Assembly: GCA_029266945.1 (NCBI GenBank)
Contig: JARIED010000008.1
Span: 1-64,000, forward strand
Source: Slackia sp.
GTDB lineage: Bacteria; Actinomycetota; Coriobacteriia; Coriobacteriales; Eggerthellaceae
DNA length: 64,000 nt
Direction of reading: 5' to 3'
The notes below the pieces were generated by a model. It saw only the letters and a program-made list of their open reading frames with translations, was not told where the DNA came from and did not search any database. Of the stretch, positions 1 through 64,000 are shown one piece after another. How positions within the stretch are numbered: position 1 is the stretch's first letter; each line of letters begins with the position of its first letter. Both the position numbers and the translations under genes were made by a program.

Positions 1-2048
1 TCGCGGCCGACTACGGCACGGGCGCATACGGCTGGTTCCTCAGCACGATCACGTCCCCCTTCGACGGCCGCGTGCTCGGCTGGGACGAGGCCACCGGCAA
101 ATACTGGTGCCTCTTCGTCAACGGCAAGGCCTCCGAGCTGGGTCCCAGCGGCGTCGTGCTGGAGGAAGGCGACGCGGTGAGCTGGTGCTACACCACGTAC
201 GGCGCCGAGCTCCCCGATGCCGACGACGTCGTGGTCGACCCGAACGCTCCGCGCCCCGACTACGAGGCACAGCACCCCATGTTCGGCGGCTCCACGCAGG
301 GCGGCAACGTCACGCAGGCTCCTACGCCCATGACGGGCACGCAGCTGAACTGGGTATACGAGTTCGGCGAAGGCCTCAGGAGCGGCTCCGACCCGCTGAT
401 CGTCAACGGCAATCTGTATGTGGTGGCGGGCAGCGCTCTGCGTATCATCGATATGAAGACCGGTCTTCAGACCGCGCAGGCTTCGATCGGCGCGCAGGTG
501 GGTTACTTCTGCCGTCCTGCATACGTGAACGGCGTCGTGGTGGTTCCGCGGGAGGACGGAAGCCTCGCGGCCTTTACGGCCGATACGCTGGCATGCGTGT
601 GGGTCAGCGACGCCCTCGGCACGCTCGAGTCGCACGCCGGCAATCAGTACCAGGCCCTTTCGACCCTGACGGTGAACGGCGACTACATCTACGCGGGCTT
701 CACCATGGCGGGCAGCTTGGGTGCATCGCATGACCTGTCCGTCGCAGGCGCCCTAGTATGCGTCGACGCGCGCGACGGCCGCGTGGCGTGGACGAAGGTG
801 TCCGATTCCGCGCTGACGGGCGAAGCCGCCGGCTACTACTGGGCGGGAGCGGCTTCTTCCGGCGACGATATCGTGATCGGCGACGAGTCGGGCGCGGTTT
901 CGCTCATCGACGGCGCGACCGGCTCCCTGTTGTCCCGCGTGAAGGGCCTCGGCGGCGCGGTGCGGGCGGGCGTGATTTCTGTTCCCGGCGATGACGCGGC
1001 GTTCTTGGTCGTGTCACGCGACAACGGCGTCCTGCACAAGATCGCGCGCACGGGCGATTCACTGTCGTTGAAGGCATCGGTTTCGTTCGCGGCCGAATCC
1101 ACCTCGACGCCCGCCGTTGTGGGCGGCAAGGCGTTCGTCTGCGGCGTCGACGCACAGGGCTACGGCACCGTTTCGGCGATCGACGTGGTCTCCATGAAGG
1201 TCGTCTCCACGGCGCGCGGCGGCTACGGCAAGGCCCAGGGCTCTCCGCTCGTGTCCACGACGGGTGGCAAGACCTACGCGTACTTCACGTGCAACGGCCA
1301 GCCGGGCGGCGTGTACTCGTATTGCCTGGAAGACGATGCGGTCACGCAGATCTACGTGCCTGACCAGGCGCATCAGCAGTATTGCACCTCCACGGTGGTG
1401 GCCGATGCCCAGGGCAACCTGTATTACGCCAACGATTCGGGCGTTCTGTTCTCGCTGGCGCCCGCCGATTCGTGGAAGGTGACGTTCGATTCCTGCGGCG
1501 GCAGCGCAATCGAGACGGCGTATGTGGCGAAGGGCCAGGCCCTGACGCGTCCCGCCGACCCTGCGCGCGAGGGCTTCTCGTTCGCGGGATGGTATGCCGA
1601 CGAGGCATGCACGCAGCCGTGGGATTTCGCGGCGGCTCCTTCGGGCGACATGAAGCTTTTTGCAAAATGGACGGCTCCCGGCAATGGTTCCGGCGGAACC
1701 GTGCAGACGGGCGGCGTCGCCGGCTCCCAGGGCGCGGCGTCTTCGTCCACCAATGTCGTGAAGACGGTCCTCACGGGCAAGACGGTGCTTTCGGCGGCGG
1801 GCACGTCCGCTAAGGCCGAAGCGGCATCTGCGGCATCCGGCGAGACGTCGAAGGATGCTGCTGAATCTTCCGTGCAGCCGCGTTCCGCCGAGCCTGCGGC
1901 GGCATCCGCCGGCGCAGCCGACGCCGAGCGGTCCGAGCAGGGCGGTTCGATGCCGTGGTGGCCGTTCGTCGGCCTGGCGGTCGGCGTGTGCGGCCTGGCG
2001 GCCGCGCTCGTGTGGGCGATGAGGGCGCGCAAGGCGAACGGAAGGTAG
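1..2048 (+). CDS. DUF4430 + PQQ-like beta-propeller surface protein, C-terminal membrane anchor (5' truncated)
   Basis: The reading frame is open from base 3 and has no start inside the window, so the gene begins upstream; the GTG at 72 lies inside a DUF4430 (transcobalamin-like C-terminal) domain and is not a start. After that domain come repeated beta-propeller blades of the PQQ/WD-like type (about bases 340-1470), one InlB-type (Listeria-Bacteroides) repeat at about 1479-1671 (motifs VTFDSCGG, GWYADEACT, LFAKW), an Ala/Ser-rich low-complexity stalk, and one membrane helix (about 1948-2030) followed by a short basic tail. This is a surface protein held by its C-terminus. The next gene starts 4 bases after the stop, so both are in one operon with a downstream ECF transporter. 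A role in ligand capture, probably a corrinoid, is inferred from DUF4430 and context; the propeller may bind a partner protein instead. Confidence 0.8.
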   Translation, partial: AADYGTGAYGWFLSTITSPFDGRVLGWDEATGKYWCLFVNGKASELGPSGVVLEEGDAVSWCYTTYGAELPDADDVVVDPNAPRPDYEAQHPMFGGSTQGGNVTQAPTPMTGTQLNWVYEFGEGLRSGSDPLIVNGNLYVVAGSALRIIDMKTGLQTAQASIGAQVGYFCRPAYVNGVVVVPREDGSLAAFTADTLACVWVSDALGTLESHAGNQYQALSTLTVNGDYIYAGFTMAGSLGASHDLSVAGALVCVDARDGRVAWTKVSDSALTGEAAGYYWAGAASSGDDIVIGDESGAVSLIDGATGSLLSRVKGLGGAVRAGVISVPGDDAAFLVVSRDNGVLHKIARTGDSLSLKASVSFAAESTSTPAVVGGKAFVCGVDAQGYGTVSAIDVVSMKVVSTARGGYGKAQGSPLVSTTGGKTYAYFTCNGQPGGVYSYCLEDDAVTQIYVPDQAHQQYCTSTVVADAQGNLYYANDSGVLFSLAPADSWKVTFDSCGGSAIETAYVAKGQALTRPADPAREGFSFAGWYADEACTQPWDFAAAPSGDMKLFAKWTAPGNGSGGTVQTGGVAGSQGAASSSTNVVKTVLTGKTVLSAAGTSAKAEAASAASGETSKDAAESSVQPRSAEPAAASAGAADAERSEQGGSMPWWPFVGLAVGVCGLAAALVWAMRARKANGR

Positions 2049-2052
2049 CCGC

Positions 2053-2862
2053 ATGGAAGACGACAAGACCAAGCCGCTTGCGCCCCTGGCCGAGCGCGAT
2101 TCCGTTGCTGCGGCGGCGCTGAATGTGGGTTCGTCTGCCGACGAGACCGTCGCGATGCCGCCCGTCGAGGGCGCAGGCGTTTCGCGCAACGCGCGCGTCC
2201 AGCGCATCGGCATCGGGGTCGTCGCGCTGTTGTCGGCGCTTCTGATCGGCGTTTCCGCCTTTACGCTTGCAAGCGGCGGAGCGTCCGACGAGAGCGAAAC
2301 GGCGGCCCAGGAGCCCGCGGCCGTCGAGTCGGTCGTCGAGGCGGAAGAGGAAGATGTCGCGGCGCCCGACGAAGACGCGTCGGACGCATCGCATGAGGCC
2401 GAAGGCGACGCCGCCGATTCCGCGCCTGTGAGCGTGCGGTCGGATTCGGCCGAGCCGTCCGAGTCGGCGACGGTCGCGACCGTCCAGCAGGCTCCCGTGC
2501 CGACGAACCAGGCACCTGCGCCGCAGTCGCAGCCTTCGGCGAGCGAGCCGCCCGCCGCACGTATGGTGAACGTGACGGTGACGGTGGACTCCTCGATCGT
2601 CGGCAACCCCGTTTCCGGGTCGGGTTCGTTCTCGTTGCCGCAGGGGTCTACGGTCTATGACGCGTTGTGCCAGCTGACCACGCCGAACGGCGGTCCGAAC
2701 TACGTGCGCGCCATCGGCGGCCTCGCCGAGTTCGACCACGGCAGCCAGAGCGGTTGGAAGTACTCCGTCAACGGAGTCGACCCCTCGGTGTCGTGTGGGT
2801 CGTACGTGCTTTCCGATGGCGACATCGTGGCGTGGCGCTACGTGACCTCGATCAACGGCTAG
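2053..2862 (+). CDS. DUF4430 (transcobalamin-like) membrane-anchored protein
   Basis: 269 aa. A cytoplasmic N-terminus of about 55 residues leads to one membrane helix (VVALLSALLIGVSAFTLA), then an acidic Ala/Glu/Ser/Pro-rich linker of about 100 residues and a C-terminal DUF4430 domain (from VNVTVTVDSS to DGDIVAWRYV). The family is structurally related to the C-terminal domain of transcobalamin and intrinsic factor. The anchor topology is the reverse of the preceding protein: N-terminal anchor with the domain displayed on a long stalk. It sits immediately before ecfT, suggesting it hands substrate to the ECF transporter. The start ATG follows the previous stop by 4 bases and its RBS lies in that gene's end. 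Domain call is firm; cobalamin as ligand is inference. Confidence 0.8.
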   Translation: MEDDKTKPLAPLAERDSVAAAALNVGSSADETVAMPPVEGAGVSRNARVQRIGIGVVALLSALLIGVSAFTLASGGASDESETAAQEPAAVESVVEAEEEDVAAPDEDASDASHEAEGDAADSAPVSVRSDSAEPSESATVATVQQAPVPTNQAPAPQSQPSASEPPAARMVNVTVTVDSSIVGNPVSGSGSFSLPQGSTVYDALCQLTTPNGGPNYVRAIGGLAEFDHGSQSGWKYSVNGVDPSVSCGSYVLSDGDIVAWRYVTSING

Positions 2863-2867
2863 TTTCA

Positions 2868-2905
2868 AAGCCGGCGAACGACGGGCATCCGTCCTTCGCC
2901 GGCTT
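2868..2905 (+). terminator. Intergenic hairpin after the DUF4430 gene
   Basis: An 11-bp perfect stem (AAGCCGGCGAA at 2868-2878, TTCGCCGGCTT at 2895-2905) extends inward by about 5 more pairs. There is no T-tract, so it may be an RNA-stability or attenuation element in the operon and not a full terminator. Confidence 0.55.
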
Positions 2906-2912
2906 CGCGCTT

Positions 2913-2964
2913 CATGGGCCCTGTTTTCGTCGGCGCATCGTCCGCGAAGAAAACGGGGCCCATG
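2913..2964 (+). repeat. 20-bp inverted repeat upstream of ecfT
   Basis: Left arm 2913-2932 and right arm 2945-2964 pair over 20 bases with two non-Watson-Crick positions, including CATGGGCCC against GGGCCCATG. The loop is 12 bases. With the hairpin at 2868-2905 it forms a tandem stem-loop region between the surface-protein genes and the transporter genes. Confidence 0.6.
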
Positions 2965-3036
2965 GCGCGCATCGCCGGCCGCCTGTGTCGAGCCGGCGTT
3001 CGACGACGAGAAAAAGAAGGGAATGCGCATCCTCTT

Positions 3037-3903
3037 ATGCATCACGCGTTTTCGTCCTACCATCCCGCGGCGGCGTTCGCGTTCATCGTGAGCGCGGCCC
3101 TGCTTTCCATGGCCGCCATGCATCCCGTGTACGTGGCGCTTTCGCTCGCGGGCGCGCTCGCTGCGTCGATCGTACTGCGCGGCGCCCGTCAAACCGCGCG
3201 CTCGCTGGCGTGGGTCGTGCCGATGTGTGCGATTATGGCCTGCGCGAACCCGTTGTTTTCCGCATCGGGCTCGACCGAGCTCTTTCGCGTCGGCGGCCTG
3301 GTCGTTTATGTCGAATCGGTCGTCTACGGCCTGTGCTCGGGCGGCATGTTCGCGGCGGTCTTTCTGTGGTTCGCTTCGTATGCCCGCTGCATGACCAGCG
3401 AGAATTCGCTTGCGCTGCTGGGTAATATCGCGCCGACGGTGATGCTTATGGCATCGCAGGTGCTGCGTCTGGTTCCGCAATTCGTTTCGCGCGGCGTCTC
3501 GGTGGCCGCCGTGCAGGATGCGGCGAGCACCGCCGCCCCCGCCACGAAGCGCGATGCGGCGCAGGGCCGTTTCCGCATCGTATCGGTGTTGATGGAGTGG
3601 GGGATGGAGGACGGCATCGGCCGGACCGACGCTATGAGGGCTCGCGGCTACGGCTGCGGGGCGCGTCGCACCACGTACAAGCGTTATCGCTTTGGGCCGA
3701 CCGATGCCGCGCTGACGGCGCTGATCGTCGCTTTGGCGGCGTTGAACGCGGGCCTGATCGCGGCCGCGTGCTCGGCCTACGAGTTCTATCCCGTGATGAC
3801 CCCGCTGCATATGCAGGCGGGCTATGCGGCTTATGCCGTGTTTTTGGCAATTCCGATCGTGCTGCAGGCGAAGGAGTGGTGGCAGTGGCGTTCATTGAAG
3901 TAG
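3037..3903 (+). CDS. ecfT: ECF transporter transmembrane (T) component
   Basis: 288 aa from the ATG at 3037. This start is chosen because the protein then begins with the family-like YHPAAAF segment ahead of the first membrane helix; an earlier in-frame ATG (2914) falls inside a hairpin arm, and the GA-rich stretch at 3014-3022 is a weak, distant RBS. EcfT couples the two ATPase subunits to the substrate-binding S component in vitamin uptake. Several hydrophobic helices are followed by a cytoplasmic coupling region with the characteristic Ala-Arg-Gly motif (DAMRARGYG) near residue 207. The last bases overlap the start of the ATPase gene by 19 bases. Confidence 0.85.
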   Translation: MHHAFSSYHPAAAFAFIVSAALLSMAAMHPVYVALSLAGALAASIVLRGARQTARSLAWVVPMCAIMACANPLFSASGSTELFRVGGLVVYVESVVYGLCSGGMFAAVFLWFASYARCMTSENSLALLGNIAPTVMLMASQVLRLVPQFVSRGVSVAAVQDAASTAAPATKRDAAQGRFRIVSVLMEWGMEDGIGRTDAMRARGYGCGARRTTYKRYRFGPTDAALTALIVALAALNAGLIAAACSAYEFYPVMTPLHMQAGYAAYAVFLAIPIVLQAKEWWQWRSLK

Positions 3904-5369
3904 AAGGCTATTTCTTCGCGTATCCGCCTGCGGAAGGGCGGCCGTCCCGTTCGCGGGCCGGCGCCGACGAGCCCGCATGGGTTGTGCGTGACGTGGACTT
4001 TCAGGTGGAAGAGGGCGATTTCTGCGTGGTCGTGGGATCGACCGGCTGCGGCAAGACCACGTTGCTGCGCAGTCTGAAGCCCGAGCTTTCGCCTGTGGGA
4101 ACGCGCGCCGGGTCTGTGCGCGTGGCGGACCGCTCTCTTGTGGAGGACGGCGAAGTCGTGCGTGGCTTCACACCGCTGGAAAGCGCGTCTTCGATCGGGT
4201 ATGTGATGCAGGACCCCGGCGCCCAGATCGTCTGCGACACCGTGTGGCACGAGCTTGCCTTCGGGTTGGAAAATCTCGGCATTCCGCAGGACGAGATGCG
4301 TCGGCGCGTGGCAGAGGTCGCTCATTTCTTCGGTATCGAGCCGTGGGTGCGCAGCGATGTCGAATCGCTGTCTGGCGGCCAGCAGCAGCTGGTCAACCTG
4401 GCGGCCGTGCTGGCGCTGCGCCCGCAGCTCCTGCTGCTCGACGAGCCGACCGCCCAACTCGATCCCAACGCGCTCAAGCGCTTCCTGTTCATGCTCGCGC
4501 GCGTGAACAGAGAGCTCGGCATCACGGTGGTCATGGCGACCCATGCCCCCGAAGACGTATCCGCGTACGCGACGCGTGTGATCGAGTTGCAGCCTTTGGG
4601 CGCGGCCGCGTCGCGCGAAGAGGCCGAAGCGAAGGTCGCCCCGCGCAGGAGGGCGCGCCGCGAGGAATCAGCGTCGGCGGGGGCCGCGATCGAGGTGCGC
4701 GACGCGTTTGTGCGCTACGATCGTCAGGCGCCTTGGGTGCTGCGCGGCATGGACCTGCGCGTGCGCCGCGGTAGCGTGCATGCGCTCGTCGGCGGCAACG
4801 GATGCGGCAAATCGACGCTGCTCAAGCTGATGGCGGGCATTCTGCGACCGCAGCGCGGCAGCGTGAAAAACGCGTTGGCGGGCTCTCAGGCCCTGATGCC
4901 GCAAGACCCCAAGGCCCTGTTCGTATGCGACAGCGTGGCCGAAGAACTGCACGAATGGAGCGCGCGCTGCGGCTACGGCGAAGACGACGAGGCCGAGGCG
5001 CTGCGCCGTTTCGGGCTCGCGAAGCATGCCGCGCAGCATCCGTACGACCTGTCGGGCGGCCAGCAGCAGAAGCTCGCTTTCGCGAAGCTGCTGCTCACGG
5101 GCGCGCGTCTGCTGTTTTTGGACGAGCCTACCAAGGGCCTGGACCCTGCGTCGTGTGCCGACGCGTCGCGCATCGTGCGTGCGCTGGCCGACGAGGGGCG
5201 CACGGTCGTCATCGTGACGCACGACCTCGATTTCGCGCTGGTGACGGCCGACGATGTGTCGATGCTCTTCGACGGCGAGATGGCCTGCACCGAAGACGCG
5301 GAAGAATTCTTCGCGAACAACCTGGTCTACCGTCCGAACGCGCAGGCGCACCTGTTCGGGGAGGTCTAG
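3885..5369 (+). CDS. ecfA: ECF transporter ATPase with two ABC domains (EcfA-EcfA' fusion)
   Basis: 494 aa from a GTG at 3885, preceded by AAGGAG at 3871-3876; it overlaps the end of ecfT by 19 bases, indicating translational coupling. Two complete ABC ATPase domains lie in tandem: Walker A GSTGCGKTT (about residue 51) with signature LSGGQQQLV, then Walker A GGNGCGKST (about residue 304) with signature LSGGQQQKLA. Both have Walker B LLLDEPT/LFLDEPT. The protein powers uptake by the ECF complex. A single-chain double ATPase replaces the usual EcfA/EcfA' heterodimer; such fusions are known in Actinobacteria. Confidence 0.92.
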   Translation: MAFIEVEGYFFAYPPAEGRPSRSRAGADEPAWVVRDVDFQVEEGDFCVVVGSTGCGKTTLLRSLKPELSPVGTRAGSVRVADRSLVEDGEVVRGFTPLESASSIGYVMQDPGAQIVCDTVWHELAFGLENLGIPQDEMRRRVAEVAHFFGIEPWVRSDVESLSGGQQQLVNLAAVLALRPQLLLLDEPTAQLDPNALKRFLFMLARVNRELGITVVMATHAPEDVSAYATRVIELQPLGAAASREEAEAKVAPRRRARREESASAGAAIEVRDAFVRYDRQAPWVLRGMDLRVRRGSVHALVGGNGCGKSTLLKLMAGILRPQRGSVKNALAGSQALMPQDPKALFVCDSVAEELHEWSARCGYGEDDEAEALRRFGLAKHAAQHPYDLSGGQQQKLAFAKLLLTGARLLFLDEPTKGLDPASCADASRIVRALADEGRTVVIVTHDLDFALVTADDVSMLFDGEMACTEDAEEFFANNLVYRPNAQAHLFGEV

Positions 5370-6134
5370 ATGGGTTCGCGAAAGCATGCGGCGCAGACGC
5401 CCGACGCGCGCGCCGTGCGCACGTCGGGCCGGCTGCGGTTGCGCGTATTCCCCCTTCTCGCCGAGGCGTTCGCCGTGGGCGCGGTGCCTGCGGTGCTTAT
5501 CGCCTGCGCCTGGTACGGCGTCGAGCAGACGGCGCTCGTCAGCATGGTCGTGGTGGCGTGCGCGCTGCTGCTGTTCTTCGCGGGCTACGAGGCAAGCCGC
5601 CCGCGTTTGCGCGATATCATGCCCGTTGCGGTGCTCGCCGCGCTTGCCGCGGCGGGCCGTATCCTGTTCGCGCCGTTTCCGAGCTTCAAGCCCGTGTCGG
5701 CCATCGCGATCATCGCGGGTGCCGTGTTCGGGCGGCGCAGCGGCTTTTTGGTGGGTGCGCTCGCGGCCCTGGCCTCGAATTTCTTCTTCGGGCAGGGGCC
5801 TTGGACCCCGTGGCAGATGTATGCGTGGGGCATGATCGGCTACGGAGCCGGGCTGCTTGCCCAGGCCGGGCTCGAGAAGAGCCTTCCGATCATGTGCTGC
5901 TACGGGTTTGCCTCGGGCTTCGGCTACGGCGTGGTTTTGAATACGTGGAGCATCGTGGGCTTCTTCCATCCCGAAAGCCTGGTGCAGGCGTTTGCGGTCT
6001 ATGCCGCGGCATTGCCCTTCGATGCCACGCACGCTGTGGCGACGGTCGCGTTCCTCTCGGCGCTCTATGCCCCGTGGCGGCGCAAGTTGGCGCGCATCGG
6101 ACGCAAATACGCGCTGTGCGAGCGCACGTCGTGA
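5370..6134 (+). CDS. ECF transporter S component, CbrT-like (predicted cobalamin)
   Basis: 254 aa, starting at the base after the ATPase stop. A basic N-terminus precedes six or so membrane helices. Segments such as FAPFPSFKP, GAVFGRRSGF and FFGQGPWTPWQMYAWG match the pattern I recall for the cobalamin-type S components (CbrT/CblT group). In ECF systems this subunit binds the vitamin and topples in the membrane to release it inside. Substrate assignment rests on these motifs and on the adjacent DUF4430 proteins and could be another vitamin or precursor. Confidence 0.72.
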   Translation: MGSRKHAAQTPDARAVRTSGRLRLRVFPLLAEAFAVGAVPAVLIACAWYGVEQTALVSMVVVACALLLFFAGYEASRPRLRDIMPVAVLAALAAAGRILFAPFPSFKPVSAIAIIAGAVFGRRSGFLVGALAALASNFFFGQGPWTPWQMYAWGMIGYGAGLLAQAGLEKSLPIMCCYGFASGFGYGVVLNTWSIVGFFHPESLVQAFAVYAAALPFDATHAVATVAFLSALYAPWRRKLARIGRKYALCERTS

Positions 6135-6236
6135 TATGGTATGCGCCGCCGAGGCTTCGCGACGATGCGCCGGGGCCCGGATCGCAGAATGAAGGAACCG
6201 GCCGTTTGAGAGCCGAACGGGCAAGGAGCGAAGGCT

Positions 6237-6620
6237 ATGACGGAAATAGTCATCGGAGGGTTCGTCGCGGCGGCGTGCCTGATATCGGCGGTCGTGCTGT
6301 TTTCGGGGCGCGGCGTGTTCATGGTGGCGACGCTGAACCGCATGGATCCCGCCGAGCGCGAAGAGTCTTACGACGTGCCGCGCGCCTGCAAGGCGACGGG
6401 CGTGTTCGCACTGGTCGCAGGCATTGCCGTGCTCGTATTCATCGCGTTGAAGTACGTCGCGCTGACGAGCGCGCCGCTCGATGCGGTGCTTCCCGTCTAT
6501 ACGGTCGCGATGATCGTTGCGATCATCGCATCGCTCGTATGGAGCGTGTCCCATATCGAGAAGCGCTGCAAGAAGGAAGTGCGCGGGAAGAAGAAATCGA
6601 AGAAGAAAAACGCTCGTTAG
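6237..6620 (+). CDS. Small DUF3784-like membrane protein
   Basis: 127 aa, ATG at 6237 with AAGGAG at 6222-6227. Three predicted membrane helices (about residues 4-24, 52-74, 81-103), a GRGVFMVATLNRMDPAERE segment after helix 1 resembling the loop of DUF3784 proteins, and a strongly basic C-terminal tail (KKKSKKKNAR). It follows the S-component gene by 102 bases in the same direction, so it may be the last gene of the ECF operon or separate. No function is known for the family. Confidence 0.6.
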   Translation: MTEIVIGGFVAAACLISAVVLFSGRGVFMVATLNRMDPAEREESYDVPRACKATGVFALVAGIAVLVFIALKYVALTSAPLDAVLPVYTVAMIVAIIASLVWSVSHIEKRCKKEVRGKKKSKKKNAR

Positions 6621-6643
6621 CGCCTTGTCGGAGGCCGGCGTCT

Positions 6644-6662
6644 ATGCACGGCATCCGTGCAT
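6644..6662 (+). repeat. 8-bp perfect hairpin after the DUF3784-like gene
   Basis: ATGCACGG at 6644-6651 and CCGTGCAT at 6655-6662 form a tight stem with a 3-base loop just past the preceding stop. It lacks a T-tract. Possibly a weak end signal for the ECF operon. Confidence 0.35.
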
Positions 6663-6822
6663 GAAAAGGCCTTTAGAGGCGTATTTATGCGATATAGTTT
6701 GAATTCAGCGGTCGAGCATCGACTTTCATGCATCAATGAGACGATATTCCGAGGCAATATCGCGCTTTAGTGTGATAGACTAGCTCGAACTGCCGGTATG
6801 CAGTGCATACGATACCGCGCGC

Positions 6823-6844
6823 GATCGCCTTCGGGCGATTTTTC
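6823..6844 (+). terminator. C(UUCG)G tetraloop terminator in the permease leader
   Basis: A stem of about 7 bp closes on a C(TTCG)G loop (6829-6834) and is followed by five T. It stands about 80 bases before the permease start codon, in the transcribed leader if the promoter is upstream of it. Confidence 0.55.
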
Positions 6845-6925
6845 ATGCCGCCCGTCTCATCGGGGAAGGCGTGCGCGCGCCCGCATGGCCGGCGCATCGG
6901 CCGCATCACGCAAAGGAGGCGTTTC

Positions 6926-8275
6926 ATGTCGTCTGAATCAGAAGCCATGAGCTTCGAAACCGAGGGAATGCATATCGACGAATCCCAGCGTAAGGGCATT
7001 CTGCCGCTCACGGTCATCTGGGTCAGCAACGCATTCAACGTCTCGACGCTCATGACGGGCGCGGTTCTCGGCGCCGCACTGACTTTGGGCGATAGCTTCA
7101 TCGCCGCCTTCGTCGGCTTCGGCATCATCACGGCCTATATGGTGCTCGTGGCCATGCAGGCCGCGGACCTGGGACTTCCCACGTCTGCGCTTTCGACCGC
7201 CGCGTTGGGCAAGACGGGCGGGCGCTACCTGATCAGCGCCGTGGTGGGCTTGGCGCTCATCGGCTGGTTCGGCGTGCAAGCGGCCGTGTGCGGCTCGTCG
7301 TTCTCGATCGCGCTCGCCGAAATCACCGGATTCGAAATACCTGTCTGGGCCTCGTCGGTCGTGCTCGGCGGGCTCATGCTGGCCACGGCCGTGTTCGGCT
7401 TCGACGGCGTGAAATGGGTCAATTACATCGCGCTGCCCATGCTCTTTCTCATCTGCATGTACGGCCTGGTCGTCTCCCTAGCGGGCACTGGCGTCGACAG
7501 CGTCTTCGATTATGTTCCCGCCGAAGGCATGGGCCTGGTCGCGGGCATCAACATCTCGGTCGGCCTGTTCGCGCTCGGCGGCGCCACCATCGGCGATTTC
7601 ACCCGCTACGCGAAAAGCCGCCGCGACGCCGTAGTCTCTTCGGCCGCGGGCGTGTGGCCCGCGAACGTGTTCGTGATGATGATCGGCGCCGTGCTGGCCA
7701 TCGTTGTTCCCGAATCGGGCGGCGACATCACGCTGATCATGGCGGGTCTCGGCCTGGCCGTGGTGGGCATGGTGGCGCTCGTGGCGAGCACCTGGACCGT
7801 CAACGTGAGCAACGCCTATTCGGCGGGCCTGGCCTTCGCGGTCATGCTGGGCAAGGGCGAGCGCGGCTACAAGACGGCCACGCTCGTGTCGGGTGTCGTC
7901 GGCATCGTTCTGGCGGCCGTGGGCATCATGGACCACTTCACGTTCTTCCTCACGCTGCTTTCGGCCATGATCCCCGCGCTGGCGGGCTCGATGATCGCCG
8001 ACTACTGGCTGGTGCGCAAGGCGCGTCCCGAGAACTTCAAGCCTCTCGACGGCGTGTCGGTGCCCGGCATCGTGAGTTTCGTCGCGGGCTCGGCGGTCGC
8101 TATGGTCACGGGCGGCACGTTCGCGGGCACGGCGCTCGCGTTCTTCGACATCCCGTTCTTGCTGGGCCCCGTCAACGGCATCGCGGTCTCCATGGCGCTG
8201 TACGTGCTCATCTACAAAGCCATGAAACTTCCCGCTTTCGAGGGTCCCATCCAGTTCAAGACGCCGCAGCGCTAG
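6926..8275 (+). CDS. NCS1-family permease (cytosine/hydantoin-type)
   Basis: 449 aa from ATG 6926, with a strong AAAGGAGG at 6912-6919. About twelve hydrophobic helices, with the family's first-helix pattern (SNAFNVSTLMTGAVLGAAL). The NCS1 family imports nucleobases and related compounds, including cytosine (CodB), allantoin and hydantoins (Mhp1), with H+ or Na+. By sequence it looks closest to the CodB branch, but no cytosine deaminase is near. It heads an operon with two DUF917 proteins and a HyuA-like protein, so the likely cargo is a hydantoin-like or other N-heterocyclic compound. Family call is firm; substrate is inference. Confidence 0.85.
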   Translation: MSSESEAMSFETEGMHIDESQRKGILPLTVIWVSNAFNVSTLMTGAVLGAALTLGDSFIAAFVGFGIITAYMVLVAMQAADLGLPTSALSTAALGKTGGRYLISAVVGLALIGWFGVQAAVCGSSFSIALAEITGFEIPVWASSVVLGGLMLATAVFGFDGVKWVNYIALPMLFLICMYGLVVSLAGTGVDSVFDYVPAEGMGLVAGINISVGLFALGGATIGDFTRYAKSRRDAVVSSAAGVWPANVFVMMIGAVLAIVVPESGGDITLIMAGLGLAVVGMVALVASTWTVNVSNAYSAGLAFAVMLGKGERGYKTATLVSGVVGIVLAAVGIMDHFTFFLTLLSAMIPALAGSMIADYWLVRKARPENFKPLDGVSVPGIVSFVAGSAVAMVTGGTFAGTALAFFDIPFLLGPVNGIAVSMALYVLIYKAMKLPAFEGPIQFKTPQR

Positions 8276-8390
8276 GCGCGCGGCATTCCTCCGGCATCAG
8301 GGCGTTCGCGCATCCGCGAGGGCGCCTTCCGCATATATGAAAGTTCCGTCCGCGCAGTCGGACGAAGAAGAAGAAGGAAAGGACATCGAC

Positions 8391-9491
8391 GTGCGCACGA
8401 TAGGTTTGGAAGATATCGACGACATCGCGCTCGGCTCGTCGCTCCTCGGATCGGGCGGTGGCGGCGACCCGTATATGGGCCGCCTCGAAGCTATCGCCGC
8501 GGTGAAGGAATACGGCCCGGTGACGCTGCTCGACACGGACGAGGTGCCCGATGATTGGACGGTCGCGCCCATCTGCGGCGTGGGCGCCCCGAGCGTGTCG
8601 CTCGAGAAAGGCACCAACGGCGTTGAATATCCCAAGGTGCGCGCAATGATGGAGCGCATGCTGGGCAAGAAGCTCGACGCGTTCCTGCTTTCCGAAGCGG
8701 GCGGCATGAACTCCATGGTTCCGATCAGCGCCGCGGCGCGCGCCGGCCTGCCCTTGATCAACGCCGACGGCATGGGCCGCGCGTTCCCGGGCATCCAGCA
8801 GGACACGTTCACGCTCAACGGCGTGTCCACCAACCCGTTCATCATCGCCGACGAAAAGGGCAACTGCACGGTGCTCTACACCATCGACAACGATTGGACC
8901 GAATCGATCGGCCGCGAGATCACCACGGCCTCGGGCGGCCAGGTGACCACGCTCGCATCGCCGATGACGGGCGCCAAGATGAAGACGAGCGTCGTGAAGG
9001 GCACGGTCGATTACGCCCAGAAGCTCGGCCGTATCATCCGCACCGCCTCCGACGCCCAGGGCGAGAACCCTGAAACGTACTTCCTGCGCGAAAGCGGCGC
9101 GCTGCGCTTCTTCAAGGGCAAGATCTGCGACGTGCTGCGCGAGACGCGTGACGGCTTCAACTTCGGCAAGGTGACGCTCGAAGGAATCGCGGAGGACAAG
9201 GGCCGCGAGGCGGTGGTCGAGTTCCAGAACGAGAACATATACGCCGAGGTGGACGGCGAAATCGTGGCGACGGTTCCCGACCTGATCTGCCTGGTCGATT
9301 CCGAGACGTTCGTGCCGGTGACCACCGAGAACCTCAAGTACGGCAAGCGCGTGCTGGTGGTGGGCCTGCCGTGCGACCCGGCGTGGCGCACCGAAGGCGG
9401 CCTGGAGCTGGCCGGTCCGCGCTGGTTCGGACTCGACGTCGATTACGTTCCGGTGGAAGAGCGCGTATCTGCAAGGGGGAACAATGCGTAA
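8391..9491 (+). CDS. DUF917 family protein, first copy
   Basis: 366 aa from a GTG at 8391 with GGAAAGGA just upstream; this start aligns with the N-terminus of the second copy, whereas an in-frame ATG at 8337 would add 18 acidic residues with no counterpart. The glycine-rich block GSGGGGDPYMG near residue 20 and the segments GGMNSM and DADGMGRAFP typify the family, whose N-terminal domain Pfam names S-methyl-thiohydantoin desulfurase. Such genes commonly accompany HyuA-type hydantoinase/oxoprolinases. The next gene begins inside its last codons (8-base overlap). The exact reaction is unknown. Confidence 0.8.
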   Translation: MRTIGLEDIDDIALGSSLLGSGGGGDPYMGRLEAIAAVKEYGPVTLLDTDEVPDDWTVAPICGVGAPSVSLEKGTNGVEYPKVRAMMERMLGKKLDAFLLSEAGGMNSMVPISAAARAGLPLINADGMGRAFPGIQQDTFTLNGVSTNPFIIADEKGNCTVLYTIDNDWTESIGREITTASGGQVTTLASPMTGAKMKTSVVKGTVDYAQKLGRIIRTASDAQGENPETYFLRESGALRFFKGKICDVLRETRDGFNFGKVTLEGIAEDKGREAVVEFQNENIYAEVDGEIVATVPDLICLVDSETFVPVTTENLKYGKRVLVVGLPCDPAWRTEGGLELAGPRWFGLDVDYVPVEERVSARGNNA

Positions 9492-10572
9492 GCTGGGCAT
9501 ACAGGACATCGAAGATATCGCCCTCGGCGCCGCGCTTCTGGGCGCGGGCGGCGGCGGGGACCCTTATATCGGCAAGCTGACCGCCATAGGCGCGGTGAAG
9601 GAATGCGGCGAGGTCGACCTGGTCGACATCGACGAGCTCGACGACGACGCCGTGGTGGTTCCCGTGGCGTCGGTGGGCGCGCCCACGATTTTGACCGAGA
9701 AGGCCGTCGGCGCCAACGAGTTCGCCAAGCTGCTCGACATGATCGAGACCTATTACGGCAAGAAGGCCGCGGCCGTCATGCCGATCGAGGCGGGCGGCGT
9801 GAACTCCATGCTGCCGATCGCCGCGGCGGCGCGTCTGGGCCTTCCTATGGTCGATGCCGACGGCATGGGCCGCGCATTCCCCGAGATCCAGATGGTCACC
9901 TTCACCATCGGCGGCCAGAGCGCGAGCCCGATGATCTTCATCGATGAGAAGGGCAACCTCGGCCTGATGGAGACGGTCACCAACAAGTGGGTAGAAACCG
10001 TGTGTCGCGCCGGCTGCACCGCATGCGGCGGATCGGTCTTGAGCGTCGAATACGTCATGGAGGCGCGCGTCGTCAAGGAGTTCGGCGTGAAGGGCATCGT
10101 GACGCGCTCGCAGGAGCTCGGCCGCACGATTCGCGCGATTAAGAACTGTCCCGACGGCATGACGCCCGAACGGTACTTCCTCGAATACACCAAGGGCCAC
10201 CGCCTGTTCAAGGGCAAGATCGCCGACCTGGTGCGCGAGACGCGCGGCGGCTTCAATTTCGGCCGCGTGGTGCTCGACGGTATCGGCGAAGACAAAGGCC
10301 GCAGCGCCTTCGTCGAGTTCCAGAACGAGAACCTGGCCTGCACGGTGGAGGGTTCGGTCGTGGCCACCACGCCCGACTTGATCTGCCTGGTGGATACGGA
10401 GACGTTCATGCCCATTCCCACCGATGCGCTCAAATACGGCAAGCGCGTGTTGGCCGTGGGTCTGCCGTGCTTCCATCTGTGGCGCACGCCCGCAGGCCTC
10501 GAGCTGGCCGGCCCGCGCTATTTCGGCCTCGACGCGGACTACGTTCCCGTCGAAGAGCGCTGTGCGCAGTAG
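9484..10572 (+). CDS. DUF917 family protein, second copy
   Basis: 362 aa, ATG 9484, overlapping the previous gene by 8 bases, with AAGGGGG just ahead as RBS. It is clearly paralogous to the first copy along its whole length (shared GGGGDPY, EAGG.NSM, DADGMGRAFP, FKGKI, VRETR.GFNFG, PDLICLVD.ETF, YGKRVL.VGLPC, YVPVEER). The tight overlap suggests equimolar production and possibly a hetero-oligomer in which the two copies have diverged. No signal peptide, so cytoplasmic. Function is inferred only from family and operon context. Confidence 0.8.
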   Translation: MRKLGIQDIEDIALGAALLGAGGGGDPYIGKLTAIGAVKECGEVDLVDIDELDDDAVVVPVASVGAPTILTEKAVGANEFAKLLDMIETYYGKKAAAVMPIEAGGVNSMLPIAAAARLGLPMVDADGMGRAFPEIQMVTFTIGGQSASPMIFIDEKGNLGLMETVTNKWVETVCRAGCTACGGSVLSVEYVMEARVVKEFGVKGIVTRSQELGRTIRAIKNCPDGMTPERYFLEYTKGHRLFKGKIADLVRETRGGFNFGRVVLDGIGEDKGRSAFVEFQNENLACTVEGSVVATTPDLICLVDTETFMPIPTDALKYGKRVLAVGLPCFHLWRTPAGLELAGPRYFGLDADYVPVEERCAQ

Positions 10573-10647
10573 CCCTGCAAAACGGGCCGCGCTGCGCCCC
10601 TGATTGGACGATGCGCCCTTCGCGGCGTTTTGAAAGAGGAGGAACCA

Positions 10648-12201
10648 ATGTATAAACTCGGCATCGACGTCGGCGGCACCAACACCGACGCGGTTTTGAT
10701 CGACGAGGACCTGAATGTGGCGGCGGCCATCAAGAACCCTACGTCGGGCGATATCTACGAGGGCATCATGGGAGCGGTCGACGCCGTGCTGGCCGAAAGC
10801 GGCGTCGATCCGGCCGAAATCGGCCAGGCGATGCTCGGCACCACGCAGTGCACCAACGCCATCGTCGAGCGCAAGAGCCTGGCCCCGATCGCCATCCTGC
10901 GCATCGGCGCGCCTGCCTCCGTTGGCATTCCGCCGATGGTCGACTGGGCAGACGATATCGCATCCGTCGCGGTCGATTCCGCCATTATCGGCGGCGGCTT
11001 CGAATACGACGGCAAACGTCTGGCCGAATTCGACGAGGCGGCCTGCCGGGCGTTTTTCGAAGGCGTGAAGGGCAAGGTGGGCGCCGTGGCCATCAGCTGC
11101 GTGTTCTCCGGCGTGCGCAATGACGATGAGCTCGTTGCTGCGCAGATCGCCCGCGAGGTGCTCGGCGAGGACATCCACGTGTCCATCTCGTCTGAAATCG
11201 GATCGATGGGCTTGGTCGAGCGCGAGAACGCCACCATTCTCAACGCCGCTCTGCACGAGGTGGCCAAGCGCTTCACCGAGGGCTTCGCGAAAAGCCTTGC
11301 CGAGCGCGGCATCATGAAAGCCGACGTGTATCTGTCTCAGAACGACGGCACGCTCATGACTATCGAGCATGCCCGCCAGTACCCGATTCTCACTATCGCA
11401 TGCGGCCCCACCAACTCCATCCGCGGCGCGAGCTATCTGTCCAAGATGGAAGACGCCATCGTCATCGACGTGGGCGGTACCACCACCGACCTGGGCGTTC
11501 TGCAGAGCGGCTTCCCGCGCGAGAGCGGCGTCGCGGTGACGATCGGCGGCGTGCGCACGAATTTCCGCATGCCTGACGTCATCTCGATCGGCCTGGGTGG
11601 CGGCTCGATCGTGCGCGAACGCGAGGACGGCCGCGTCACCGTGGGTCCCGATTCGGTGGGCTATGAAATCACCAAGCACGCGCTCGTCTTCGGCGGCGAT
11701 GTCATGACGGCCACCGACATCGCGGTGCGTCTGGGCATGGCCGAGGTGGGCGACGTTTCCAAGGTCGCGCATATCGATGAGGCCTTCGCCAATAAGGCGC
11801 TCGACGCCATGCGCGAACTGGTGGAAGAGGGCATCGACATGATGAAGGTGTCTAACGACGACATCGACGCCATCCTGGTGGGCGGCGGCTGCATTATTTT
11901 ACCGACCGATCTGGCAGGCACGGCCGAATGCGTGAAACCAGAGCATTCCGGCTGCGCGAACGCGATCGGCTCGGCCATCTCCAAGGTGAGCGGCACGTAC
12001 GAGGCCCTCGTCGATTATGACGTGACGCCGCGCGAGCAGGCTTTGGCGGCCGCACGCGCCGCAGCCATCGACCAGGCGGTCGAGGCGGGTGCCATCCGCG
12101 AGACGGTGGAGGTCATCGACTCCGAGGACGTGCCGCTGCAGTACTATCCCGGCCACACCAACCGCGTGAAGGTGAAGGCCGCTGGCGACCTGGCGCAATA
12201 G
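10648..12201 (+). CDS. Hydantoinase/oxoprolinase family protein (HyuA-like, short form)
   Basis: 517 aa from ATG 10648, RBS AAAGAGGAGG at 10633-10642. The N-terminal LGIDVGGTNTDAVLID motif is the phosphate-binding loop of the ASKHA-fold HyuA/oxoprolinase subunit; a second DVGGTTTDLGVL motif lies near residue 273. Members cleave cyclic amides such as hydantoins or 5-oxoproline with ATP. It is shorter than the usual HyuA (about 680-700 aa), and no HyuB partner is present; this short form typically travels with DUF917 genes. Last gene of the permease-DUF917-DUF917 operon, ended by strong terminators. Substrate unknown. Confidence 0.82.
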   Translation: MYKLGIDVGGTNTDAVLIDEDLNVAAAIKNPTSGDIYEGIMGAVDAVLAESGVDPAEIGQAMLGTTQCTNAIVERKSLAPIAILRIGAPASVGIPPMVDWADDIASVAVDSAIIGGGFEYDGKRLAEFDEAACRAFFEGVKGKVGAVAISCVFSGVRNDDELVAAQIAREVLGEDIHVSISSEIGSMGLVERENATILNAALHEVAKRFTEGFAKSLAERGIMKADVYLSQNDGTLMTIEHARQYPILTIACGPTNSIRGASYLSKMEDAIVIDVGGTTTDLGVLQSGFPRESGVAVTIGGVRTNFRMPDVISIGLGGGSIVREREDGRVTVGPDSVGYEITKHALVFGGDVMTATDIAVRLGMAEVGDVSKVAHIDEAFANKALDAMRELVEEGIDMMKVSNDDIDAILVGGGCIILPTDLAGTAECVKPEHSGCANAIGSAISKVSGTYEALVDYDVTPREQALAAARAAAIDQAVEAGAIRETVEVIDSEDVPLQYYPGHTNRVKVKAAGDLAQ

Positions 12202-12221
12202 CCGTTTCGCACGCTTGAAGA

Positions 12222-12254
12222 AGGGCCTCCGGCTTCGCGTCGGAGGCCCTTTCG
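12222..12254 (+). terminator. Rho-independent terminator after the HyuA-like gene
   Basis: Perfect 10-bp stem (AGGGCCTCCG 12222-12231, CGGAGGCCCT 12241-12250) with a 9-base loop and a short T-rich tail. Confidence 0.85.
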
Positions 12255-12284
12255 CTATCGAGCGGCGCTTCGGGAGCGTTCTTT

Positions 12285-12316
12285 GGAAAAAAGAGGCCGC
12301 TGCGGCCATTTTTTCG
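12285..12316. terminator. Second, bidirectional terminator-like hairpin
   Basis: GGCCGC and GCGGCC arms around a single T, flanked by a run of A on the left and six T on the right, so either strand would give a stem followed by U. It lies 30 bases after the first terminator. Confidence 0.65.
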
Positions 12317-12609
12317 AGGGTTTGCCACGAATGGACGTGCCGCCCTGCCTTGGCGCGTTCTTTTATTCTACATTTATCATTTAGATGAGTATTAAAGAGC
12401 ATCCTGAAGCAACAATGGGGCGTCTTCGGGGCTTCGCGCGTGGCAGAGCTTCGATTTTTCGGCTTCATGTCGCTGATTTTTCCAAAATACCGGCGGCCGT
12501 TCTGTTGAAGCTGTAACGAATGGCCGCTGAAACGCGTCGCACGCTTGCCTGCGGGTATCATGCGGAATCGACGATGCGGCCGAGGCGCGGCCGCGAAAGC
12601 GAGGTTTTC

Positions 12610-13209
12610 ATGAAACAGACCGATAGTATCGAGAAAACCGCTGCGGCGCTGACCGCAGGCAAGCCCGTGGTGTTTCCGACCGATACCGTCTACGGCATCG
12701 GCGTGGCGGTGGGCTTGGCGAAAACGCCCCAGGTGCTCTACGACATCAAGCGCCGCGATTCCGACAAGGCCATTCCGTGGCTGGTGGGCAAGAAGAGCGC
12801 CCTTTCGTTCTACGGCCTTGATGTTCCTGTTTACGCGGTGGCGGCGGCCGAGAAATTCTGGCCCGGTCCGTTGACGCTGATCGTGAAGGCTGCGGGCAAC
12901 GTGCCCGAGGCGTTTCGCGCCGAAAACGACACCATCGCGTTGCGCATGCCGAACGACCCCGTGGCGCTCGCGCTGATAGAACGCGTAGGTTTCCCGCTGG
13001 CGACCTCGAGCGCCAACTTCCAGGGAAAGTCTCCTGCGCACACGTTCGACGAGGTCGATCGCGAACTGCTGGGCCTGGTGGCGGCGGCGCTCGGCGACGG
13101 CTCTCCGCGCAGCGGCATTTCTTCGACCGTGGTCGATTGCACGGGCGCGCGCCCTATGGTGCTGCGCCACGGCTCGGTGACGGAGAAGGATCTGCTCGAG
13201 CTTGCATAG
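12610..13209 (+). CDS. tsaC: L-threonylcarbamoyladenylate synthase (TsaC/Sua5/YrdC)
   Basis: 199 aa from ATG 12610 (RBS weak, GCGAGG nearby); the upstream in-frame extension lacks family similarity. It makes threonylcarbamoyl-AMP from threonine, bicarbonate and ATP, the first step of t6A37 modification of ANN-decoding tRNAs. The YrdC fold shows as FPTDTVYGIGVAV (residues about 24-36), KRRDSDKAIPWLVG, the phosphate-binding ALRMPNDP region and SSANFQGKSP. It has the length of the short TsaC form, without the Sua5 C-terminal domain. Single-gene unit closed by a strong terminator. Confidence 0.92.
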   Translation: MKQTDSIEKTAAALTAGKPVVFPTDTVYGIGVAVGLAKTPQVLYDIKRRDSDKAIPWLVGKKSALSFYGLDVPVYAVAAAEKFWPGPLTLIVKAAGNVPEAFRAENDTIALRMPNDPVALALIERVGFPLATSSANFQGKSPAHTFDEVDRELLGLVAAALGDGSPRSGISSTVVDCTGARPMVLRHGSVTEKDLLELA

Positions 13210-13306
13210 CTTGCAGCGCCCGTTCGGGTTCGGCCGCGTGTTTTCATCCGCGGCGCGTCGCCGATCGCAATGCGCGCATTTCCGATCGGCTTGAAGAAGA
13301 TTGCGC

Positions 13307-13350
13307 CATGAAGGCCTGGACGGGTAGCCGTCCAGGCCTTCATGCTTTTT
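13307..13350 (+). terminator. Strong terminator after tsaC
   Basis: 17-bp perfect stem (13307-13323 with 13328-13344), 4-base GTAG loop, then CTTTTTT. One of the strongest in the window. Confidence 0.92.
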
Positions 13351-13485
13351 TCCAAGGGCGCGGGTCTCATTTTCCGCTCCGGGCCATCCGCCGCATGATC
13401 CGGGATTTTGTGCTGATTTACAGTGTAAGGTACGTTCGGCGCCGCCGCTTTCCTGCGATGTGCGACGGCGCGGCGCGTTTTCGTG

Positions 13486-14649
13486 CTAACGGCGCCGCTG
13501 CTTCGCGAAGGGCATGGCGACCCATACGATGACGCATACGAGCGCGCCGACGATCGGGGCGAGCATCCAGTCGGGGCTGCGCAGGACGAACAGCATCATC
13601 AGCGCGACGATCGCGGAAAACGCCATGATCGCGCCCGCCGCGGCTTTCCTTCTCTCCTGAATGCGGTGATAGAACGATTCCGCGTCGGCCTGTCGGCCGC
13701 ATTGCTCGGCGCGGACGTCCAGGACCCCGGTTTCGCATGCGGCGAGCGACGAGTCGCTCGAATGGGATTCGTGCGCGCGATCGGCCGCCGCCGCGTGCGG
13801 GCCCTGCGCGCCGTCCTCGCCCGCCGACGAGCCGCGATGCATGACGGCGTCGTCCGGGCATGCGGCCAGGAGCAGACGCTGCGCCTCGAAGCCGTGCGAA
13901 TCGGCGCGTTCTTCCATGCGACGGTTGTAGGAGGCGGTATCGACGGACGACGCGCGCATCGACGAGTAGACCGTCAGCCATGCCGTGCATGCGAGCGCGA
14001 TGTTCAGCGAAGCAAGCCCGCCGTAAAGGTGTTGGAGCGGAAACGTCTGGAACCAGCAGACGGAAGCACCCGTAATCGCGATGGCTATCGCAGCCGCCCA
14101 TGCCGCGTTCTTCCGCTTTCTCGCCCGCGCCTTGTCGCTTTCGCTATAGAAATCCTCGACGAAGGGGTGGCGATGCGTGAACGAGCGATGGGCGTTCCCT
14201 GCGAATGCGAACAGCGCGCAGGCGGGAGCGATTCCCGCAAGAAGGAATACGTACGGCCACATGATGGAGCATGTCTCGATGCCGTAGACCGCGATGCCGC
14301 CCGTTCCGCAAAACCCCGCGATGCCGAGCAGCGCACATGCGGCTCCCGCGGCGCATAGCGCCGCCTGCGTGCGCATGTGGCGGTCGTAGTCGCAGATATC
14401 GGTTGCGGGGCCGGGCGCTACGGCCAGGGCCGGTTCGTCGGGGCGATGGGTCAGGTCGCCCCGGGCCAAGTCGTCGAGCGGGCATTCGAAAATGTCGCAT
14501 AGGCGCAAGAGCTTGTCCATTTCGGGATAGGCCGCGCCCGATTCCCATTTTGAAACGGCCTGCCTGCTCACGCCGAGCAGCATGGCGAGCTGTTCTTGGG
14601 TCATGGAGCGTGTCGCGCGGAGATGCTGAAGGTTTGCGTCGAAGCTCAT
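13486..14649 (-). CDS. XRE-family DNA-binding protein fused to a multi-helix membrane domain
   Basis: 387 aa. Residues about 1-65 form a canonical XRE helix-turn-helix (RSMTQEQLAMLLGVSRQAVSKWESG), as in Firmicute/Coriobacterial SinR-like proteins. The rest holds about six membrane helices: one near residues 95-115, one near 125-150, two near 183-235, and two near 338-378, separated by a cytoplasmic His/Asp-rich loop. It is therefore a membrane-tethered transcription factor, probably sensing an envelope or membrane signal. It is transcribed alone on the - strand, convergent with tsaC and divergent from the prepilin peptidase gene. Target genes and ligand are unknown. Confidence 0.78.
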   Translation of the reverse strand: MSFDANLQHLRATRSMTQEQLAMLLGVSRQAVSKWESGAAYPEMDKLLRLCDIFECPLDDLARGDLTHRPDEPALAVAPGPATDICDYDRHMRTQAALCAAGAACALLGIAGFCGTGGIAVYGIETCSIMWPYVFLLAGIAPACALFAFAGNAHRSFTHRHPFVEDFYSESDKARARKRKNAAWAAAIAIAITGASVCWFQTFPLQHLYGGLASLNIALACTAWLTVYSSMRASSVDTASYNRRMEERADSHGFEAQRLLLAACPDDAVMHRGSSAGEDGAQGPHAAAADRAHESHSSDSSLAACETGVLDVRAEQCGRQADAESFYHRIQERRKAAAGAIMAFSAIVALMMLFVLRSPDWMLAPIVGALVCVIVWVAMPFAKQRRR

Positions 14650-14970
14650 GGCGTCCTCCTTTGCTCGGGGCTGTCTGCTTGGCGTCCAGTTTCGTGCTTT
14701 TGCTCGGTTGCGGCCACCGCTTCTCGGTTGCGTTTTGGAAAAAAGGGGGGGGTTGCGGGCAAGCGATATGCGGCATGACGGACGAGCGCGGCATGCGCGC
14801 TATGTCCCGTGCGCCCGGTTCGCTTTCATATTGGATCGGCGCCGCGCATCGTGAAAGCGGCGCGGCGGCGGGTCGTGCGAAGACGGCGGCGGGGATCGGA
14901 CTGGAATGGGGCGCGGGGCCGACCGGGTTCGCGACGGAAGCGGGCCGGGCGGGTGCGCTAGGATGAAGGC
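14650..14970. other. 321-base divergent intergenic region with a G8 run
   Basis: This lies between the divergent XRE-membrane and prepilin peptidase genes and must carry both promoters. The XRE gene has an AGGAGG-like RBS (complement of CCTCCT at about 14654-14659). A homopolymer of eight G follows an A run at 14741-14752. No RNA gene or extra ORF is supported. Confidence 0.45.
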
Positions 14971-15564
14971 ATGGATTCGCTGCTCGACATTCCTCTTCGC
15001 TTCATGCCGCCGTTCGCCGCCGTATTCGCTCTGGGCGCGTTCGGCGTCGTTTTGGCATGGGCGAGCGTCGTTGATATCAGGCGTCGCATCGTGCCGGGCA
15101 TCGCGCTTATCGCGGGTGTTCTTATCTGGACCGCAGCCTTCGCGCTCGCGGCCGCTGCAGATGTCGCGGGCCAGGGAGGCGTTCGGCCGTCCGTCTCGTG
15201 GGCGCGCGGCATCGCTGCGGGATGCGCCGGCGCGGCGCTCGTCGCGGCGTTTTCGCTGACGCTCGAATTCCTGCTTTCGCGCGCGGCGGACAGAGAGGCG
15301 CTCGGCATGGGCGATGTGAAGCTCTTGTTTGTCATGGGGCTGTATTGCGGCGCAACAGGGGCGCTCGCCTGCTTGGGTGCGGCCTGCGTGCTCGCTGCGC
15401 TGTATTGCGCCGTCCGCTTCGCTTGCGACCGCGTTCTCGCCGCGCTTCGGTCGCGCGGACCGACCCCGGGGCCTTCTCCTGCGCCGTTCGACGGCACGTT
15501 CCCGTTCGTGCCGTTCCTGGCCGTCGCGTTCGCGCTCGTCGCGTCGCTTTCCTCGCTCGGCTGA
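14971..15564 (+). CDS. A24-family prepilin peptidase (TadV/CpaA-like)
   Basis: 197 aa, ATG 14971. Six or so membrane helices and the two catalytic aspartates of type IV prepilin peptidases: D35 in VVDIRRRIVP and D115 in the GMGDVKLL (GxGD) motif. The N-methyltransferase domain of PilD is missing, as in the short TadV/CpaA and archaeal forms. It would cut the leader of prepilin-like proteins at the membrane. No pilin, Tad or competence genes are near, so its substrates are encoded elsewhere. No clear RBS; the start is set by the first helix. Confidence 0.82.
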   Translation: MDSLLDIPLRFMPPFAAVFALGAFGVVLAWASVVDIRRRIVPGIALIAGVLIWTAAFALAAAADVAGQGGVRPSVSWARGIAAGCAGAALVAAFSLTLEFLLSRAADREALGMGDVKLLFVMGLYCGATGALACLGAACVLAALYCAVRFACDRVLAALRSRGPTPGPSPAPFDGTFPFVPFLAVAFALVASLSSLG

Positions 15565-15733
15565 CGCGGGCCGCGCGTTTTCCCTTAGTTCTCGCAGCGC
15601 GGGCGTTGCGCGACGTTTCGCCGCGATGCGTGCATCATCGCGTAAAGGGCCGTCGACGCTTTGCGGCTCGCGCATGCTGCGCGCCTGCGTCCGAGGTATG
15701 CTGGTGGTTCCGATTCGCAAGGAGGGACGGCAT

Positions 15734-16675
15734 ATGAAAACACAACGCCTGGGCTTTGCAAGCCATGACGGGGTTTCGCGCATTCATGCACTGCTGTGGC
15801 AGCCTGACGACCAGAGCGTCGCACCGCGCGGCATCGTGCAGATCGTGCACGGCATGGCCGAGCACATCGACCGGTACGAGCCTTTTGCGCGCTATCTGGT
15901 GTCGCAGGGTTTCGTCGTGTGCGCGAACGACCACACGGGCCATGGCAAAAGCGTGCAAGACGAAGAAGACCTCGGCCATATTCCGCTGGACGGTGGCAAC
16001 GAGGTGCTGATCGAAGACGTTCACGAGTTGCGTCGCATGACTGCCTCGCGCTTCGCGACCGGCGTGCCTTACGTCATGTTCGGGCATTCTATGGGAAGCT
16101 TCATCACGCGCTGCTATCTGGCCAGGCACGGCGAAGGCCTGGCCGCCGCCGTCTTGTGCGGCACGGGCCAGCAGCCGCGTCTGCTTTCGCGCGCGGGCAA
16201 TACGGTCTCGCGCGTCATCGCGTCCGTGAAGGGCGAGCGGCACCGCAGCGCGTTCGTCGATTCGCTCGGCGCGGGCTCGTTCGGCAAGGCCATCGCCGAC
16301 GCGCGCACCGACCTCGACTGGATCTCGACCGACCCTGCGGTCGTCGACGCCTATATCGCCGACCCCGCATGCGGGCAGATGTTCACGGTGGGAGGCTACG
16401 CTTCGCTGACGGCGCTCACGCTCGAGGCCACCGATGCAGTGCGCGCCCGCCTCGTGCCGCAGGGGCTGCCGCTTCTTTTCGTGGCGGGCGCCGAAGATCC
16501 CGTGGGCGAATGCGGGGTGGGAGTCCGTCGTGCCGTCGACGAATACCGCGCGGCGGGCGTCGCCTCGGTCGACTTGAGGCTTTACGACGGCATGCGTCAC
16601 GAGATTCTCAACGAGCCCGGCAAAGAAGGCGTCTACGCCGATGTCGAGCGATGGCTCGAGGGCAAAGGAATCTGA
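15734..16675 (+). CDS. Alpha/beta hydrolase, serine aminopeptidase S33 / monoacylglycerol lipase-like
   Basis: 313 aa, ATG 15734, RBS GGAGGGA at 15721-15727. The fold is shown by VQIVHGMAEHIDRYEPFA (oxyanion region), DHTGHGKS, the nucleophile elbow GHSMGS (Ser about 120) and a late DGMRHEIL giving the catalytic His; the acid is probably in AGAEDPVGE. The combination HGMAEH plus GHSMGS is typical of the Hydrolase_4 lipase/lysophospholipase group. No signal peptide, so cytoplasmic. Substrate cannot be fixed. A bidirectional terminator follows. Confidence 0.85.
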   Translation: MKTQRLGFASHDGVSRIHALLWQPDDQSVAPRGIVQIVHGMAEHIDRYEPFARYLVSQGFVVCANDHTGHGKSVQDEEDLGHIPLDGGNEVLIEDVHELRRMTASRFATGVPYVMFGHSMGSFITRCYLARHGEGLAAAVLCGTGQQPRLLSRAGNTVSRVIASVKGERHRSAFVDSLGAGSFGKAIADARTDLDWISTDPAVVDAYIADPACGQMFTVGGYASLTALTLEATDAVRARLVPQGLPLLFVAGAEDPVGECGVGVRRAVDEYRAAGVASVDLRLYDGMRHEILNEPGKEGVYADVERWLEGKGI

Positions 16676-16712
16676 TCCGCCACCGCTTCAGTCCCGCCCA
16701 TAGACGAAAAAA

Positions 16713-16740
16713 ACGACCGCGATATTCGCGGTCGTTTTCA
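16713..16740. terminator. Bidirectional terminator between convergent genes
   Basis: 10-bp stem (ACGACCGCGA 16713-16722, TCGCGGTCGT 16726-16735), 3-base loop, A run before and T run after, so it can end the hydrolase transcript (+) and, read on the other strand, the flavoprotein transcript (-). Confidence 0.88.
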
Positions 16741-16797
16741 TGCATCGCGTTTTCGGTCGTCCTGGGCGCGATGTCGTCGTATTGTTGCAAGAGGGGC

Positions 16798-16833
16798 GAG
16801 CATGCCGTTCGGAGGGGGGTGGACGGCATGCTC
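16798..16833. repeat. 11-bp perfect inverted repeat 3' of the flavoprotein gene
   Basis: GAGCATGCCGT (16798-16808) and ACGGCATGCTC (16823-16833) with a 14-base loop containing a G-rich stretch. It is 70 bases past the flavoprotein stop; probably a 3'-end stabilising hairpin. Confidence 0.55.
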
Positions 16834-16905
16834 GTTGGGAAAGGCGCAGAAGGCGGGGCTCAGGGAGGCCGGGCCGCCGCCCGTCATACGCGCGTTCGCG
16901 TTTCG

Positions 16906-18813
16906 TTAGACGATTTCGCCCGCGACGGTGTCGGCCATGATGAAGCCGTAGTTCATGGCTGCGTCGAAGCCCATGGCGTACTGCTTGCCGTCCTTCTCCT
17001 CGATGGAGCCGCACACGTCGCCGGCAGCGTAGAGGCCAGGGATGACCGTGCCGTCTTCCTTGGTCACGTGGCAGGTGGTGTCGATCATCAGACCGCCCGT
17101 GGTCAGGTAGAAGGTCGGCTCGACGCCGCAGACCCAGATGCCGTCGTGGGTGTCGAGGTAGGGCAGCTTGGAGCGCTTCCACTCGTCCTCTTCGCCCGCC
17201 AGCGCATGCTGGTTGTGCTTCTCGAGGGTCGCGGCCAGGTTCGTGCAGCCCGTGGCCTCGGCGGCTTCTTCCACGGTGTCGTAGTGCACCATGTCGCCGC
17301 GCTCGAAGACGGCCTTATAGGTGTCGAAGCCCCAGGTGAGGTTGTTCATCGTGGTGACCGCGCCGGATTCGTCGGTGATCCAGTAGAACTTGCCGCCGTT
17401 GGCCTCTTCGTCGAGCAGCGCGTTGCCGATCACGAAGTGGTTGGCCTTCATGACGTTGCCGAACTGGTCGCCGTGAGCGTTGACCATGATGCCAGGGGTG
17501 GTCTGGTACATGAAGGCGATTTCCATGCGCGAGCCCGCCTGCGAGGTGGTGGACATGTAAGCGCCCAGTTCTCGACCCATGCACTCGATGCCCGCGCCGA
17601 CCTTCTGGCCGAGCACGATGCCGTCGCCTGTGGATGCGGGGCAGCAGTTGAAGGAGCGGCCGGCGTACTGCGGGTAGTACTGGTCGACCATTTCCTGGTT
17701 GGCGCCGAAGCCGCCGGAGGCCAGCAGCACGGCTTTGGCGTTGGCGGTGTAGACGGAGCCGTCCTTGCCTTCGGCCACGAGACCGGTGGCGCGGTCGCCG
17801 TCCATCATGATGTCGACGACCTTCGCGCCGTAGATAATGGTGCCGCCCAGGGCGCCCACGCGGTCGGCGAGGTACTGCATGGCCTGGCCGCAGCCGCCCT
17901 CATAGCAGCCGGGAGCCAGGTACGGGGTGATGCCGTAGGCCTTGTTCACGCCCATGCTGTAGAAGCCGATGCCGATGCCGTGCATCCAGTCGACCAGCGG
18001 ACCCGAGGTGTCGTACATGGCATGGTCGTAGGGCATCGCGCCGTTGAAGCGGTCGAACTCGGGGTTCACGTACTTGGACAGAACGGCCATCATGGCGTCC
18101 TTGTTGTAGTTCGGGTTGTCGTCGAAGCGGCCCTGGGAGTAGGTCTCCTGCAGCTTGCTGCCCGCGCTGGCGACGCCGGAATACGTCATCGACATGGAGC
18201 CGCCGGGGATGTCCTGCTTCTCGAACAGGGTGACCTTCACGCCCTTCTCGAGCAGACGGGCTGCAGCGACTAGGCCTGCGGTGCCGGCGCCCATGACGAC
18301 GACGTCGGTGTCGATGGCCTGCTCGGTGCCGCCGGCCAGCTGCTCGGGGCCCTTCTGGAATTCGCTGGAATCGACGCCCGCGTTCTCGAGGCACTCGAGC
18401 GCGGCGTTCTTGACGGCGTTGCAGGTGGTGGTGGCGCCGGAGATGGCGTCGACGTCGAGGTTCTGGGTCTCGAGGACCTTCGCGGGCCACATGGTGGCGG
18501 CCAGGCTGCCGATGCCTGGGGTCTCGTCGTGGTTGAGAACCTGCAGGTTCGCGATCGCGCCGTCTTTGACGGTGGTCTCGACGAAGACGAAGTTCTCGTG
18601 GCCCATGGCCTTGGCTACGTACTTGCCGTCGGTGGACTCGTCCATCTTCTTATAGACGGTCTCGTTCGGGGTTTTCACGCTTGCGGCGGCCTCTGCGGTC
18701 TCGGCCTTTTCGGCAGACTTCGCAGGCGCGCAGCCGACGCCCATCGTTGCAACGGCGCCCAGTGCGCCCACGACGCCGGCGCCCTTCAAGAAATCGCGAC
18801 GATTCAGATCCAT
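16906..18813 (-). CDS. Tat-exported FMN/FAD flavoprotein reductase (fumarate/urocanate reductase-like)
   Basis: 635 aa from the ATG at 18811-18813, preceded on its strand by AAGGAGGAG (18820-18828). N-terminus has a Tat motif RRDFLKG (residues 5-11) and a lipobox-like MGVGC (Cys28), so it is probably an exported lipoprotein. An FMN-binding domain (SGATTT, residues 125-130, the covalent flavin threonine site) is followed by a FAD_binding_2 domain (GAGTAG at 175-180; LYAAGDVCGS near the end). There is no CxxCH haem motif. Members reduce small organic acceptors during anaerobic respiration. The residues that bind and protonate fumarate in Shewanella Fcc3 are not conserved. Divergent from a LuxR regulator that likely controls it. 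Confidence 0.88.
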   Translation of the reverse strand: MDLNRRDFLKGAGVVGALGAVATMGVGCAPAKSAEKAETAEAAASVKTPNETVYKKMDESTDGKYVAKAMGHENFVFVETTVKDGAIANLQVLNHDETPGIGSLAATMWPAKVLETQNLDVDAISGATTTCNAVKNAALECLENAGVDSSEFQKGPEQLAGGTEQAIDTDVVVMGAGTAGLVAAARLLEKGVKVTLFEKQDIPGGSMSMTYSGVASAGSKLQETYSQGRFDDNPNYNKDAMMAVLSKYVNPEFDRFNGAMPYDHAMYDTSGPLVDWMHGIGIGFYSMGVNKAYGITPYLAPGCYEGGCGQAMQYLADRVGALGGTIIYGAKVVDIMMDGDRATGLVAEGKDGSVYTANAKAVLLASGGFGANQEMVDQYYPQYAGRSFNCCPASTGDGIVLGQKVGAGIECMGRELGAYMSTTSQAGSRMEIAFMYQTTPGIMVNAHGDQFGNVMKANHFVIGNALLDEEANGGKFYWITDESGAVTTMNNLTWGFDTYKAVFERGDMVHYDTVEEAAEATGCTNLAATLEKHNQHALAGEEDEWKRSKLPYLDTHDGIWVCGVEPTFYLTTGGLMIDTTCHVTKEDGTVIPGLYAAGDVCGSIEEKDGKQYAMGFDAAMNYGFIMADTVAGEIV

Positions 18814-19188
18814 GTTTATCTCCTCCTTGTTTCCTCCCGTCCCGATGCCCGGCGAACCGGCGTGCGAGGCGCGCCGCGAAGGAGGGGCTTCGTGACGAAT
18901 GCGCCTCGGATGCCTTGCGAGCACCGAAGACGCTTCCAACCTTACGCGCCTGCGCCGCCAGTGTCCTCACCGAGTATCGGTGAAGTTTGCAAAATGCCTG
19001 ATGAGATAAGTTTTTCGAGAAATTTGCCCGTGCTATGCTGTGATGCGTCGAACAATGTTTCGCTCATGCCGGCCGCAGCGTCCGCCCGCCGGCGCGTCGT
19101 GGTTTCGGTGCAAGGAAAGCCGCCCTCGCGCGCGTCTGCGCATACGAGGGATATACTGTGCCGAGTTACTCAGGGGGAGGGTATCCGT
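18814..19188. promoter_or_regulatory. Divergent control region, flavoprotein / LuxR regulator
   Basis: 375 bases without a gene. It contains the inverted repeat TCACCGA-GTA-TCGGTGA (18967-18983), an AT-rich segment at about 18985-19040 with TTGCCC and TATGCT that could be a + promoter, a stem CCCTCG/CGAGGG near 19124-19150 and a TATACT at 19152-19157 close to the regulator's start. The arrangement fits a regulator-target divergon. Operator assignment is inference. Confidence 0.5.
18967..18983. promoter_or_regulatory. Candidate operator palindrome
   Basis: Perfect 7-bp inverted repeat with a 3-base spacer, the size expected for a dimeric helix-turn-helix regulator. It lies about 155 bases from the flavoprotein start and 205 from the regulator start. 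Confidence 0.45.
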
Positions 19189-20775
19189 ATGCGCGTTTTT
19201 GTTCCGAACATCGGGGCCGTTTCCGCGTGGGGCTTCGGTCTGTCGAAGGCCGCCACGTCGATCGGCTATCTGTCTGCCATGGGTTCGGTCACGCATAGTA
19301 TCGGCTTCGTGACCGAGCTGTGGTTCATGCTTGCAAGCGAGGCGGTGTCGCTTGCACTGGCCGTCGTGGTCGGTTTGTTCGCCGCGCGCGGACGCATCCG
19401 TCCGCGTTCCATTCCGCAGTGGCAGGCGCTTCTGGTATTTCTCGCCGGCTTCTGCCTGAGCGTTTCGGGGGTTCTCGCGGGCCTTTCGGCCGCCGTGTCG
19501 GCTTCCGTGATCGGCGTGACGTACGGCATCTCGTCGTTTCTGCTGTGCGTGACGTGGCTCGAGGAGTTCGCTTACCAGGAGCCGCGCGAATCCCATAAGA
19601 ACATGGTGATCGGTCTGTGCATCCAGATGGTCGTCGTGGCGGCCACGTCCTTGCTGCCCGCATTCATGGTGCCGGTGGGCGCGATGTTTTCGGCGCTCGT
19701 CTCCTGTCTGTGCCACATGGATGTCACGTTGCGGGCGTCGGGCGCGCTCGATCGCGGCGACGGCCGCACGCAGGCCCGCCCTGCGCTTTCCGCCGCCGAG
19801 ACGTTCGAGCCTGTCACGGCCCGCGCCTTCGTGGCGAAATACGGAGCTTCGTTCGCGTGCCTGTTCGTTCTCGTCGGCGTGGTGGGCATCCTGCATACAT
19901 CCGTCCTGGGCTCGTCGTTCGAGCATATCGTCGGGGGCGTGTCCATGTGGATTCCGCTCGCGGTGGCGACGCTCGTCACCGTGGCGGCGGCGTTGGTCGC
20001 GCTGCGCCTGCCCGACCCTACGTCGGTGTACAAAGCCGTCCTGCCCGTCATGCTGGTGCTGCTGTCGCTGCTGCCTTTCATGGGCGAGCTGCTCGGCCCG
20101 TTCGCGGGCGCCGTCATGATCGCCTGCTATGACGTGTGCGGCATGTTGTTTTTGTTCTTCATCGTCGACGCGGCCCACTGCCACCGCCAGCAGAGCTACC
20201 TGCTTTCGAGCGTCTACATGGGCGGCTCGAACGGATTTCTGGCGCTGGGCCTGGGCATCGGCCTGCTGCTTAATTATTTGAGCGGCGACTACGATATCTC
20301 GATTATGACCCTGCTCGCCTTCGTCGCTATCTATCCGCTGTGCATCGCCTTCGTTGTGGTCATGCGTCGCAGCATGCAGGGCATGAGGCGTACGGTGCAG
20401 GCCCAGTCCGACCGCGCGCAAGATGCCGCGCCCGCTCAGGCTCCGTCCGACGCCGTGCCGGCGGATTTCTCGATCGATCGGGCGGAAGGCTCCGCTGCGC
20501 CAGCGGCATCCGCGCCTCCGCTTCCGTCCGAGCCCGATTGGGAGGCGGCGCTGCGCACGTTCGCCGTGCATTACCGGCTCACCAAGCGCGAGACAGAGAT
20601 CTGTTCGTATCTGGTGCGCGGCCGTTCAGCGAAGCGAATCGCCGAAGAGCTCGTCATCTCCGAGAACACCGTGTGGACGCATACGAAGAACGTCTACGCG
20701 AAGACGAAGGTGTCGGGCAAAGACGACCTGATTAATCTGTTCGAGTGCGAAGCGCTCGGCGGCGGAGTCTCGTAG
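19189..20775 (+). CDS. Multi-spanning membrane LuxR-family regulator
   Basis: 528 aa, ATG 19189 with GGGGGAGGG at 19173-19181. About twelve membrane helices in residues 10-400, then a linker rich in Ala/Pro/Ser and a C-terminal LuxR/GerE helix-turn-helix (residues about 460-525; LTKRETEICSYLVRGRSAKRIAEELVISENTVWTHTKNVY). This architecture is abundant in Eggerthellaceae, where such genes usually sit next to the reductase or transporter they regulate. Here the partner is the divergent flavoprotein. The membrane part presumably senses the substrate or its transport. DNA target and ligand unknown. Confidence 0.85.
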   Translation: MRVFVPNIGAVSAWGFGLSKAATSIGYLSAMGSVTHSIGFVTELWFMLASEAVSLALAVVVGLFAARGRIRPRSIPQWQALLVFLAGFCLSVSGVLAGLSAAVSASVIGVTYGISSFLLCVTWLEEFAYQEPRESHKNMVIGLCIQMVVVAATSLLPAFMVPVGAMFSALVSCLCHMDVTLRASGALDRGDGRTQARPALSAAETFEPVTARAFVAKYGASFACLFVLVGVVGILHTSVLGSSFEHIVGGVSMWIPLAVATLVTVAAALVALRLPDPTSVYKAVLPVMLVLLSLLPFMGELLGPFAGAVMIACYDVCGMLFLFFIVDAAHCHRQQSYLLSSVYMGGSNGFLALGLGIGLLLNYLSGDYDISIMTLLAFVAIYPLCIAFVVVMRRSMQGMRRTVQAQSDRAQDAAPAQAPSDAVPADFSIDRAEGSAAPAASAPPLPSEPDWEAALRTFAVHYRLTKRETEICSYLVRGRSAKRIAEELVISENTVWTHTKNVYAKTKVSGKDDLINLFECEALGGGVS

Positions 20776-20839
20776 CGTCGCGGGGCGTTACAATAGCCGC
20801 TTGCATCGCATACCGAATCGCGTCGAAAGGACTTCTTTC

Positions 20840-21097
20840 ATGAAACGCCTGACTTCCCGTGCCGAAGACGGCTCCGCATCCGTCGACCAGGACCGCATCG
20901 ACGAAGCGATCGGCCGTCTGGCGGCGTACGAGGACATGCATGACGACCTGGTGGCGCGTCTTGCCGATTTGGAAGAGACGATCGCCGAGTGCAAGGCGGA
21001 AGGAACGCTCAACGTATCGACGGGCAATCAGCTCATCGCGCAGAAGGTGGCGCTCAAGACCACGATCGGCATGTTCGACATCTACGGAATCGAATAG
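20840..21097 (+). CDS. Small coiled-coil protein of unknown function
   Basis: 85 aa from ATG 20840, AAAGGA at 20826-20831. The middle (about residues 16-55) is helical with heptad-like spacing (IDEAIGRLAAYEDMHDDLVARLADLEETI), followed by a shorter segment ending IGMFDIYGIE. No Cys, no membrane segment, strongly acidic. It ends 11 bases before glpK and is probably co-transcribed with it. I do not recognise the family; codon use matches its neighbours, so it is very likely a real gene. Confidence 0.65.
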   Translation: MKRLTSRAEDGSASVDQDRIDEAIGRLAAYEDMHDDLVARLADLEETIAECKAEGTLNVSTGNQLIAQKVALKTTIGMFDIYGIE

Positions 21098-21108
21098 GGG
21101 GGGCAGGC

Positions 21109-22605
21109 ATGTTTGCTCGTTACGTCCTGTCGCTCGACCAGGGCACCACGTCGTCGCGCGCCATCGTCTTCGACCGCCGCGGCCGCATCCGCGGGTCGGC
21201 GCAGCATCCGTTCCGCCAGATTTATCCCCGGCCCGGCTGGGTGGAGCATGACCCGCGCGAAATAGCGTCATCGCAGCTCGGCGTCATGGTCGAGGCGCTC
21301 GTGTCGAGCGGCGTCTCTCCCGACGAAATCGATTCCATCGGCATCACCAACCAGCGCGAGACCACGGTGGCGTGGAACAAGAGGACGGGCGAGCCTCTGT
21401 GCAACGCCATCGTGTGGCAGTGCCGCCGCACGGCCGACATGATCGAGGAACTGTGCGGTCATCCCGACGTCGCGACCATGGTCCGCGCCAAGACGGGCCT
21501 CGTCCCCGACGCCTACTTCTCCGCCAGCAAGATGCGTTGGATCTTGGACAACGTGGAAGGCGCGCGCGAGCTCGCCGATGCGGGCGACTTGGCGTTCGGC
21601 ACGGTCGACTCGTGGCTTGTCTGGTGCCTGACGGCGGGCGCCGTGCATGCGACCGACGTGACCAACGCGAGCCGCACGATGCTTTTCGACATCCACGAAG
21701 GCCGCTGGGACGACGAACTGCTCGAACTGTTCGGCGTGCCCGCCTCGACGCTGCCCGACGTGCGTCCGTCCTCGGCCGACTACGGTATCACGGCGTATCC
21801 GGGTTTGCCCGCGGGCATTCCCATCCGCGGCGTGGCGGGCGACCAGCAGGCCGCCTTGTTCGGCCAATGCTGCTTCAGCGCCGGCCGCGCGAAGAACACG
21901 TACGGCACGGGATGCTTCCTGCTCATGCACACGGGCGGACGCGCCGTTGAATCGGCGCATGGCTTGGTGACCACCATCGCCGCCAGCGCTCCCGGCACGC
22001 AGGGGATCGAATACGCCCTCGAGGGCAGCGTGTTCGTGGCGGGCGCCCTCATCCAGTGGCTGCGCGACGATTTGGGCATCATCGGCAGCGCCGCCGAAAG
22101 CGAGGCGCTTGCGGCGAGCGTGCAGGATACGGCGGGCGTCTACGTGGTTCCCGCGTTCACGGGCTTGGGCGCGCCGTACTGGGATGCGCAGGCTCGCGGC
22201 GCCATTTTCGGCCTGACGCGCGGGGCGACGCGCGCCCATGTGGCGCGTGCGGCGCTGGAGTCGCTTGCGTTCCAGGTGGCCGATGTGGCGCGCACGATGG
22301 AGCAGGATGCGGGCATCGTTATCGACCAGCTCAACGCGGACGGCGGCGCTTCGGCCAACGACCTGCTCATGCAGATGCAGTCCGACATTCTGAACGCCCA
22401 GATCAACCGCCCCGTGGTCATCGAGAGCACCGCGCTCGGCGCGGCGTTTCTGGCGGGCTTGAACACCGGATTCTGGGAGAGCCTGCAAGAGATCAGGGCC
22501 ATGCGCGAACCGGACGAGCATTTTCTTCCCGCGATGGACGAGACGACGCGCGAAGAGCGTATGGCGGGCTGGCACGACGCCGTGCGCCGCGTGTTGACCG
22601 ATTAG
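21109..22605 (+). CDS. glpK: Glycerol kinase
   Basis: 498 aa, ATG 21109 after a G-rich RBS (AGGGGGGG, 21096-21103). It phosphorylates glycerol to sn-glycerol 3-phosphate in the cytoplasm. FGGY-family features: SLDQGTTSSRAIVFD (residues 6-20), ITNQRET, GDQQAALFGQ, TYGTGCFLLMHTG and GLGAPYWD. Length is that of the family. No glpF, glpD or glpO is adjacent, and the upstream partner is an unrelated small coiled-coil protein. No regulatory histidine (HPr site) assignment was attempted. Confidence 0.93.
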   Translation: MFARYVLSLDQGTTSSRAIVFDRRGRIRGSAQHPFRQIYPRPGWVEHDPREIASSQLGVMVEALVSSGVSPDEIDSIGITNQRETTVAWNKRTGEPLCNAIVWQCRRTADMIEELCGHPDVATMVRAKTGLVPDAYFSASKMRWILDNVEGARELADAGDLAFGTVDSWLVWCLTAGAVHATDVTNASRTMLFDIHEGRWDDELLELFGVPASTLPDVRPSSADYGITAYPGLPAGIPIRGVAGDQQAALFGQCCFSAGRAKNTYGTGCFLLMHTGGRAVESAHGLVTTIAASAPGTQGIEYALEGSVFVAGALIQWLRDDLGIIGSAAESEALAASVQDTAGVYVVPAFTGLGAPYWDAQARGAIFGLTRGATRAHVARAALESLAFQVADVARTMEQDAGIVIDQLNADGGASANDLLMQMQSDILNAQINRPVVIESTALGAAFLAGLNTGFWESLQEIRAMREPDEHFLPAMDETTREERMAGWHDAVRRVLTD

Positions 22606-22825
22606 CGCCGGTCCGAACGGACGGGGTGCGTCGCGTTTTCGCCGGCCGTCGGGTCGGGGCGTCGTTCGGCCTCCGCTCGGCCGCGGTTATTTCGTGTTCG
22701 ATGGGTCATGGGGCCTGAAGCGGGAGCGCGGTTGTTATTATGGGTTCGTTAACGGAGACGGGGCGCGGCCCCGAGGTGAAAAGGAACGGCGGGCGCATCC
22801 GCCGTCGCGAAAGGAACAGACAGCT

Positions 22826-23308
22826 ATGATCATCTCCATCGCAAGCGATCACGCGGGCTTCGAGCAGAAGCAGACGCTGGCCGAGTACCTCAAGAGCGAA
22901 GGCTACGACGTGATCGACCGCGGCCCCGAAAACGACGACCGCGTCGATTACCCCGACTATGCCGCCGCCGTCGCCAACGACGTCTCCGATGGAACCGCCG
23001 ACCGCGGCGTGCTCGTGTGCGGTACCGGCATCGGTATGGCCCTGGCCGCCGACAAGGTTATCGGTTGCCGCGCCGCGAACGTCATTAACGTGCAGTTCGC
23101 CGAACTGTGCCGCCAGCACAACGACGCCAACATCGTCACGCTGTCCGGCCGTTTCGTCGAGCTCGAGGAGAACAAGAAGATCGTCGACGCCTTCCTCGCC
23201 ACGAAGTTCGAAGGCGGCCGCCATGCTATGCGCGTGGCCAAGATCATGAATCTCGACGCCCAGGGCAAAGCCGTGATCGGAGCCGACGGCAATGTCCGTC
23301 GCGGATAG
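22826..23308 (+). CDS. rpiB: Ribose-5-phosphate isomerase B (RpiB/LacAB family)
   Basis: 160 aa, ATG 22826, AAAGGA at 22810-22815. It interconverts ribulose 5-phosphate and ribose 5-phosphate. Family motifs: [13 protein letters not shown] at the N-terminus and the catalytic-cysteine motif [14 protein letters not shown] (Cys about 71), then [18 protein letters not shown]. The C-terminus is a few residues longer than E. coli RpiB. A terminator follows directly. Confidence 0.93.
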
Positions 23309-23321
23309 AGAAGAGATGGGA

Positions 23322-23350
23322 ATCGGTCGCCACGGCGGCCGATTTTTTTT
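23322..23350 (+). terminator. Terminator after rpiB
   Basis: Stem ATCGGTCGCC / GGCGGCCGAT with a very short loop and eight T (23343-23350). Confidence 0.85.
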
Positions 23351-23492
23351 ACATTCTCGTTTCATGCGTGCTAAAACCGACCGCAAGACCGCTTCTCTGG
23401 ATGCCGCGTCTTGCGTCGGTGGTAGGATGAACCGACCCAGTCATGTTCGGGACCGAATCGGGGTACCGACGAACGAAAGAAAGGACGCACCA

Positions 23493-24743
23493 ATGCCTTT
23501 TGCCTATCTGGACAAAGACCCGAAAGTCGCCGCCGCTGTTTCCGCGGAGCTCTCTCGCCAGCGCGATTCCATCGAGCTGATCGCGTCCGAGAACTTCACG
23601 AGTCCGGCCGTGATGGAGGCCATGGGCAGCGTTCTTACTAATAAATACGCGGAAGGCTACCCGGGCAAGCGTTACTACGGCGGTTGCGAGAAAGTCGACG
23701 TGGTCGAGGAGCTCGCTCGCGAGCGCGCCAAGGAGCTGTTCGGTGCGAAGTTCGCTAACGTGCAGCCCCACAGCGGCGCCAATGCCAACCTCGCCGCCTA
23801 TTTCGCGTTGATCGAGCCGGGCGACACTGTCCTCGGCATGAGCCTCGATAACGGCGGCCATCTCACGCATGGCTCGCCGGTCAACTTCAGCGGCCGCCTG
23901 TACGACTTCCACGGCTACGGCCTGACCGAGGACGAGACGATCGACTACGACGCCATCGATCGCATGGCTTCCGAGCTCAAGCCGAAGCTGATCGTCGGCG
24001 GCGCTTCGGCCTACCCGCGCACGATCGACTTCGAACGCATGGCCGAAATCGCCCATTCCCATGGCGCGTACTTCATGGTCGACATGGCTCATATCGCGGG
24101 TCTCGTCGCCACGGGCGCTCATCCCAGCCCCGTGCCGTACGCCGACGTGGTCACCACCACGACGCATAAGACCCTGCGCGGCCCGCGCGGCGGCCTGATT
24201 CTGTGCAACGACGAGGCGATCGCGAAGAAGATCGACAAGGCGGTCTTTCCCGGAAGCCAGGGCGGCCCGCTCATGCACGTGATCGCTGGCAAGGCCGTCG
24301 CTTTCGGCGAAGCGCTGCAGCCCGAGTTCAAGGACTACATCGACAAGGTCGTGGCCAATTGCGCCGCCATGGCCGAGGGTTTGATCGCCGGCGGCCTTCG
24401 CCTGGTGTCGGGCGGCACCGACAATCATCTGTGCCTGGTCGACCTGACGCCCGCCGACGTGACGGGCAAGGATGCCGAGAAGCTGCTCGAAAGCGTCGGC
24501 ATCACGGTGAACAAGAACTCGATTCCTGACGAGCCCCGTTCTCCGTTCGTCACGAGCGGCATCCGCGTCGGCTCCGCCGCTGCGACCACGCGCGGTCTCG
24601 ACGCCGCCGACTTCCGTCGCGTGGGTGAGCTTATCGCAGCGACGGTGTTCGCCGCGGGTGACGAGGCCAAGATGGCCGCTATCGCCCAGGATGTCCGCGC
24701 CATCCTCGCGGCGCATCCGCTGTACCCTGACTACGATTTCTAA
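23493..24743 (+). CDS. glyA: Serine hydroxymethyltransferase
   Basis: 416 aa from ATG 23493 with GAAAGGA about 10 bases upstream; an in-frame extension to 23292 runs through the rpiB terminator and is rejected. PLP enzyme that converts serine and tetrahydrofolate to glycine and methylene-THF, the main one-carbon source. Landmarks: [35 protein letters not shown] and the PLP lysine in [14 protein letters not shown] (Lys about 228). Full length. No riboswitch recognised in the 184-base leader. Confidence 0.96.
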
Positions 24744-24811
24744 GACGTATTCCATCGAATAGATGGGCGAAACAGCGGGGCCGATGCTTCGGAGAGGCGG
24801 TCCCGCCGTCG

Positions 24812-24877
24812 TGCGCTTCGCGCCGGCAAGCGGGCCGAAGCGCATGCGGAGACGAAAGAGCGCACGGTTTTCCGTGC
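24812..24877 (+). promoter_or_regulatory. Two hairpins in the upp leader
   Basis: Stem TGCGCTTCG / CGAAGCGCA (24812-24820, 24836-24844) and stem GCACGG-TTTT-CCGTGC (24862-24877), the latter 10 bases before the upp RBS. They may be an RNA control element or a glyA 3'-end structure; no PyrR site is recognised. Confidence 0.4.
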
Positions 24878-24897
24878 TTCAACCCCAAGGAGGAACG

Positions 24898-25542
24898 ATG
24901 GCTTTCGAGAACAATGACCGCGTCGTCGTGGTCGACCATCCCATGGTTCAGCACAAGCTGGCCATCCTGCGCGACAAGACCACGTCGTCGAAGCAGTTCC
25001 GCGAACTGGTGCGCGAGCTCGCCATGTTCGAGGCCTACGAGGCAACGCGCGACCTTCCGCTCGAGGAGGTCATGGTGGAGACCCCGGTGGCGGAGGCTAC
25101 CTGCAACATCATCAAGGGCCGCAAGATGGCGATCGTGCCGATTCTGCGCGCCGGTCTCGGCATGGTCGAAGGCGTGCTCGACCTGATCCCTGCGGCGCGC
25201 GTCGGCCATTTGGGCATGTACCGTGACGAGGAGACCCATATTCCGCACGAGTACTACGCCAAGATGCCCGAAGATATCGCCGACCGCGATGTCTTGGTGG
25301 TCGATCCCATGCTCGCGACGGGCGGCAGCCTCGTCGCCGCGATCGAGTATCTGCGCAAGCAGGGCGTGAAGAACCTCAAGCTTATGGTGCTCGTTGCCGC
25401 CCCCGAAGGCGTGCAGACGGTTCTCGACGCCGACCCCGATGTGGTGCTCTACACCTGCGCCGTGGACGAGCGTCTCAACGACGCGGCTTACATCGTTCCC
25501 GGCCTCGGCGATGCGGGCGACCGTATTTTCGGCACCAAGTAA
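24898..25542 (+). CDS. upp: Uracil phosphoribosyltransferase
   Basis: 214 aa, ATG 24898, RBS AAGGAGG at 24887-24893. It salvages uracil with PRPP to give UMP. The PRPP-binding loop [14 protein letters not shown] (about residues 130-143), the [11 protein letters not shown] segment and the C-terminal uracil-binding [16 protein letters not shown] are all present. Length is normal. It neighbours dCMP deaminase, so the two pyrimidine-salvage genes lie together, though separated by 225 bases. Confidence 0.95.
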
Positions 25543-25602
25543 GGTTTCCCTGGCAGAACGAGGGCCTGAATCGGTTTCGTGCCGTTTCCGTAGCGTGGAA
25601 TT

Positions 25603-25636
25603 TCTCTGTGAGGGGGGGGGCGAACCCTCCTCACAT
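25603..25636 (+). repeat. Hairpin with a run of nine G upstream of the dCMP deaminase gene
   Basis: GTGAGG and CCTCAC arms enclose a homopolymer of nine G (25612-25620). A -10-like TATAAT is at 25727-25732, downstream of it. Long G tracts are slippage-prone and error-prone in sequencing. Confidence 0.5.
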
Positions 25637-25767
25637 GTTTTCCGGTAGACTCTCCGCGCAATCCGGTATTCCGACGCATCGCCGAAAACGCGTCGGACAC
25701 GTGCTCTATTCGTGCGACGTTTCATCTATAATGCGCTGCGTCGCATCCGCCCGATAAGGAGTCTGTT

Positions 25768-26235
25768 TTGGCAACGCGTCACATCGAGCGTCCTTCGTGG
25801 GACGAGTACTTCATCCACCTCGCGTTCGAGGTGTCGAAGCGCTCGACCTGTCTGCGTCGAGCGGTGGGCGCGGTCATCGTGAAGGAGCGCCGAATCCTGG
25901 CAACGGGATACAATGGAGTTCCCTCCGGCCTTCGCCATTGCGAGGAAACGGGGTGCTTGCGCGAGCAGCTCGGCATTCCTTCGGGACAGCGCCACGAAAT
26001 CTGCCGCGGCCTCCATGCCGAGCAGAACGCGATTATCCAAGCCGCACGCTATGGCATCGATATCGAAGGCTCTTCTATTTATATAACCACGGAGCCCTGT
26101 TCGGTCTGCGCCAAGATGCTCATCAATGCCGGAATCAAGGAGGTGGTTTTTTCTGTTCCTTACCCCGATAAGCTTTCGCAAGAGCTTCTATCGGAGACGG
26201 ACATGCTTATCCGCAGAGTTGAGGAATCTGTATAA
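25768..26235 (+). CDS. dCMP deaminase (ComEB-like cytidine/deoxycytidylate deaminase)
   Basis: 155 aa from a TTG at 25768 with AAGGAG at 25756-25761; the first residues after it ([14 protein letters not shown]) match the family N-terminus. It deaminates dCMP to dUMP. Zinc and catalytic motifs: LHAEQNAII (His/Glu) and [10 protein letters not shown] (two Cys); a further [10 protein letters not shown] segment is the second metal or allosteric region seen in dCMP deaminases. TTG start is unusual but best supported. A promoter TATAAT lies about 36 bases upstream. Confidence 0.9.
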
Positions 26236-26387
26236 AGACGCATAAATATCACCCCATTTGCGCGATTTTTTCGACTTTTCTTCACGCAATACGGAACAGG
26301 TGCGTATTTTTTGCTAGAGTGATCATCGATTTCACTGTATTCGAAACATTTGCCAAGAAAGAATAGAAGGAGAGTGACCAGCGCGAT

Positions 26388-26681
26388 ATGCTCATTATGT
26401 TGGGAGTATTGACCGGAATCCTTGGATTCCTGCCCCTGTTCCTTTCGTTGAGACTATCTCGCCGTTCTACTTCCACTCAGGCTCTTACGGTTGGATTGTA
26501 CGGCCTTGCGGGCGTCGTCATTTCATTGGTCGTTTTGATTGCGAGCCTTCTTGCCTGTGCCATGCTTGCGCGTGACGGACTCGTTTCTTTCGTTATCGCC
26601 GAAGGCGTTGTCTTTCTAGGCAGCACCATCGTCTACTTCGTTTACAAAAACGCGCTCGCTAAGCGTAAGCGCGTCGAATAG
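26388..26681 (+). CDS. Small membrane protein heading the atp operon (AtpI-like position)
   Basis: 97 aa, ATG 26388; AAGGAGA lies 14 bases upstream, rather far. Three hydrophobic helices (about residues 2-20, 31-58, 64-85) and a basic tail KNALAKRKRVE. It precedes atpB by 23 bases, the place usually taken by atpI, whose product aids c-ring assembly or Mg2+ uptake, but sequence similarity to AtpI is not evident to me. The region before it (26236-26387) is AT-rich and probably carries the atp operon promoter. Confidence 0.6.
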   Translation: MLIMLGVLTGILGFLPLFLSLRLSRRSTSTQALTVGLYGLAGVVISLVVLIASLLACAMLARDGLVSFVIAEGVVFLGSTIVYFVYKNALAKRKRVE

Positions 26682-26704
26682 GGAACCATTAAGGAAGGAA
26701 TCTC

Positions 26705-27499
26705 ATGGGCGAAGCTCTTAATCAGTTCGTCTCAGAGGCCCAAGGCCTCGCGGCGCACTTCGAACCCCACACGGTGTTCAGCATCGGCGGCTGGGACGTC
26801 ACCCAGTATGTGGTCTGGCTGTTTATCGCGCTTGCGGTCACGTTCGCAGTCGTATTGATTTCCGCGAAAAAGCTGCAGCTCGTTCCCACCAACAAGTTCT
26901 TCAACACGGTGGAATACGGCTATGAGTTCGTGAACAAGAGCATTGCCGAAGATGTTATCGGCAATGGCTTCAAGCAGCATGTTCCCTTCTTGGCCACGAT
27001 GTTCTTCTTCATCTTGATTTGCAACATTCTTGGTTTGATTCCCGGCTTCAAAACCGCCACGGGCGCTATTTCTTGCACTTGGGCTCTTGCGGCTATTTCG
27101 TTCGTGTATTTCAACTATTACGGCTTGAAGAAATTCGGCTTTATCGGTTACTTCAAGAACCTTTGTCCGAGCGGCGTTCCCGGTCCCATGATTCCTGTCA
27201 TCTGGTTCCTGGAGCTGTTTTCTATGGTCATTCGCGTTCTTACGCTGGCCGTGCGACTTTACGGCAACATGCTCGCCGGCCACATGATGCTCGCCATTTT
27301 CGGCATCGCTACCACTTGCTTTATCCAGCAGGCACTGTTCGCAGGCTCTATGGATCTGATCGCGGGCTTGCCCTCCATCGCATGGTTCGTGCTCCTGGTC
27401 TTGATGTACGCCATGGAGTGCCTGGTCGCTTTCATCCAGGCATTCGTGTTCGCGATTCTCTCGGCGTCCTACATCAACACCGCCACCCATGCGCACTAA
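26705..27499 (+). CDS. atpB: ATP synthase Fo subunit a
   Basis: 264 aa, ATG 26705, RBS AAGGAAGGAA just upstream. Integral membrane stator subunit forming the proton half-channels. Five to six helices; the essential arginine lies in LAVRLYGNMLAGH (about residue 186). Conserved PFLATMFFFILICNILGLIPG earlier. Followed by a 137-base gap before atpE. Confidence 0.95.
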   Translation: MGEALNQFVSEAQGLAAHFEPHTVFSIGGWDVTQYVVWLFIALAVTFAVVLISAKKLQLVPTNKFFNTVEYGYEFVNKSIAEDVIGNGFKQHVPFLATMFFFILICNILGLIPGFKTATGAISCTWALAAISFVYFNYYGLKKFGFIGYFKNLCPSGVPGPMIPVIWFLELFSMVIRVLTLAVRLYGNMLAGHMMLAIFGIATTCFIQQALFAGSMDLIAGLPSIAWFVLLVLMYAMECLVAFIQAFVFAILSASYINTATHAH

Positions 27500-27589
27500 T
27501 ATCGGAGCGTAGGGCTACCGTCCGTCGCACGTTACGCGGCATTGAACTCGGTGTCGCAGCTGCACCTTTCAGCTGACAAATATAGGTAA

Positions 27590-27620
27590 GAAACCCCGAT
27601 TAGAAAAAGGCATGGGGTTC
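27590..27620 (+). promoter_or_regulatory. Hairpin ahead of the atpE ribosome binding site
   Basis: AACCCC and GGGGTT arms enclose an A-rich loop directly before AAAGGAGG (27624-27631) and the GTG start of atpE. The gap is otherwise empty. The position fits an element that raises c-subunit yield or protects a processed atpE mRNA; inferred from position only. Confidence 0.45.
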
Positions 27621-27636
27621 GACAAAGGAGGAAACT

Positions 27637-27855
27637 GTGGAAATCACTGTCGCACTCGCCGCACTGAAGGTCGTCGGCTACGGCCTGGCCGCTATCGGCC
27701 CTGGCATCGGCATTGGTATCGCTACCTACGGTCTGTGCGTCGCTGCTGCTCGCCAGCCTGAGATGAAGGGTCAGCTCATGGGCTACTTCTTCATCGGTGC
27801 CGCTATGTCCGAGGCTCTGGCACTGCTCGGCTTGGTTCTGTTCTTCATCGGTTAA
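27637..27855 (+). CDS. atpE: ATP synthase Fo subunit c
   Basis: 72 aa from a GTG at 27637 with a very strong RBS. Two helices joined by the polar loop ARQPEM. The ion-binding glutamate is E59 in AAMSEALALLG. The residues around it (Ala after Glu and no Gln/Ser/Thr ligand set in helix 1 or 2) do not match the Na+ signature of Ilyobacter-type c subunits, so H+ coupling is predicted. Confidence 0.95.
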   Translation: MEITVALAALKVVGYGLAAIGPGIGIGIATYGLCVAAARQPEMKGQLMGYFFIGAAMSEALALLGLVLFFIG

Positions 27856-27908
27856 TCGATTCGATTCACTGCATGATTTTCACGAGAGAAGAACAGGAGG
27901 CAAGCGAG

Positions 27909-28517
27909 TTGAAAGCGTACTCACCCAAGGCTGGAAAAATCGGCGCCGTGGTCGTTTCCGCGTCTGCAGCCGCTCTTTGCAGCCCCGCGTATGCATTCGC
28001 TTCTGAGGGCGGTGGCGTCGAGGCCATTCTGCCCAAGATGAATGAATTCATCCCCATGCTCGTCGCCTTCATTATTCTGTGGGTCGTTCTTGCGAAGTTC
28101 GGCTGGCCTGTGTTCGATCGCATGCTCGAGAAGCGCGCGAACACTATTCGCGATGATTTGAAGAATGCCGAAGACGCCCGCCTGGAAAGCGAGCGCTTGC
28201 TTGAAGAGTACAAGCAGCAGCTCGCCGAGGCCAAGGCCGAGGCTTCCCGCATCGTCGCCGACGCCAAGAAGACCGGCGAAGACGTGAAGGCCGATATCAC
28301 GGCTAAGGCGCACCAGGAAGCTGCCGACATGATCGATAAAGCCCACGCGGCTATCGAGGCTGAGAAGAAGGCCGCCGTTTCCGAGCTGCAGAGCTCTGTC
28401 GCCGACCTCTCGGTCGCCGTCGCTGGCAAGCTCATCGGCAATGACCTGTCTGACGAACAGCACCGTGCTATGATCAAGCGCTATGTCGAAGAGGCAGGTA
28501 GCTTCAATGCCAACTAA
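27909..28517 (+). CDS. atpF: ATP synthase Fo subunit b
   Basis: 202 aa if translated from the TTG at 27909, which is preceded by AGGAGG (27895-27900) at 8 bases; the in-frame ATG at 27873 has no RBS and would add 12 residues. Residues about 10-32 (IGAVVVSASAAALCSPAYAFA) look like a signal peptide ahead of the real membrane helix (MLVAFIILWVVLAKFGW), followed by the long charged coiled-coil stalk. The 3' end overlaps atpH by 11 bases. An N-terminal cleavable extension on b is unusual. Confidence 0.9.
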   Translation: MKAYSPKAGKIGAVVVSASAAALCSPAYAFASEGGGVEAILPKMNEFIPMLVAFIILWVVLAKFGWPVFDRMLEKRANTIRDDLKNAEDARLESERLLEEYKQQLAEAKAEASRIVADAKKTGEDVKADITAKAHQEAADMIDKAHAAIEAEKKAAVSELQSSVADLSVAVAGKLIGNDLSDEQHRAMIKRYVEEAGSFNAN

Positions 28518-29085
28518 CCGTCTGCTTGCAAAAGAAGAAGTCGCCACCTATGTGAACTTGCTTCTCGAGGCCGCCATGAATGAAGGTGGACAAGAGCGTG
28601 TTTTCGACGTGCGCGATCAGCTGGAAACCGTGCTTCGCATCTATCGCGGCAATGCCGATTTGCGAGACGCATTGGCCAATCCGGCGTATTCCCCTGAGCA
28701 GCGTGGACGTTTGGCCGCTAACGTGTTCGAGGGAGTAGACCCCTTGGTCAACAGCGTGATCGCCGTTATGGCGGAGCGTGGCAACCTCGGCAAGCTCTCT
28801 GCGGTGGTCTCTTCTTTCAACGAGACCTCTGAAGAGAAGCTGGGCGTTTGCGTCGTCGATGTGACCACGGTGGTCTCTCTCGACGACGAGCTTCGCACGG
28901 TCATCACCGACAGGCTTTCCAAGGATTTGGGCAAGAACGTCGTGTTGCGCGAGCATATCGACAAGTCCATCTTGGGCGGCATTATCATGAGTACCCACGG
29001 AAAACGCATCGACGCGAGCGTCGCCTCCCAATTGGAGCGAACTCGCAACGTGCTTACGGAATCTAACGATGGAGGTGAATGCTAG
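28507..29085 (+). CDS. atpH: ATP synthase F1 subunit delta
   Basis: 192 aa from ATG 28507 inside the end of atpF, RBS GAGGCAGG at about 28491-28498. OSCP/delta family: an N-terminal helical domain, then the conserved C-terminal pattern ([42 protein letters not shown]) that binds the b subunits. Joins F1 to the peripheral stalk. Its stop codon shares a base with the atpA start. Confidence 0.93.
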
Positions 29086-30644
29086 TGACAGAAATCACCG
29101 CAAAGTCTATCGACGAAGCATTGCGCAAGCAGCTGGAGTCGCTCGAAACCAGTGTCGATGCCCGTGAGGTCGGTACGGTCGTCCAGGTCGGCGACGGTAT
29201 CGCTCGCGTCGATGGGTTGAAGGGCGCCATGGCAGGCGAGCTTCTGGAATTCCTCGGTGAGGGCGGCAAGACCGTGTACGGTTTGGCTCAGAACCTCGAG
29301 GAAGACGAAGTCGGCGCCGTGCTCCTCGGCGATGTCACCGCAATTCGAGAAAACGATCAGGTTCGTACTACCGGCAAGATCATGGAGGTGCCTTCGGGCA
29401 AGGGTCTGCTCGGTCGTGTCGTGAACCCGCTGGGCATGCCGATCGATGGCAAAGGTCCGATCAAGGCCGAGGGCACGCGCCCCGTCGAGTTCAAGGCCCC
29501 TGGCGTCATCAGCCGCAAGCCCGTTCATGAGCCCATGCAGACCGGCATCATCGCCGTCGACGCCATGGTGCCCATCGGACGCGGTCAGCGCGAGCTGATT
29601 ATCGGCGACCGCCAGACTGGCAAGACCGCTATCGCGATCGACGCCATCATCAACCAGAAGAACACCGACATCATCTGCATCTACGTCGCCGTCGGCCAGA
29701 AGGCTTCCACGGTGGCGGGCGTTATGGAAACGCTCGAGAAACACGGCGTCATGGACAAGACCATCATCGTCGCTGCGAACGCTTCCGATAGCGCCCCGCT
29801 GCAGTACATCGCTCCGATGGCCGGTGCCGCAATGGGCGAGTACTTCGTCTACACCGGCGAAGACGGACAGCCCGCAGGCCCCGAGAACCACGGCCGCCAC
29901 GTGCTGATCATTTACGACGACCTGTCCAAGCAGGCTGTCGCATACCGTCAGATGTCTTTGACCCTGCGTCGTCCGCCGGGACGCGAGGCTTACCCCGGCG
30001 ACATCTTCTATCTGCACTCTCGTCTGCTCGAGCGCGCAGTGAAGATGTCCGACGAATACGGTTGCGGCTCCATGACGGCCCTGCCGATCATCGAAACGCA
30101 GGCAGGCGACGTTTCGGCTTATATTCCGACCAACGTCATCTCTATTACCGACGGTCAGATCTTCCTGGTCACGGACCTGTTCTACCAGGGACAGCGTCCT
30201 GCGATCGATGTCGGCATCTCGGTTTCCCGAGTCGGCGGCTCTGCGCAGACCAAGGCCGTTAAGTCCGTTTCCGGTACGCTGCGTCTCGACCTTGCCGCTT
30301 ATCGTGAGCTCCAGGCGTTCACCCAGTTCGGTTCCGACCTGGACAAATCCACGCAGGACCAGCTCAATCGCGGTGCCCGTATGACGGAGCTGCTCAAGCA
30401 GAACCGTTACAACCCGTTGGCGTTCGAGGAAGAGGCCGTTGCCGTCTACTGCGGCGGTAAAGGCTTCCTGGACGATATCGACGTCAAAGACGTCGTTCGT
30501 TTCCGCGACGAGCTCATCGTCTACCTGCGCGCGAGCCATGCAGACGTGCTGAAGAAGATCCGCGAGGATGCGAAATTCACGCCTGAAAGCGAAGAGGGCC
30601 TCAAAGCGGCCATCGACGCCTTCAAGAAGCAATTCGCGGCGTAA
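29085..30644 (+). CDS. atpA: ATP synthase F1 subunit alpha
   Basis: 519 aa from the GTG at 29085; GGAGGTG at 29071-29077 is correctly spaced for it and too close for the ATG at 29079. Non-catalytic nucleotide-binding subunit. P-loop [13 protein letters not shown] (about residue 169), the sequence [14 protein letters not shown] with the arginine finger region, and full family length. Starts one base into the atpH stop. Confidence 0.97.
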
Positions 30645-30658
30645 AGGAAGGCCTGAAT

Positions 30659-31558
30659 ATGCCTAACCTGCACGACATTGAAAAGCGTATCAAGTCGGTC
30701 TCTTCGACCAAGCAGATCACGCGTACCATGGAGATGGTCGCAGGCGCCAAGGTGAAATACGCCACCGAGCGTATCGCCGTTGCGACGCCTTATGCCGAAT
30801 CCATGACCGAGATGCTGCAAGGCGTCGCCGCACGCGTGCAGGCCAGCGAGAGCCCCTTGCTGGAAAAGCGTTCGGATGTGAAGCGCATGCTGGTTGTGGC
30901 CGTGGTCTCCGACCGCGGCCTCGCCGGCGGCTTCAACTCCAACGTCCTGCGTACGGTCGAGAAGCTGATCCGCGCGAAAAAGGCGCAGGGTGTCGAGGTC
31001 GATGTTATCGCCTGCGGCAAGAAGGCTATTGGATTTTTCAAGTACCGCAAGATCGAACCGGTGCTTGATTTCAAGGATCTTTCTGCCGACCCTACGCTCG
31101 AAGAGGCGAATGCCATCGCCGATTACGCTGTCAAAGCGTATGAAGAAGGCAGTATCGACGAGGTGGTGCTGGTGTACAACCACGCGAAGAACGCCGCCGA
31201 ACAGGTGCTTCGAGAGGAAGTCATCCTGCCTGTCGATACGCAAGCTGTCATGGCTGCTGCCGCCGATCCGGCGGAAGCAGCAACCGATTCCGTTCCTGCC
31301 GGCCTCGAGTTCGAGCCCGATCCGGCCGAAGTGCTGGCACGTCTGCTGCCCGCATACCTGCGCACATCGATCTACCATGCGTTGATCGATTCCGCCGCAG
31401 GCGAGCAGTCCGCACGCCGCTCCGCAATGCACTCGGCCACCGAGAACGCGAACGAGATGGTGGAAACGCTGTCGAGGTTGTATAACCGTGTACGTCAAGG
31501 TGCCATCACCACTGAGATCTCCGAGATCGTGGGTGGCGCTGCAGCTTTGGAGGATTAA
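30659..31558 (+). CDS. atpG: ATP synthase F1 subunit gamma
   Basis: 299 aa, ATG 30659, RBS AAAGGAAGG. Central rotor shaft. N-terminal helix DIEKRIKSVSSTKQITRTMEMVAGAK and C-terminal helix SARRSAMHSATENANEMVETL are the coiled-coil pair; SDRGLAGGFNSNV lies in the globular part. Slightly longer than E. coli because of an Ala-rich insertion (about residues 195-215). One base separates its stop from the atpD ATG region (adjacent). Confidence 0.96.
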   Translation: MPNLHDIEKRIKSVSSTKQITRTMEMVAGAKVKYATERIAVATPYAESMTEMLQGVAARVQASESPLLEKRSDVKRMLVVAVVSDRGLAGGFNSNVLRTVEKLIRAKKAQGVEVDVIACGKKAIGFFKYRKIEPVLDFKDLSADPTLEEANAIADYAVKAYEEGSIDEVVLVYNHAKNAAEQVLREEVILPVDTQAVMAAAADPAEAATDSVPAGLEFEPDPAEVLARLLPAYLRTSIYHALIDSAAGEQSARRSAMHSATENANEMVETLSRLYNRVRQGAITTEISEIVGGAAALED

Positions 31559-33016
<1,458 letters not shown>

Positions 33017-33019
33017 GAT

Positions 33020-33283
33020 ATGGCGAAGTTCACCTGCGATATCGCGACGCCCGTAGCGAAGTGCTACACCGGCGAAGTCCACTATGTCTCGGTGCCTGGC
33101 ACCGAGGGGGAGATGGGCTTCCTGTCGGGCCATGTGCCCCTGGTCTCCACGCTGAGCGACGGTGTCGTTCGCATTCAGGAAGACGAGGGCGGCTCGTTCA
33201 AGGAGTTCGCCGTCGAGGGTGGCTACGTGCAGGTTAGCGGCACGAAGGTCATCATCTTGGCCGACAAGGCCGAACAGCGCTAA
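33020..33283 (+). CDS. atpC: ATP synthase F1 subunit epsilon, short form
   Basis: 87 aa, ATG 33020, 3 bases after atpD. Only the N-terminal beta-sandwich domain is present (PVAKCYTGEVHYVSVPGTEGEMGFLSGHVPLVSTL ... VEGGYVQVSGTKVIILADKAE split across the domain). The C-terminal two-helix domain of typical 130-140 aa epsilon subunits, which inhibits ATP hydrolysis, is absent; the stop is followed directly by a strong terminator with no sign of a frameshifted remainder. End of the operon. Confidence 0.93.
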   Translation: MAKFTCDIATPVAKCYTGEVHYVSVPGTEGEMGFLSGHVPLVSTLSDGVVRIQEDEGGSFKEFAVEGGYVQVSGTKVIILADKAEQR

Positions 33284-33593
33284 GCATCGCGCTCGTGTTT
33301 ACGAAGGCGGTCCCGCAAGGGGCCGCCTTTTTCGTGCGCGCGTTCCGGCTGAAACGTCATGGATCGAAGTGCAGGATGCCCGATGGTCGATCCGATGCGC
33401 CTGGAATATGGCGGGTTTTCGATGCGAAGGCGAAATCATCGCTTCGAAGTTTATCTTGAAACGCTGTCGTGGTATGTTTTACCGGTTCGTCGAGAGGGGC
33501 CGCCTTGGCGGCATGAAGCCCGCCCGACCGCAGCGTGGTTTCGGACGCCGGCTCATCGACGCTTATATGGATGACCACACTCAGGAGATATGC
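33284..33593 (+). other. 310-base gap between atpC and the SLH protein gene
   Basis: After the atp terminator the region holds a GCCGCC-TT-GGCGGC stem (about 33500-33514) in what is probably the leader of the next gene, and an AT-richer stretch at 33450-33485 that may carry its promoter. No known riboswitch is recognised and no further gene is supported. Confidence 0.4.
33304..33332 (+). terminator. Terminator of the atp operon
   Basis: Stem of 9 GC-rich pairs (GGCGGTCCC 33306-33314, GGGGCCGCC 33319-33327) plus flanking A-T pairs, GCAA loop, five T. Confidence 0.9.
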
Positions 33594-35234
33594 ATGAAGA
33601 CCAGCAATAAAGTCATCGCGACGGGCACGTCGGTCGCCCTTGCGCTCACTATGACGCCGGCCGTGGCGCTTGCTGACGAGCCTGCGGCCCAGGACGCCCC
33701 TGCGATCGAGGTCGCTGCCGACGATGCTTCGGCAGCGGTCGATTCCTTCGATTTGATGCCTGCAGAAGGCTACGACAAGGCCGACTTCTACAGCGAGGCC
33801 GCAGAGGACGAAGTGGAGCTCATGTCCGATTCGACGCGCGCAGCCAGCGTGTATCCGATGAAGATTTCGAAGGACATGCTGTACTTCGGCGCTTTCGAAG
33901 GCGGAACCTATGACCGAACCTTCAGCTGGGGCGACGGCTACCATGCGCTCGGCTTCTACCAGTTCGACCATCGATACGGCCTGCAGAACTTCCTGATCGC
34001 CTGCTACAACTACAATCCCGAGAAATACGCGATGTTCAAGCAGTTCCGCACTGTTCCGGCTGCCGAATTCAAGGCCGCTAACGCCGTCCGTCAGAAGAAC
34101 GAAGAAGGTGTCGAGGAGTTCACCGAGCTCGGCAAGGCGCTTAATGAGGCGTGGGTGGCCGCCGCGCATGCCGACGGCGAAGGTGTGAGCATTGCGAACA
34201 GCGAGTTCGCCCGCTTGCAGGACGGCTGGGCTTACGAGAGCTACTACATGCCCGCCGAGCGCTATCTGGCAACCTGCGGCATCGACATCTCCGACCGCAA
34301 CGACGCGGTGAAGGGCCTGTGCTGGGGCATGTCGAACCTGTTCGGCACGTCCGGCTGGCGTAAGTTCGTCGGCGGCATCTCCGACGGCTACGACTGGGAC
34401 GGCATCTATCATTACCTGAGCGAGCAGTACGTGTGGCCGGGTGCGGGCCTGACCGACGACATGTCCGATACGCAGTTCGTCAGCGTGCTGTGCGACTACG
34501 TGGTCGAGAACGTCGCTGTGTTCTACAAGGGCCAGCCGCAATATCATCAGGGTTGGCAGAATCGCTACAAGCGCGAGAAGGCCCAGTGCCTGGCCATCAT
34601 CGAGCGCACGGGCGACACGCACAAGCCTAGCCCCGAGCCTGAGCCCGAACCCGAGCCGGCGCCGGATTCCAATACGTGGTACGAGCCCTATATCAAGGAG
34701 GCAAAGCGCCTCGGTCTGATGCAGGGCTATCCCAACGGTGATTTCAGGCCCGAAGAGGCTGTGACGCGCGCTCAGGTTGCCATGGTGCTCTGCCGTGCGA
34801 GCGGCGTCGATACTGGATCGCGTCCGGATAACAAGACCCCGTGGGTCGATGTGCTCGATGGCGCGTGGTACACCGAGGCCATGAATTGGGCTTATCGCAA
34901 GGGGATTTTCACGGGCGATACCGGCGCGACCTCTACGGTGCGCCCTGATGACACGATCACGCGCGAAGAGATGGCTAAGGTCGTGGCGACATACATGAAG
35001 AAGTTCTGCGGAGCGGATGTCGATGCTTCCGGTTTGGGGTGGCCGAACGGCACGTCCAATACGCACGACCTCGATAAGCTTTCTTCGTGGGCCGTTCCGT
35101 ATTTCAAGTGGCTCGCCAATGAAGGCATCATGGGCGGTATTGCCAACAAGGACGGCTCCGTTTCGCTCGACCCCCAGGGCACCGCGACGCGCGCCATGTT
35201 CTGCAAGGTGGCCGTCGACGTCGTCAAGTGGTAG
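33594..35234 (+). CDS. Secreted putative muralytic enzyme with three SLH domains
   Basis: 546 aa from ATG 33594 (RBS AGGAGAT). A Sec signal peptide (cleavage after about VALA, residue 27), an acidic spacer, then a domain at about residues 90-340 with FGAFEGGTYD, GYHALGFYQFDHRYGLQNFL and DGWAYESYYMPAERYL; I associate this pattern with the lysozyme-like domain found in proteins labelled VgrG-related, but this is from memory. A PEPEPEPEPAP linker leads to three SLH modules (about 365-410, 425-475, 485-546), which anchor proteins to pyruvylated wall polymers. It likely remodels peptidoglycan at the surface; enzymatic activity unproven. Confidence 0.75.
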   Translation: MKTSNKVIATGTSVALALTMTPAVALADEPAAQDAPAIEVAADDASAAVDSFDLMPAEGYDKADFYSEAAEDEVELMSDSTRAASVYPMKISKDMLYFGAFEGGTYDRTFSWGDGYHALGFYQFDHRYGLQNFLIACYNYNPEKYAMFKQFRTVPAAEFKAANAVRQKNEEGVEEFTELGKALNEAWVAAAHADGEGVSIANSEFARLQDGWAYESYYMPAERYLATCGIDISDRNDAVKGLCWGMSNLFGTSGWRKFVGGISDGYDWDGIYHYLSEQYVWPGAGLTDDMSDTQFVSVLCDYVVENVAVFYKGQPQYHQGWQNRYKREKAQCLAIIERTGDTHKPSPEPEPEPEPAPDSNTWYEPYIKEAKRLGLMQGYPNGDFRPEEAVTRAQVAMVLCRASGVDTGSRPDNKTPWVDVLDGAWYTEAMNWAYRKGIFTGDTGATSTVRPDDTITREEMAKVVATYMKKFCGADVDASGLGWPNGTSNTHDLDKLSSWAVPYFKWLANEGIMGGIANKDGSVSLDPQGTATRAMFCKVAVDVVKW

Positions 35235-35271
35235 AAAACATTTGTGGCGTAATGCGCTAAAGATGAAAGCA

Positions 35272-35303
35272 AAGGACGGCCGCCTTGAAGGGCGGCCGTC
35301 CTT
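35272..35303 (+). terminator. Terminator-like hairpin after the SLH gene
   Basis: Perfect 13-bp stem (35272-35284 with 35291-35303), 6-base loop, no long T run. Confidence 0.75.
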
Positions 35304-35397
35304 GCGTATACGGGCGGTCTTGCGACGTCGTGGTTGAATGCGCAGCATCTTTTTACGAGACCCCGCCGTGCGAACGTATCGGAAACGCCCGCCACGC

Positions 35398-35435
35398 TGC
35401 CTGCGGACGATCCTGCGTTTCGGGGTCCGCAGGCA
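35398..35435. repeat. 11-bp perfect inverted repeat
   Basis: TGCCTGCGGAC (35398-35408) and GTCCGCAGGCA (35425-35435), ending 2 bases before the next terminator stem. Both lie between convergent genes. Confidence 0.6.
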
Positions 35436-35437
35436 AG

Positions 35438-35471
35438 AAAAGAGCCGCCCAAGGAGGGGACGGCTCTTTTT
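35438..35471. terminator. Bidirectional terminator between the SLH gene and the YfcC gene
   Basis: AAAAGAGCCG / CGGCTCTTTT stem with a 13-base loop and T run on + (A run gives T on -). It sits 45 bases past the end of the - strand transporter gene. Confidence 0.85.
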
Positions 35472-35515
35472 GAGAAATATTGGCGACCCGCCGTTAAAGG
35501 CGAATGGTTGTCGTG

Positions 35516-37099
35516 CTATGCGCCTACCATGACCTGCGCCACAAGCAGTGCGCCGCCGAACACGAACAGGAAGCCGACCATCGGGAGAACGAACTTCAAC
35601 CAATGCGTGTACTTCATGTCCAACATGGTCAATGTTGCCATGACCAGGCCCGTCGGTGCCAGGTAGAGCATTGCGTACTGGCCCCAGTTGTACGCGGAAA
35701 CAATGATGGAGCGGTCGATGCCGACGGTATCGGCGAGGGGCGCCAGGATGGGCATTGCCAAGACGGCCAGGCCCGAAGAAGACGGCACGATGAAGCCGAG
35801 CAGGAAGAAGATGACCATCATCATGATGATGAAGACTGCGCCTTCCATGCCGGCGACGGCGTTGGAGGCCCAGTAGAGCAGGGTGTCGGAGATGAAGCCC
35901 TCTTCCATGATCAGGTTGACGCCGCGCGCCAGACCGATAATCAAGGAAACGCCGACGAGGCTCGAAGCGCCGTTGATGAAGGCGTCGACGACGGTCTTCT
36001 CGTCAATGCCGGTGAGGAAGATGCAGATAATCGCGATGAACAGGAAGGAAGCAGCCATCTGCGGGAACCACCAGTGCAGGTTCACGACGCCGTAGATCAT
36101 AATGACGAAGGCGGCCACGAACAGCACCAGGATGAGCTTGCGACGCCAGTCGAAAGCGGGAATGGTGGAAGAGTTGGAATCATGGACGCTGAAGAGCTTA
36201 GCGAAGTGCTCGCGGTCCTCGTAAGTGTAGGAGGCCTCGGGGTTCTTCTTGATTTTCTTGCAGTACCAGTACAGGTAGCTTACGACCACGATAGCGCCGA
36301 CGACACAGCCGATAACGCGCCATTCGATGCCTTCGGTCCAGGCGACGCCTGCGGCGTTGGACGCGATAACGACGGAGAACGGATTGATCGTGGAGAACGT
36401 GGTGCCCATGGAGCCGGCGAGGAAGATGGCACCGACGCAGACGATGGAGTCATACCCCAGGGCAAGGAATATAGGCACGAGAATCGGGTAGAATGCGACC
36501 GCCTCTTCTTCGAGGCCGCAGGTCGTACCGCCTAGGACCATCAGAGTGCTGACGAGGAATACCAAGAGGAACTCGCGACCCTTGGTTTTCTTCGTCAAGG
36601 CCACCAGACCCGATTCGAATGCGCCTGATGCATTGACGACGCCGATCAAGCCGCCCAGGACGAGAATGAAGACCATGATGTCGACGCCGTTGATGGTGCC
36701 GTTGACCATGGCGGCCGTTACGTCGAACAGGCCTTTGGGCTGCTGAGGCAGTTCCTCGTAAGTACCAGGAACGGAGATGGGTTTGGTAATGGAGCCATCG
36801 AGGAACTTGTCGACGTCGACCTTCATGTCCTGAAGCTCGGGGTCGGCACGGAAGGCCTCTTCGGTCGCGGGAATGGTGCGGACTTCGCCGCTGGGCTCTG
36901 TGATCTGGAACTCGGAGCTATCGGGCAAATAGGCTAGCTTGGAGTAGGCGCCTGCGGGGATGAACCACGTGGCGATAACGGCCAAGATGGTGATCACGAA
37001 CAAAATCGTGAACGCTGTGGGAACGCTGAATTTCTTCTTTTTCTTCGGCGGTGCGTCCACCGCCGTGGCCGGCTTGGCGGTTGTGGATTCTGCTGACAT
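35516..37099 (-). CDS. YfcC-family carrier (DcuC/arsB-like; C4-dicarboxylate or amino-acid type)
   Basis: 527 aa. Lysine-rich cytoplasmic N-terminus (PPKKKKKF), a first helix, an extracytoplasmic loop of about 80 residues, then roughly ten helices with GGTTCGLEEEAVAFYPILVP, GTTFSTINPFSVVIASNAAG and GFIVPSSSGLAVLAMPILAPLAD, typical of the YfcC group (Pfam C4-dicarboxylate anaerobic carrier). The start ATG is preceded on its strand by AAGGAGG. Members are often annotated as basic amino-acid or dicarboxylate carriers; specificity cannot be read here. Divergent from a LuxR-type membrane regulator, which probably controls it. Confidence 0.85.
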   Translation of the reverse strand: MSAESTTAKPATAVDAPPKKKKKFSVPTAFTILFVITILAVIATWFIPAGAYSKLAYLPDSSEFQITEPSGEVRTIPATEEAFRADPELQDMKVDVDKFLDGSITKPISVPGTYEELPQQPKGLFDVTAAMVNGTINGVDIMVFILVLGGLIGVVNASGAFESGLVALTKKTKGREFLLVFLVSTLMVLGGTTCGLEEEAVAFYPILVPIFLALGYDSIVCVGAIFLAGSMGTTFSTINPFSVVIASNAAGVAWTEGIEWRVIGCVVGAIVVVSYLYWYCKKIKKNPEASYTYEDREHFAKLFSVHDSNSSTIPAFDWRRKLILVLFVAAFVIMIYGVVNLHWWFPQMAASFLFIAIICIFLTGIDEKTVVDAFINGASSLVGVSLIIGLARGVNLIMEEGFISDTLLYWASNAVAGMEGAVFIIMMMVIFFLLGFIVPSSSGLAVLAMPILAPLADTVGIDRSIIVSAYNWGQYAMLYLAPTGLVMATLTMLDMKYTHWLKFVLPMVGFLFVFGGALLVAQVMVGA

Positions 37100-37524
37100 T
37101 GTGCCTCCTTGCAGTTGTCGTGCCGCGCCGTCGAAGCGATGCGGCCTCTTTCTCGTTCTATCGAAGGGCCATTCTTCCCTCGGCCTTCGCTAGACAGGAT
37201 TCTTCCTACTGAGGACGTTTCTACATCCATTTCGGGACTTATAGTAAAGGGGCGCAGGCCGCATTGAATAGGGGTGAATGCGGCCTGCGGCTTCGCGTGA
37301 AGTCAAGCATTCGAATGGAAGTTCGGTTAAGTTCGATTGCGTTGTCGATAGTCGCTTTTACGAGACGTAATATATGGCTGGAATGCGTTTTCGGCGATAT
37401 TTAAGAGGGGTTGGGGTCGGGTTTAATTTGGGTGTAAAATACCGAATGCGCCATTTTATGTGAGGTTTTGTTGCCACCGCGGCCTTCCTGCTGGGTTTTG
37501 TTCTTATTACAGGGGCTTATCTGC
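37100..37524. promoter_or_regulatory. Divergent control region, YfcC carrier / LuxR regulator
   Basis: 425 bases, markedly AT-rich for this genome in its right half. It contains a perfect 13-bp inverted repeat (37253-37265 and 37277-37289) and, near the regulator, TTGGGG (37411-37416) and TAAAAT (37435-37440) spaced by 18 bases, a plausible + promoter. No gene is supported inside. Confidence 0.5.
37253..37289. repeat. 13-bp perfect inverted repeat, candidate operator or leader hairpin
   Basis: CGCAGGCCGCATT / AATGCGGCCTGCG with an 11-base loop, about 155 bases upstream of the carrier start. Could be a regulator site as DNA or a stem in the - strand leader. Confidence 0.6.
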
Positions 37525-38493
37525 ATGACGATCGTAGCTATGTTTTATTACACCTTGATGATTTTGCTCGTGAGCATCGTCGCGGCGGCCTTCTGCCTTT
37601 CGGGCTATCTTGTCTCGCATCGACGTTTTCTTATTCTGGCTGGTGTCGGATTTTTTTCGTATTTTCTTGATGTGGTGCTGGTTTTTCAGGACGATTTTTT
37701 GCTGCGTGGTAGCTCAGGATCGCTGGATTCGATTTATTTCGTAGGATCGCAGCTGCCTTCTGTCATCACGGGCGCAGGCCTCGTGACGGCGTTCTGGTTG
37801 TGCCTGTGTGATTTCTTCGAAGTGAAGAACAAGGTGCTTCTTGCTGCGCCTACTGTGGTGTTCGTCATCGGCAGCGTCGTGCTGTATTCTACAGTTGGCA
37901 GCGGACCGATGGGTCTGTTCTTGTTCTATGGGATGCGCTCGCTCGTTATGGCGTGGATGTTGCTTTATGTCGCCGCGCGCTATATCGGTTCGACTGACGG
38001 CATAGTGCGTGAGCGCTTGTGGCGCCATCGTTTCTTCTATTTTGGCCTGTGGGTTTTAGTCGTATGCATCGTGGTCGAGAATGCGGTGTTTATGTTTGTT
38101 ATCGACCCAGGGTTGGTAGAGTCGGGCTCCGTTCCGTTTTTCCCCGAGCGTAATTTCGCCGAGAATGCGCTTATGATTTGGTGCGCTGTGTTCGTTTGCG
38201 CCGGATGCTGGCGTTTGTTCTCGTTGCACTTCAAGACGCCTCCTGCCGATTGTGGCGACAAGTCGGTCGCTTTCGTCGACAACGGCCTTGCATCGTACTG
38301 TGACCGCTACGGTCTATCGGCACGAGAAGAAGAGGTCCTTAGAGAGGTTTTGCTGGGCAAAGATAATCAGTGTATCGCCAGCGAGATGAATCTCGCTCTT
38401 TCTACCGTCAAGGTGCACGTGCACAACATCTTGCATAAGACGGGCCAGGCGAATCGTCAAGATCTCATGCGCGATTTCCGCATGCATTCCTAA
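37525..38493 (+). CDS. Membrane LuxR-family regulator (seven-helix form)
   Basis: 322 aa from ATG 37525 with CAGGGGC 8 bases upstream; a TTG at 37468 would give 19 extra residues and is less well supported. Seven or so membrane helices in residues 5-230 and a C-terminal LuxR helix-turn-helix (about 260-320; LSAREEEVLREVLLGKDNQCIASEMNLALSTVKVHVHNI). Shorter sensory part than the regulator at 19 kb, so it is a different subtype. Its GC content is lower than the flanking genes. Probably regulates the divergent carrier gene. Confidence 0.8.
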   Translation: MTIVAMFYYTLMILLVSIVAAAFCLSGYLVSHRRFLILAGVGFFSYFLDVVLVFQDDFLLRGSSGSLDSIYFVGSQLPSVITGAGLVTAFWLCLCDFFEVKNKVLLAAPTVVFVIGSVVLYSTVGSGPMGLFLFYGMRSLVMAWMLLYVAARYIGSTDGIVRERLWRHRFFYFGLWVLVVCIVVENAVFMFVIDPGLVESGSVPFFPERNFAENALMIWCAVFVCAGCWRLFSLHFKTPPADCGDKSVAFVDNGLASYCDRYGLSAREEEVLREVLLGKDNQCIASEMNLALSTVKVHVHNILHKTGQANRQDLMRDFRMHS

Positions 38494-38731
38494 CGGCGTT
38501 TCACGCGTTACGGTAGCCTGCGGATGCAAGGGTCGTTCGCTGAAAAAGTTATGCTGAAAACTCCATAGACTGTTGACTTTTCGTTTCGTGGGCGGCCGGT
38601 ATGATAGGTCGGAATCGATTGGAAGGCGCGCGGGAAGCGGTGGCTCGCCGGTTGTATTCGACGGCGTACCTGCCAGTCTTCGTGCATCTGCCGTATCACG
38701 GATAGCATGAGCATCAAGGAGTAAGCACACT

Positions 38732-41700
38732 ATGGCATTCGTTCATCTTCACAACCACACCGAGTATTCCATGCTCGACGGCGCTACCAAAATCAAGAAC
38801 ATGGTGCGCCGCGCCGCCGATTTGGGCATGCCCGCCGTGGCAATCACCGACCACGGCGTCATGTGCGGCGTGCCCGAGCTGTGCGATGCGTGCGATGCGG
38901 TCGAGAAGGAGACTGGCACGCGTGTCAAGCCGATTTACGGCTGCGAGATCTACTTCACCGAAGACCTTGAGGTGGGAACGAAGAACAAGTCGCGCTTGTA
39001 TCATATGGTGCTTCTTGCCAAGAACAACGTGGGTTACCACAATCTGGTCCGCCTGGTGTCCGAATCGCACGTGGACAACTTCTATTACAAGCCGCGCACC
39101 ACTTTCGACATGCTGCAGCGCTACTCCGAAGGCCTCATCGCCTCGTCGGCCTGCATTGCCGGCATCATTCCGCGCTGTATCGACGCGCGCGATTTCGACG
39201 GCGCACGCACGTGGGCCCACAAGTTCGCCGACCTTTTCGGGCCCGACGACTTCTACATCGAGCTGCAGGACCAGGGCATCACGACCAACGGCGGCATGAC
39301 CCAGCACGACATGAACGTCGAGCTGACCAAGATTGCCAATGAGTTGGGCCTCAAGACTATCGCCACCAACGACTTCCATTACCTGACGCAGGACGACGCC
39401 CGCGCCCAGGACATCATGCTGTGCATCGGCACCGGCTCCAATATGGATGACGAGAACCGCATGCGCTTCGCCAACGACCAGTTCTATATGAAGACCGAGG
39501 AAGAGATGCGCGCCGCTCTGCGCGACTTCCCCGAGGCGTGCGACAACACGGTAGAGTTGGCCGAGAAGTGCAACGTCGAGCTGGAGCGAGACTCGATTCT
39601 GCCGCGTTTCCCGCTGCCCGACGGCGAGACGGAGGAAAGCTGGTTTCGCAAGCGCGTCCAGGAGGGCCTGGTCAAGCGTTACGGCGATCCCGTGCCCGAC
39701 GAGGTGCAGGAACGCGCCGACTATGAGATGGGCATCATCATCCAGCAAGGCTTCCCTGCATACTTCCTTATCGTGCAGGAATATATCGAATGGGCCCGTA
39801 GCCAGGGCATCGGCGTAGGTCCCGGCCGCGGTTCGGCCGCAGGCGCCATCGTGGCATACGCGATGGGCATCACCGACCTCGATCCGCTGTCCAACGGCCT
39901 GCTGTTCGAGCGATTCCTGTCGCCCGAGCGCGTCGAGATGCCCGATATCGACGTCGACTTCGAGGACGAGCGTCGCCAAGAGGTCATCGAGCACATCAAA
40001 GATGTCTATGGCGAAGACCACGTTTCCGGCGTTATCACGTTCGGCAAGCTGCAGGCGAAAAACGCCATCCGCGACGCTGCCCGCGTGTTGGGCCACCCGT
40101 ACGGCGTGGGCGACCGCCTGTGCAAGATGGTCGGCGACGAGCTCGGTATCACGATCGACAAGGCGCTGGCCACTAATCCCGATTTCAAGAAGGCCTATGA
40201 CGGCGAGCCCGAATCACGCGAGATCATCGACGCTGCGCGCTCGATCGAGGGCAACGTGCGCGGCGAGGGCGTGCATGCGTGCGCCACGATCATCTGCCGC
40301 GACCCGATGTCCGACCACGTGCCCATGAAGCGCGACACCAAGGGTGGCGGCATCATCACGCAATACGACGGCCATTACACGCCCGACCTGGGCCTGCTCA
40401 AGATGGACTTCCTTGGCCTGCGCACCCTGGGCGTGCTTTCGCGCGCGTGCCGCAACATCAAGGAGCGCTTCGGCATCGAGATCATTCCCGAAGAGATCCC
40501 GACCGAGGACGACAAGGCCTTCGAGCTTATGCAGTCGGGCAACATGGACGGATTGTTCCAGGTCGAAGGCGCGCTGTACGTCGGCCTGTTCGCGCGTCTC
40601 CCACCCAAGCGTTTCTCCGACGTCGTGGCGTCGATTGCACTGAACCGTCCTGGCCCGCTTGAGTCCGGCATGGTGGAAGACTATATCAAGGTGGCAAGCG
40701 GCAAGACGCCGGTGCACTATTACGACGACCGCCTGCGCCCGCTGCTCGAGGAAACCTACGGCACCATGGTCTACCAGGAGCAGATCATGCAGATTTCTAT
40801 GGTGATGAGCGGTTTCTCGGCAGGCAAGGCGGACAAGCTTCGTAAGGCGATGGGTAAGAAGAAACTCGACGTCATGATGAAGCTGAAGGACGACTGGTGC
40901 AACGGAGCCGTCGAGAACGGCTATTCGCTCGAAATCGCCGAGAAGATTTGGGAAGACGCCGAGAAGTTCGCGAAGTACGCGTTCAACAAGTCGCATTCGG
41001 CGGCATACGCCATCCTGGTCATGCGCACGGCATACCTGAAGGCGTATTATCCGCACGAATACATGGCGGCCGTCCTGTCCAGCTACATGGGAAACGCCGA
41101 CAAGCTGATCAAGTACATCGCCAGCTGCACGCATAGCAACATTCCGGTTCTGCCGCCCGATATCAATTCATCGAACCTCGAGTTCACGCCGCTCGACGAA
41201 GGCATCCGCTTCGGTCTGGCCGGCGTGCGCGGCGTCGGCGGCGCGGTGGCCGAGGCTATCATCGCCGAACGCAACGCCAACGGTCCGTACGCGAGCCTGC
41301 ACGACTTCGTGAACCGTCTGGACACGAAGTGCTACAACCGCAAGACGCTCGAAGCGCTGATCAAGGCTGGTGCATTCGACAGCACAGGCTATACGCGCAA
41401 GCAGCTTATGTACTTCATCGAGGAGACGCCTATCCTGGAAAGCGCCTCGAAGCGCCAGCGCGACCGCGATGCCGGTCAGGTGAGCATGTTCGATATGTTC
41501 GCAGGCGTCGAGGACAGCGGCTTCAAGGAAGACGTTCCGCCCGCTGACGGCGTGGAATGGGACAAGCGCACGCTGCTTGCCTACGAAAAAGAGATCCTGA
41601 AGATCTACGTGTCGGACCACCCGCTGCGTCCGTTCGAAGGTGCGCTGCGTCGCATAACCAAATACCACCTGGGCGACCTTTCCGAGCACAAGGGCGACAT

Positions 41701-42193
41701 CAACAGCGGCGTGTTCGCCGGACTGATTACGAGCGTCGGCGTGAAGCTGACCAAGAAGGGCAAGAAGATGGCGAACTTCTTGCTCGAGGACACGACGGGC
41801 CATGTCGAAGGCGTGTGCTTCAAGTACGACGATTTCCAGGACGCTTTGCAGGAAGACGCGATCGTGAAGGTGAGGGGCAAGTTCGAGCACTCCGATCGCG
41901 GCGACCAGATCATGGCGTTCGAGGTGGAGCGCCTCGAGCTTGACGAGGCCCATGCCGGTCCGAGCCATCTCGAAATCAGGCTGAACGCCTCCGATTTCGA
42001 TGCGGTCACATCGGCGCAGCTGCAAAAGATCTTGAGGAGCCATCCGGGTCGCGATGCCGTGGTGCTCAGGATCCAGCAGTCCGACGGGCGCAAGTTCCAC
42101 GCCGAACTTCCGATGACGGTGGATGTGACGAACAACCTGCTGTTCTCGGAGATTCTGGATCTTTTCGGCCGCCCGGTATGGAAGGCCAGCTAG
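38732..42193 (+). CDS. dnaE: DNA polymerase III subunit alpha
   Basis: 1153 aa, ATG 38732, RBS AAGGAG a few bases upstream. Replicative polymerase. Order: PHP domain (about 1-280) retaining every metal-site motif (HLHNH, MLDGA, TDHG, GCEIY, YHMVLLAKN, SSACIAG, NDFHYL); palm with catalytic aspartates in PDIDVDFED (D405, D407) and MDFLGLRT (D559); an internal clamp-binding motif QVSMFD at about 916; a C-terminal OB domain (GVFAGLITSVGVKLTKKGKKMANFLLED, split) . Single DnaE1 type; no separate epsilon gene nearby. Confidence 0.96.
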   Translation: MAFVHLHNHTEYSMLDGATKIKNMVRRAADLGMPAVAITDHGVMCGVPELCDACDAVEKETGTRVKPIYGCEIYFTEDLEVGTKNKSRLYHMVLLAKNNVGYHNLVRLVSESHVDNFYYKPRTTFDMLQRYSEGLIASSACIAGIIPRCIDARDFDGARTWAHKFADLFGPDDFYIELQDQGITTNGGMTQHDMNVELTKIANELGLKTIATNDFHYLTQDDARAQDIMLCIGTGSNMDDENRMRFANDQFYMKTEEEMRAALRDFPEACDNTVELAEKCNVELERDSILPRFPLPDGETEESWFRKRVQEGLVKRYGDPVPDEVQERADYEMGIIIQQGFPAYFLIVQEYIEWARSQGIGVGPGRGSAAGAIVAYAMGITDLDPLSNGLLFERFLSPERVEMPDIDVDFEDERRQEVIEHIKDVYGEDHVSGVITFGKLQAKNAIRDAARVLGHPYGVGDRLCKMVGDELGITIDKALATNPDFKKAYDGEPESREIIDAARSIEGNVRGEGVHACATIICRDPMSDHVPMKRDTKGGGIITQYDGHYTPDLGLLKMDFLGLRTLGVLSRACRNIKERFGIEIIPEEIPTEDDKAFELMQSGNMDGLFQVEGALYVGLFARLPPKRFSDVVASIALNRPGPLESGMVEDYIKVASGKTPVHYYDDRLRPLLEETYGTMVYQEQIMQISMVMSGFSAGKADKLRKAMGKKKLDVMMKLKDDWCNGAVENGYSLEIAEKIWEDAEKFAKYAFNKSHSAAYAILVMRTAYLKAYYPHEYMAAVLSSYMGNADKLIKYIASCTHSNIPVLPPDINSSNLEFTPLDEGIRFGLAGVRGVGGAVAEAIIAERNANGPYASLHDFVNRLDTKCYNRKTLEALIKAGAFDSTGYTRKQLMYFIEETPILESASKRQRDRDAGQVSMFDMFAGVEDSGFKEDVPPADGVEWDKRTLLAYEKEILKIYVSDHPLRPFEGALRRITKYHLGDLSEHKGDINSGVFAGLITSVGVKLTKKGKKMANFLLEDTTGHVEGVCFKYDDFQDALQEDAIVKVRGKFEHSDRGDQIMAFEVERLELDEAHAGPSHLEIRLNASDFDAVTSAQLQKILRSHPGRDAVVLRIQQSDGRKFHAELPMTVDVTNNLLFSEILDLFGRPVWKAS

Positions 42194-42302
42194 GAACGAG
42201 GCTTCTCATGGCATGTTGCGGGACGGCCGCGTTCGCTGCGGCCGTCCCGTTTCCGTAATCCGACGTCGCCCGTTTGCGCGCGTCTTGGCTATACATGAGG
42301 AC

Positions 42303-43178
42303 ATGATGACGAAAGAACAGGCGCCCGCAATCGGCGCAATCAACGAAGCGCAGGCCGAAGGCCTCTGCCATACCGTGTCTTTGACCCTGGGCTACAACGG
42401 CGCCCCGTTCGCCGGCTTCGCGCGCCAGGCGGAAAGCCACGTCAAAACCGTTCAGGGCGAACTGGAGCAGGCGCTCTCGCTTTTGTACCGCCGCGAGGTC
42501 AAGACGGTCTGCGCGGGCCGCACCGATGCGGGCGTCCATGCACTGGGCCAGGTGGTCAGCTTCGATCTGACCGAAGACGAGATGCGTGCCAAGACGCTGC
42601 GCTCTCTGCAGCGTTCGATGAACGCGCTGGTGGACGACGGGATCTCCATTTCGGCGGTGGAGGAGCGTCCGTTCGGCTTCAGCGCCCGCTTCGATGCGCG
42701 TTGGCGCGAATACCACTACCATATCTGCACGCAGAGCGCGCGCCCCGTGCTGGTCATGCCGCTTGTGTGGCATCTCGGCGGGGTGGGCCTCGACGCTGAC
42801 GCTATGCGCGCCGCTGCATCGCGTCTCGTGGGCGAGCACGATTTCAAAAGCTTCTGCATGGCCGCGTCGGCCCATATGATCGAGGCCGACGGTCGTTCCA
42901 CCTGCCGTAACGTCATGGCGTGCGATGTCTATCCCGAAATGCTCGTGGGAACGCCCGTGATCACCGTGCGCGTGGTCGGCAATGCGTTTCTGCATTCCAT
43001 GGTGCGCACGATGGTGGGCACGCTCGTCGAAGTGGGCCGCGGCAAGCGCGACGCCGCCTGGATCGATGACGTGCTCGCCGCCCGCGACCGTTCGGCTGCG
43101 GGTCAGAATGCGCCGGCTGCGGGCCTGACGTTTTGGCGTGTCGGCTATGGAGAACAGTGCGTCGAGATCGTCGGTTAA
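42303..43178 (+). CDS. truA: tRNA pseudouridine(38-40) synthase
   Basis: 291 aa from ATG 42303 (a second ATG at 42306 is equally possible); GAGG at 42296-42299 is the RBS. It isomerises U38-U40 in the anticodon arm. Catalytic aspartate in AGRTDAGVHALGQV (about residue 71); other motifs REYHYHI and GNAFLHSMVRTMVGTLVEVG. N-terminus carries about 25 residues before the first strand. Full length. Confidence 0.93.
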   Translation: MMTKEQAPAIGAINEAQAEGLCHTVSLTLGYNGAPFAGFARQAESHVKTVQGELEQALSLLYRREVKTVCAGRTDAGVHALGQVVSFDLTEDEMRAKTLRSLQRSMNALVDDGISISAVEERPFGFSARFDARWREYHYHICTQSARPVLVMPLVWHLGGVGLDADAMRAAASRLVGEHDFKSFCMAASAHMIEADGRSTCRNVMACDVYPEMLVGTPVITVRVVGNAFLHSMVRTMVGTLVEVGRGKRDAAWIDDVLAARDRSAAGQNAPAAGLTFWRVGYGEQCVEIVG

Positions 43179-43282
43179 AAGGCGCGTGGTCGCTTTGCGC
43201 GACGAACGGCGGATTCGGAGCCGTTTCGGTGTTCGAACGTTTCCAGTATGTTGCCATTCGTCGCTTGTGGCGAATTCTTCCA

Positions 43283-43309
43283 TTGGGAACTGGGGCACTA
43301 CGCTACAAT
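43283..43309 (+). promoter_or_regulatory. Candidate promoter of the NSS transporter
   Basis: TTGGGA (43283-43288) and TACAAT (43304-43309), spacing 15. Both are partial matches; the position, 145 bases before the start and ahead of a leader hairpin, is the main support. Confidence 0.35.
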
Positions 43310-43351
43310 AAAGTGCCATATTCGCGAAACGGATCGTTTTGTTGACTAAAA

Positions 43352-43390
43352 GGTTCGCACATCAAGCTGCAAGAATGTGCGAGCCATTTT
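43352..43390 (+). terminator. Terminator/attenuator in the NSS transporter leader
   Basis: 11-bp stem (GGTTCGCACAT 43352-43362, ATGTGCGAGCC 43375-43385 with one G-U) and ATTTTC tail. It may end truA transcripts or attenuate the transporter. A further palindrome GCGGGCGTACGCCCGC lies at about 43420-43435. Confidence 0.55.
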
Positions 43391-43453
43391 CATATCGGTC
43401 CGGTTTCGCTTCGGTTCGCGGGCGTACGCCCGCCTGGATGGAAAGGACGGACC

Positions 43454-44836
43454 ATGGCAGATTCGGCTACTCCCGCACGTGCATCTTGGTCGGGCAAGCT
43501 GGCGTTCGTGCTGGCAGCCGCCGCTTCCGCGGTCGGCCTGGGCAGCATGTGGCGCTTCCCGTATCTGGCGGCGAAATACGGCGGAGGCACGTTCTTGTTC
43601 GTGTATCTCGTGTTCGTATTCACCATCGGTCTGGCTTTGCTGCTGCTCGAGACGGCGCTCGGCCGTAAGACGGGGCAGAGCTCGATCGGCGCCTTCAAGG
43701 CGTTCGGCAAGAAGTACATGTTCATCGGCGTGCTGATGTCGGCGGTTCCGTTCATTATCGTGCCGTATTACTGCGTTATCGGCGGCTGGGTCACCAAATA
43801 TTTGGTCGGTTATGCGGTCGAGGGTCCCGCGGCCCTTGCCGACGGCGGCGGGTTCTTCACGAACTTCATCACCAGCGGATCCGAGAGCATGGCATTCATG
43901 CTGGTGTTCATGGCCCTGACCTATCTGGTCGTCGCGTTGGGCGTCAACAAGGGCATCGAAAAGGCGAATCTCGTCATGATGCCGCTGCTGATCGTCATGG
44001 CCGCGGGCGTCGCGATCTACGCGCTCACGCTGCCGGGCGCCATGGACGGTCTGGCGTTTTACTTGCTGCCTGACCTGAGCGCTATTTCTCCCGAGTTGAT
44101 TATCGCAGCGCTCGGGCAGACGTTCTTCACGTTGTCGTTGGCCATGGGCATTATGGTGACCTACGGATCCTACCTGAAGAAGTCCACCAAGCTCACTTCC
44201 AGCGTCACGCAGATCGCGGGCACCACGTTCGGCGTCTCGCTGCTCGCAGGTCTCATGATCATCCCTGCCACCTTCGCCGCCCTCGGCTCCGGCGAGGCCG
44301 TGGCTGAGAACTCCGGTCCGTCGCTGATGTTCATCATCCTGCCCCAGGTGTTCCAGAACATGGGCGGCATGGCTTCCGCGCTGGGCTTCGTGTTCTTCAT
44401 CCTGGTCCTGTTCGCGGCGCTGACGAGCTCCATCTCGCTCGTCGAGACCTGCACCTCGATCATTTCCGACGGCACCAAGTGCTCCCGCCGCCGCGCGCTG
44501 GTCATCGTGATCGCCTTCACCACGGTCATGGGCATCATCGTCAACATGGGCTACAGCTCGCTGTCGTTCATTCAGCCTCTGGGCGAGGGCTCTTCGATCC
44601 TCGACTTCCTCGACTTCGTGTCCAACTCCGTTTTGATGCCGATTGCCGCACTGCTGACCTGCATCTTCGTCGGCTGGATCATCGGCCCGAAGGTCGTCAT
44701 CGACGAGGTCCGCGAATCCGCCAAGTTCAAGCTGGCAGGCGTTTGGACCGTGATGGTCAAGTACGTCGCTCCCGTCGTGCTGGTGGTCATCCTGGTCGCC
44801 TACGTTGCGCAGACGCTGGGGTTGTTCTCCATGTAG
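43454..44836 (+). CDS. Neurotransmitter:sodium symporter (NSS/SNF) family transporter
   Basis: 460 aa, ATG 43454, RBS AAAGGACGG. LeuT-fold Na+-dependent amino-acid or amine importer. The family signature in helix 1 reads ASAVGLGSMWRFPYLAAKYGGGTF; most members have Asn where this has Ser (GLGN), a residue that in LeuT (Asn27) ligates the Na1 ion. Eleven to twelve helices, with the helix 6-8 segment (TFFTLSLAMGIMVTYGSYL) conserved. Substrate not predictable. Gene is single; strong terminator downstream. Confidence 0.88.
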   Translation: MADSATPARASWSGKLAFVLAAAASAVGLGSMWRFPYLAAKYGGGTFLFVYLVFVFTIGLALLLLETALGRKTGQSSIGAFKAFGKKYMFIGVLMSAVPFIIVPYYCVIGGWVTKYLVGYAVEGPAALADGGGFFTNFITSGSESMAFMLVFMALTYLVVALGVNKGIEKANLVMMPLLIVMAAGVAIYALTLPGAMDGLAFYLLPDLSAISPELIIAALGQTFFTLSLAMGIMVTYGSYLKKSTKLTSSVTQIAGTTFGVSLLAGLMIIPATFAALGSGEAVAENSGPSLMFIILPQVFQNMGGMASALGFVFFILVLFAALTSSISLVETCTSIISDGTKCSRRRALVIVIAFTTVMGIIVNMGYSSLSFIQPLGEGSSILDFLDFVSNSVLMPIAALLTCIFVGWIIGPKVVIDEVRESAKFKLAGVWTVMVKYVAPVVLVVILVAYVAQTLGLFSM

Positions 44837-44847
44837 CGCTCGCGGGG

Positions 44848-44960
44848 TCGCATCCGAAGTCGCCCGCTTTCCTACCGCTCGCTTTGCTCGCTATGCGTCG
44901 AGCTCCGCTTGACAGCCTATGAATGGCGAAGTGTGAGGAAGCGAGCGATTCGGATCGCGA
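44848..44960. repeat. Long imperfect inverted repeat downstream of the NSS gene
   Basis: Arms at about 44848-44870 and 44938-44960 (TCGCATCCGAA... against ...TTCGGATCGCGA) pair with a few mismatches across a 67-base spacer. It lies in the 300-base gap 44837-45136, which otherwise holds only the terminator at 44983 and the ychF leader. Confidence 0.35.
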
Positions 44961-44982
44961 TCCCGCTCGTTTGGGCTTTTAG

Positions 44983-45016
44983 GACCCGCGCTCTTTGGAG
45001 CGCGGGTCTTTTTTTG
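44983..45016 (+). terminator. Strong terminator before ychF
   Basis: Stem GACCCGCGCTC / GAGCGCGGGTC, TTTG loop, seven T. Confidence 0.92.
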
Positions 45017-45136
45017 TTTGCAGGTGAGAGGATGATCCGGGTGCTTGGATTCGGGTCTTTTCATGCGTGCTTGCATGGTTTGGTATGATGGACGGTACGT
45101 TTATTCGTCGCTTTCACGGCTTCAAGGAGATATGCC

Positions 45137-46201
45137 ATGTCGCTTTCTATCGGTATCGTGGGCCTGCCCAACGTCGGCAAGTCCTCGCTGTTCACCGCGC
45201 TTACGAAGAAGAGCGGTTTCGCTGCCAATTATCCGTTCGCCACGATCGAGCCCAACGTCGGCCTGGTCCCCGTTCCCGACGATCGCCTCGAGGCGCTCGC
45301 CACGCTGGACCATCCTACGAAGATCGTCCCGGCCACGGTCGAGTTCGTCGACATCGCAGGTCTGGTGGCGGGTGCGAGCCAGGGCGAAGGCCTGGGCAAC
45401 AAGTTCCTGGCCAACATCCGCGAGACCGACGCTATCTGCGAGGTGGTGCGTTTCTTCAGCGACCCCAACGTCGAGCACGTGTCCAAGAAGGTCGATCCGC
45501 AGTCCGACGTCGAGACCATCAAGACCGAGCTGATCTTGGCCGATATCGCCACGCTCGAAAAGGCCCTGCCGCGCCTCGAGAAGGAATCCAAGCGCGATAA
45601 GACCGCTGTGTTCAAGTTCGAGACGGCCAAGAAGGTTCTCGCCGGTCTCAACGAGGGGCATCGCGCGCTGACGCTCGGTCTGAGCGACGACGAGATGGCG
45701 GCTATCAAGGACCTGTGCCTGCTTACCTGCAAGCCCATGCTCTACATCGCCAACGTCGACGAAGACCAGCTGGGCGCTGAACTTCCTGAAATCGACGGCC
45801 AGATCCCTGTGCCCATCTGCGCGAAGACCGAGGCCGACCTGTCCGAGCTCGACCCCGAAGACGCCAAGATGTTCATGGAAGAGCTGGGCCTGTCCGAAAG
45901 CGGCCTTGCCCGCCTGATTCGCGAGGCCTACAAGCTGCTCGGCCTGCAGAGCTATTTCACCAGCGGCGAAATCGAGACCCGCGCCTGGACCATTCCGGTC
46001 GGCGCGAAGGCGCCGCAGGCTGCAGGCGTTATTCATTCCGACTTCGAGCGCGGCTTCATCAAGGCAGAGACCGCCAGCTTCGAGGACTACATCGCCCTCG
46101 GCGGCGAGAAGGGCTGCCGTGAAGCCGGCAAGCTGCGCCAGGAAGGCAAGGAATACGTGGTGCAGGACGGCGACGTCATGCATTTCAAGTTCAACGTGTA
46201 A
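45137..46201 (+). CDS. ychF: Redox-regulated ATPase YchF (Obg family)
   Basis: 354 aa, ATG 45137, RBS AAGGAGAT. P-loop GLPNVGKSSLF (about residues 8-18), switch region DIAGLVAGASQGEGLGNKFLANIRE and the NVDED motif replacing the GTPase NKxD, which explains ATP preference. A coiled-coil insertion and a C-terminal TGS domain (about 275-354) bind the ribosome. Conserved, involved in translation stress and oxidative responses. Terminator follows. Confidence 0.95.
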   Translation: MSLSIGIVGLPNVGKSSLFTALTKKSGFAANYPFATIEPNVGLVPVPDDRLEALATLDHPTKIVPATVEFVDIAGLVAGASQGEGLGNKFLANIRETDAICEVVRFFSDPNVEHVSKKVDPQSDVETIKTELILADIATLEKALPRLEKESKRDKTAVFKFETAKKVLAGLNEGHRALTLGLSDDEMAAIKDLCLLTCKPMLYIANVDEDQLGAELPEIDGQIPVPICAKTEADLSELDPEDAKMFMEELGLSESGLARLIREAYKLLGLQSYFTSGEIETRAWTIPVGAKAPQAAGVIHSDFERGFIKAETASFEDYIALGGEKGCREAGKLRQEGKEYVVQDGDVMHFKFNV

Positions 46202-46234
46202 GGCGAGGCTTCGTCCGACTCGTTCGCATGTCGT

Positions 46235-46265
46235 AAGGCGCCCTCATCGCGAGGGCGCCTTTCTT
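46235..46265 (+). terminator. Terminator after ychF
   Basis: AAGGCGCCCTC / GAGGGCGCCTT stem with a short ATCGC loop and TTTCTT tail. Confidence 0.88.
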
Positions 46266-46433
46266 GTGCGAGGAAGGATGCAAGCGCGCCGTTTTTCCGC
46301 GCGCGCCGGTTCGCGGCCGGATTCGCGCGGTAAGATAGGGGCGATTCGCGCGGCGCATGTGCGACGTTTGCGCTGCGGTCTTTTCGTTTTCCGATGCGAG
46401 CGCCTATGCGGCGCTCAGATAAAAGGGGGAGCC

Positions 46434-47573
46434 ATGTCGGATATCCGCACCGATCACGATTTCGCGCCGCTGGGCTTCGGCTTCATGCGCCTGCCTGAAA
46501 TAGAACGCGACGGCCAGACGGTTTTCGATCACGAGGCGATCTGCACGATGGTCGATGAATTCATGAATGCGGGCTTCACGTATTTCGACACCGCCTACGG
46601 CTACCATAACGGCAGGTCGGAATGCGAATTGAAGGCGGCGCTGGTCGATCGCTACCCGCGCGAGGCTTACACGATCGCCACGAAGCTTCCCGCATGGATG
46701 GCCGACGACGCCGCCCGTGCGCGCGCCATGTTCGACGAATCCCTTGCGAAGCTGGGTATCGAGTACTTCGACTATTACCTGCTGCATAACCTGGGCGGCC
46801 CGCTGACCGAGCCGTTCGAGGAATACGGCCTGTGGGATTACGTCGCCGAAAAGCGCGAGCAGGGCCTCATCCGCCATCTCGGCTTCTCTATCCACGACAA
46901 GGCCGACGCCCTCGAAGAGGTGCTGGCCAAGCATGCCGACATCAAGCTCGACTTCGTGCAGCTGCAGATCAACTACGCCGATTGGGAGAGCATCATCATC
47001 GAGTCCCGCAAATGCTACGAGGTGGCGCGCGCCCACGGCCTGCCTATCGTGATTATGGAGCCCGTCAAGGGCGGATCGCTCGTGAACTTGCCTCCTGCGG
47101 CGGCCGACATTCTGCGCGAGGCCGACCCGGTCGCTCCCCCCGCGTCGTGGGCGCTGCGCTTCTGCGCATCGCTGCCCGGCGTCGCGGCGGTGCTTTCGGG
47201 CATGTCGACGATCGATCAGGCGCGTGACAACGTGAAAACGTTTTCCGAGGCCCGTCCGCTCGACCAGGCGGAACGAGCCGTGCTCGACCGCGTGCGCGTC
47301 GTGCTCGACGGCATCGAGACCGCCCCCTGTACCGATTGCCGCTACTGCATGAAAGGTTGCCCCGAAGGCGTGCATATCCCCACGATCATGGATTCGCTCA
47401 ACATCATGTCGGTGTTCGGCGACATGCATCGCGCCAAGGAGAACTATATCTGGAATGCGACGGGCGGCGAGGCGAGCAAATGCATTCAGTGCGGTGCCTG
47501 CGAGGAAGTGTGTCCGCAGAAGATCGACATCATCGACCAGCTCGAGCGTGCGGCCGAACTGTTCGAGGAGTAA
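46434..47573 (+). CDS. Aldo/keto reductase with C-terminal 2[4Fe-4S] ferredoxin domain
   Basis: 379 aa, ATG 46434, RBS GGGGGA. AKR barrel: GFGFMRLP, FDTAYGYHNG with the catalytic Asp/Tyr, TKLPAW (Lys), DYYLLHNLG (His) and a late GMSTIDQARDN cofactor region. After about residue 295 two cysteine clusters, CTDCRYCMKGCP and CIQCGACEEVCPQ, form a ferredoxin-like domain. Common in anaerobes; probably an oxidoreductase drawing electrons from Fe-S carriers as well as NAD(P)H. Substrate unknown. recQ starts 7 bases after its stop. Confidence 0.9.
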   Translation: MSDIRTDHDFAPLGFGFMRLPEIERDGQTVFDHEAICTMVDEFMNAGFTYFDTAYGYHNGRSECELKAALVDRYPREAYTIATKLPAWMADDAARARAMFDESLAKLGIEYFDYYLLHNLGGPLTEPFEEYGLWDYVAEKREQGLIRHLGFSIHDKADALEEVLAKHADIKLDFVQLQINYADWESIIIESRKCYEVARAHGLPIVIMEPVKGGSLVNLPPAAADILREADPVAPPASWALRFCASLPGVAAVLSGMSTIDQARDNVKTFSEARPLDQAERAVLDRVRVVLDGIETAPCTDCRYCMKGCPEGVHIPTIMDSLNIMSVFGDMHRAKENYIWNATGGEASKCIQCGACEEVCPQKIDIIDQLERAAELFEE

Positions 47574-47580
47574 GGCGTTT

Positions 47581-49548
47581 ATGGCCGTTTCCGAAAACCA
47601 AGGCGCGCGCCCCTCATTCACGGGCCTCGGGGCGCGCGACGTATCCGCGTGCGCATCCCGCCCGACGATGGACGATGCCCGTGCGGCGTTGTCCCGCTAC
47701 TTCGGCTACGAGGACTTCCGCGAGGGCCAGCGCTTTATCGTCGACGCGGTGCTCGCAGGGCGCGACGCGCTGGGAATCATGCCCACGGGCGCGGGAAAAT
47801 CAATGTGCTACCAGGTGCCGGGCATCGTCTTGCCCGGCCTTGCCCTCGTGGTTTCGCCGCTCGTCTCGCTTATGTCCGACCAGGTGCACGCGCTGCTCGA
47901 TGCAGGCGTGAGGGGTTCCTATATCAATTCGACGTTGACGCCCGGCCAGCAGCGCACGGTCATGCGCCGCGCGATCGAGGGCACGTATAAGGTCATGTAC
48001 GTCGCGCCCGAGCGCCTGGCCGATCCGGCCTTTCGCGAGTTCGTTTCGCAGGTGCACGTGGCGCTGGTCGCGATCGACGAAGCGCATTGCGTCTCGCAGT
48101 GGGGTCAGGACTTCCGCCCCTCGTATCTGGAGATTCGCGACTTCATCGAATCGTTCGCGACGCGCCCGACCGTGGTGGCCCTGACCGCCACGGCGACCGA
48201 GCGTGTGCGTGACGACATTTGCGAAATGCTCGGCTTGCGCGACCCGGCGACCATCGTCACGGGCTTCGACCGTCCCAATTTGATGTTCGGGGTGGAACGC
48301 CTCGATGCGAAGATGAAGCGCCGCCGCGTGGCGGGGTATATCGCCGAGCACCCGCGCGAAAGCGGCATCATCTATTGCAACAAGCGCAAAGAGGTGGACG
48401 ACCTGGCCGATTGGCTCGCGTCGCAGGGTGTCGCCTCGGCGCGCTACCATGCGGGCATGAGCACTGCCGAGCGCCAGGAAAGCCAGCGGCGCTTCATCGA
48501 CGACGACGCCCTTGTTATGGTCGCCACCAACGCTTTCGGCATGGGCATCGACAAGTCGAACGTGCGTTACGTCATCCATCACAACATGCCGAAGAGCATC
48601 GAGGCGTACTACCAGGAAGCGGGCCGTGCGGGCCGCGACGGCGAGCCTTCGGAGTGCCTGCTGCTATGGAACGACGGCGACACCTCCACCTGCCGCTACT
48701 TCATCGACAGGGTGGGCATGAACGACGGCGTCGCCGAGGACGAGGTGGAACGTGTGCAGGCGATTCAGCGCCGCATGCTCGACTGGATGCTGGGCTACTG
48801 CCGCACCACCGGATGCCTGCGCGCGTATATCCTGAAATATTTCGGCGAGGAATTCGCGGGTCGAGACGGCGAAGGCGCGCAGGCGTGCGAAAGTGGCTGC
48901 GGCAATTGCTCGAACTGCCTGGGCGATTTCGAGATGGTCGATGTGACCGATGTGGCGAAGGCCTGCGTGCGTTGCGTGCTCGAGCTGCACGGCTCGTTCG
49001 GCAAATCTATGATCGCCGACATCGTGCGCGGCTCGAAGGCCAAGCGCCTGCTGGACGGCGGACTTGACCGCCTGTCCTGCTACGACACGGTGAGCGATTC
49101 GGCGAACTTGGTGAAGGACGTGATCGAGTTATTGGCCGCCGAAGGCCTGCTGAGCATCTCCGACGGCACGTACCCGGTAGTCGAGGCGGGCCCGCGTATC
49201 CTCGAGGCCGAGGCCGACGGCTTCACGTTTTCGATGAAGAAGATCAAGCGCGAACGTCCTGCGGCGTCTGCTGGTCGGGGCCTGCCGAGCTCGGTTTCGT
49301 TCGGATCGTCGGGTTCGGGCGATGCCGAGCTGTTCGAGCGTCTCCGCGTGCTGCGCAAGCGTCTCGCTGACGAACAGGGCATCCCGCCGTACGTGGTGTT
49401 CTCGGACAAGTCGTTGCACGACATGTGCGCCCGCATGCCGCGCAACGCCGACGAATTCCTCATGGTCAGCGGCGTGGGCGAGCGCAAACTCGAACGCTAC
49501 GGCACGGCGTTCATGGAGGAAATCGCCGCCTTTTCCGTTGAGCGTTAA
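47581..49548 (+). CDS. recQ: ATP-dependent DNA helicase RecQ
   Basis: 655 aa from ATG 47581. A 35-residue lead precedes the helicase core: Walker A MPTGAGKSMCYQ, DEAH box (IDEAHCVSQWGQDFRP), motif VI QEAGRAGRDG. The RecQ zinc-binding cysteines are C..., CESGCGNCSNC near residue 440; then the winged-helix RQC domain and a C-terminal HRDC domain (ELFERLRVLRKRLADEQGIPPYVVFSD, split). 3'-5' helicase in recombinational repair. Follows the AKR gene closely, probably one transcript. Confidence 0.94.
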   Translation: MAVSENQGARPSFTGLGARDVSACASRPTMDDARAALSRYFGYEDFREGQRFIVDAVLAGRDALGIMPTGAGKSMCYQVPGIVLPGLALVVSPLVSLMSDQVHALLDAGVRGSYINSTLTPGQQRTVMRRAIEGTYKVMYVAPERLADPAFREFVSQVHVALVAIDEAHCVSQWGQDFRPSYLEIRDFIESFATRPTVVALTATATERVRDDICEMLGLRDPATIVTGFDRPNLMFGVERLDAKMKRRRVAGYIAEHPRESGIIYCNKRKEVDDLADWLASQGVASARYHAGMSTAERQESQRRFIDDDALVMVATNAFGMGIDKSNVRYVIHHNMPKSIEAYYQEAGRAGRDGEPSECLLLWNDGDTSTCRYFIDRVGMNDGVAEDEVERVQAIQRRMLDWMLGYCRTTGCLRAYILKYFGEEFAGRDGEGAQACESGCGNCSNCLGDFEMVDVTDVAKACVRCVLELHGSFGKSMIADIVRGSKAKRLLDGGLDRLSCYDTVSDSANLVKDVIELLAAEGLLSISDGTYPVVEAGPRILEAEADGFTFSMKKIKRERPAASAGRGLPSSVSFGSSGSGDAELFERLRVLRKRLADEQGIPPYVVFSDKSLHDMCARMPRNADEFLMVSGVGERKLERYGTAFMEEIAAFSVER

Positions 49549-49785
49549 ATGGGGCGGCCGAGCGTCTGGTCGTGCCCGTCCGCCCGCCGCTCAGCGCCGC
49601 CTTCGCTCTTGTACAGTCAAGAGCGTCCTGTAAAGACCCCTGATGGGATGGCTTTTATACTGGCCGCATCGAGTTCGTCTCGGTGCGGCCGTTCGTTTTC
49701 TCCGATGCGTTCCGCCGTCCGTGACGGGAGGGGACATGCGCGCGGATGCGCGGCGCGAAAATCGAACGAGAAGGGAGCGGTTCGC

Positions 49786-50748
49786 ATGGGAATCCTGTAT
49801 CAAGCGGCCGACATGTCGTATTGGGCTATTTGGCTGTTCATTCTGTTCGCCTTGATGGCGTTCAACGAGTTCGGTCGCACGAGCAAATGGGGCGGCATCG
49901 CCCTGTTCGCCGTGCTGCCGGCGGTGCTGACGATTTTCGTGTGGCCCACCACTGCGGCTCCGGGCAACGAGTACGGCACGGGCACGTGGTTCAATTGGGT
50001 GAAGACCTATTCGGCCTTGGCAGGCTGCCTCGGCTTCATGGCGTTGCGTTTCGTGCACTGGAAGGGCGCCGACGGCAAGACCCGCTATCTGTATGAGAAG
50101 AAGTGGGCGCTGTGCTTTCCTCCGCTGATCTTGGCCATCAACATCGCCGAGGCCGTCATCCGCGACTTCCAGGTGTTTAGCTTCGGCTTGTGGCAGGGCG
50201 GTACGGTGGAAAACCTCTGGACCATGTCCGGCCCCTGGAACATCATGAACGGCATCGCCGGTATCCTCAACATCATCACCATTTGCGGCTGGGTCGGCAT
50301 CGTCATCTCGAAGGACAAGACCCGCGACATGATCTGGCCCGACATGATCTGGGCATGGATCCTTGCATACGACTTCTGGAACTTCGCCTACACCTATAAC
50401 TGCATTTCCGACCACTCCGCCTACTGCGGTCTGGCCCTGCTTCTTTCCTGCACCATCCCGACGTTCTTCATTAAGCGCGGCGCCTGGCTGCAGCATCGCG
50501 CCCAGACTCTCGCGCTGTGGATCATGTTCATCATGACCGTCCCGCAGTTCGCCGACATGTTGGCGCCCATTCCCACCACGCACAACCCCGTCGCATTCTT
50601 CGCGGTGAGCTTCGTGGCCCTGGTAAGCAACGTTGTCCTGGCGATCTACCAGTTCAACAAGATCCGCAAAAACAAGCTCAACCCCGTCAAGGACGAGCTC
50701 TACGCCGACACCAAGGTGTACAAGAGCGTCCTCGAGGAGAACATCTAG
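49786..50748 (+). CDS. DUF5692 family multi-spanning membrane protein
   Basis: 320 aa from ATG 49786, RBS AAGGGAG at 49771-49777. Eight or so membrane helices with many Trp and Asn; segments such as MAFNEFGRTSKWGG, FNWVKTYSALAGCLGFMALRF and WDMIWAWILAYDFWNFAYTYNC-like stretches fit the DUF5692 family as I recall it. No known function. A TetR regulator lies downstream behind a terminator hairpin, in the same direction, and may regulate it. Confidence 0.7.
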   Translation: MGILYQAADMSYWAIWLFILFALMAFNEFGRTSKWGGIALFAVLPAVLTIFVWPTTAAPGNEYGTGTWFNWVKTYSALAGCLGFMALRFVHWKGADGKTRYLYEKKWALCFPPLILAINIAEAVIRDFQVFSFGLWQGGTVENLWTMSGPWNIMNGIAGILNIITICGWVGIVISKDKTRDMIWPDMIWAWILAYDFWNFAYTYNCISDHSAYCGLALLLSCTIPTFFIKRGAWLQHRAQTLALWIMFIMTVPQFADMLAPIPTTHNPVAFFAVSFVALVSNVVLAIYQFNKIRKNKLNPVKDELYADTKVYKSVLEENI

Positions 50749-50813
50749 GGCGGTCGCGCGTCTTCGCGCATGCCGCTTGGGCGGATGGACCCGATGGGCT
50801 TCGGTTCGAACGA

Positions 50814-50819
50814 TATAAT
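50814..50819 (+). promoter_or_regulatory. Consensus -10 box upstream of the TetR gene
   Basis: Exact TATAAT at 50814-50819; no good -35 at normal distance. Transcription would begin at the foot of the following hairpin. Confidence 0.45.
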
Positions 50820-50820
50820 G

Positions 50821-50853
50821 AAGGCGTCTGCTTTTCGTTGCGGACGCCTTTTT
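50821..50853 (+). terminator. Terminator/attenuator between the DUF5692 and TetR genes
   Basis: 11-bp stem AAGGCGTCTGC / GCGGACGCCTT (one G-U), 8-base loop, five T. It ends DUF5692 transcripts but lies just after the TATAAT, so could also act on the TetR transcript. Confidence 0.8.
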
Positions 50854-50908
50854 GCATGCATGCGGCGCAGAGGGGAAGTGCGCCGCGTTTCCAGGGGAAG
50901 GTGAGCGC

Positions 50909-51556
50909 ATGCGATTCGAATCGACGGCTTCGTCGCCCGAGGCGCGCGAGGCATATAAGAAGGGTCGTCGCATCGAGGGGCGTGCGAGCGATATCATGCA
51001 GGCCGCGCGCGACCTGTTCGAAACGAAGGGCGTGGCCGCCACCACCGTCAAAGACATCGCGGCGGAGGCCGGCATCACGCGCGAGCTGTTCTATTACTAT
51101 TTTTCGAGCAAAAACGACGTGGTCGCCGCCGTGCTCGACGACTATGTCGCCGATATCGTCGAAAGCGTCGCCGTATGGAACGAGACACGCCGATTCGGCG
51201 CGATGCCCGAAGCATTGCGCGACTGCATGGCAACGTTGCGCCGTACGCTCTACGACGCCAACGGGCCGCGTCCGATGATCGCGGTGCTTGAAGAGCTGGG
51301 CGTGCGCGATTCGTTCGACGTGCGCGCCGTGCGCGAGACCGCCGACTTTTTCTGCAAGAACGTCGCCGAAGAATACGGCCGCTACCATGACGTGAAAATC
51401 GACCTGTTGTTCGAGATGTTCTGCGTGATGCTGTTCGGACTGGTCGGCCTTCTGAAAATCGACCCGCTGATCAGCGACGAGAAGCTGATGCGCGTGGTCG
51501 AACAGACGCTTCAGCTCGATATGGAGCCGCCGGCCGAGCACTCTTTGCTGAAATAA
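50909..51556 (+). CDS. TetR/AcrR-family transcriptional regulator
   Basis: 215 aa from ATG 50909, RBS GGAAGGTG. N-terminal TetR helix-turn-helix at about residues 27-75 (IMQAARDLFETKGVAATTVKDIAAEAGITRELFYYYFSSKNDVV). The C-terminal ligand-binding part is helical and of ordinary size, ending with a hydrophobic segment FEMFCVMLFGLVGLLKI. Probably controls itself and/or the DUF5692 gene. Ligand unknown. Confidence 0.88.
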   Translation: MRFESTASSPEAREAYKKGRRIEGRASDIMQAARDLFETKGVAATTVKDIAAEAGITRELFYYYFSSKNDVVAAVLDDYVADIVESVAVWNETRRFGAMPEALRDCMATLRRTLYDANGPRPMIAVLEELGVRDSFDVRAVRETADFFCKNVAEEYGRYHDVKIDLLFEMFCVMLFGLVGLLKIDPLISDEKLMRVVEQTLQLDMEPPAEHSLLK

Positions 51557-51679
51557 CGCCCGAATCGTTTCGACGTTCCCGTGCCCTTGCGCCGTTCGCG
51601 TCCGTGCGCCCGTCGCCCTTTGCTATCATGGGCAAGTTAAGCGAAACCAACGAATACACGAGAGGTTGGAGGATGCTGC

Positions 51680-51988
51680 ATGGCAGGACGTCTGACTGAA
51701 AAAGACGTGCGCGACATCGCGACGTACGCGCGCATCGGGCTTGATGATCAAGAGGTCGCTCAGATGACCGTCGATTTGAATAACATCATCGCCACGCTCG
51801 AGCCGATCACCCATTACGGGCTCGACGGCGTGGAACCGACTTTCCATCCCATCGGAGGCTTGCACAACGTGATGCGCGAAGACGTGGTGGAGGAGTCCTT
51901 CACGCAGGAACAGGCGCTCGCAAACGCTCCGAAGCAGCAGGACGGCAGCTTCCTGATTCCGGCCATCCTCGGCGGAGGTGATCAGTAA
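51680..51988 (+). CDS. gatC: Asp-tRNA(Asn)/Glu-tRNA(Gln) amidotransferase subunit C
   Basis: 102 aa, ATG 51680, RBS TTGGAGG at 51666-51672. Small belt subunit that stabilises the GatAB complex; conserved LTEKDVRDIATYARIGLDDQE N-terminal helix and the VEPTFHPI segment. Its stop overlaps the gatA start by one base. Confidence 0.93.
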   Translation: MAGRLTEKDVRDIATYARIGLDDQEVAQMTVDLNNIIATLEPITHYGLDGVEPTFHPIGGLHNVMREDVVEESFTQEQALANAPKQQDGSFLIPAILGGGDQ

Positions 51989-53469
51989 TGGCGTATACCA
52001 CCGATATGGGCGTGCGCGCGGTTCATGAGGGAATCGCCGCAGGCGAATTTTCCGCGCGCGAGGTGGCCCAGGCATCGTTCGACCATATCGCGAAGGCCGA
52101 TGCCGACATCCATGCCTACCTCGAACTGACCGAAGATGCCGCATTCGCCGCGGCCGACAAGGTCGACGCTGCCGTGGCCGACGGAACGTTCGACCAGATG
52201 GGCCTGCTTGCCGGCGTGCCTGTGGCGTTCAAAGACAACATGAACATGGAAGGCACGCATACCACTTGCTCTTCCAAGATGCTTGAGAACTACGTGTCGC
52301 CCTATACCGCGACCTGCGTTTCCCGTCTGATCGAGGCGGGCGGCCTGCCGCTGGGCAAGCTCAACATGGACGAGTTCGCGTTCGGCTCCTCCACGGAAAC
52401 CTCGGCGTTCGGCCCCACGAAGAATCCTTGGGACCTCTCCCGCGTTCCGGGCGGTTCGTCGGGCGGTTCGGCCGCCGCGGCCGCCGCGGGCATGGCGTGC
52501 ATCACGCTGGGCTCCGACACCGGCGGGTCGATCCGTCAGCCCGCCTCCTTCTGCGGCGTCGTGGGCGTCAAGCCCACCTACGGCATGGTGTCCCGCTACG
52601 GCGTGGTTGCCTTCGGCAGTTCGCTCGACCAGGTCGGCCCCTTCACGCGCAGCGTCGAGGACGCCGCCTACGCGATGGACGCCCTGTGCGGCTTCGACCC
52701 GCGCGACTGCACCTCGCAGCATTTCACGCCGCACTTCGTCGACGCGCTTTCCCAGGGCGTCGAGGGCATGAAGGTGGGCATTGTCCCCGGCTTCATGGAC
52801 GCGCCCGGCCTGACCGCCGAGGTCAAAGAGAAGGTGAACGAGGCCGCCGGCAAGCTCGAGGCCGCAGGCGCCGAGCTCGTCGAGGTCGAGCTTCCGCACG
52901 CCGACGCAGCCATCGGCGCGTACTACGTGCTGGGTCCCTGCGAGGCGTTCTCCAACCTGGCCCGCTTCGACTCGGTGCGCTACGGCTACTGCGCCGAAGG
53001 CCATAAAGGTCTGGGCGGCCAGTACGAGGGCAGTCGCGCCGGCGGTTTCGGCATGGAGGCCAAGCGCCGCATCATGCTGGGCAGCTACCTGCTTTCCGCG
53101 GGCGTCTACGAGAAGTATTACTATCCTGCGCAGCAGGTTCGTCGCCTGATCACGCAGGATTACGAGCGCGCTTACGAGAGCTGCGACGTCATCCTCATCC
53201 CCGCGAGCCCGCGTTCCGCGTTCCAGTTCGGCGAAATCGGCGATCCCGTGGAAATGCACCTGTCCGATATCTTCACGGTGTCGATCAACATCGCCGGCAA
53301 CGGCGGCATGAGCGTCCCGTGCGGCCTGGGCAGCGAAAGCGGCATGCCGATCGGCGTCCAGCTGGTCAGCCCGCAGTTCAAAGACGTCAATATGTTCCGT
53401 GCGGCCGCCGCGTTGGAGGCCGCCTACGGCCCGGCTCCCGTGGCGCCGGCGTTCCAGGCAGGTGAATAA
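51988..53469 (+). CDS. gatA: Asp-tRNA(Asn)/Glu-tRNA(Gln) amidotransferase subunit A
   Basis: 493 aa, ATG 51988, RBS GGAGGTGA. Amidase-signature enzyme that frees ammonia from glutamine or asparagine. Ser-cisSer-Lys triad: Lys in VAFKDNMNM, and the serines in GGSSGGSAAAAAAG and GSDTGGSIRQPA. Middle gene of gatCAB; indicates the indirect route to Gln-tRNA and/or Asn-tRNA. Confidence 0.97.
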   Translation: MAYTTDMGVRAVHEGIAAGEFSAREVAQASFDHIAKADADIHAYLELTEDAAFAAADKVDAAVADGTFDQMGLLAGVPVAFKDNMNMEGTHTTCSSKMLENYVSPYTATCVSRLIEAGGLPLGKLNMDEFAFGSSTETSAFGPTKNPWDLSRVPGGSSGGSAAAAAAGMACITLGSDTGGSIRQPASFCGVVGVKPTYGMVSRYGVVAFGSSLDQVGPFTRSVEDAAYAMDALCGFDPRDCTSQHFTPHFVDALSQGVEGMKVGIVPGFMDAPGLTAEVKEKVNEAAGKLEAAGAELVEVELPHADAAIGAYYVLGPCEAFSNLARFDSVRYGYCAEGHKGLGGQYEGSRAGGFGMEAKRRIMLGSYLLSAGVYEKYYYPAQQVRRLITQDYERAYESCDVILIPASPRSAFQFGEIGDPVEMHLSDIFTVSINIAGNGGMSVPCGLGSESGMPIGVQLVSPQFKDVNMFRAAAALEAAYGPAPVAPAFQAGE

Positions 53470-53473
53470 GCGC

Positions 53474-55042
53474 ATGAAAACCCTCGAAGAAGTACTGCAG
53501 GATTGGGAGGCCGTGATTGGCCTCGAGGTCCATGCCGAGCTGACCACGCTCAATACCAAGATGTTCTGCGGCTGCAAGCTCGAGTTCGGCGCCGAGCCCA
53601 ATACGCACACGTGCCCCGTGTGCCTGGGCCTGCCGGGCGCCCTGCCCGTGCCGAACAAAGCTGCTATCGAGTCGATCGTGCTGGCCGGTCTGGCCACCAA
53701 CTGCGACATCGAGAAGCATTCCATGTTCTATCGCAAGAACTACATGTATCCCGACATGTCGAAGAACTTCCAGACCACCCAGGGTCCTGTGGCGTTTTGC
53801 ATGCGCGGCCACCTCGACCTCGACGTCGACGGCCCGGGCGCCAAGGAACGCGCTGACCTGGACGGCCTTGAGCCGGGCGAAAGCCGTGGCAACGTCACTC
53901 GCACCGAGGACGGCTACGTGGCGCACGTGGGCATCACGCGCATCCATATGGAAGAGGACGCGGGCAAGATGGTGCACATCGGCGGCGGCGAGGGCCGCAT
54001 CGCGGGCGCCACGCACAGCCTGGTCGACTACAACCGCGCCGGCACGCCGCTGATCGAGCTGGTCACCGAGCCCGAGCTGCGCACGCCCGAAGAGGCTCGC
54101 CTGTTCATGCAGAAGCTGCGCCAGATCTATCTTGCCATCGGCATCTCCGACTGCTCGATGGAAGAGGGCAGCCTGCGTTGCGACGGCAATATCAGCCTGC
54201 GCCGCCGCGGCGAGACGAGGTTCGGCACCAAGACCGAGCTGAAGAACATGAACAGCTTCAAGAACCTGCACGACGGTCTTGCGTACGAGATTTGCCGTCA
54301 GGCCCAGGTGCTCGAAGAGGGCGGCACAATCTATCAGGAAACGCGCCATTGGGACCCCTCTGCGAAGCGCACCATCGTGATGCGTGTCAAGGAGACCGCC
54401 GACGACTATCGCCTGTGCCCCGAGCCCGACATGGCGCCGTTCGATTTGTCCGACGAATTCATCGACAACGTGCGTTCGCGCCTTCCCGAGCTTCCCGACC
54501 AGAAGGCGAAGCGCTTCGAGTCCGCGTTCGGCCTGTCGGCCTATGACGCGCGCCACCTGGTGGAGCATCGCGTGACGTCGATGTTCTTCGAAGCCGCCAT
54601 GGAGGCCGCGGGCGACGCAAAGCTCGCCAAGCCGCTGGCCAACCTGGTGATCAACGATATCACGGCGCGTATGAACGCCGACGAGTCGTTCGACCTGGAG
54701 GCTTCGGCGCTGACGCCCGTCCGCGCGGTCGAGCTGGTGAAGCTTACGGCGAGCGACGCCATTTCCTCCAAGCAGGCCAAGGAGGTCTTCGCCGCCATCA
54801 TCGACGAGGACAAAGACCCCGCGGTCATCGTGGAAGAACGCGGCATGAAGCAGGTCAGCGACACGGGCGCGATCGAGGCCGTGGTCGACGAAATCATCGC
54901 CGCCCATCCCGACGAGGCCGCCCGTTACAAAGAGGGCGAGACCAAGCTGATCGGCTTTTTCGTCGGCCAGTGCATGAAGCAGATGCGCGGCCAGGGCAAC
55001 CCGAAGATGATCAATCAGATTCTGGCGAAAAGGCTCGGCTAA
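53474..55042 (+). CDS. gatB: Asp-tRNA(Asn)/Glu-tRNA(Gln) amidotransferase subunit B
   Basis: 522 aa from ATG 53474, AGGTGA 8 bases upstream. Kinase-like domain that phosphorylates the misacylated tRNA; GLEVHAEL, the zinc cysteines (CGCKLEFG and CPVCLGLPG), and a C-terminal tail domain (YqeY-like, ending FFVGQCMKQMRGQGNPKMINQIL, split). N-terminal lead is 15-20 residues longer than usual. Terminator after the gene. Confidence 0.96.
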   Translation: MKTLEEVLQDWEAVIGLEVHAELTTLNTKMFCGCKLEFGAEPNTHTCPVCLGLPGALPVPNKAAIESIVLAGLATNCDIEKHSMFYRKNYMYPDMSKNFQTTQGPVAFCMRGHLDLDVDGPGAKERADLDGLEPGESRGNVTRTEDGYVAHVGITRIHMEEDAGKMVHIGGGEGRIAGATHSLVDYNRAGTPLIELVTEPELRTPEEARLFMQKLRQIYLAIGISDCSMEEGSLRCDGNISLRRRGETRFGTKTELKNMNSFKNLHDGLAYEICRQAQVLEEGGTIYQETRHWDPSAKRTIVMRVKETADDYRLCPEPDMAPFDLSDEFIDNVRSRLPELPDQKAKRFESAFGLSAYDARHLVEHRVTSMFFEAAMEAAGDAKLAKPLANLVINDITARMNADESFDLEASALTPVRAVELVKLTASDAISSKQAKEVFAAIIDEDKDPAVIVEERGMKQVSDTGAIEAVVDEIIAAHPDEAARYKEGETKLIGFFVGQCMKQMRGQGNPKMINQILAKRLG

Positions 55043-55089
55043 TCGCGATCCGTCACGGCACCGAGCCGTGCGAGCATGTGCCTTTTCTA

Positions 55090-55126
55090 GGGCGTCGACT
55101 CCGGTCGGCGCCCTTTTCTCTTTTCT
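55090..55126 (+). terminator. Terminator after gatB
   Basis: 10-bp stem GGGCGTCGAC / GTCGGCGCCC (one wobble), TCCG loop, T-rich tail of about 13 bases. Confidence 0.85.
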
Positions 55127-55228
55127 TAAATCGGGACAGGGGTGCGGCGCAGCAGCGTTCGATATGGTGTTCTACCTGGTGTTTCTCTTGGTCCGACGCG
55201 CGATGCGAAGAGTCGCCGTTCGTTCGGT

Positions 55229-55252
55229 CATTAGCTGGCAGCTAATGTTTTT
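55229..55252 (+). terminator. Second hairpin with T run before the DUF4190 gene
   Basis: CATTAGCT / AGCTAATG stem, GGC loop, five T. About 70 bases before the next start; AT-rich for this genome. The rest of the 55043-55323 gap is non-coding. Confidence 0.6.
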
Positions 55253-55323
55253 CAAAAAGCGATTCCTTAGCATTCATACCTAGCGACGCGCGGGCGTCGC
55301 TGTGCTTGATCGAAAGGAATGCA

Positions 55324-55980
55324 ATGACCGAGAATACCCCTGTAAGCAAGAATGGCGTCGATCCGTATCAGCCTCCCGTAGCGCAGAGCCAGGTTCCCGC
55401 CTCCCGATCGGGAATGGCGGTAACGGGCCTCGTGTTGGGCGTCATCGCGCTGGCGACTTCGTTTCTTCCCATCGTTAACAATCTTTCGTTCGTCCTTGCG
55501 GGCGTTGGTGTTGTGTTCGCGATCGTCGGCGTAGTTGCCACCCGTCGCGGAAAGAAGCGCGGAAAAGGCATGGCGGTCGCTTCCGTCGTACTGAACGTAG
55601 CGGCTTTGGCCATCGTGCTTGCGACGCAGAGCATGTTTAGCGCTGCGATCGATGATGCCATGGTCTCGACCGAAGAAGTGGCGGGCGCCGCTTCCGAACC
55701 CACCGCTTCTACCGCCGAGGAAAAATACACTATTGAAGGCGAAACGATGGTATCTGACAGCTACTCGACCAAGATTGCGGGCACATTGACGAACAATACC
55801 GATAAGGAAATCGGGTACCTGCAGCTGTCCTACACCCTCTACGACGCCGACGGAGCCCAGTTGGGAAGCGCTTTCGCCAACGTCAGCAATCTCGAGGCGG
55901 GCGGTGTGTGGAAGTTCGAGGCCGTTGCGTTCGAGTCCGGCGTGGCGACATACAAGCTGGCCGATGTGACTGGCTTCTAG
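55324..55980 (+). CDS. DUF4190 membrane protein with FxLYD domain
   Basis: 218 aa, ATG 55324, RBS AAAGGA. Proline-rich N-terminus, two membrane helices with the DUF4190 pattern (GMAVTGLVLGVIALA, VGVVATRRGKKRGKGMAVASVVLNV), then an extracytoplasmic FxLYD domain (IAGTLTNNTDKEIGYLQLSYTLYDADG, split, about residues 155-215). Such proteins are common small envelope proteins of unknown role in Gram-positive bacteria. Confidence 0.75.
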   Translation: MTENTPVSKNGVDPYQPPVAQSQVPASRSGMAVTGLVLGVIALATSFLPIVNNLSFVLAGVGVVFAIVGVVATRRGKKRGKGMAVASVVLNVAALAIVLATQSMFSAAIDDAMVSTEEVAGAASEPTASTAEEKYTIEGETMVSDSYSTKIAGTLTNNTDKEIGYLQLSYTLYDADGAQLGSAFANVSNLEAGGVWKFEAVAFESGVATYKLADVTGF

Positions 55981-56056
55981 GTTGTTCGCGATGCGGCAAG
56001 GTCGTTCAGCCGCCGTTTTTGGGTCTGCTACGAAAACCTCTGCTCAAGGTGATAGG

Positions 56057-56062
56057 TATAAT
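56057..56062 (+). promoter_or_regulatory. Consensus -10 box of the small HTH gene
   Basis: Exact TATAAT about 37 bases before the GTG start; no clear -35. Confidence 0.45.
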
Positions 56063-56098
56063 GGCGAAAAGTCCCGACGAAAAAGGAGAAGGAGCCGC

Positions 56099-56527
56099 GT
56101 GGAAGAGCCGTTGACCGAGGAGCTGCTCGAAGAGCTGCTCGCATCGCCCGATCCCGCGCAGTTCGCGCGCAAGCATCGGATCGCCGAAAAAAGGCTGTTC
56201 GAGCATTTGAACGAGCTGCTCGAGGAAAAGGGCCTGGTGCGCATCGATGTGATCCGCGAAGCCGGCATCAACGAGACGTTCGGCTATCAGATTTTCGTCG
56301 GCCAGCGCAATCCGTCGCGCGACAAGGTGCTTCAGATAGCCTTCGCTATGCATCTCGACCTGCGCGAAACCAATCGGCTGCTGCGCGCAGCCGGCGCAAG
56401 CGACCTGTACTGCAAAAACCGGCGCGACGCGATTATCATCTTCTGTCTCGACAGAGGCTACGGTCTGTACAAGACCGATGAGGAGCTGTATCGCCTCGGC
56501 GAGAAAACGCTCTGTCGGCCGTGCTAG
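56099..56527 (+). CDS. Small HTH (XRE-like) DNA-binding protein paired with a kinase
   Basis: 142 aa from GTG 56099, RBS AAGGAGAAGGAG. A leucine-rich acidic helix start (EEPLTEELLEELLASPDP), then a helix-turn-helix-like domain (VIREAGINETFGYQIFVGQRNPSRDKVLQIAFAM, split) and a C-terminal part (LRAAGASDLYCKNRRDAIIIFCLDRGYGLYKTDEELY). Comparable small HTH proteins are often found next to Ser/Thr kinase genes. No signal or membrane segment. Function in signalling is inferred from the neighbour. Confidence 0.7.
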   Translation: MEEPLTEELLEELLASPDPAQFARKHRIAEKRLFEHLNELLEEKGLVRIDVIREAGINETFGYQIFVGQRNPSRDKVLQIAFAMHLDLRETNRLLRAAGASDLYCKNRRDAIIIFCLDRGYGLYKTDEELYRLGEKTLCRPC

Positions 56528-56587
56528 CGGCGCTTTCCATATCGTCTGCGCCCGTCGGATGCGCGACAGCTCCGGCGGGGATAGGGG

Positions 56588-56616
56588 AGACGGGTGCTGA
56601 GCGCCCGTCTCTTTTT
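56588..56616 (+). terminator. Terminator ending 7 bases before the kinase start codon
   Basis: 10-bp stem AGACGGGTGC / GCGCCCGTCT (one wobble), TGA loop, CTTTTTT. The T run stops at 56616 and the kinase ATG is at 56624. Confidence 0.85.
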
Positions 56617-56623
56617 TGCTACC

Positions 56624-57910
56624 ATGACATCTATGCAAACCGATGAACTGGAAGAATACCTCGACTCTCTGCAACGCGACGCACGCTATCGCGTGGACGC
56701 CGTGCTCAGGGAAAGCGCCCATGAAACCACCCAGCGCGTGACACTCGTCTGCGACGACGAATCCGAGCAAGGTCTTTACGTGCGCAAATACATCAAGCGC
56801 GGATCGGGGATGGGTGCCGCGTACGGCCGTATCTGCGAGGCGCAGAAAAACGGCCGTCGTTTCCGCTATATCCCGCACGTCGTCGACTGCTACACGACGG
56901 GCGAAGACGACGTCGTGATCATGGAATACGTGCAGGGCGAGATGCTGCACGATGCGGTGCTGCGCTGCGGGGCGTCTTTCGCGCTTGCGGCCGATGTGTT
57001 TCCGCGCCTGTGCGATGCTGTATCCGAGTTGCACGAAGGATTCGACGCTCCCATCATCCATCGCGACCTCAAACCTTCGAACGTCATGATCGCGCGCGAT
57101 TCCTTGAAGGTGATAGATTTGGGCATCGCCCGTTTCTATCGCGAAGGCGCACGCGATGACACGCGTCATTTCGGCACGCGCTCCTATGCGCCGCCCGAGC
57201 AGTTCGGCTTCGGGCAGACCACGGTTCGAAGCGACGTGTATGCGCTCGGCATGCTGCTGTTTTTCTGCCTGACGGGACGCGACCCCGGTCCTGACGCGCG
57301 CGACGAGGGGTTTTGCGACCCCCGCATTCCCGAACCTGTGCGCGCGGTGCTGCTTGGGGCGACGCAGTTCGACCCGGCGCATCGCTACGCCGACGTGCGC
57401 GCATTGCGCGCCGCGTTCTGTCGCGCCGCCGCGGCATGCGGCTATGGAAGCATCGCGTCGGCGGGGAAGCCCTCGCACCAGGCGCCTCCTTCCCAGGTCG
57501 TTGCTTTGCAGCCAAAGGTGCGCGTTTTCGAAAAGCCGCGTCCGCGCGCCGCGATGCATGCCGTCTTCGAACGTATCCCGACGCCTGTCGGCGTCGCATG
57601 GAATGCCTTGCTCGCGTTCGTCGCGGGCGTCTTGCTGACGGGTTGCGTCTGGGCCGTATTCGTTCCCAATCAGACGGACGCCGCGTATCCGCTATGGTTC
57701 CGCATTGTCGAATACGGCGCCTTCGCGGCCGCGAACATCGTTTTCGCGGCGTATGCGCTGATGGATAAGCGTAGGCTGTACGCCCGCTTTCCGCGTTGGC
57801 TGCGCATCGCGCCGCGCCGCATCGCGGCGGGGGCGGCGGCGTATTTCGCGGCGAGCCTTCTGGCCGTGTCGCTGCTTATGGCGATGGTTTCCCAGGGCCT
57901 CGTCCGATAG
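56624..57910 (+). CDS. Membrane-associated Ser/Thr protein kinase
   Basis: 428 aa from ATG 56624 (ATG 56633 is an alternative; a GTG at 56594 lies inside a terminator stem and is rejected). Hanks-type kinase: HRDLKPSNVMIA catalytic loop (D148), DLG in place of DFG (D165), activation segment ending SYAPPEQFGFGQ, SDVYALGMLLFFCLTG. The glycine-rich loop is degenerate. C-terminal region has about three membrane helices (residues about 325-345, 362-380, 400-425) and no PASTA or other ligand domain. No RBS is visible. Probably acts with the upstream HTH protein. Confidence 0.85.
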   Translation: MTSMQTDELEEYLDSLQRDARYRVDAVLRESAHETTQRVTLVCDDESEQGLYVRKYIKRGSGMGAAYGRICEAQKNGRRFRYIPHVVDCYTTGEDDVVIMEYVQGEMLHDAVLRCGASFALAADVFPRLCDAVSELHEGFDAPIIHRDLKPSNVMIARDSLKVIDLGIARFYREGARDDTRHFGTRSYAPPEQFGFGQTTVRSDVYALGMLLFFCLTGRDPGPDARDEGFCDPRIPEPVRAVLLGATQFDPAHRYADVRALRAAFCRAAAACGYGSIASAGKPSHQAPPSQVVALQPKVRVFEKPRPRAAMHAVFERIPTPVGVAWNALLAFVAGVLLTGCVWAVFVPNQTDAAYPLWFRIVEYGAFAAANIVFAAYALMDKRRLYARFPRWLRIAPRRIAAGAAAYFAASLLAVSLLMAMVSQGLVR

Positions 57911-57920
57911 GCCCGGGTAT

Positions 57921-57955
57921 GAAAAAAGGGGTCGCATAGGCGACCCCTGAAAACG
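57921..57955. terminator. Bidirectional terminator between kinase and lipoprotein genes
   Basis: GGGGTCGC / GCGACCCC stem with ATAG loop and six A to its left; on the - strand the stem is followed by six T, so it best serves the lipoprotein gene. Confidence 0.85.
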
Positions 57956-57973
57956 CGTTCGCATGCCGCCGAT

Positions 57974-58543
57974 CTAGGCGAAGAAAGCGTTGTAGAGCTG
58001 CTGGTCGGTGCCGTCTTTCGGCGTCCATGCGCCGTCGACCAGCAAATACTCGAAGGTGTGGTCGGTCGCCTTCACGGCGGTCTCGTCCATGGCCTGGACC
58101 ATGATGGCGCCGATCCTCTTCAGCATCTCGTCCATGGTCATCTCCAGGAACTCGCCCTGAGCGTCGACCTCGTTGGACAGCTCGGAGGCGCGGGCGCTGG
58201 CATCGGCGAACGACTTGCAGGTGACGGCCACCGTGGCGGTGGCGTTTTCGCCGCTTTCGTCGACTACGACGTCTTTGACTTCGTAGTCGAAGCCTGAAAG
58301 CATGGACGTCACGTAGGCCACGGCATCGACGCCGTAGGCTTCGAGGTCGTTGTTGGCGGAGATGTCGGAAGCCAGCTGGTCGATCGATTCCTGGTCGAGA
58401 TTCTTGATCGTGTCGAGCTGCGACGCGACTTCCGTCTTGACCGCGTCCTCGGGGCCGGGCTCGGAAGAGCACGACGCCAGCATGGGGCCGCATGCCAGGG
58501 CCGTCGCTGCGATCAGCATCGAGAATAGACGTTTCATTTTCAT
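57974..58543 (-). CDS. Lipoprotein of unknown function
   Basis: 189 aa. Type II signal peptide with lipobox LASC (Cys25), so anchored on the outer face of the membrane. Mature part is mixed alpha/beta, with EVKDVVVDESGENATATVAV and a long helix around LSNEVDAQGEFLEMTMDEMLKRIG; the layout resembles DUF5105-type lipoproteins, but I am not sure. RBS GAGGAGGAT is visible upstream on the - strand. No catalytic motif seen. Confidence 0.7.
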   Translation of the reverse strand: MKMKRLFSMLIAATALACGPMLASCSSEPGPEDAVKTEVASQLDTIKNLDQESIDQLASDISANNDLEAYGVDAVAYVTSMLSGFDYEVKDVVVDESGENATATVAVTCKSFADASARASELSNEVDAQGEFLEMTMDEMLKRIGAIMVQAMDETAVKATDHTFEYLLVDGAWTPKDGTDQQLYNAFFA

Positions 58544-58755
58544 CGGTATCCTCCTCGGTGGATTGATATGGACCGCGCGCGGCGCGGCTTCTCCCCAGGC
58601 GTCATTGTAGCGTGCGAGCCGCGCAAAACGAAGCGCGCGGAAGCGGGGCGTGGCCGAAAAGAGCGTTTCTTCGTGTGCTGAAGGGTAGAATGAAGGTCTC
58701 GCATTCGTCGGCGCGACCGTATCCGATATCGCCGCGCCGTGAAAGGAGCAACGAT

Positions 58756-59250
58756 ATGCAATTTGCCAGGCGCCTCAATCCCGTCCATCTCGACCAGGTG
58801 AAACTCCTTGCCGATAACAGTCCGTTCCTCAATCTGCTCGGCGTGAAGCTCGTCGAACTGGACATCGATTACTGCCGCACCGAGGTCGTGGTGACGCCCG
58901 ACCTGCTCAACGCGTTCGGCGGCATCCACGGCGGCGCCTACGCGGCCATGATGGACAACGCGTCGTATTGGTGCCTGTACTGCGGCATGGATGAAGATGC
59001 GGGCTTCACCACGATCGATCTCAACGTGTCCGACCTGCGTTCGGTGCATGAGGGCCTCATCGTCACCGAGGGCCGTGCGATCAAGTACGGCAGCACCTTG
59101 TGCCTGAGCGAGGCCGTGGCCAAAGACGAGCAGGGGCGTATCTTGGCCCACGCCACGTCGAAATTCCTGGTCTCGCCCCGAATCCAGACCATCGCGATGG
59201 CTGCGCGCAGGGCGGGAATCGATCCCATCGCCCCGAAATTCCTCGACTAG
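58756..59250 (+). CDS. PaaI-family hotdog-fold thioesterase
   Basis: 164 aa, ATG 58756, RBS AAAGGAG. The hotdog domain (about residues 25-140) has the family HGG motif (FGGIHGGAYAAMMDNAS), TIDLNVSDLRSVHEGLI and GRILAHATSKFLV. Such enzymes hydrolyse acyl-CoA or aryl-CoA thioesters. The acidic active-site residue expected about 15 residues after HGG is D67 (AMMDNAS). Substrate unknown. Confidence 0.87.
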   Translation: MQFARRLNPVHLDQVKLLADNSPFLNLLGVKLVELDIDYCRTEVVVTPDLLNAFGGIHGGAYAAMMDNASYWCLYCGMDEDAGFTTIDLNVSDLRSVHEGLIVTEGRAIKYGSTLCLSEAVAKDEQGRILAHATSKFLVSPRIQTIAMAARRAGIDPIAPKFLD

Positions 59251-59368
59251 CGCCTCAGCGCGCGTCCTTTTCGCTTGGCGTCTGTGCGCATTTCCCGCAT
59301 GCCGCCGTCATCGGCCGCGCGAACGGGTATGATACGCAGAATCACTATCCGTTTTGAAAGGACGCTCA

Positions 59369-59794
59369 ATGAGCAACGAAGGCAAGAAGGTCAAAGCCCA
59401 TTATCGCGGCACCCTGGCCGACGGCACCCAATTCGATTCCAGCTACGATCGCGGCGAGCCGCTCGAGTTCACTTGCTGCGCAGGCCAGATGATTCCCGGC
59501 TTCGACGCCGCCGTGAAGGATATGGCTCTCGGCGAGAAGAAGACGGTCACCATTCCCGCGAAGGACGCCTACGGCGAGTACAACCCGCAGGCCGTGCAGA
59601 CCGTTCCGGTCTCTCAGGTCCCGAACGCGGCGCAGCTGCCCGTGGGCCAGACCGTGTACTTCCAGGGCCCCATGGGCCCCTTTCCTGCGAAGGTCGTTTC
59701 CGTCGATGCGGAAAACGCCGTGTTCGACATGAACCATGAGCTTGCAGGCAAAGACCTCACCTTCGAAATCGAGCTGGTCGAGGTCGCCGAATAG
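59369..59794 (+). CDS. FKBP-type peptidyl-prolyl isomerase (SlyD-like)
   Basis: 141 aa, ATG 59369, RBS GAAAGGA. FKBP domain split by an IF (insert-in-flap) domain, as in SlyD: VKAHYRGTLADGTQFDSSYDRGEPLEF, then AGQMIPGFDAAVKDMALGEKKTV and KDAYGEYNPQAVQTVP. It lacks the metal-binding histidine-rich tail of E. coli SlyD. Cytoplasmic folding helper. Terminator follows. Confidence 0.92.
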   Translation: MSNEGKKVKAHYRGTLADGTQFDSSYDRGEPLEFTCCAGQMIPGFDAAVKDMALGEKKTVTIPAKDAYGEYNPQAVQTVPVSQVPNAAQLPVGQTVYFQGPMGPFPAKVVSVDAENAVFDMNHELAGKDLTFEIELVEVAE

Positions 59795-59842
59795 TGTCGC
59801 CGCGCATCGAGGCGCGAGCGGGACGCATCGACGTCCGTCCAA

Positions 59843-59875
59843 GAGGGGCTTCCGTTTTCGGAGCCCCTCGTTTTG
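59843..59875 (+). terminator. Terminator after the FKBP gene
   Basis: GAGGGGCT.CC / GG.AGCCCCTC stem with TTTTC loop and GTTTTG tail. The remainder of the 331-base gap to the transaldolase gene holds only a TATTAT at 59995-60000 as a possible -10. Confidence 0.8.
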
Positions 59876-60125
59876 TGTTGCATCTCATGCGGTTTCGTGC
59901 CGGCCGCGCGTCTTTCGACGCGGCATCGGCGCTTCTGCGTGCGCGAACATGCGCCGTCGTGCGCATTTTGTTCGCAGGGGACCTGTCTTCGTGGTATTAT
60001 CGGCCCATTCGTTCATTCGAATCCCATTGCTACATTCTGATATCGCGTGCGACCGCTGCGTCGCGTTTTCCATGTGTCATATGCTCTCGGCCGAACGAGG
60101 GCGATTCCTGTTTAGAGGAGGAAAA

Positions 60126-60806
60126 GTGAAGTTCTTTCTGGATACCGCCGATCTGGACGAAATCAAAGAGGCGGCAAGTTGGGGCGCTCTTGCCGGCGTG
60201 ACCACCAACCCCACGCTCTACTCGCGCATCGGCGGCAAGCTCGATGATTTCCACAATCACATCGCTCGCATCTGCGAGATCGTCGACGGCCCGGTGAGTG
60301 CCGAGAGCGTCGCCATGACCCGCGACGAAATCATCCGCGACGGCCGCGAGCTGGCCAAGATCGCTCCAAACGTCGTCGTGAAGATTCCGACGATGGTCGA
60401 GGGTCTCGCCGCATGCCGCGCCCTGGCCGACGAGGGCATCCGTGTGAACATGACGCTGTGCTTCTCCGTGCCCCAGGCTATCCTGGCCGCACGCGCCGGC
60501 GCCCGCTACATCTCCCCGTTCGTCGGCCGTTTCGACGACATCTCCGAGGACGGTCTGTCCCAGCTCGGCGATGTCGTGACCGCCATCGGCAACTACGACT
60601 ACTCCGAGAACACGGTTAACGGCGAGCAGGTCGAGATCATCGCTGCTTCTATCCGCAGCGCCAACCATGTCACGCAGTCCGCTCTGATGGGCGCCGACAT
60701 CGCCACCGTGCCGTTCGGCGTGCTGAAGAAAATGGTTCAGCATCCGCTGACCGATCGCGGCCTCGAGTCGTTCCTCAAGGACTGGGAAAAGGTTGCTAAC
60801 GCATGA
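60126..60806 (+). CDS. tal: Transaldolase, small FSA/TalC-type
   Basis: 226 aa from GTG 60126, RBS AGAGGAGG. Short transaldolase family (about 215-230 aa), begins MKFFLDTADLDEIK; Schiff-base lysine in VVVKIPTM (about residue 86), FSVPQAILAARAGARYISPFVGR. Transfers dihydroxyacetone units in the pentose phosphate pathway (or acts as fructose 6-phosphate aldolase). Its stop overlaps the rho start (ATGA), so the two are translationally coupled. Confidence 0.93.
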   Translation: MKFFLDTADLDEIKEAASWGALAGVTTNPTLYSRIGGKLDDFHNHIARICEIVDGPVSAESVAMTRDEIIRDGRELAKIAPNVVVKIPTMVEGLAACRALADEGIRVNMTLCFSVPQAILAARAGARYISPFVGRFDDISEDGLSQLGDVVTAIGNYDYSENTVNGEQVEIIAASIRSANHVTQSALMGADIATVPFGVLKKMVQHPLTDRGLESFLKDWEKVANA

Positions 60807-63277
60807 TCTCCGACGAAATAACACCGCTGGAGGCCCCCGTCGTGCGGCAGGCTCCTTTGTTCGAGGAGCCTGCCGCGGCGGCCGCTCCCGCGCCTGCGAA
60901 AAGGCGTCCGGGCCGTCCGCGTAAGAATCCCGTCGAGGCGCCGGCTGATTCCGCCGCTCCCGCAGCAGACGGAGCCGCCGAATCCGCCGCATCGGGCGAG
61001 GCTTCCGCCAAGCCCGCGCCGCGCCGCCGTGCGCGCCGCACCGCTCAGGATGCCGATGCCGCATCCGAGGCGAAGCCCAAGACCAAGCCCGCGCGCACGA
61101 CGAAAAAGACGTCTTCCCGCAAGACGGCCGCCGCTTCCGCCGAGGCCGCTTCTGCCGCTCCCGTCGCATCCGAGGCGCCCGAGCCGCAGGCCGAGTCCGC
61201 GCAGCGCACGGCCGAACCCGCCGAGGCCGCAGCGCCGAAGCGAACCGCCGCCCCCGTGAATCCGCGTCGTCGCCGTACGACGAAGCCGGCGGCCGACCAG
61301 GCCGCTTCCGATGGAAACGCCGCCGAGAAGGCCCCTGCCGTTATGGATTCCGATTCCACCCAGGGCGCTGCATCCGAGCAGTCCGAATCGGCAAAACCCG
61401 TTCAAACCGAAGAAAAGCCGGTCGTGCGTAAGCGCCCCGGCCGTTCCACCATGCTGCGCGCCGCTGTGGAGGCTTCGCGCGCCGAAGAGACTCGCGCCGT
61501 TGAAGAGCGCGCCTCCGAATCCGCACCCGCCGCTTCCGACGACGATGCCGTTCAGGAAAAGCCTGCGCGTCGCCGATCCGGCCGCCCCGCGAAGGCCAAG
61601 CCCGCCGACCAGGAGGAGAAATCCCTGGAAAGCGTCGCCGAGTCCGAGTGGCAGCAGGATGCTTCCGAGGCTCAGGAACGCCAGGCCCAGCCGGCCGAAG
61701 AACACCATGTCCAGGAAGGCGAGGCCTCCGAGGGCAGGCGCTCGCGGCGCGAGAAACAGGACCGCTACGAGTCCAAGCAGCGTGAACGCCGTCAGGCGCA
61801 AAACGATCGCAACGACCGCGGCGAGCGCCGTCAGGGCCAGGACCGCCAGAACAAGCAGAACGGAGAGCGTCGTCAGGAGCGCAACGACCGTCAGGACCGT
61901 CAGAATCAGAATCGCGACCGCAACGACCGCAATGCCGATCGCAACGATCATCGCAGGCAGCGCCGCAGCCACGATCGCGAGCCTATCGTGCCGAAAACCA
62001 CGATGGAAGACCTCGCCAAGCTCAAGGTCGTCGAGCTGCGTGAAAAGGCGGCCGAGCTCGAGCTGGACGTCACGGGCTTGAAAAAGGCCGAGCTGGTCGA
62101 AAAGGTCTTCGAGGCATCCGTGCGCGCCGAAGGCTTCATCGAGGTCGAAGGCGTGCTCGATATCATGCCCGACGGCTACGGCTTCCTGCGTACGAAGGGT
62201 TATCTGCCCAGCGAAAACGACGTGTACGTGGGCCTTTCCGCCATCCGTCGCAACGGCCTTCGCAAGGGCGACTACGTCAAGGGTCAGACGCGCCCGGCGC
62301 GCCCGAACGAGAAGTACGCCGCGCTGCAGCAGGTGAACCTCGTCAACGGCGATTCGGCCGATGCTCGGGCGCCGCGTGTCAAGTTCGGCGATCTGACCCC
62401 GGTGTTCCCGGACGAATGTCTGACTATGGAGCATGGCAAATCGACCATCACGGCCCGCGTCATCGACTTGGTCTCGCCGATCGGCAAGGGCCAGCGCGGC
62501 CTGATCGTGAGTCCGCCGAAGGCAGGCAAGACCACGGTGCTCAAAGACATCGCGGCTGCGATCACGGCGAACAACCCCGAAGTGTACCTGATGTGCTTGC
62601 TGGTCGACGAGCGACCCGAAGAGGTCACCGATATGCAGCGCTCCATCAAGGGCGAGGTGATCGCTTCGACCTTCGATATGCCCACCGAGAATCACATCGC
62701 GGTGTCCGAGCTGGTCATCGAGCGTGCAAAGCGCCTGGTGGAGCGCGGCGAAGACGTCGTGGTGCTGCTCGACAGCCTGACGCGCCTCGCGCGCGCCTAC
62801 AACCTCGCGCAGCCTGCCAGCGGACGAATCCTGTCGGGCGGCGTCGACTCCACGGCCCTCTATCCGCCGAAGCGCTTCCTGGGCGCCGCGCGCAACATCG
62901 AGGGCGGCGGCAGCCTCACCATCCTGGCCTCGGCTCTGATCGAGACGGGCTCGAAGATGGACGAGGTCATCTTCGAGGAGTTCAAAGGCACGGGCAATAT
63001 GGAGCTCAAGCTCGACCGCTCCCTCGCTGACCGTCGCGTTTTCCCCGCCATCGATCCGGTGGCGTCGGGCACGCGCCGCGAAGACCTGCTGCTCGATCCG
63101 CAGGAGGCCCCGCTCATCTGGGCGGTGCGTCGCATCCTGTCGAACATGAACAGCACCGAACGCGCGATGGACATGCTGATCAAGTCGTTGAAGCAGACTA
63201 ACGACAACAATGAGTTCCTCCTGCGCACCGCGAAGAAGGCGCAGGGCAACCGCGATGCGGAAAACATCGAGTTCTAG
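60803..63277 (+). CDS. rho: Transcription termination factor Rho with long N-terminal disordered region
   Basis: 824 aa, ATG 60803 overlapping the transaldolase stop. Residues about 1-310 are Ala/Pro/Lys/Glu-rich low complexity; about 315-395 are a tract of Arg, Asn, Asp and Gln; the Rho_N domain begins near 401, the cold-shock RNA-binding domain near 440, and the RecA-like ATPase near 540 with Walker A SPPKAGKTT (about 570). LLDSLTRLARAYN and RRVFPAIDP are conserved. Core is normal; the extra 400 residues exceed E. coli Rho (419 aa). Confidence 0.96.
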   Translation: MISDEITPLEAPVVRQAPLFEEPAAAAAPAPAKRRPGRPRKNPVEAPADSAAPAADGAAESAASGEASAKPAPRRRARRTAQDADAASEAKPKTKPARTTKKTSSRKTAAASAEAASAAPVASEAPEPQAESAQRTAEPAEAAAPKRTAAPVNPRRRRTTKPAADQAASDGNAAEKAPAVMDSDSTQGAASEQSESAKPVQTEEKPVVRKRPGRSTMLRAAVEASRAEETRAVEERASESAPAASDDDAVQEKPARRRSGRPAKAKPADQEEKSLESVAESEWQQDASEAQERQAQPAEEHHVQEGEASEGRRSRREKQDRYESKQRERRQAQNDRNDRGERRQGQDRQNKQNGERRQERNDRQDRQNQNRDRNDRNADRNDHRRQRRSHDREPIVPKTTMEDLAKLKVVELREKAAELELDVTGLKKAELVEKVFEASVRAEGFIEVEGVLDIMPDGYGFLRTKGYLPSENDVYVGLSAIRRNGLRKGDYVKGQTRPARPNEKYAALQQVNLVNGDSADARAPRVKFGDLTPVFPDECLTMEHGKSTITARVIDLVSPIGKGQRGLIVSPPKAGKTTVLKDIAAAITANNPEVYLMCLLVDERPEEVTDMQRSIKGEVIASTFDMPTENHIAVSELVIERAKRLVERGEDVVVLLDSLTRLARAYNLAQPASGRILSGGVDSTALYPPKRFLGAARNIEGGGSLTILASALIETGSKMDEVIFEEFKGTGNMELKLDRSLADRRVFPAIDPVASGTRREDLLLDPQEAPLIWAVRRILSNMNSTERAMDMLIKSLKQTNDNNEFLLRTAKKAQGNRDAENIEF

Positions 63278-63328
63278 CATCGTATGAGGCGCCGAGGCGC
63301 TTTGCTTTTCGCGACATCGTCCGTACGG

Positions 63329-63358
63329 GCCGCCCGGGTTTTTTTCGGGCGGCTTTTT
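63329..63358 (+). terminator. Terminator after rho
   Basis: GCCGCCCG / CGGGCGGC stem (63329-63336, 63346-63353) with a T-rich loop and five T. Confidence 0.88.
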
Positions 63359-63555
63359 CGTTTCTCGGCGTCATCTGCCGCACGAGCCCGCTGCTCGCGG
63401 CTTCGAGGCTGCGGCGTGTGCGCTCGCATCCGACCTGCGCACTCGTACGTCGTGCGTTCTCTCCGGTATGCTCTGCGAGACGGCGCGGAAGCGTGCCTGC
63501 GCCGTCTCGTTTCGGTCGAGGCCGTCGGGCCGCCAAGGGTGTAAAGGAGAACGCT

Positions 63556-63981
63556 GTGATCAAGGAGTTCAAGGAATTCATCATGCGCGGAAACGTGCTC
63601 GACCTTGCCGTCGGCGTCGTGATCGGCGGCGCGTTCACGGCCATCGTCACGGGCATGGTCGACGGCTTGATCACGCCGCTCATCGGCATGGTGGTCGGCC
63701 TTCTATCGGGCGGGGGAGACCTTGCGGGTATGCTGTCGGTCCTCGATGTGACGATCGCGGGTTCGACGTTCAAGTTCGGCACCGTGATCAGTTCCGTCAT
63801 CACATTCCTGATCACGGGATTCGTGCTGTTCATCGTGGTGAAGGCCGCCAATGGGGCCCGCGCTCGCGCCGAGGCGCTGTCCAAGAAGGAAGCCGAAGAA
63901 GAAGCTGCCGAGCCCGAGCCGACCGCGGAGGACTACCTGCGCGAGATCCGCGATCTGCTGGCCGCGAAGCAGCGGGTTTAG
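63556..63981 (+). CDS. mscL: Large-conductance mechanosensitive channel
   Basis: 141 aa from GTG 63556, RBS AAAGGAG at 63543-63549. N-terminal amphipathic helix (IKEFKEFIMRGNVLDLAVGVVIGGAFTAIV, split), first pore helix with the small-residue hinge, a short periplasmic loop with a beta segment, second helix (VISSVITFLITGFVLFIVVKAANG) and a charged cytoplasmic helix. Pentameric emergency valve for hypo-osmotic shock. Last gene of the window. Confidence 0.94.
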   Translation: MIKEFKEFIMRGNVLDLAVGVVIGGAFTAIVTGMVDGLITPLIGMVVGLLSGGGDLAGMLSVLDVTIAGSTFKFGTVISSVITFLITGFVLFIVVKAANGARARAEALSKKEAEEEAAEPEPTAEDYLREIRDLLAAKQRV

Positions 63982-64000
63982 GGGCCGTACGCATCGCCGA

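Follow-up and report, generated by a model that had tools for sequence, protein, structure and literature searches.

The window examined here, a stretch of 64,000 nucleotides of the Slackia sp. genome, carries a four-gene operon encoding an NCS1 carrier, two DUF917 proteins (DUF917-A and DUF917-B) and a short HyuA, and the linkage between NCS1, DUF917 and short HyuA genes is strongly conserved. We tentatively propose, with somewhat less than even confidence, that its products take up a small cyclic ureide, imide or lactam and open the ring by ATP-dependent hydrolysis, through HyuA and DUF917-B, with DUF917-A as an altered partner. The Pfam matches agreed with the four genes, families and coordinates given in the first-pass annotation, and the features of the region are as follows.

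6824..6843, + strand: leader hairpin (ATCGCC-TTCG-GGCGAT) followed by a short T run, aligned in four Slackia upstream regions
6926..8275, + strand: NCS1 carrier of the CodB/Mhp1 family, 449 aa (PF02133, 4e-30)
8391..9491, + strand: DUF917-A (S-Me-THD-like), derived paralogue (PF06032 and PF20906)
9484..10572, + strand: DUF917-B, corresponding to the single-copy form in Clostridia and Treponema (PF06032 and PF20906; fold match 2o3i)
10648..12201, + strand: short HyuA, an ASKHA ATPase, 517 aa (PF05378 and PF01968)
about 12221..12251, + strand: strong hairpin 3' of HyuA, probable terminator (MFE z-score -4.1 for 12195-12320)
12295..12307, + strand: second terminator-like hairpin and T run 3' of HyuA

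The four genes lie in the same direction and are separated by 115, -8 and 75 nt, DUF917-A and DUF917-B overlapping by 8 nt. The best start for DUF917-A is the GTG at position 8391, behind GAAGGAAAGGA, with the ATG at 8337 as an alternative. Both DUF917 proteins matched PF06032 and PF20906 over nearly their full length, placing them in the DUF917/S-Me-THD-like superfamily, and HyuA matched Hydant_A_N, with Hydantoinase_A covered only at model positions 1-174 of 291. All four genes had dN/dS values of 0.03-0.21. Tight spacing, ribosome-binding sites and double terminators had been claimed for this operon; SD-like sequences were found upstream of its genes and two hairpins 3' of HyuA, but terminator-like sites over the whole region (8, versus 5.9 in shuffled sequences, sd 2.6) were not in clear excess. 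At positions 6750-6843, 5' of NCS1, an element (GCTTTAGTGTGATAGACTAGC) and the UUCG-loop hairpin with its short T run aligned across four Slackia genomes. This arrangement may correspond to a promoter plus attenuator, the leader hairpin between the conserved upstream element and NCS1 being a possible attenuator candidate. No structured RNA was detected in the window at Rfam gathering scores, and the phage records searched yielded no near match. Further upstream on the same strand (2914-6620) are genes for an ECF-type transporter (an ATPase with two ABC domains and an S component) and a DUF3784 protein, which fall outside the conserved operon. The closest relatives were Slackia species.

A scan of species genomes with DUF917-B yielded 31 loci, and a neighborhood check of 45 loci, partly picked by similarity, showed a short HyuA adjoining DUF917 in 41. 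The remaining four were three true desulfurases and one locus at a contig end in a Spirochaetaceae MAG. DUF917 was present in nine of 149 Actinomycetota genomes sampled by family HMM and, in the eight besides the Slackia source genome, every DUF917 was located beside a short HyuA or within an NCS1-A-B-HyuA run. Inside Eggerthellaceae the distribution was patchy (10 of 60 genomes). The distances between DUF917 proteins and those between HyuA proteins were correlated (r = 0.95, 34 pairs), a value that co-inheritance by itself would raise.

The NCS1-DUF917-short HyuA set was found in Clostridia, Bacilli, Treponema and Coriobacteriia, often with a PucR regulator upstream in many Bacilli and Clostridia, and in PLSDB records from Listeria, Enterococcus, Lactiplantibacillus, Limosilactobacillus, Planococcus, Parageobacillus and Peribacillus. 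The gene order is HyuA-DUF917-NCS1 in Burkholderiales, and ABC transporters accompany DUF917/HyuA in Mesorhizobium and Haloferax; the DUF917-HyuA pair is thus retained in Pseudomonadota and Haloferax with either NCS1 or ABC as the carrier. The NCS1-linked A-B tandem was found only in Eggerthellaceae and their kin, most relatives elsewhere carrying one DUF917, so NCS1-type operons do not generally contain a DUF917 pair. Nor is the set confined to the gut: food and environmental Lactobacillales and Bacillales have it on plasmids, and Pseudomonadota and a haloarchaeon have it with other carriers. In Enterococcus raffinosus, a megaplasmid (L041, 7030-18413) carries two complete tandem PucR-NCS1-DUF917-HyuA operons, flanked by D-proline reductase genes and selenium/selenocysteine genes. 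Genes of the Asp/Glu/hydantoin racemase family were observed near the operon in several relatives (L017:8770-9480, L022:3670-4419 and L042:19546-20289). The operon had been considered undescribed, and we found no characterized homologous operon in the open-licence literature. Genes of PucR-'cytosine permease'-DUF917-hydantoinase operons are named in passing in two studies (PMC7513527, PMC12915319); in the second, on hcpR and nitrosative stress, a table of expression changes lists the DUF917 and hydantoinase genes of Clostridioides difficile (CDR20291_1615-1617; PMC12915319).

The short HyuA retains the ATP phosphate motifs (DxGGT and D[VI]GGT) as P1 DVGGTNTD and P2 DVGGTTTD, together with Lys29. 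The phosphate-binding residues and an adenosine motif, GxxPGP, have been described for the caprolactamase subunit CapA (PMC8453981). GxxPGP is missing from the window HyuA and from 44 of the 45 HyuA-like proteins collected, the exception being a long Planococcus HyuA; a further, divergent Parageobacillus protein encoded next to a DUF917 (L042:7199-8590) also lacks the remaining motifs. HyuB (PF02538), the partner with the metal-binding tetrad in HyuAB-type enzymes, had been reported as absent, and indeed no match was obtained anywhere in the Slackia assembly (1.52 Mb, 39 contigs, 96% complete). Given the lack of both GxxPGP and HyuB, DUF917 is the likely hydrolytic partner of the short HyuA. 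The absence of GxxPGP and of part of the Hydantoinase_A domain speaks against amide phosphorylation by the short HyuA, which we propose with corresponding reserve.

The first-pass annotation had tentatively assigned the missing chemistry to the DUF917 pair. DUF917 remains the likely partner, but not as a pair: the existence of single-copy relatives indicates that one DUF917, of type B, suffices, DUF917-A being an extra copy with an altered motif. In all 13 A sequences, which come from Slackia, Eggerthella and further Eggerthellaceae or Coriobacteriia and include a few near-identical ones, otherwise near-invariant positions carry the replacements D124N, E134G and M137Q (B numbering), and the motif reads NxDGMGRAFPG(I/L)(Q/E)QDT rather than the DxDGMGRAFPE(I/L)QM of type B. 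DUF917-B retains the near-invariant residues; position 124 is Asp in all other HyuA-linked DUF917s examined and in three desulfurases, and position 134 is Glu in all other HyuA-linked DUF917s examined. In trees obtained by quick searches, A formed one clade (SH-aLRT 100) with a long stem, and B grouped with single-copy proteins from Clostridia and Treponema. A tree in which A and the Coriobacteriia B sequences were constrained together was not rejected (AU p 0.354), which is compatible with a local or an older duplication. Purifying selection on A (dN/dS 0.05-0.10) is as strong as that on B (0.06-0.20), so A is not decaying, and Eggerthellaceae loci with B but without A (L055, L057, L058 and L059) show that it is dispensable for the pathway. 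From its sequence, DUF917-A is probably a lineage-specific copy that acts as a non-catalytic or re-specialized partner; its active site appears to be altered, and it is possibly inactive.

The predicted model of DUF917-B aligned with CV_3147 (PDB 2o3i) over 335 residues (Z 39.2, rmsd 2.4, 28% identity), the only match to stand out for DUF917 in Foldseek and VIA-align. These searches, which could miss a remote resemblance, revealed none between the DUF917 and HyuB folds. No invariant Cys or His was found in DUF917; both results weigh against the proposed role of DUF917-B. Residue D124, altered only in the A copies, offers an immediate starting point for the study of DUF917 catalysis.

In the proposed reaction, NCS1 would bring the ring compound into the cell and the short HyuA would phosphorylate its ring carbonyl oxygen, yielding an activated imidoyl phosphate. 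This intermediate would be handed over to DUF917-B which, replacing the absent HyuB, would add water to the activated carbon and thereby open the ring. The desulfurase branch may offer a chemical parallel: the ring carbon attacked there would carry sulfur as its leaving group and, by analogy, phosphate in the HyuA-DUF917 reaction. Neither a hydantoinase/carbamoylase of the TIGR01879 type nor a D-hydantoinase above the cut-off was found in the genome. The product of a hydantoin would need another route in the absence of a carbamoylase, and a lactam or imide is therefore slightly favored as the substrate.

NCS1 carriers are known for nucleobases, hydantoins and allantoin. The Slackia carrier belongs to this family, with PF02133 above its cut-off and the solved relatives 7qoa and 2jln matched, and it was nearest to CodB by overall score. 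Gln105 of CodB contacts cytosine, and Gln121 and Asn318 of Mhp1 contact hydantoin (PMC9379551). Among the NCS1 proteins of these loci, Asn318 is kept in 43 of 43 and Gln121 in 40 of 43, CodB having Ala and Gly at these positions. The Slackia carrier has both residues, as judged by residue alignment with Asn318 aligned beside a gap, in agreement with the hydantoin-type carrier suggested previously. NCS1 proteins more distantly related to it, from the same loci, also have the pair, which may be a general family trait and so argues less for hydantoin than against cytosine.

An operon for cytosine or pyrimidine salvage, as implied by the common 'cytosine permease' annotation, would fit with CodB being the best solved relative of the carrier. 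We consider it very unlikely, because Gln105 is replaced with Leu in the Slackia carrier and is kept in none of the 43 NCS1 relatives, the carrier scored 188 bits against an equivalog cut-off of 326 for cytosine permeases, and the operon has no deaminase gene. A thiohydantoin substrate had been suggested from the family name, the Pfam DUF917 domains being named for desulfurase activity. On the NCBIfam desulfurase models NF058529 and NF058532 (cut-offs of 440 and 450 bits), DUF917-A and DUF917-B obtained only 86-118 bits, outside both families, whereas a true desulfurase from Neorhizobium passed with 596 bits. The close relatives of the latter adjoin genes for an amidohydrolase, a Zn hydrolase and a urocanate hydratase-like protein, with an aromatic amino acid ammonia-lyase additionally present at one locus and no HyuA; this neighborhood is that of ergothioneine breakdown. 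Urocanase is absent from the Slackia genome, and the operon has no urocanate hydratase-like or amidohydrolase gene. Many residues invariant in the HyuA-linked branch (e.g. E72-K73, E102, N107, D126 and E134) differ in desulfurases, key changes being E102Q, N107S, D126V and E134T. A thiohydantoin or ergothioneine-derived route was thus rejected on the cut-offs, the gene context and the missing urocanase, and a desulfurase operon is highly improbable.

The short HyuA might instead use ATP to activate DUF917 or act as its chaperone, in the manner of reactivases or of the activators of 2-hydroxyacyl-CoA dehydratases, with DUF917 alone catalytic. The missing GxxPGP motif is consistent with such a role, as are the desulfurase-branch DUF917 operons without HyuA and the presence of HgdC-type activators (Z about 15) and a diol dehydratase reactivase (Z 13.1) among the fold neighbors of the HyuA model (pLDDT 77). 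However, its best and longest fold matches were with substrate-phosphorylating HyuA-type subunits (acetophenone carboxylase alpha, Z 22.3; caprolactamase CapA, Z 21.7; acetone carboxylase, Z 19.6; N-methylhydantoinase, Z 18.3), extending over about 470 residues versus about 220 for activators, and the sequence matches agree, making an activator fairly unlikely. A second locus in the same genome (contig C37, about 58-70 kb; L007:510-11788) encodes a dipeptide-type ABC transporter, DUF917-X, HyuA2, DUF917-Y and DUF1177, and in other Eggerthellaceae the DUF1177/DUF917-Y/HyuA2 set sometimes adjoins an operon of the window type. At least two transporter types thus serve the DUF917-HyuA enzyme pair. 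This locus could point to a diketopiperazine (cyclic dipeptide) or some other heterocycle derived from peptides as the substrate, and clusters with cyclodipeptide-oxidase-like genes have been reported to be enriched in DUF917, hydantoin racemases and dipeptide ABC carriers (PMC11055893). The carrier of the window operon is nevertheless an NCS1 protein with no adjoining peptidase, and we regard such a substrate as unlikely. We retain ATP-dependent ring opening by HyuA and DUF917-B as the preferred reading.

More broadly, the short HyuA and DUF917 could form a class of their own, spread across phyla, among the ATP-dependent hydrolases that open rings, with DUF917 in the place of HyuB, in which the catalytically altered A copy added in Eggerthellaceae tunes or redirects the enzyme, an extension that we put forward with more reserve than the reaction itself. 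The gene set is found in several phyla and is also plasmid-borne, with Listeria, Enterococcus and lactic acid bacteria among its hosts, and its proteins bear no annotation beyond 'cytosine permease', 'DUF917' and 'hydantoinase'. Once a substrate is defined, many genomes would be re-annotated, and a gut catabolic route for nitrogen or ring compounds could come to light.

The Slackia operon shares its gene set with the PucR-'cytosine permease'-DUF917-hydantoinase operons of Lactobacillales, Listeria and Clostridia, but these have PucR, a single DUF917 and no A copy. HyuAB, 5-oxoprolinase and caprolactamase CapAB resemble it in their ASKHA-fold HyuA, ATP phosphate motifs and small-ring amide context, whereas the Slackia HyuA is short and lacks GxxPGP, there is no HyuB gene and DUF917 is the constant partner. 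The carrier is of the same family as Mhp1 (hydantoin) and CodB (cytosine); it keeps Gln121 and Asn318 of Mhp1 but is nearer to CodB in overall sequence. CV_3147, a structural-genomics entry with no function in its title, shares the DUF917 fold at 28% identity. The thiohydantoin and S-methyl thiohydantoin desulfurases have two Pfam domains in common with the Slackia DUF917 proteins, which nonetheless fall far under the curated cut-offs and differ in their conserved motif, their operon and the presence of HyuA.
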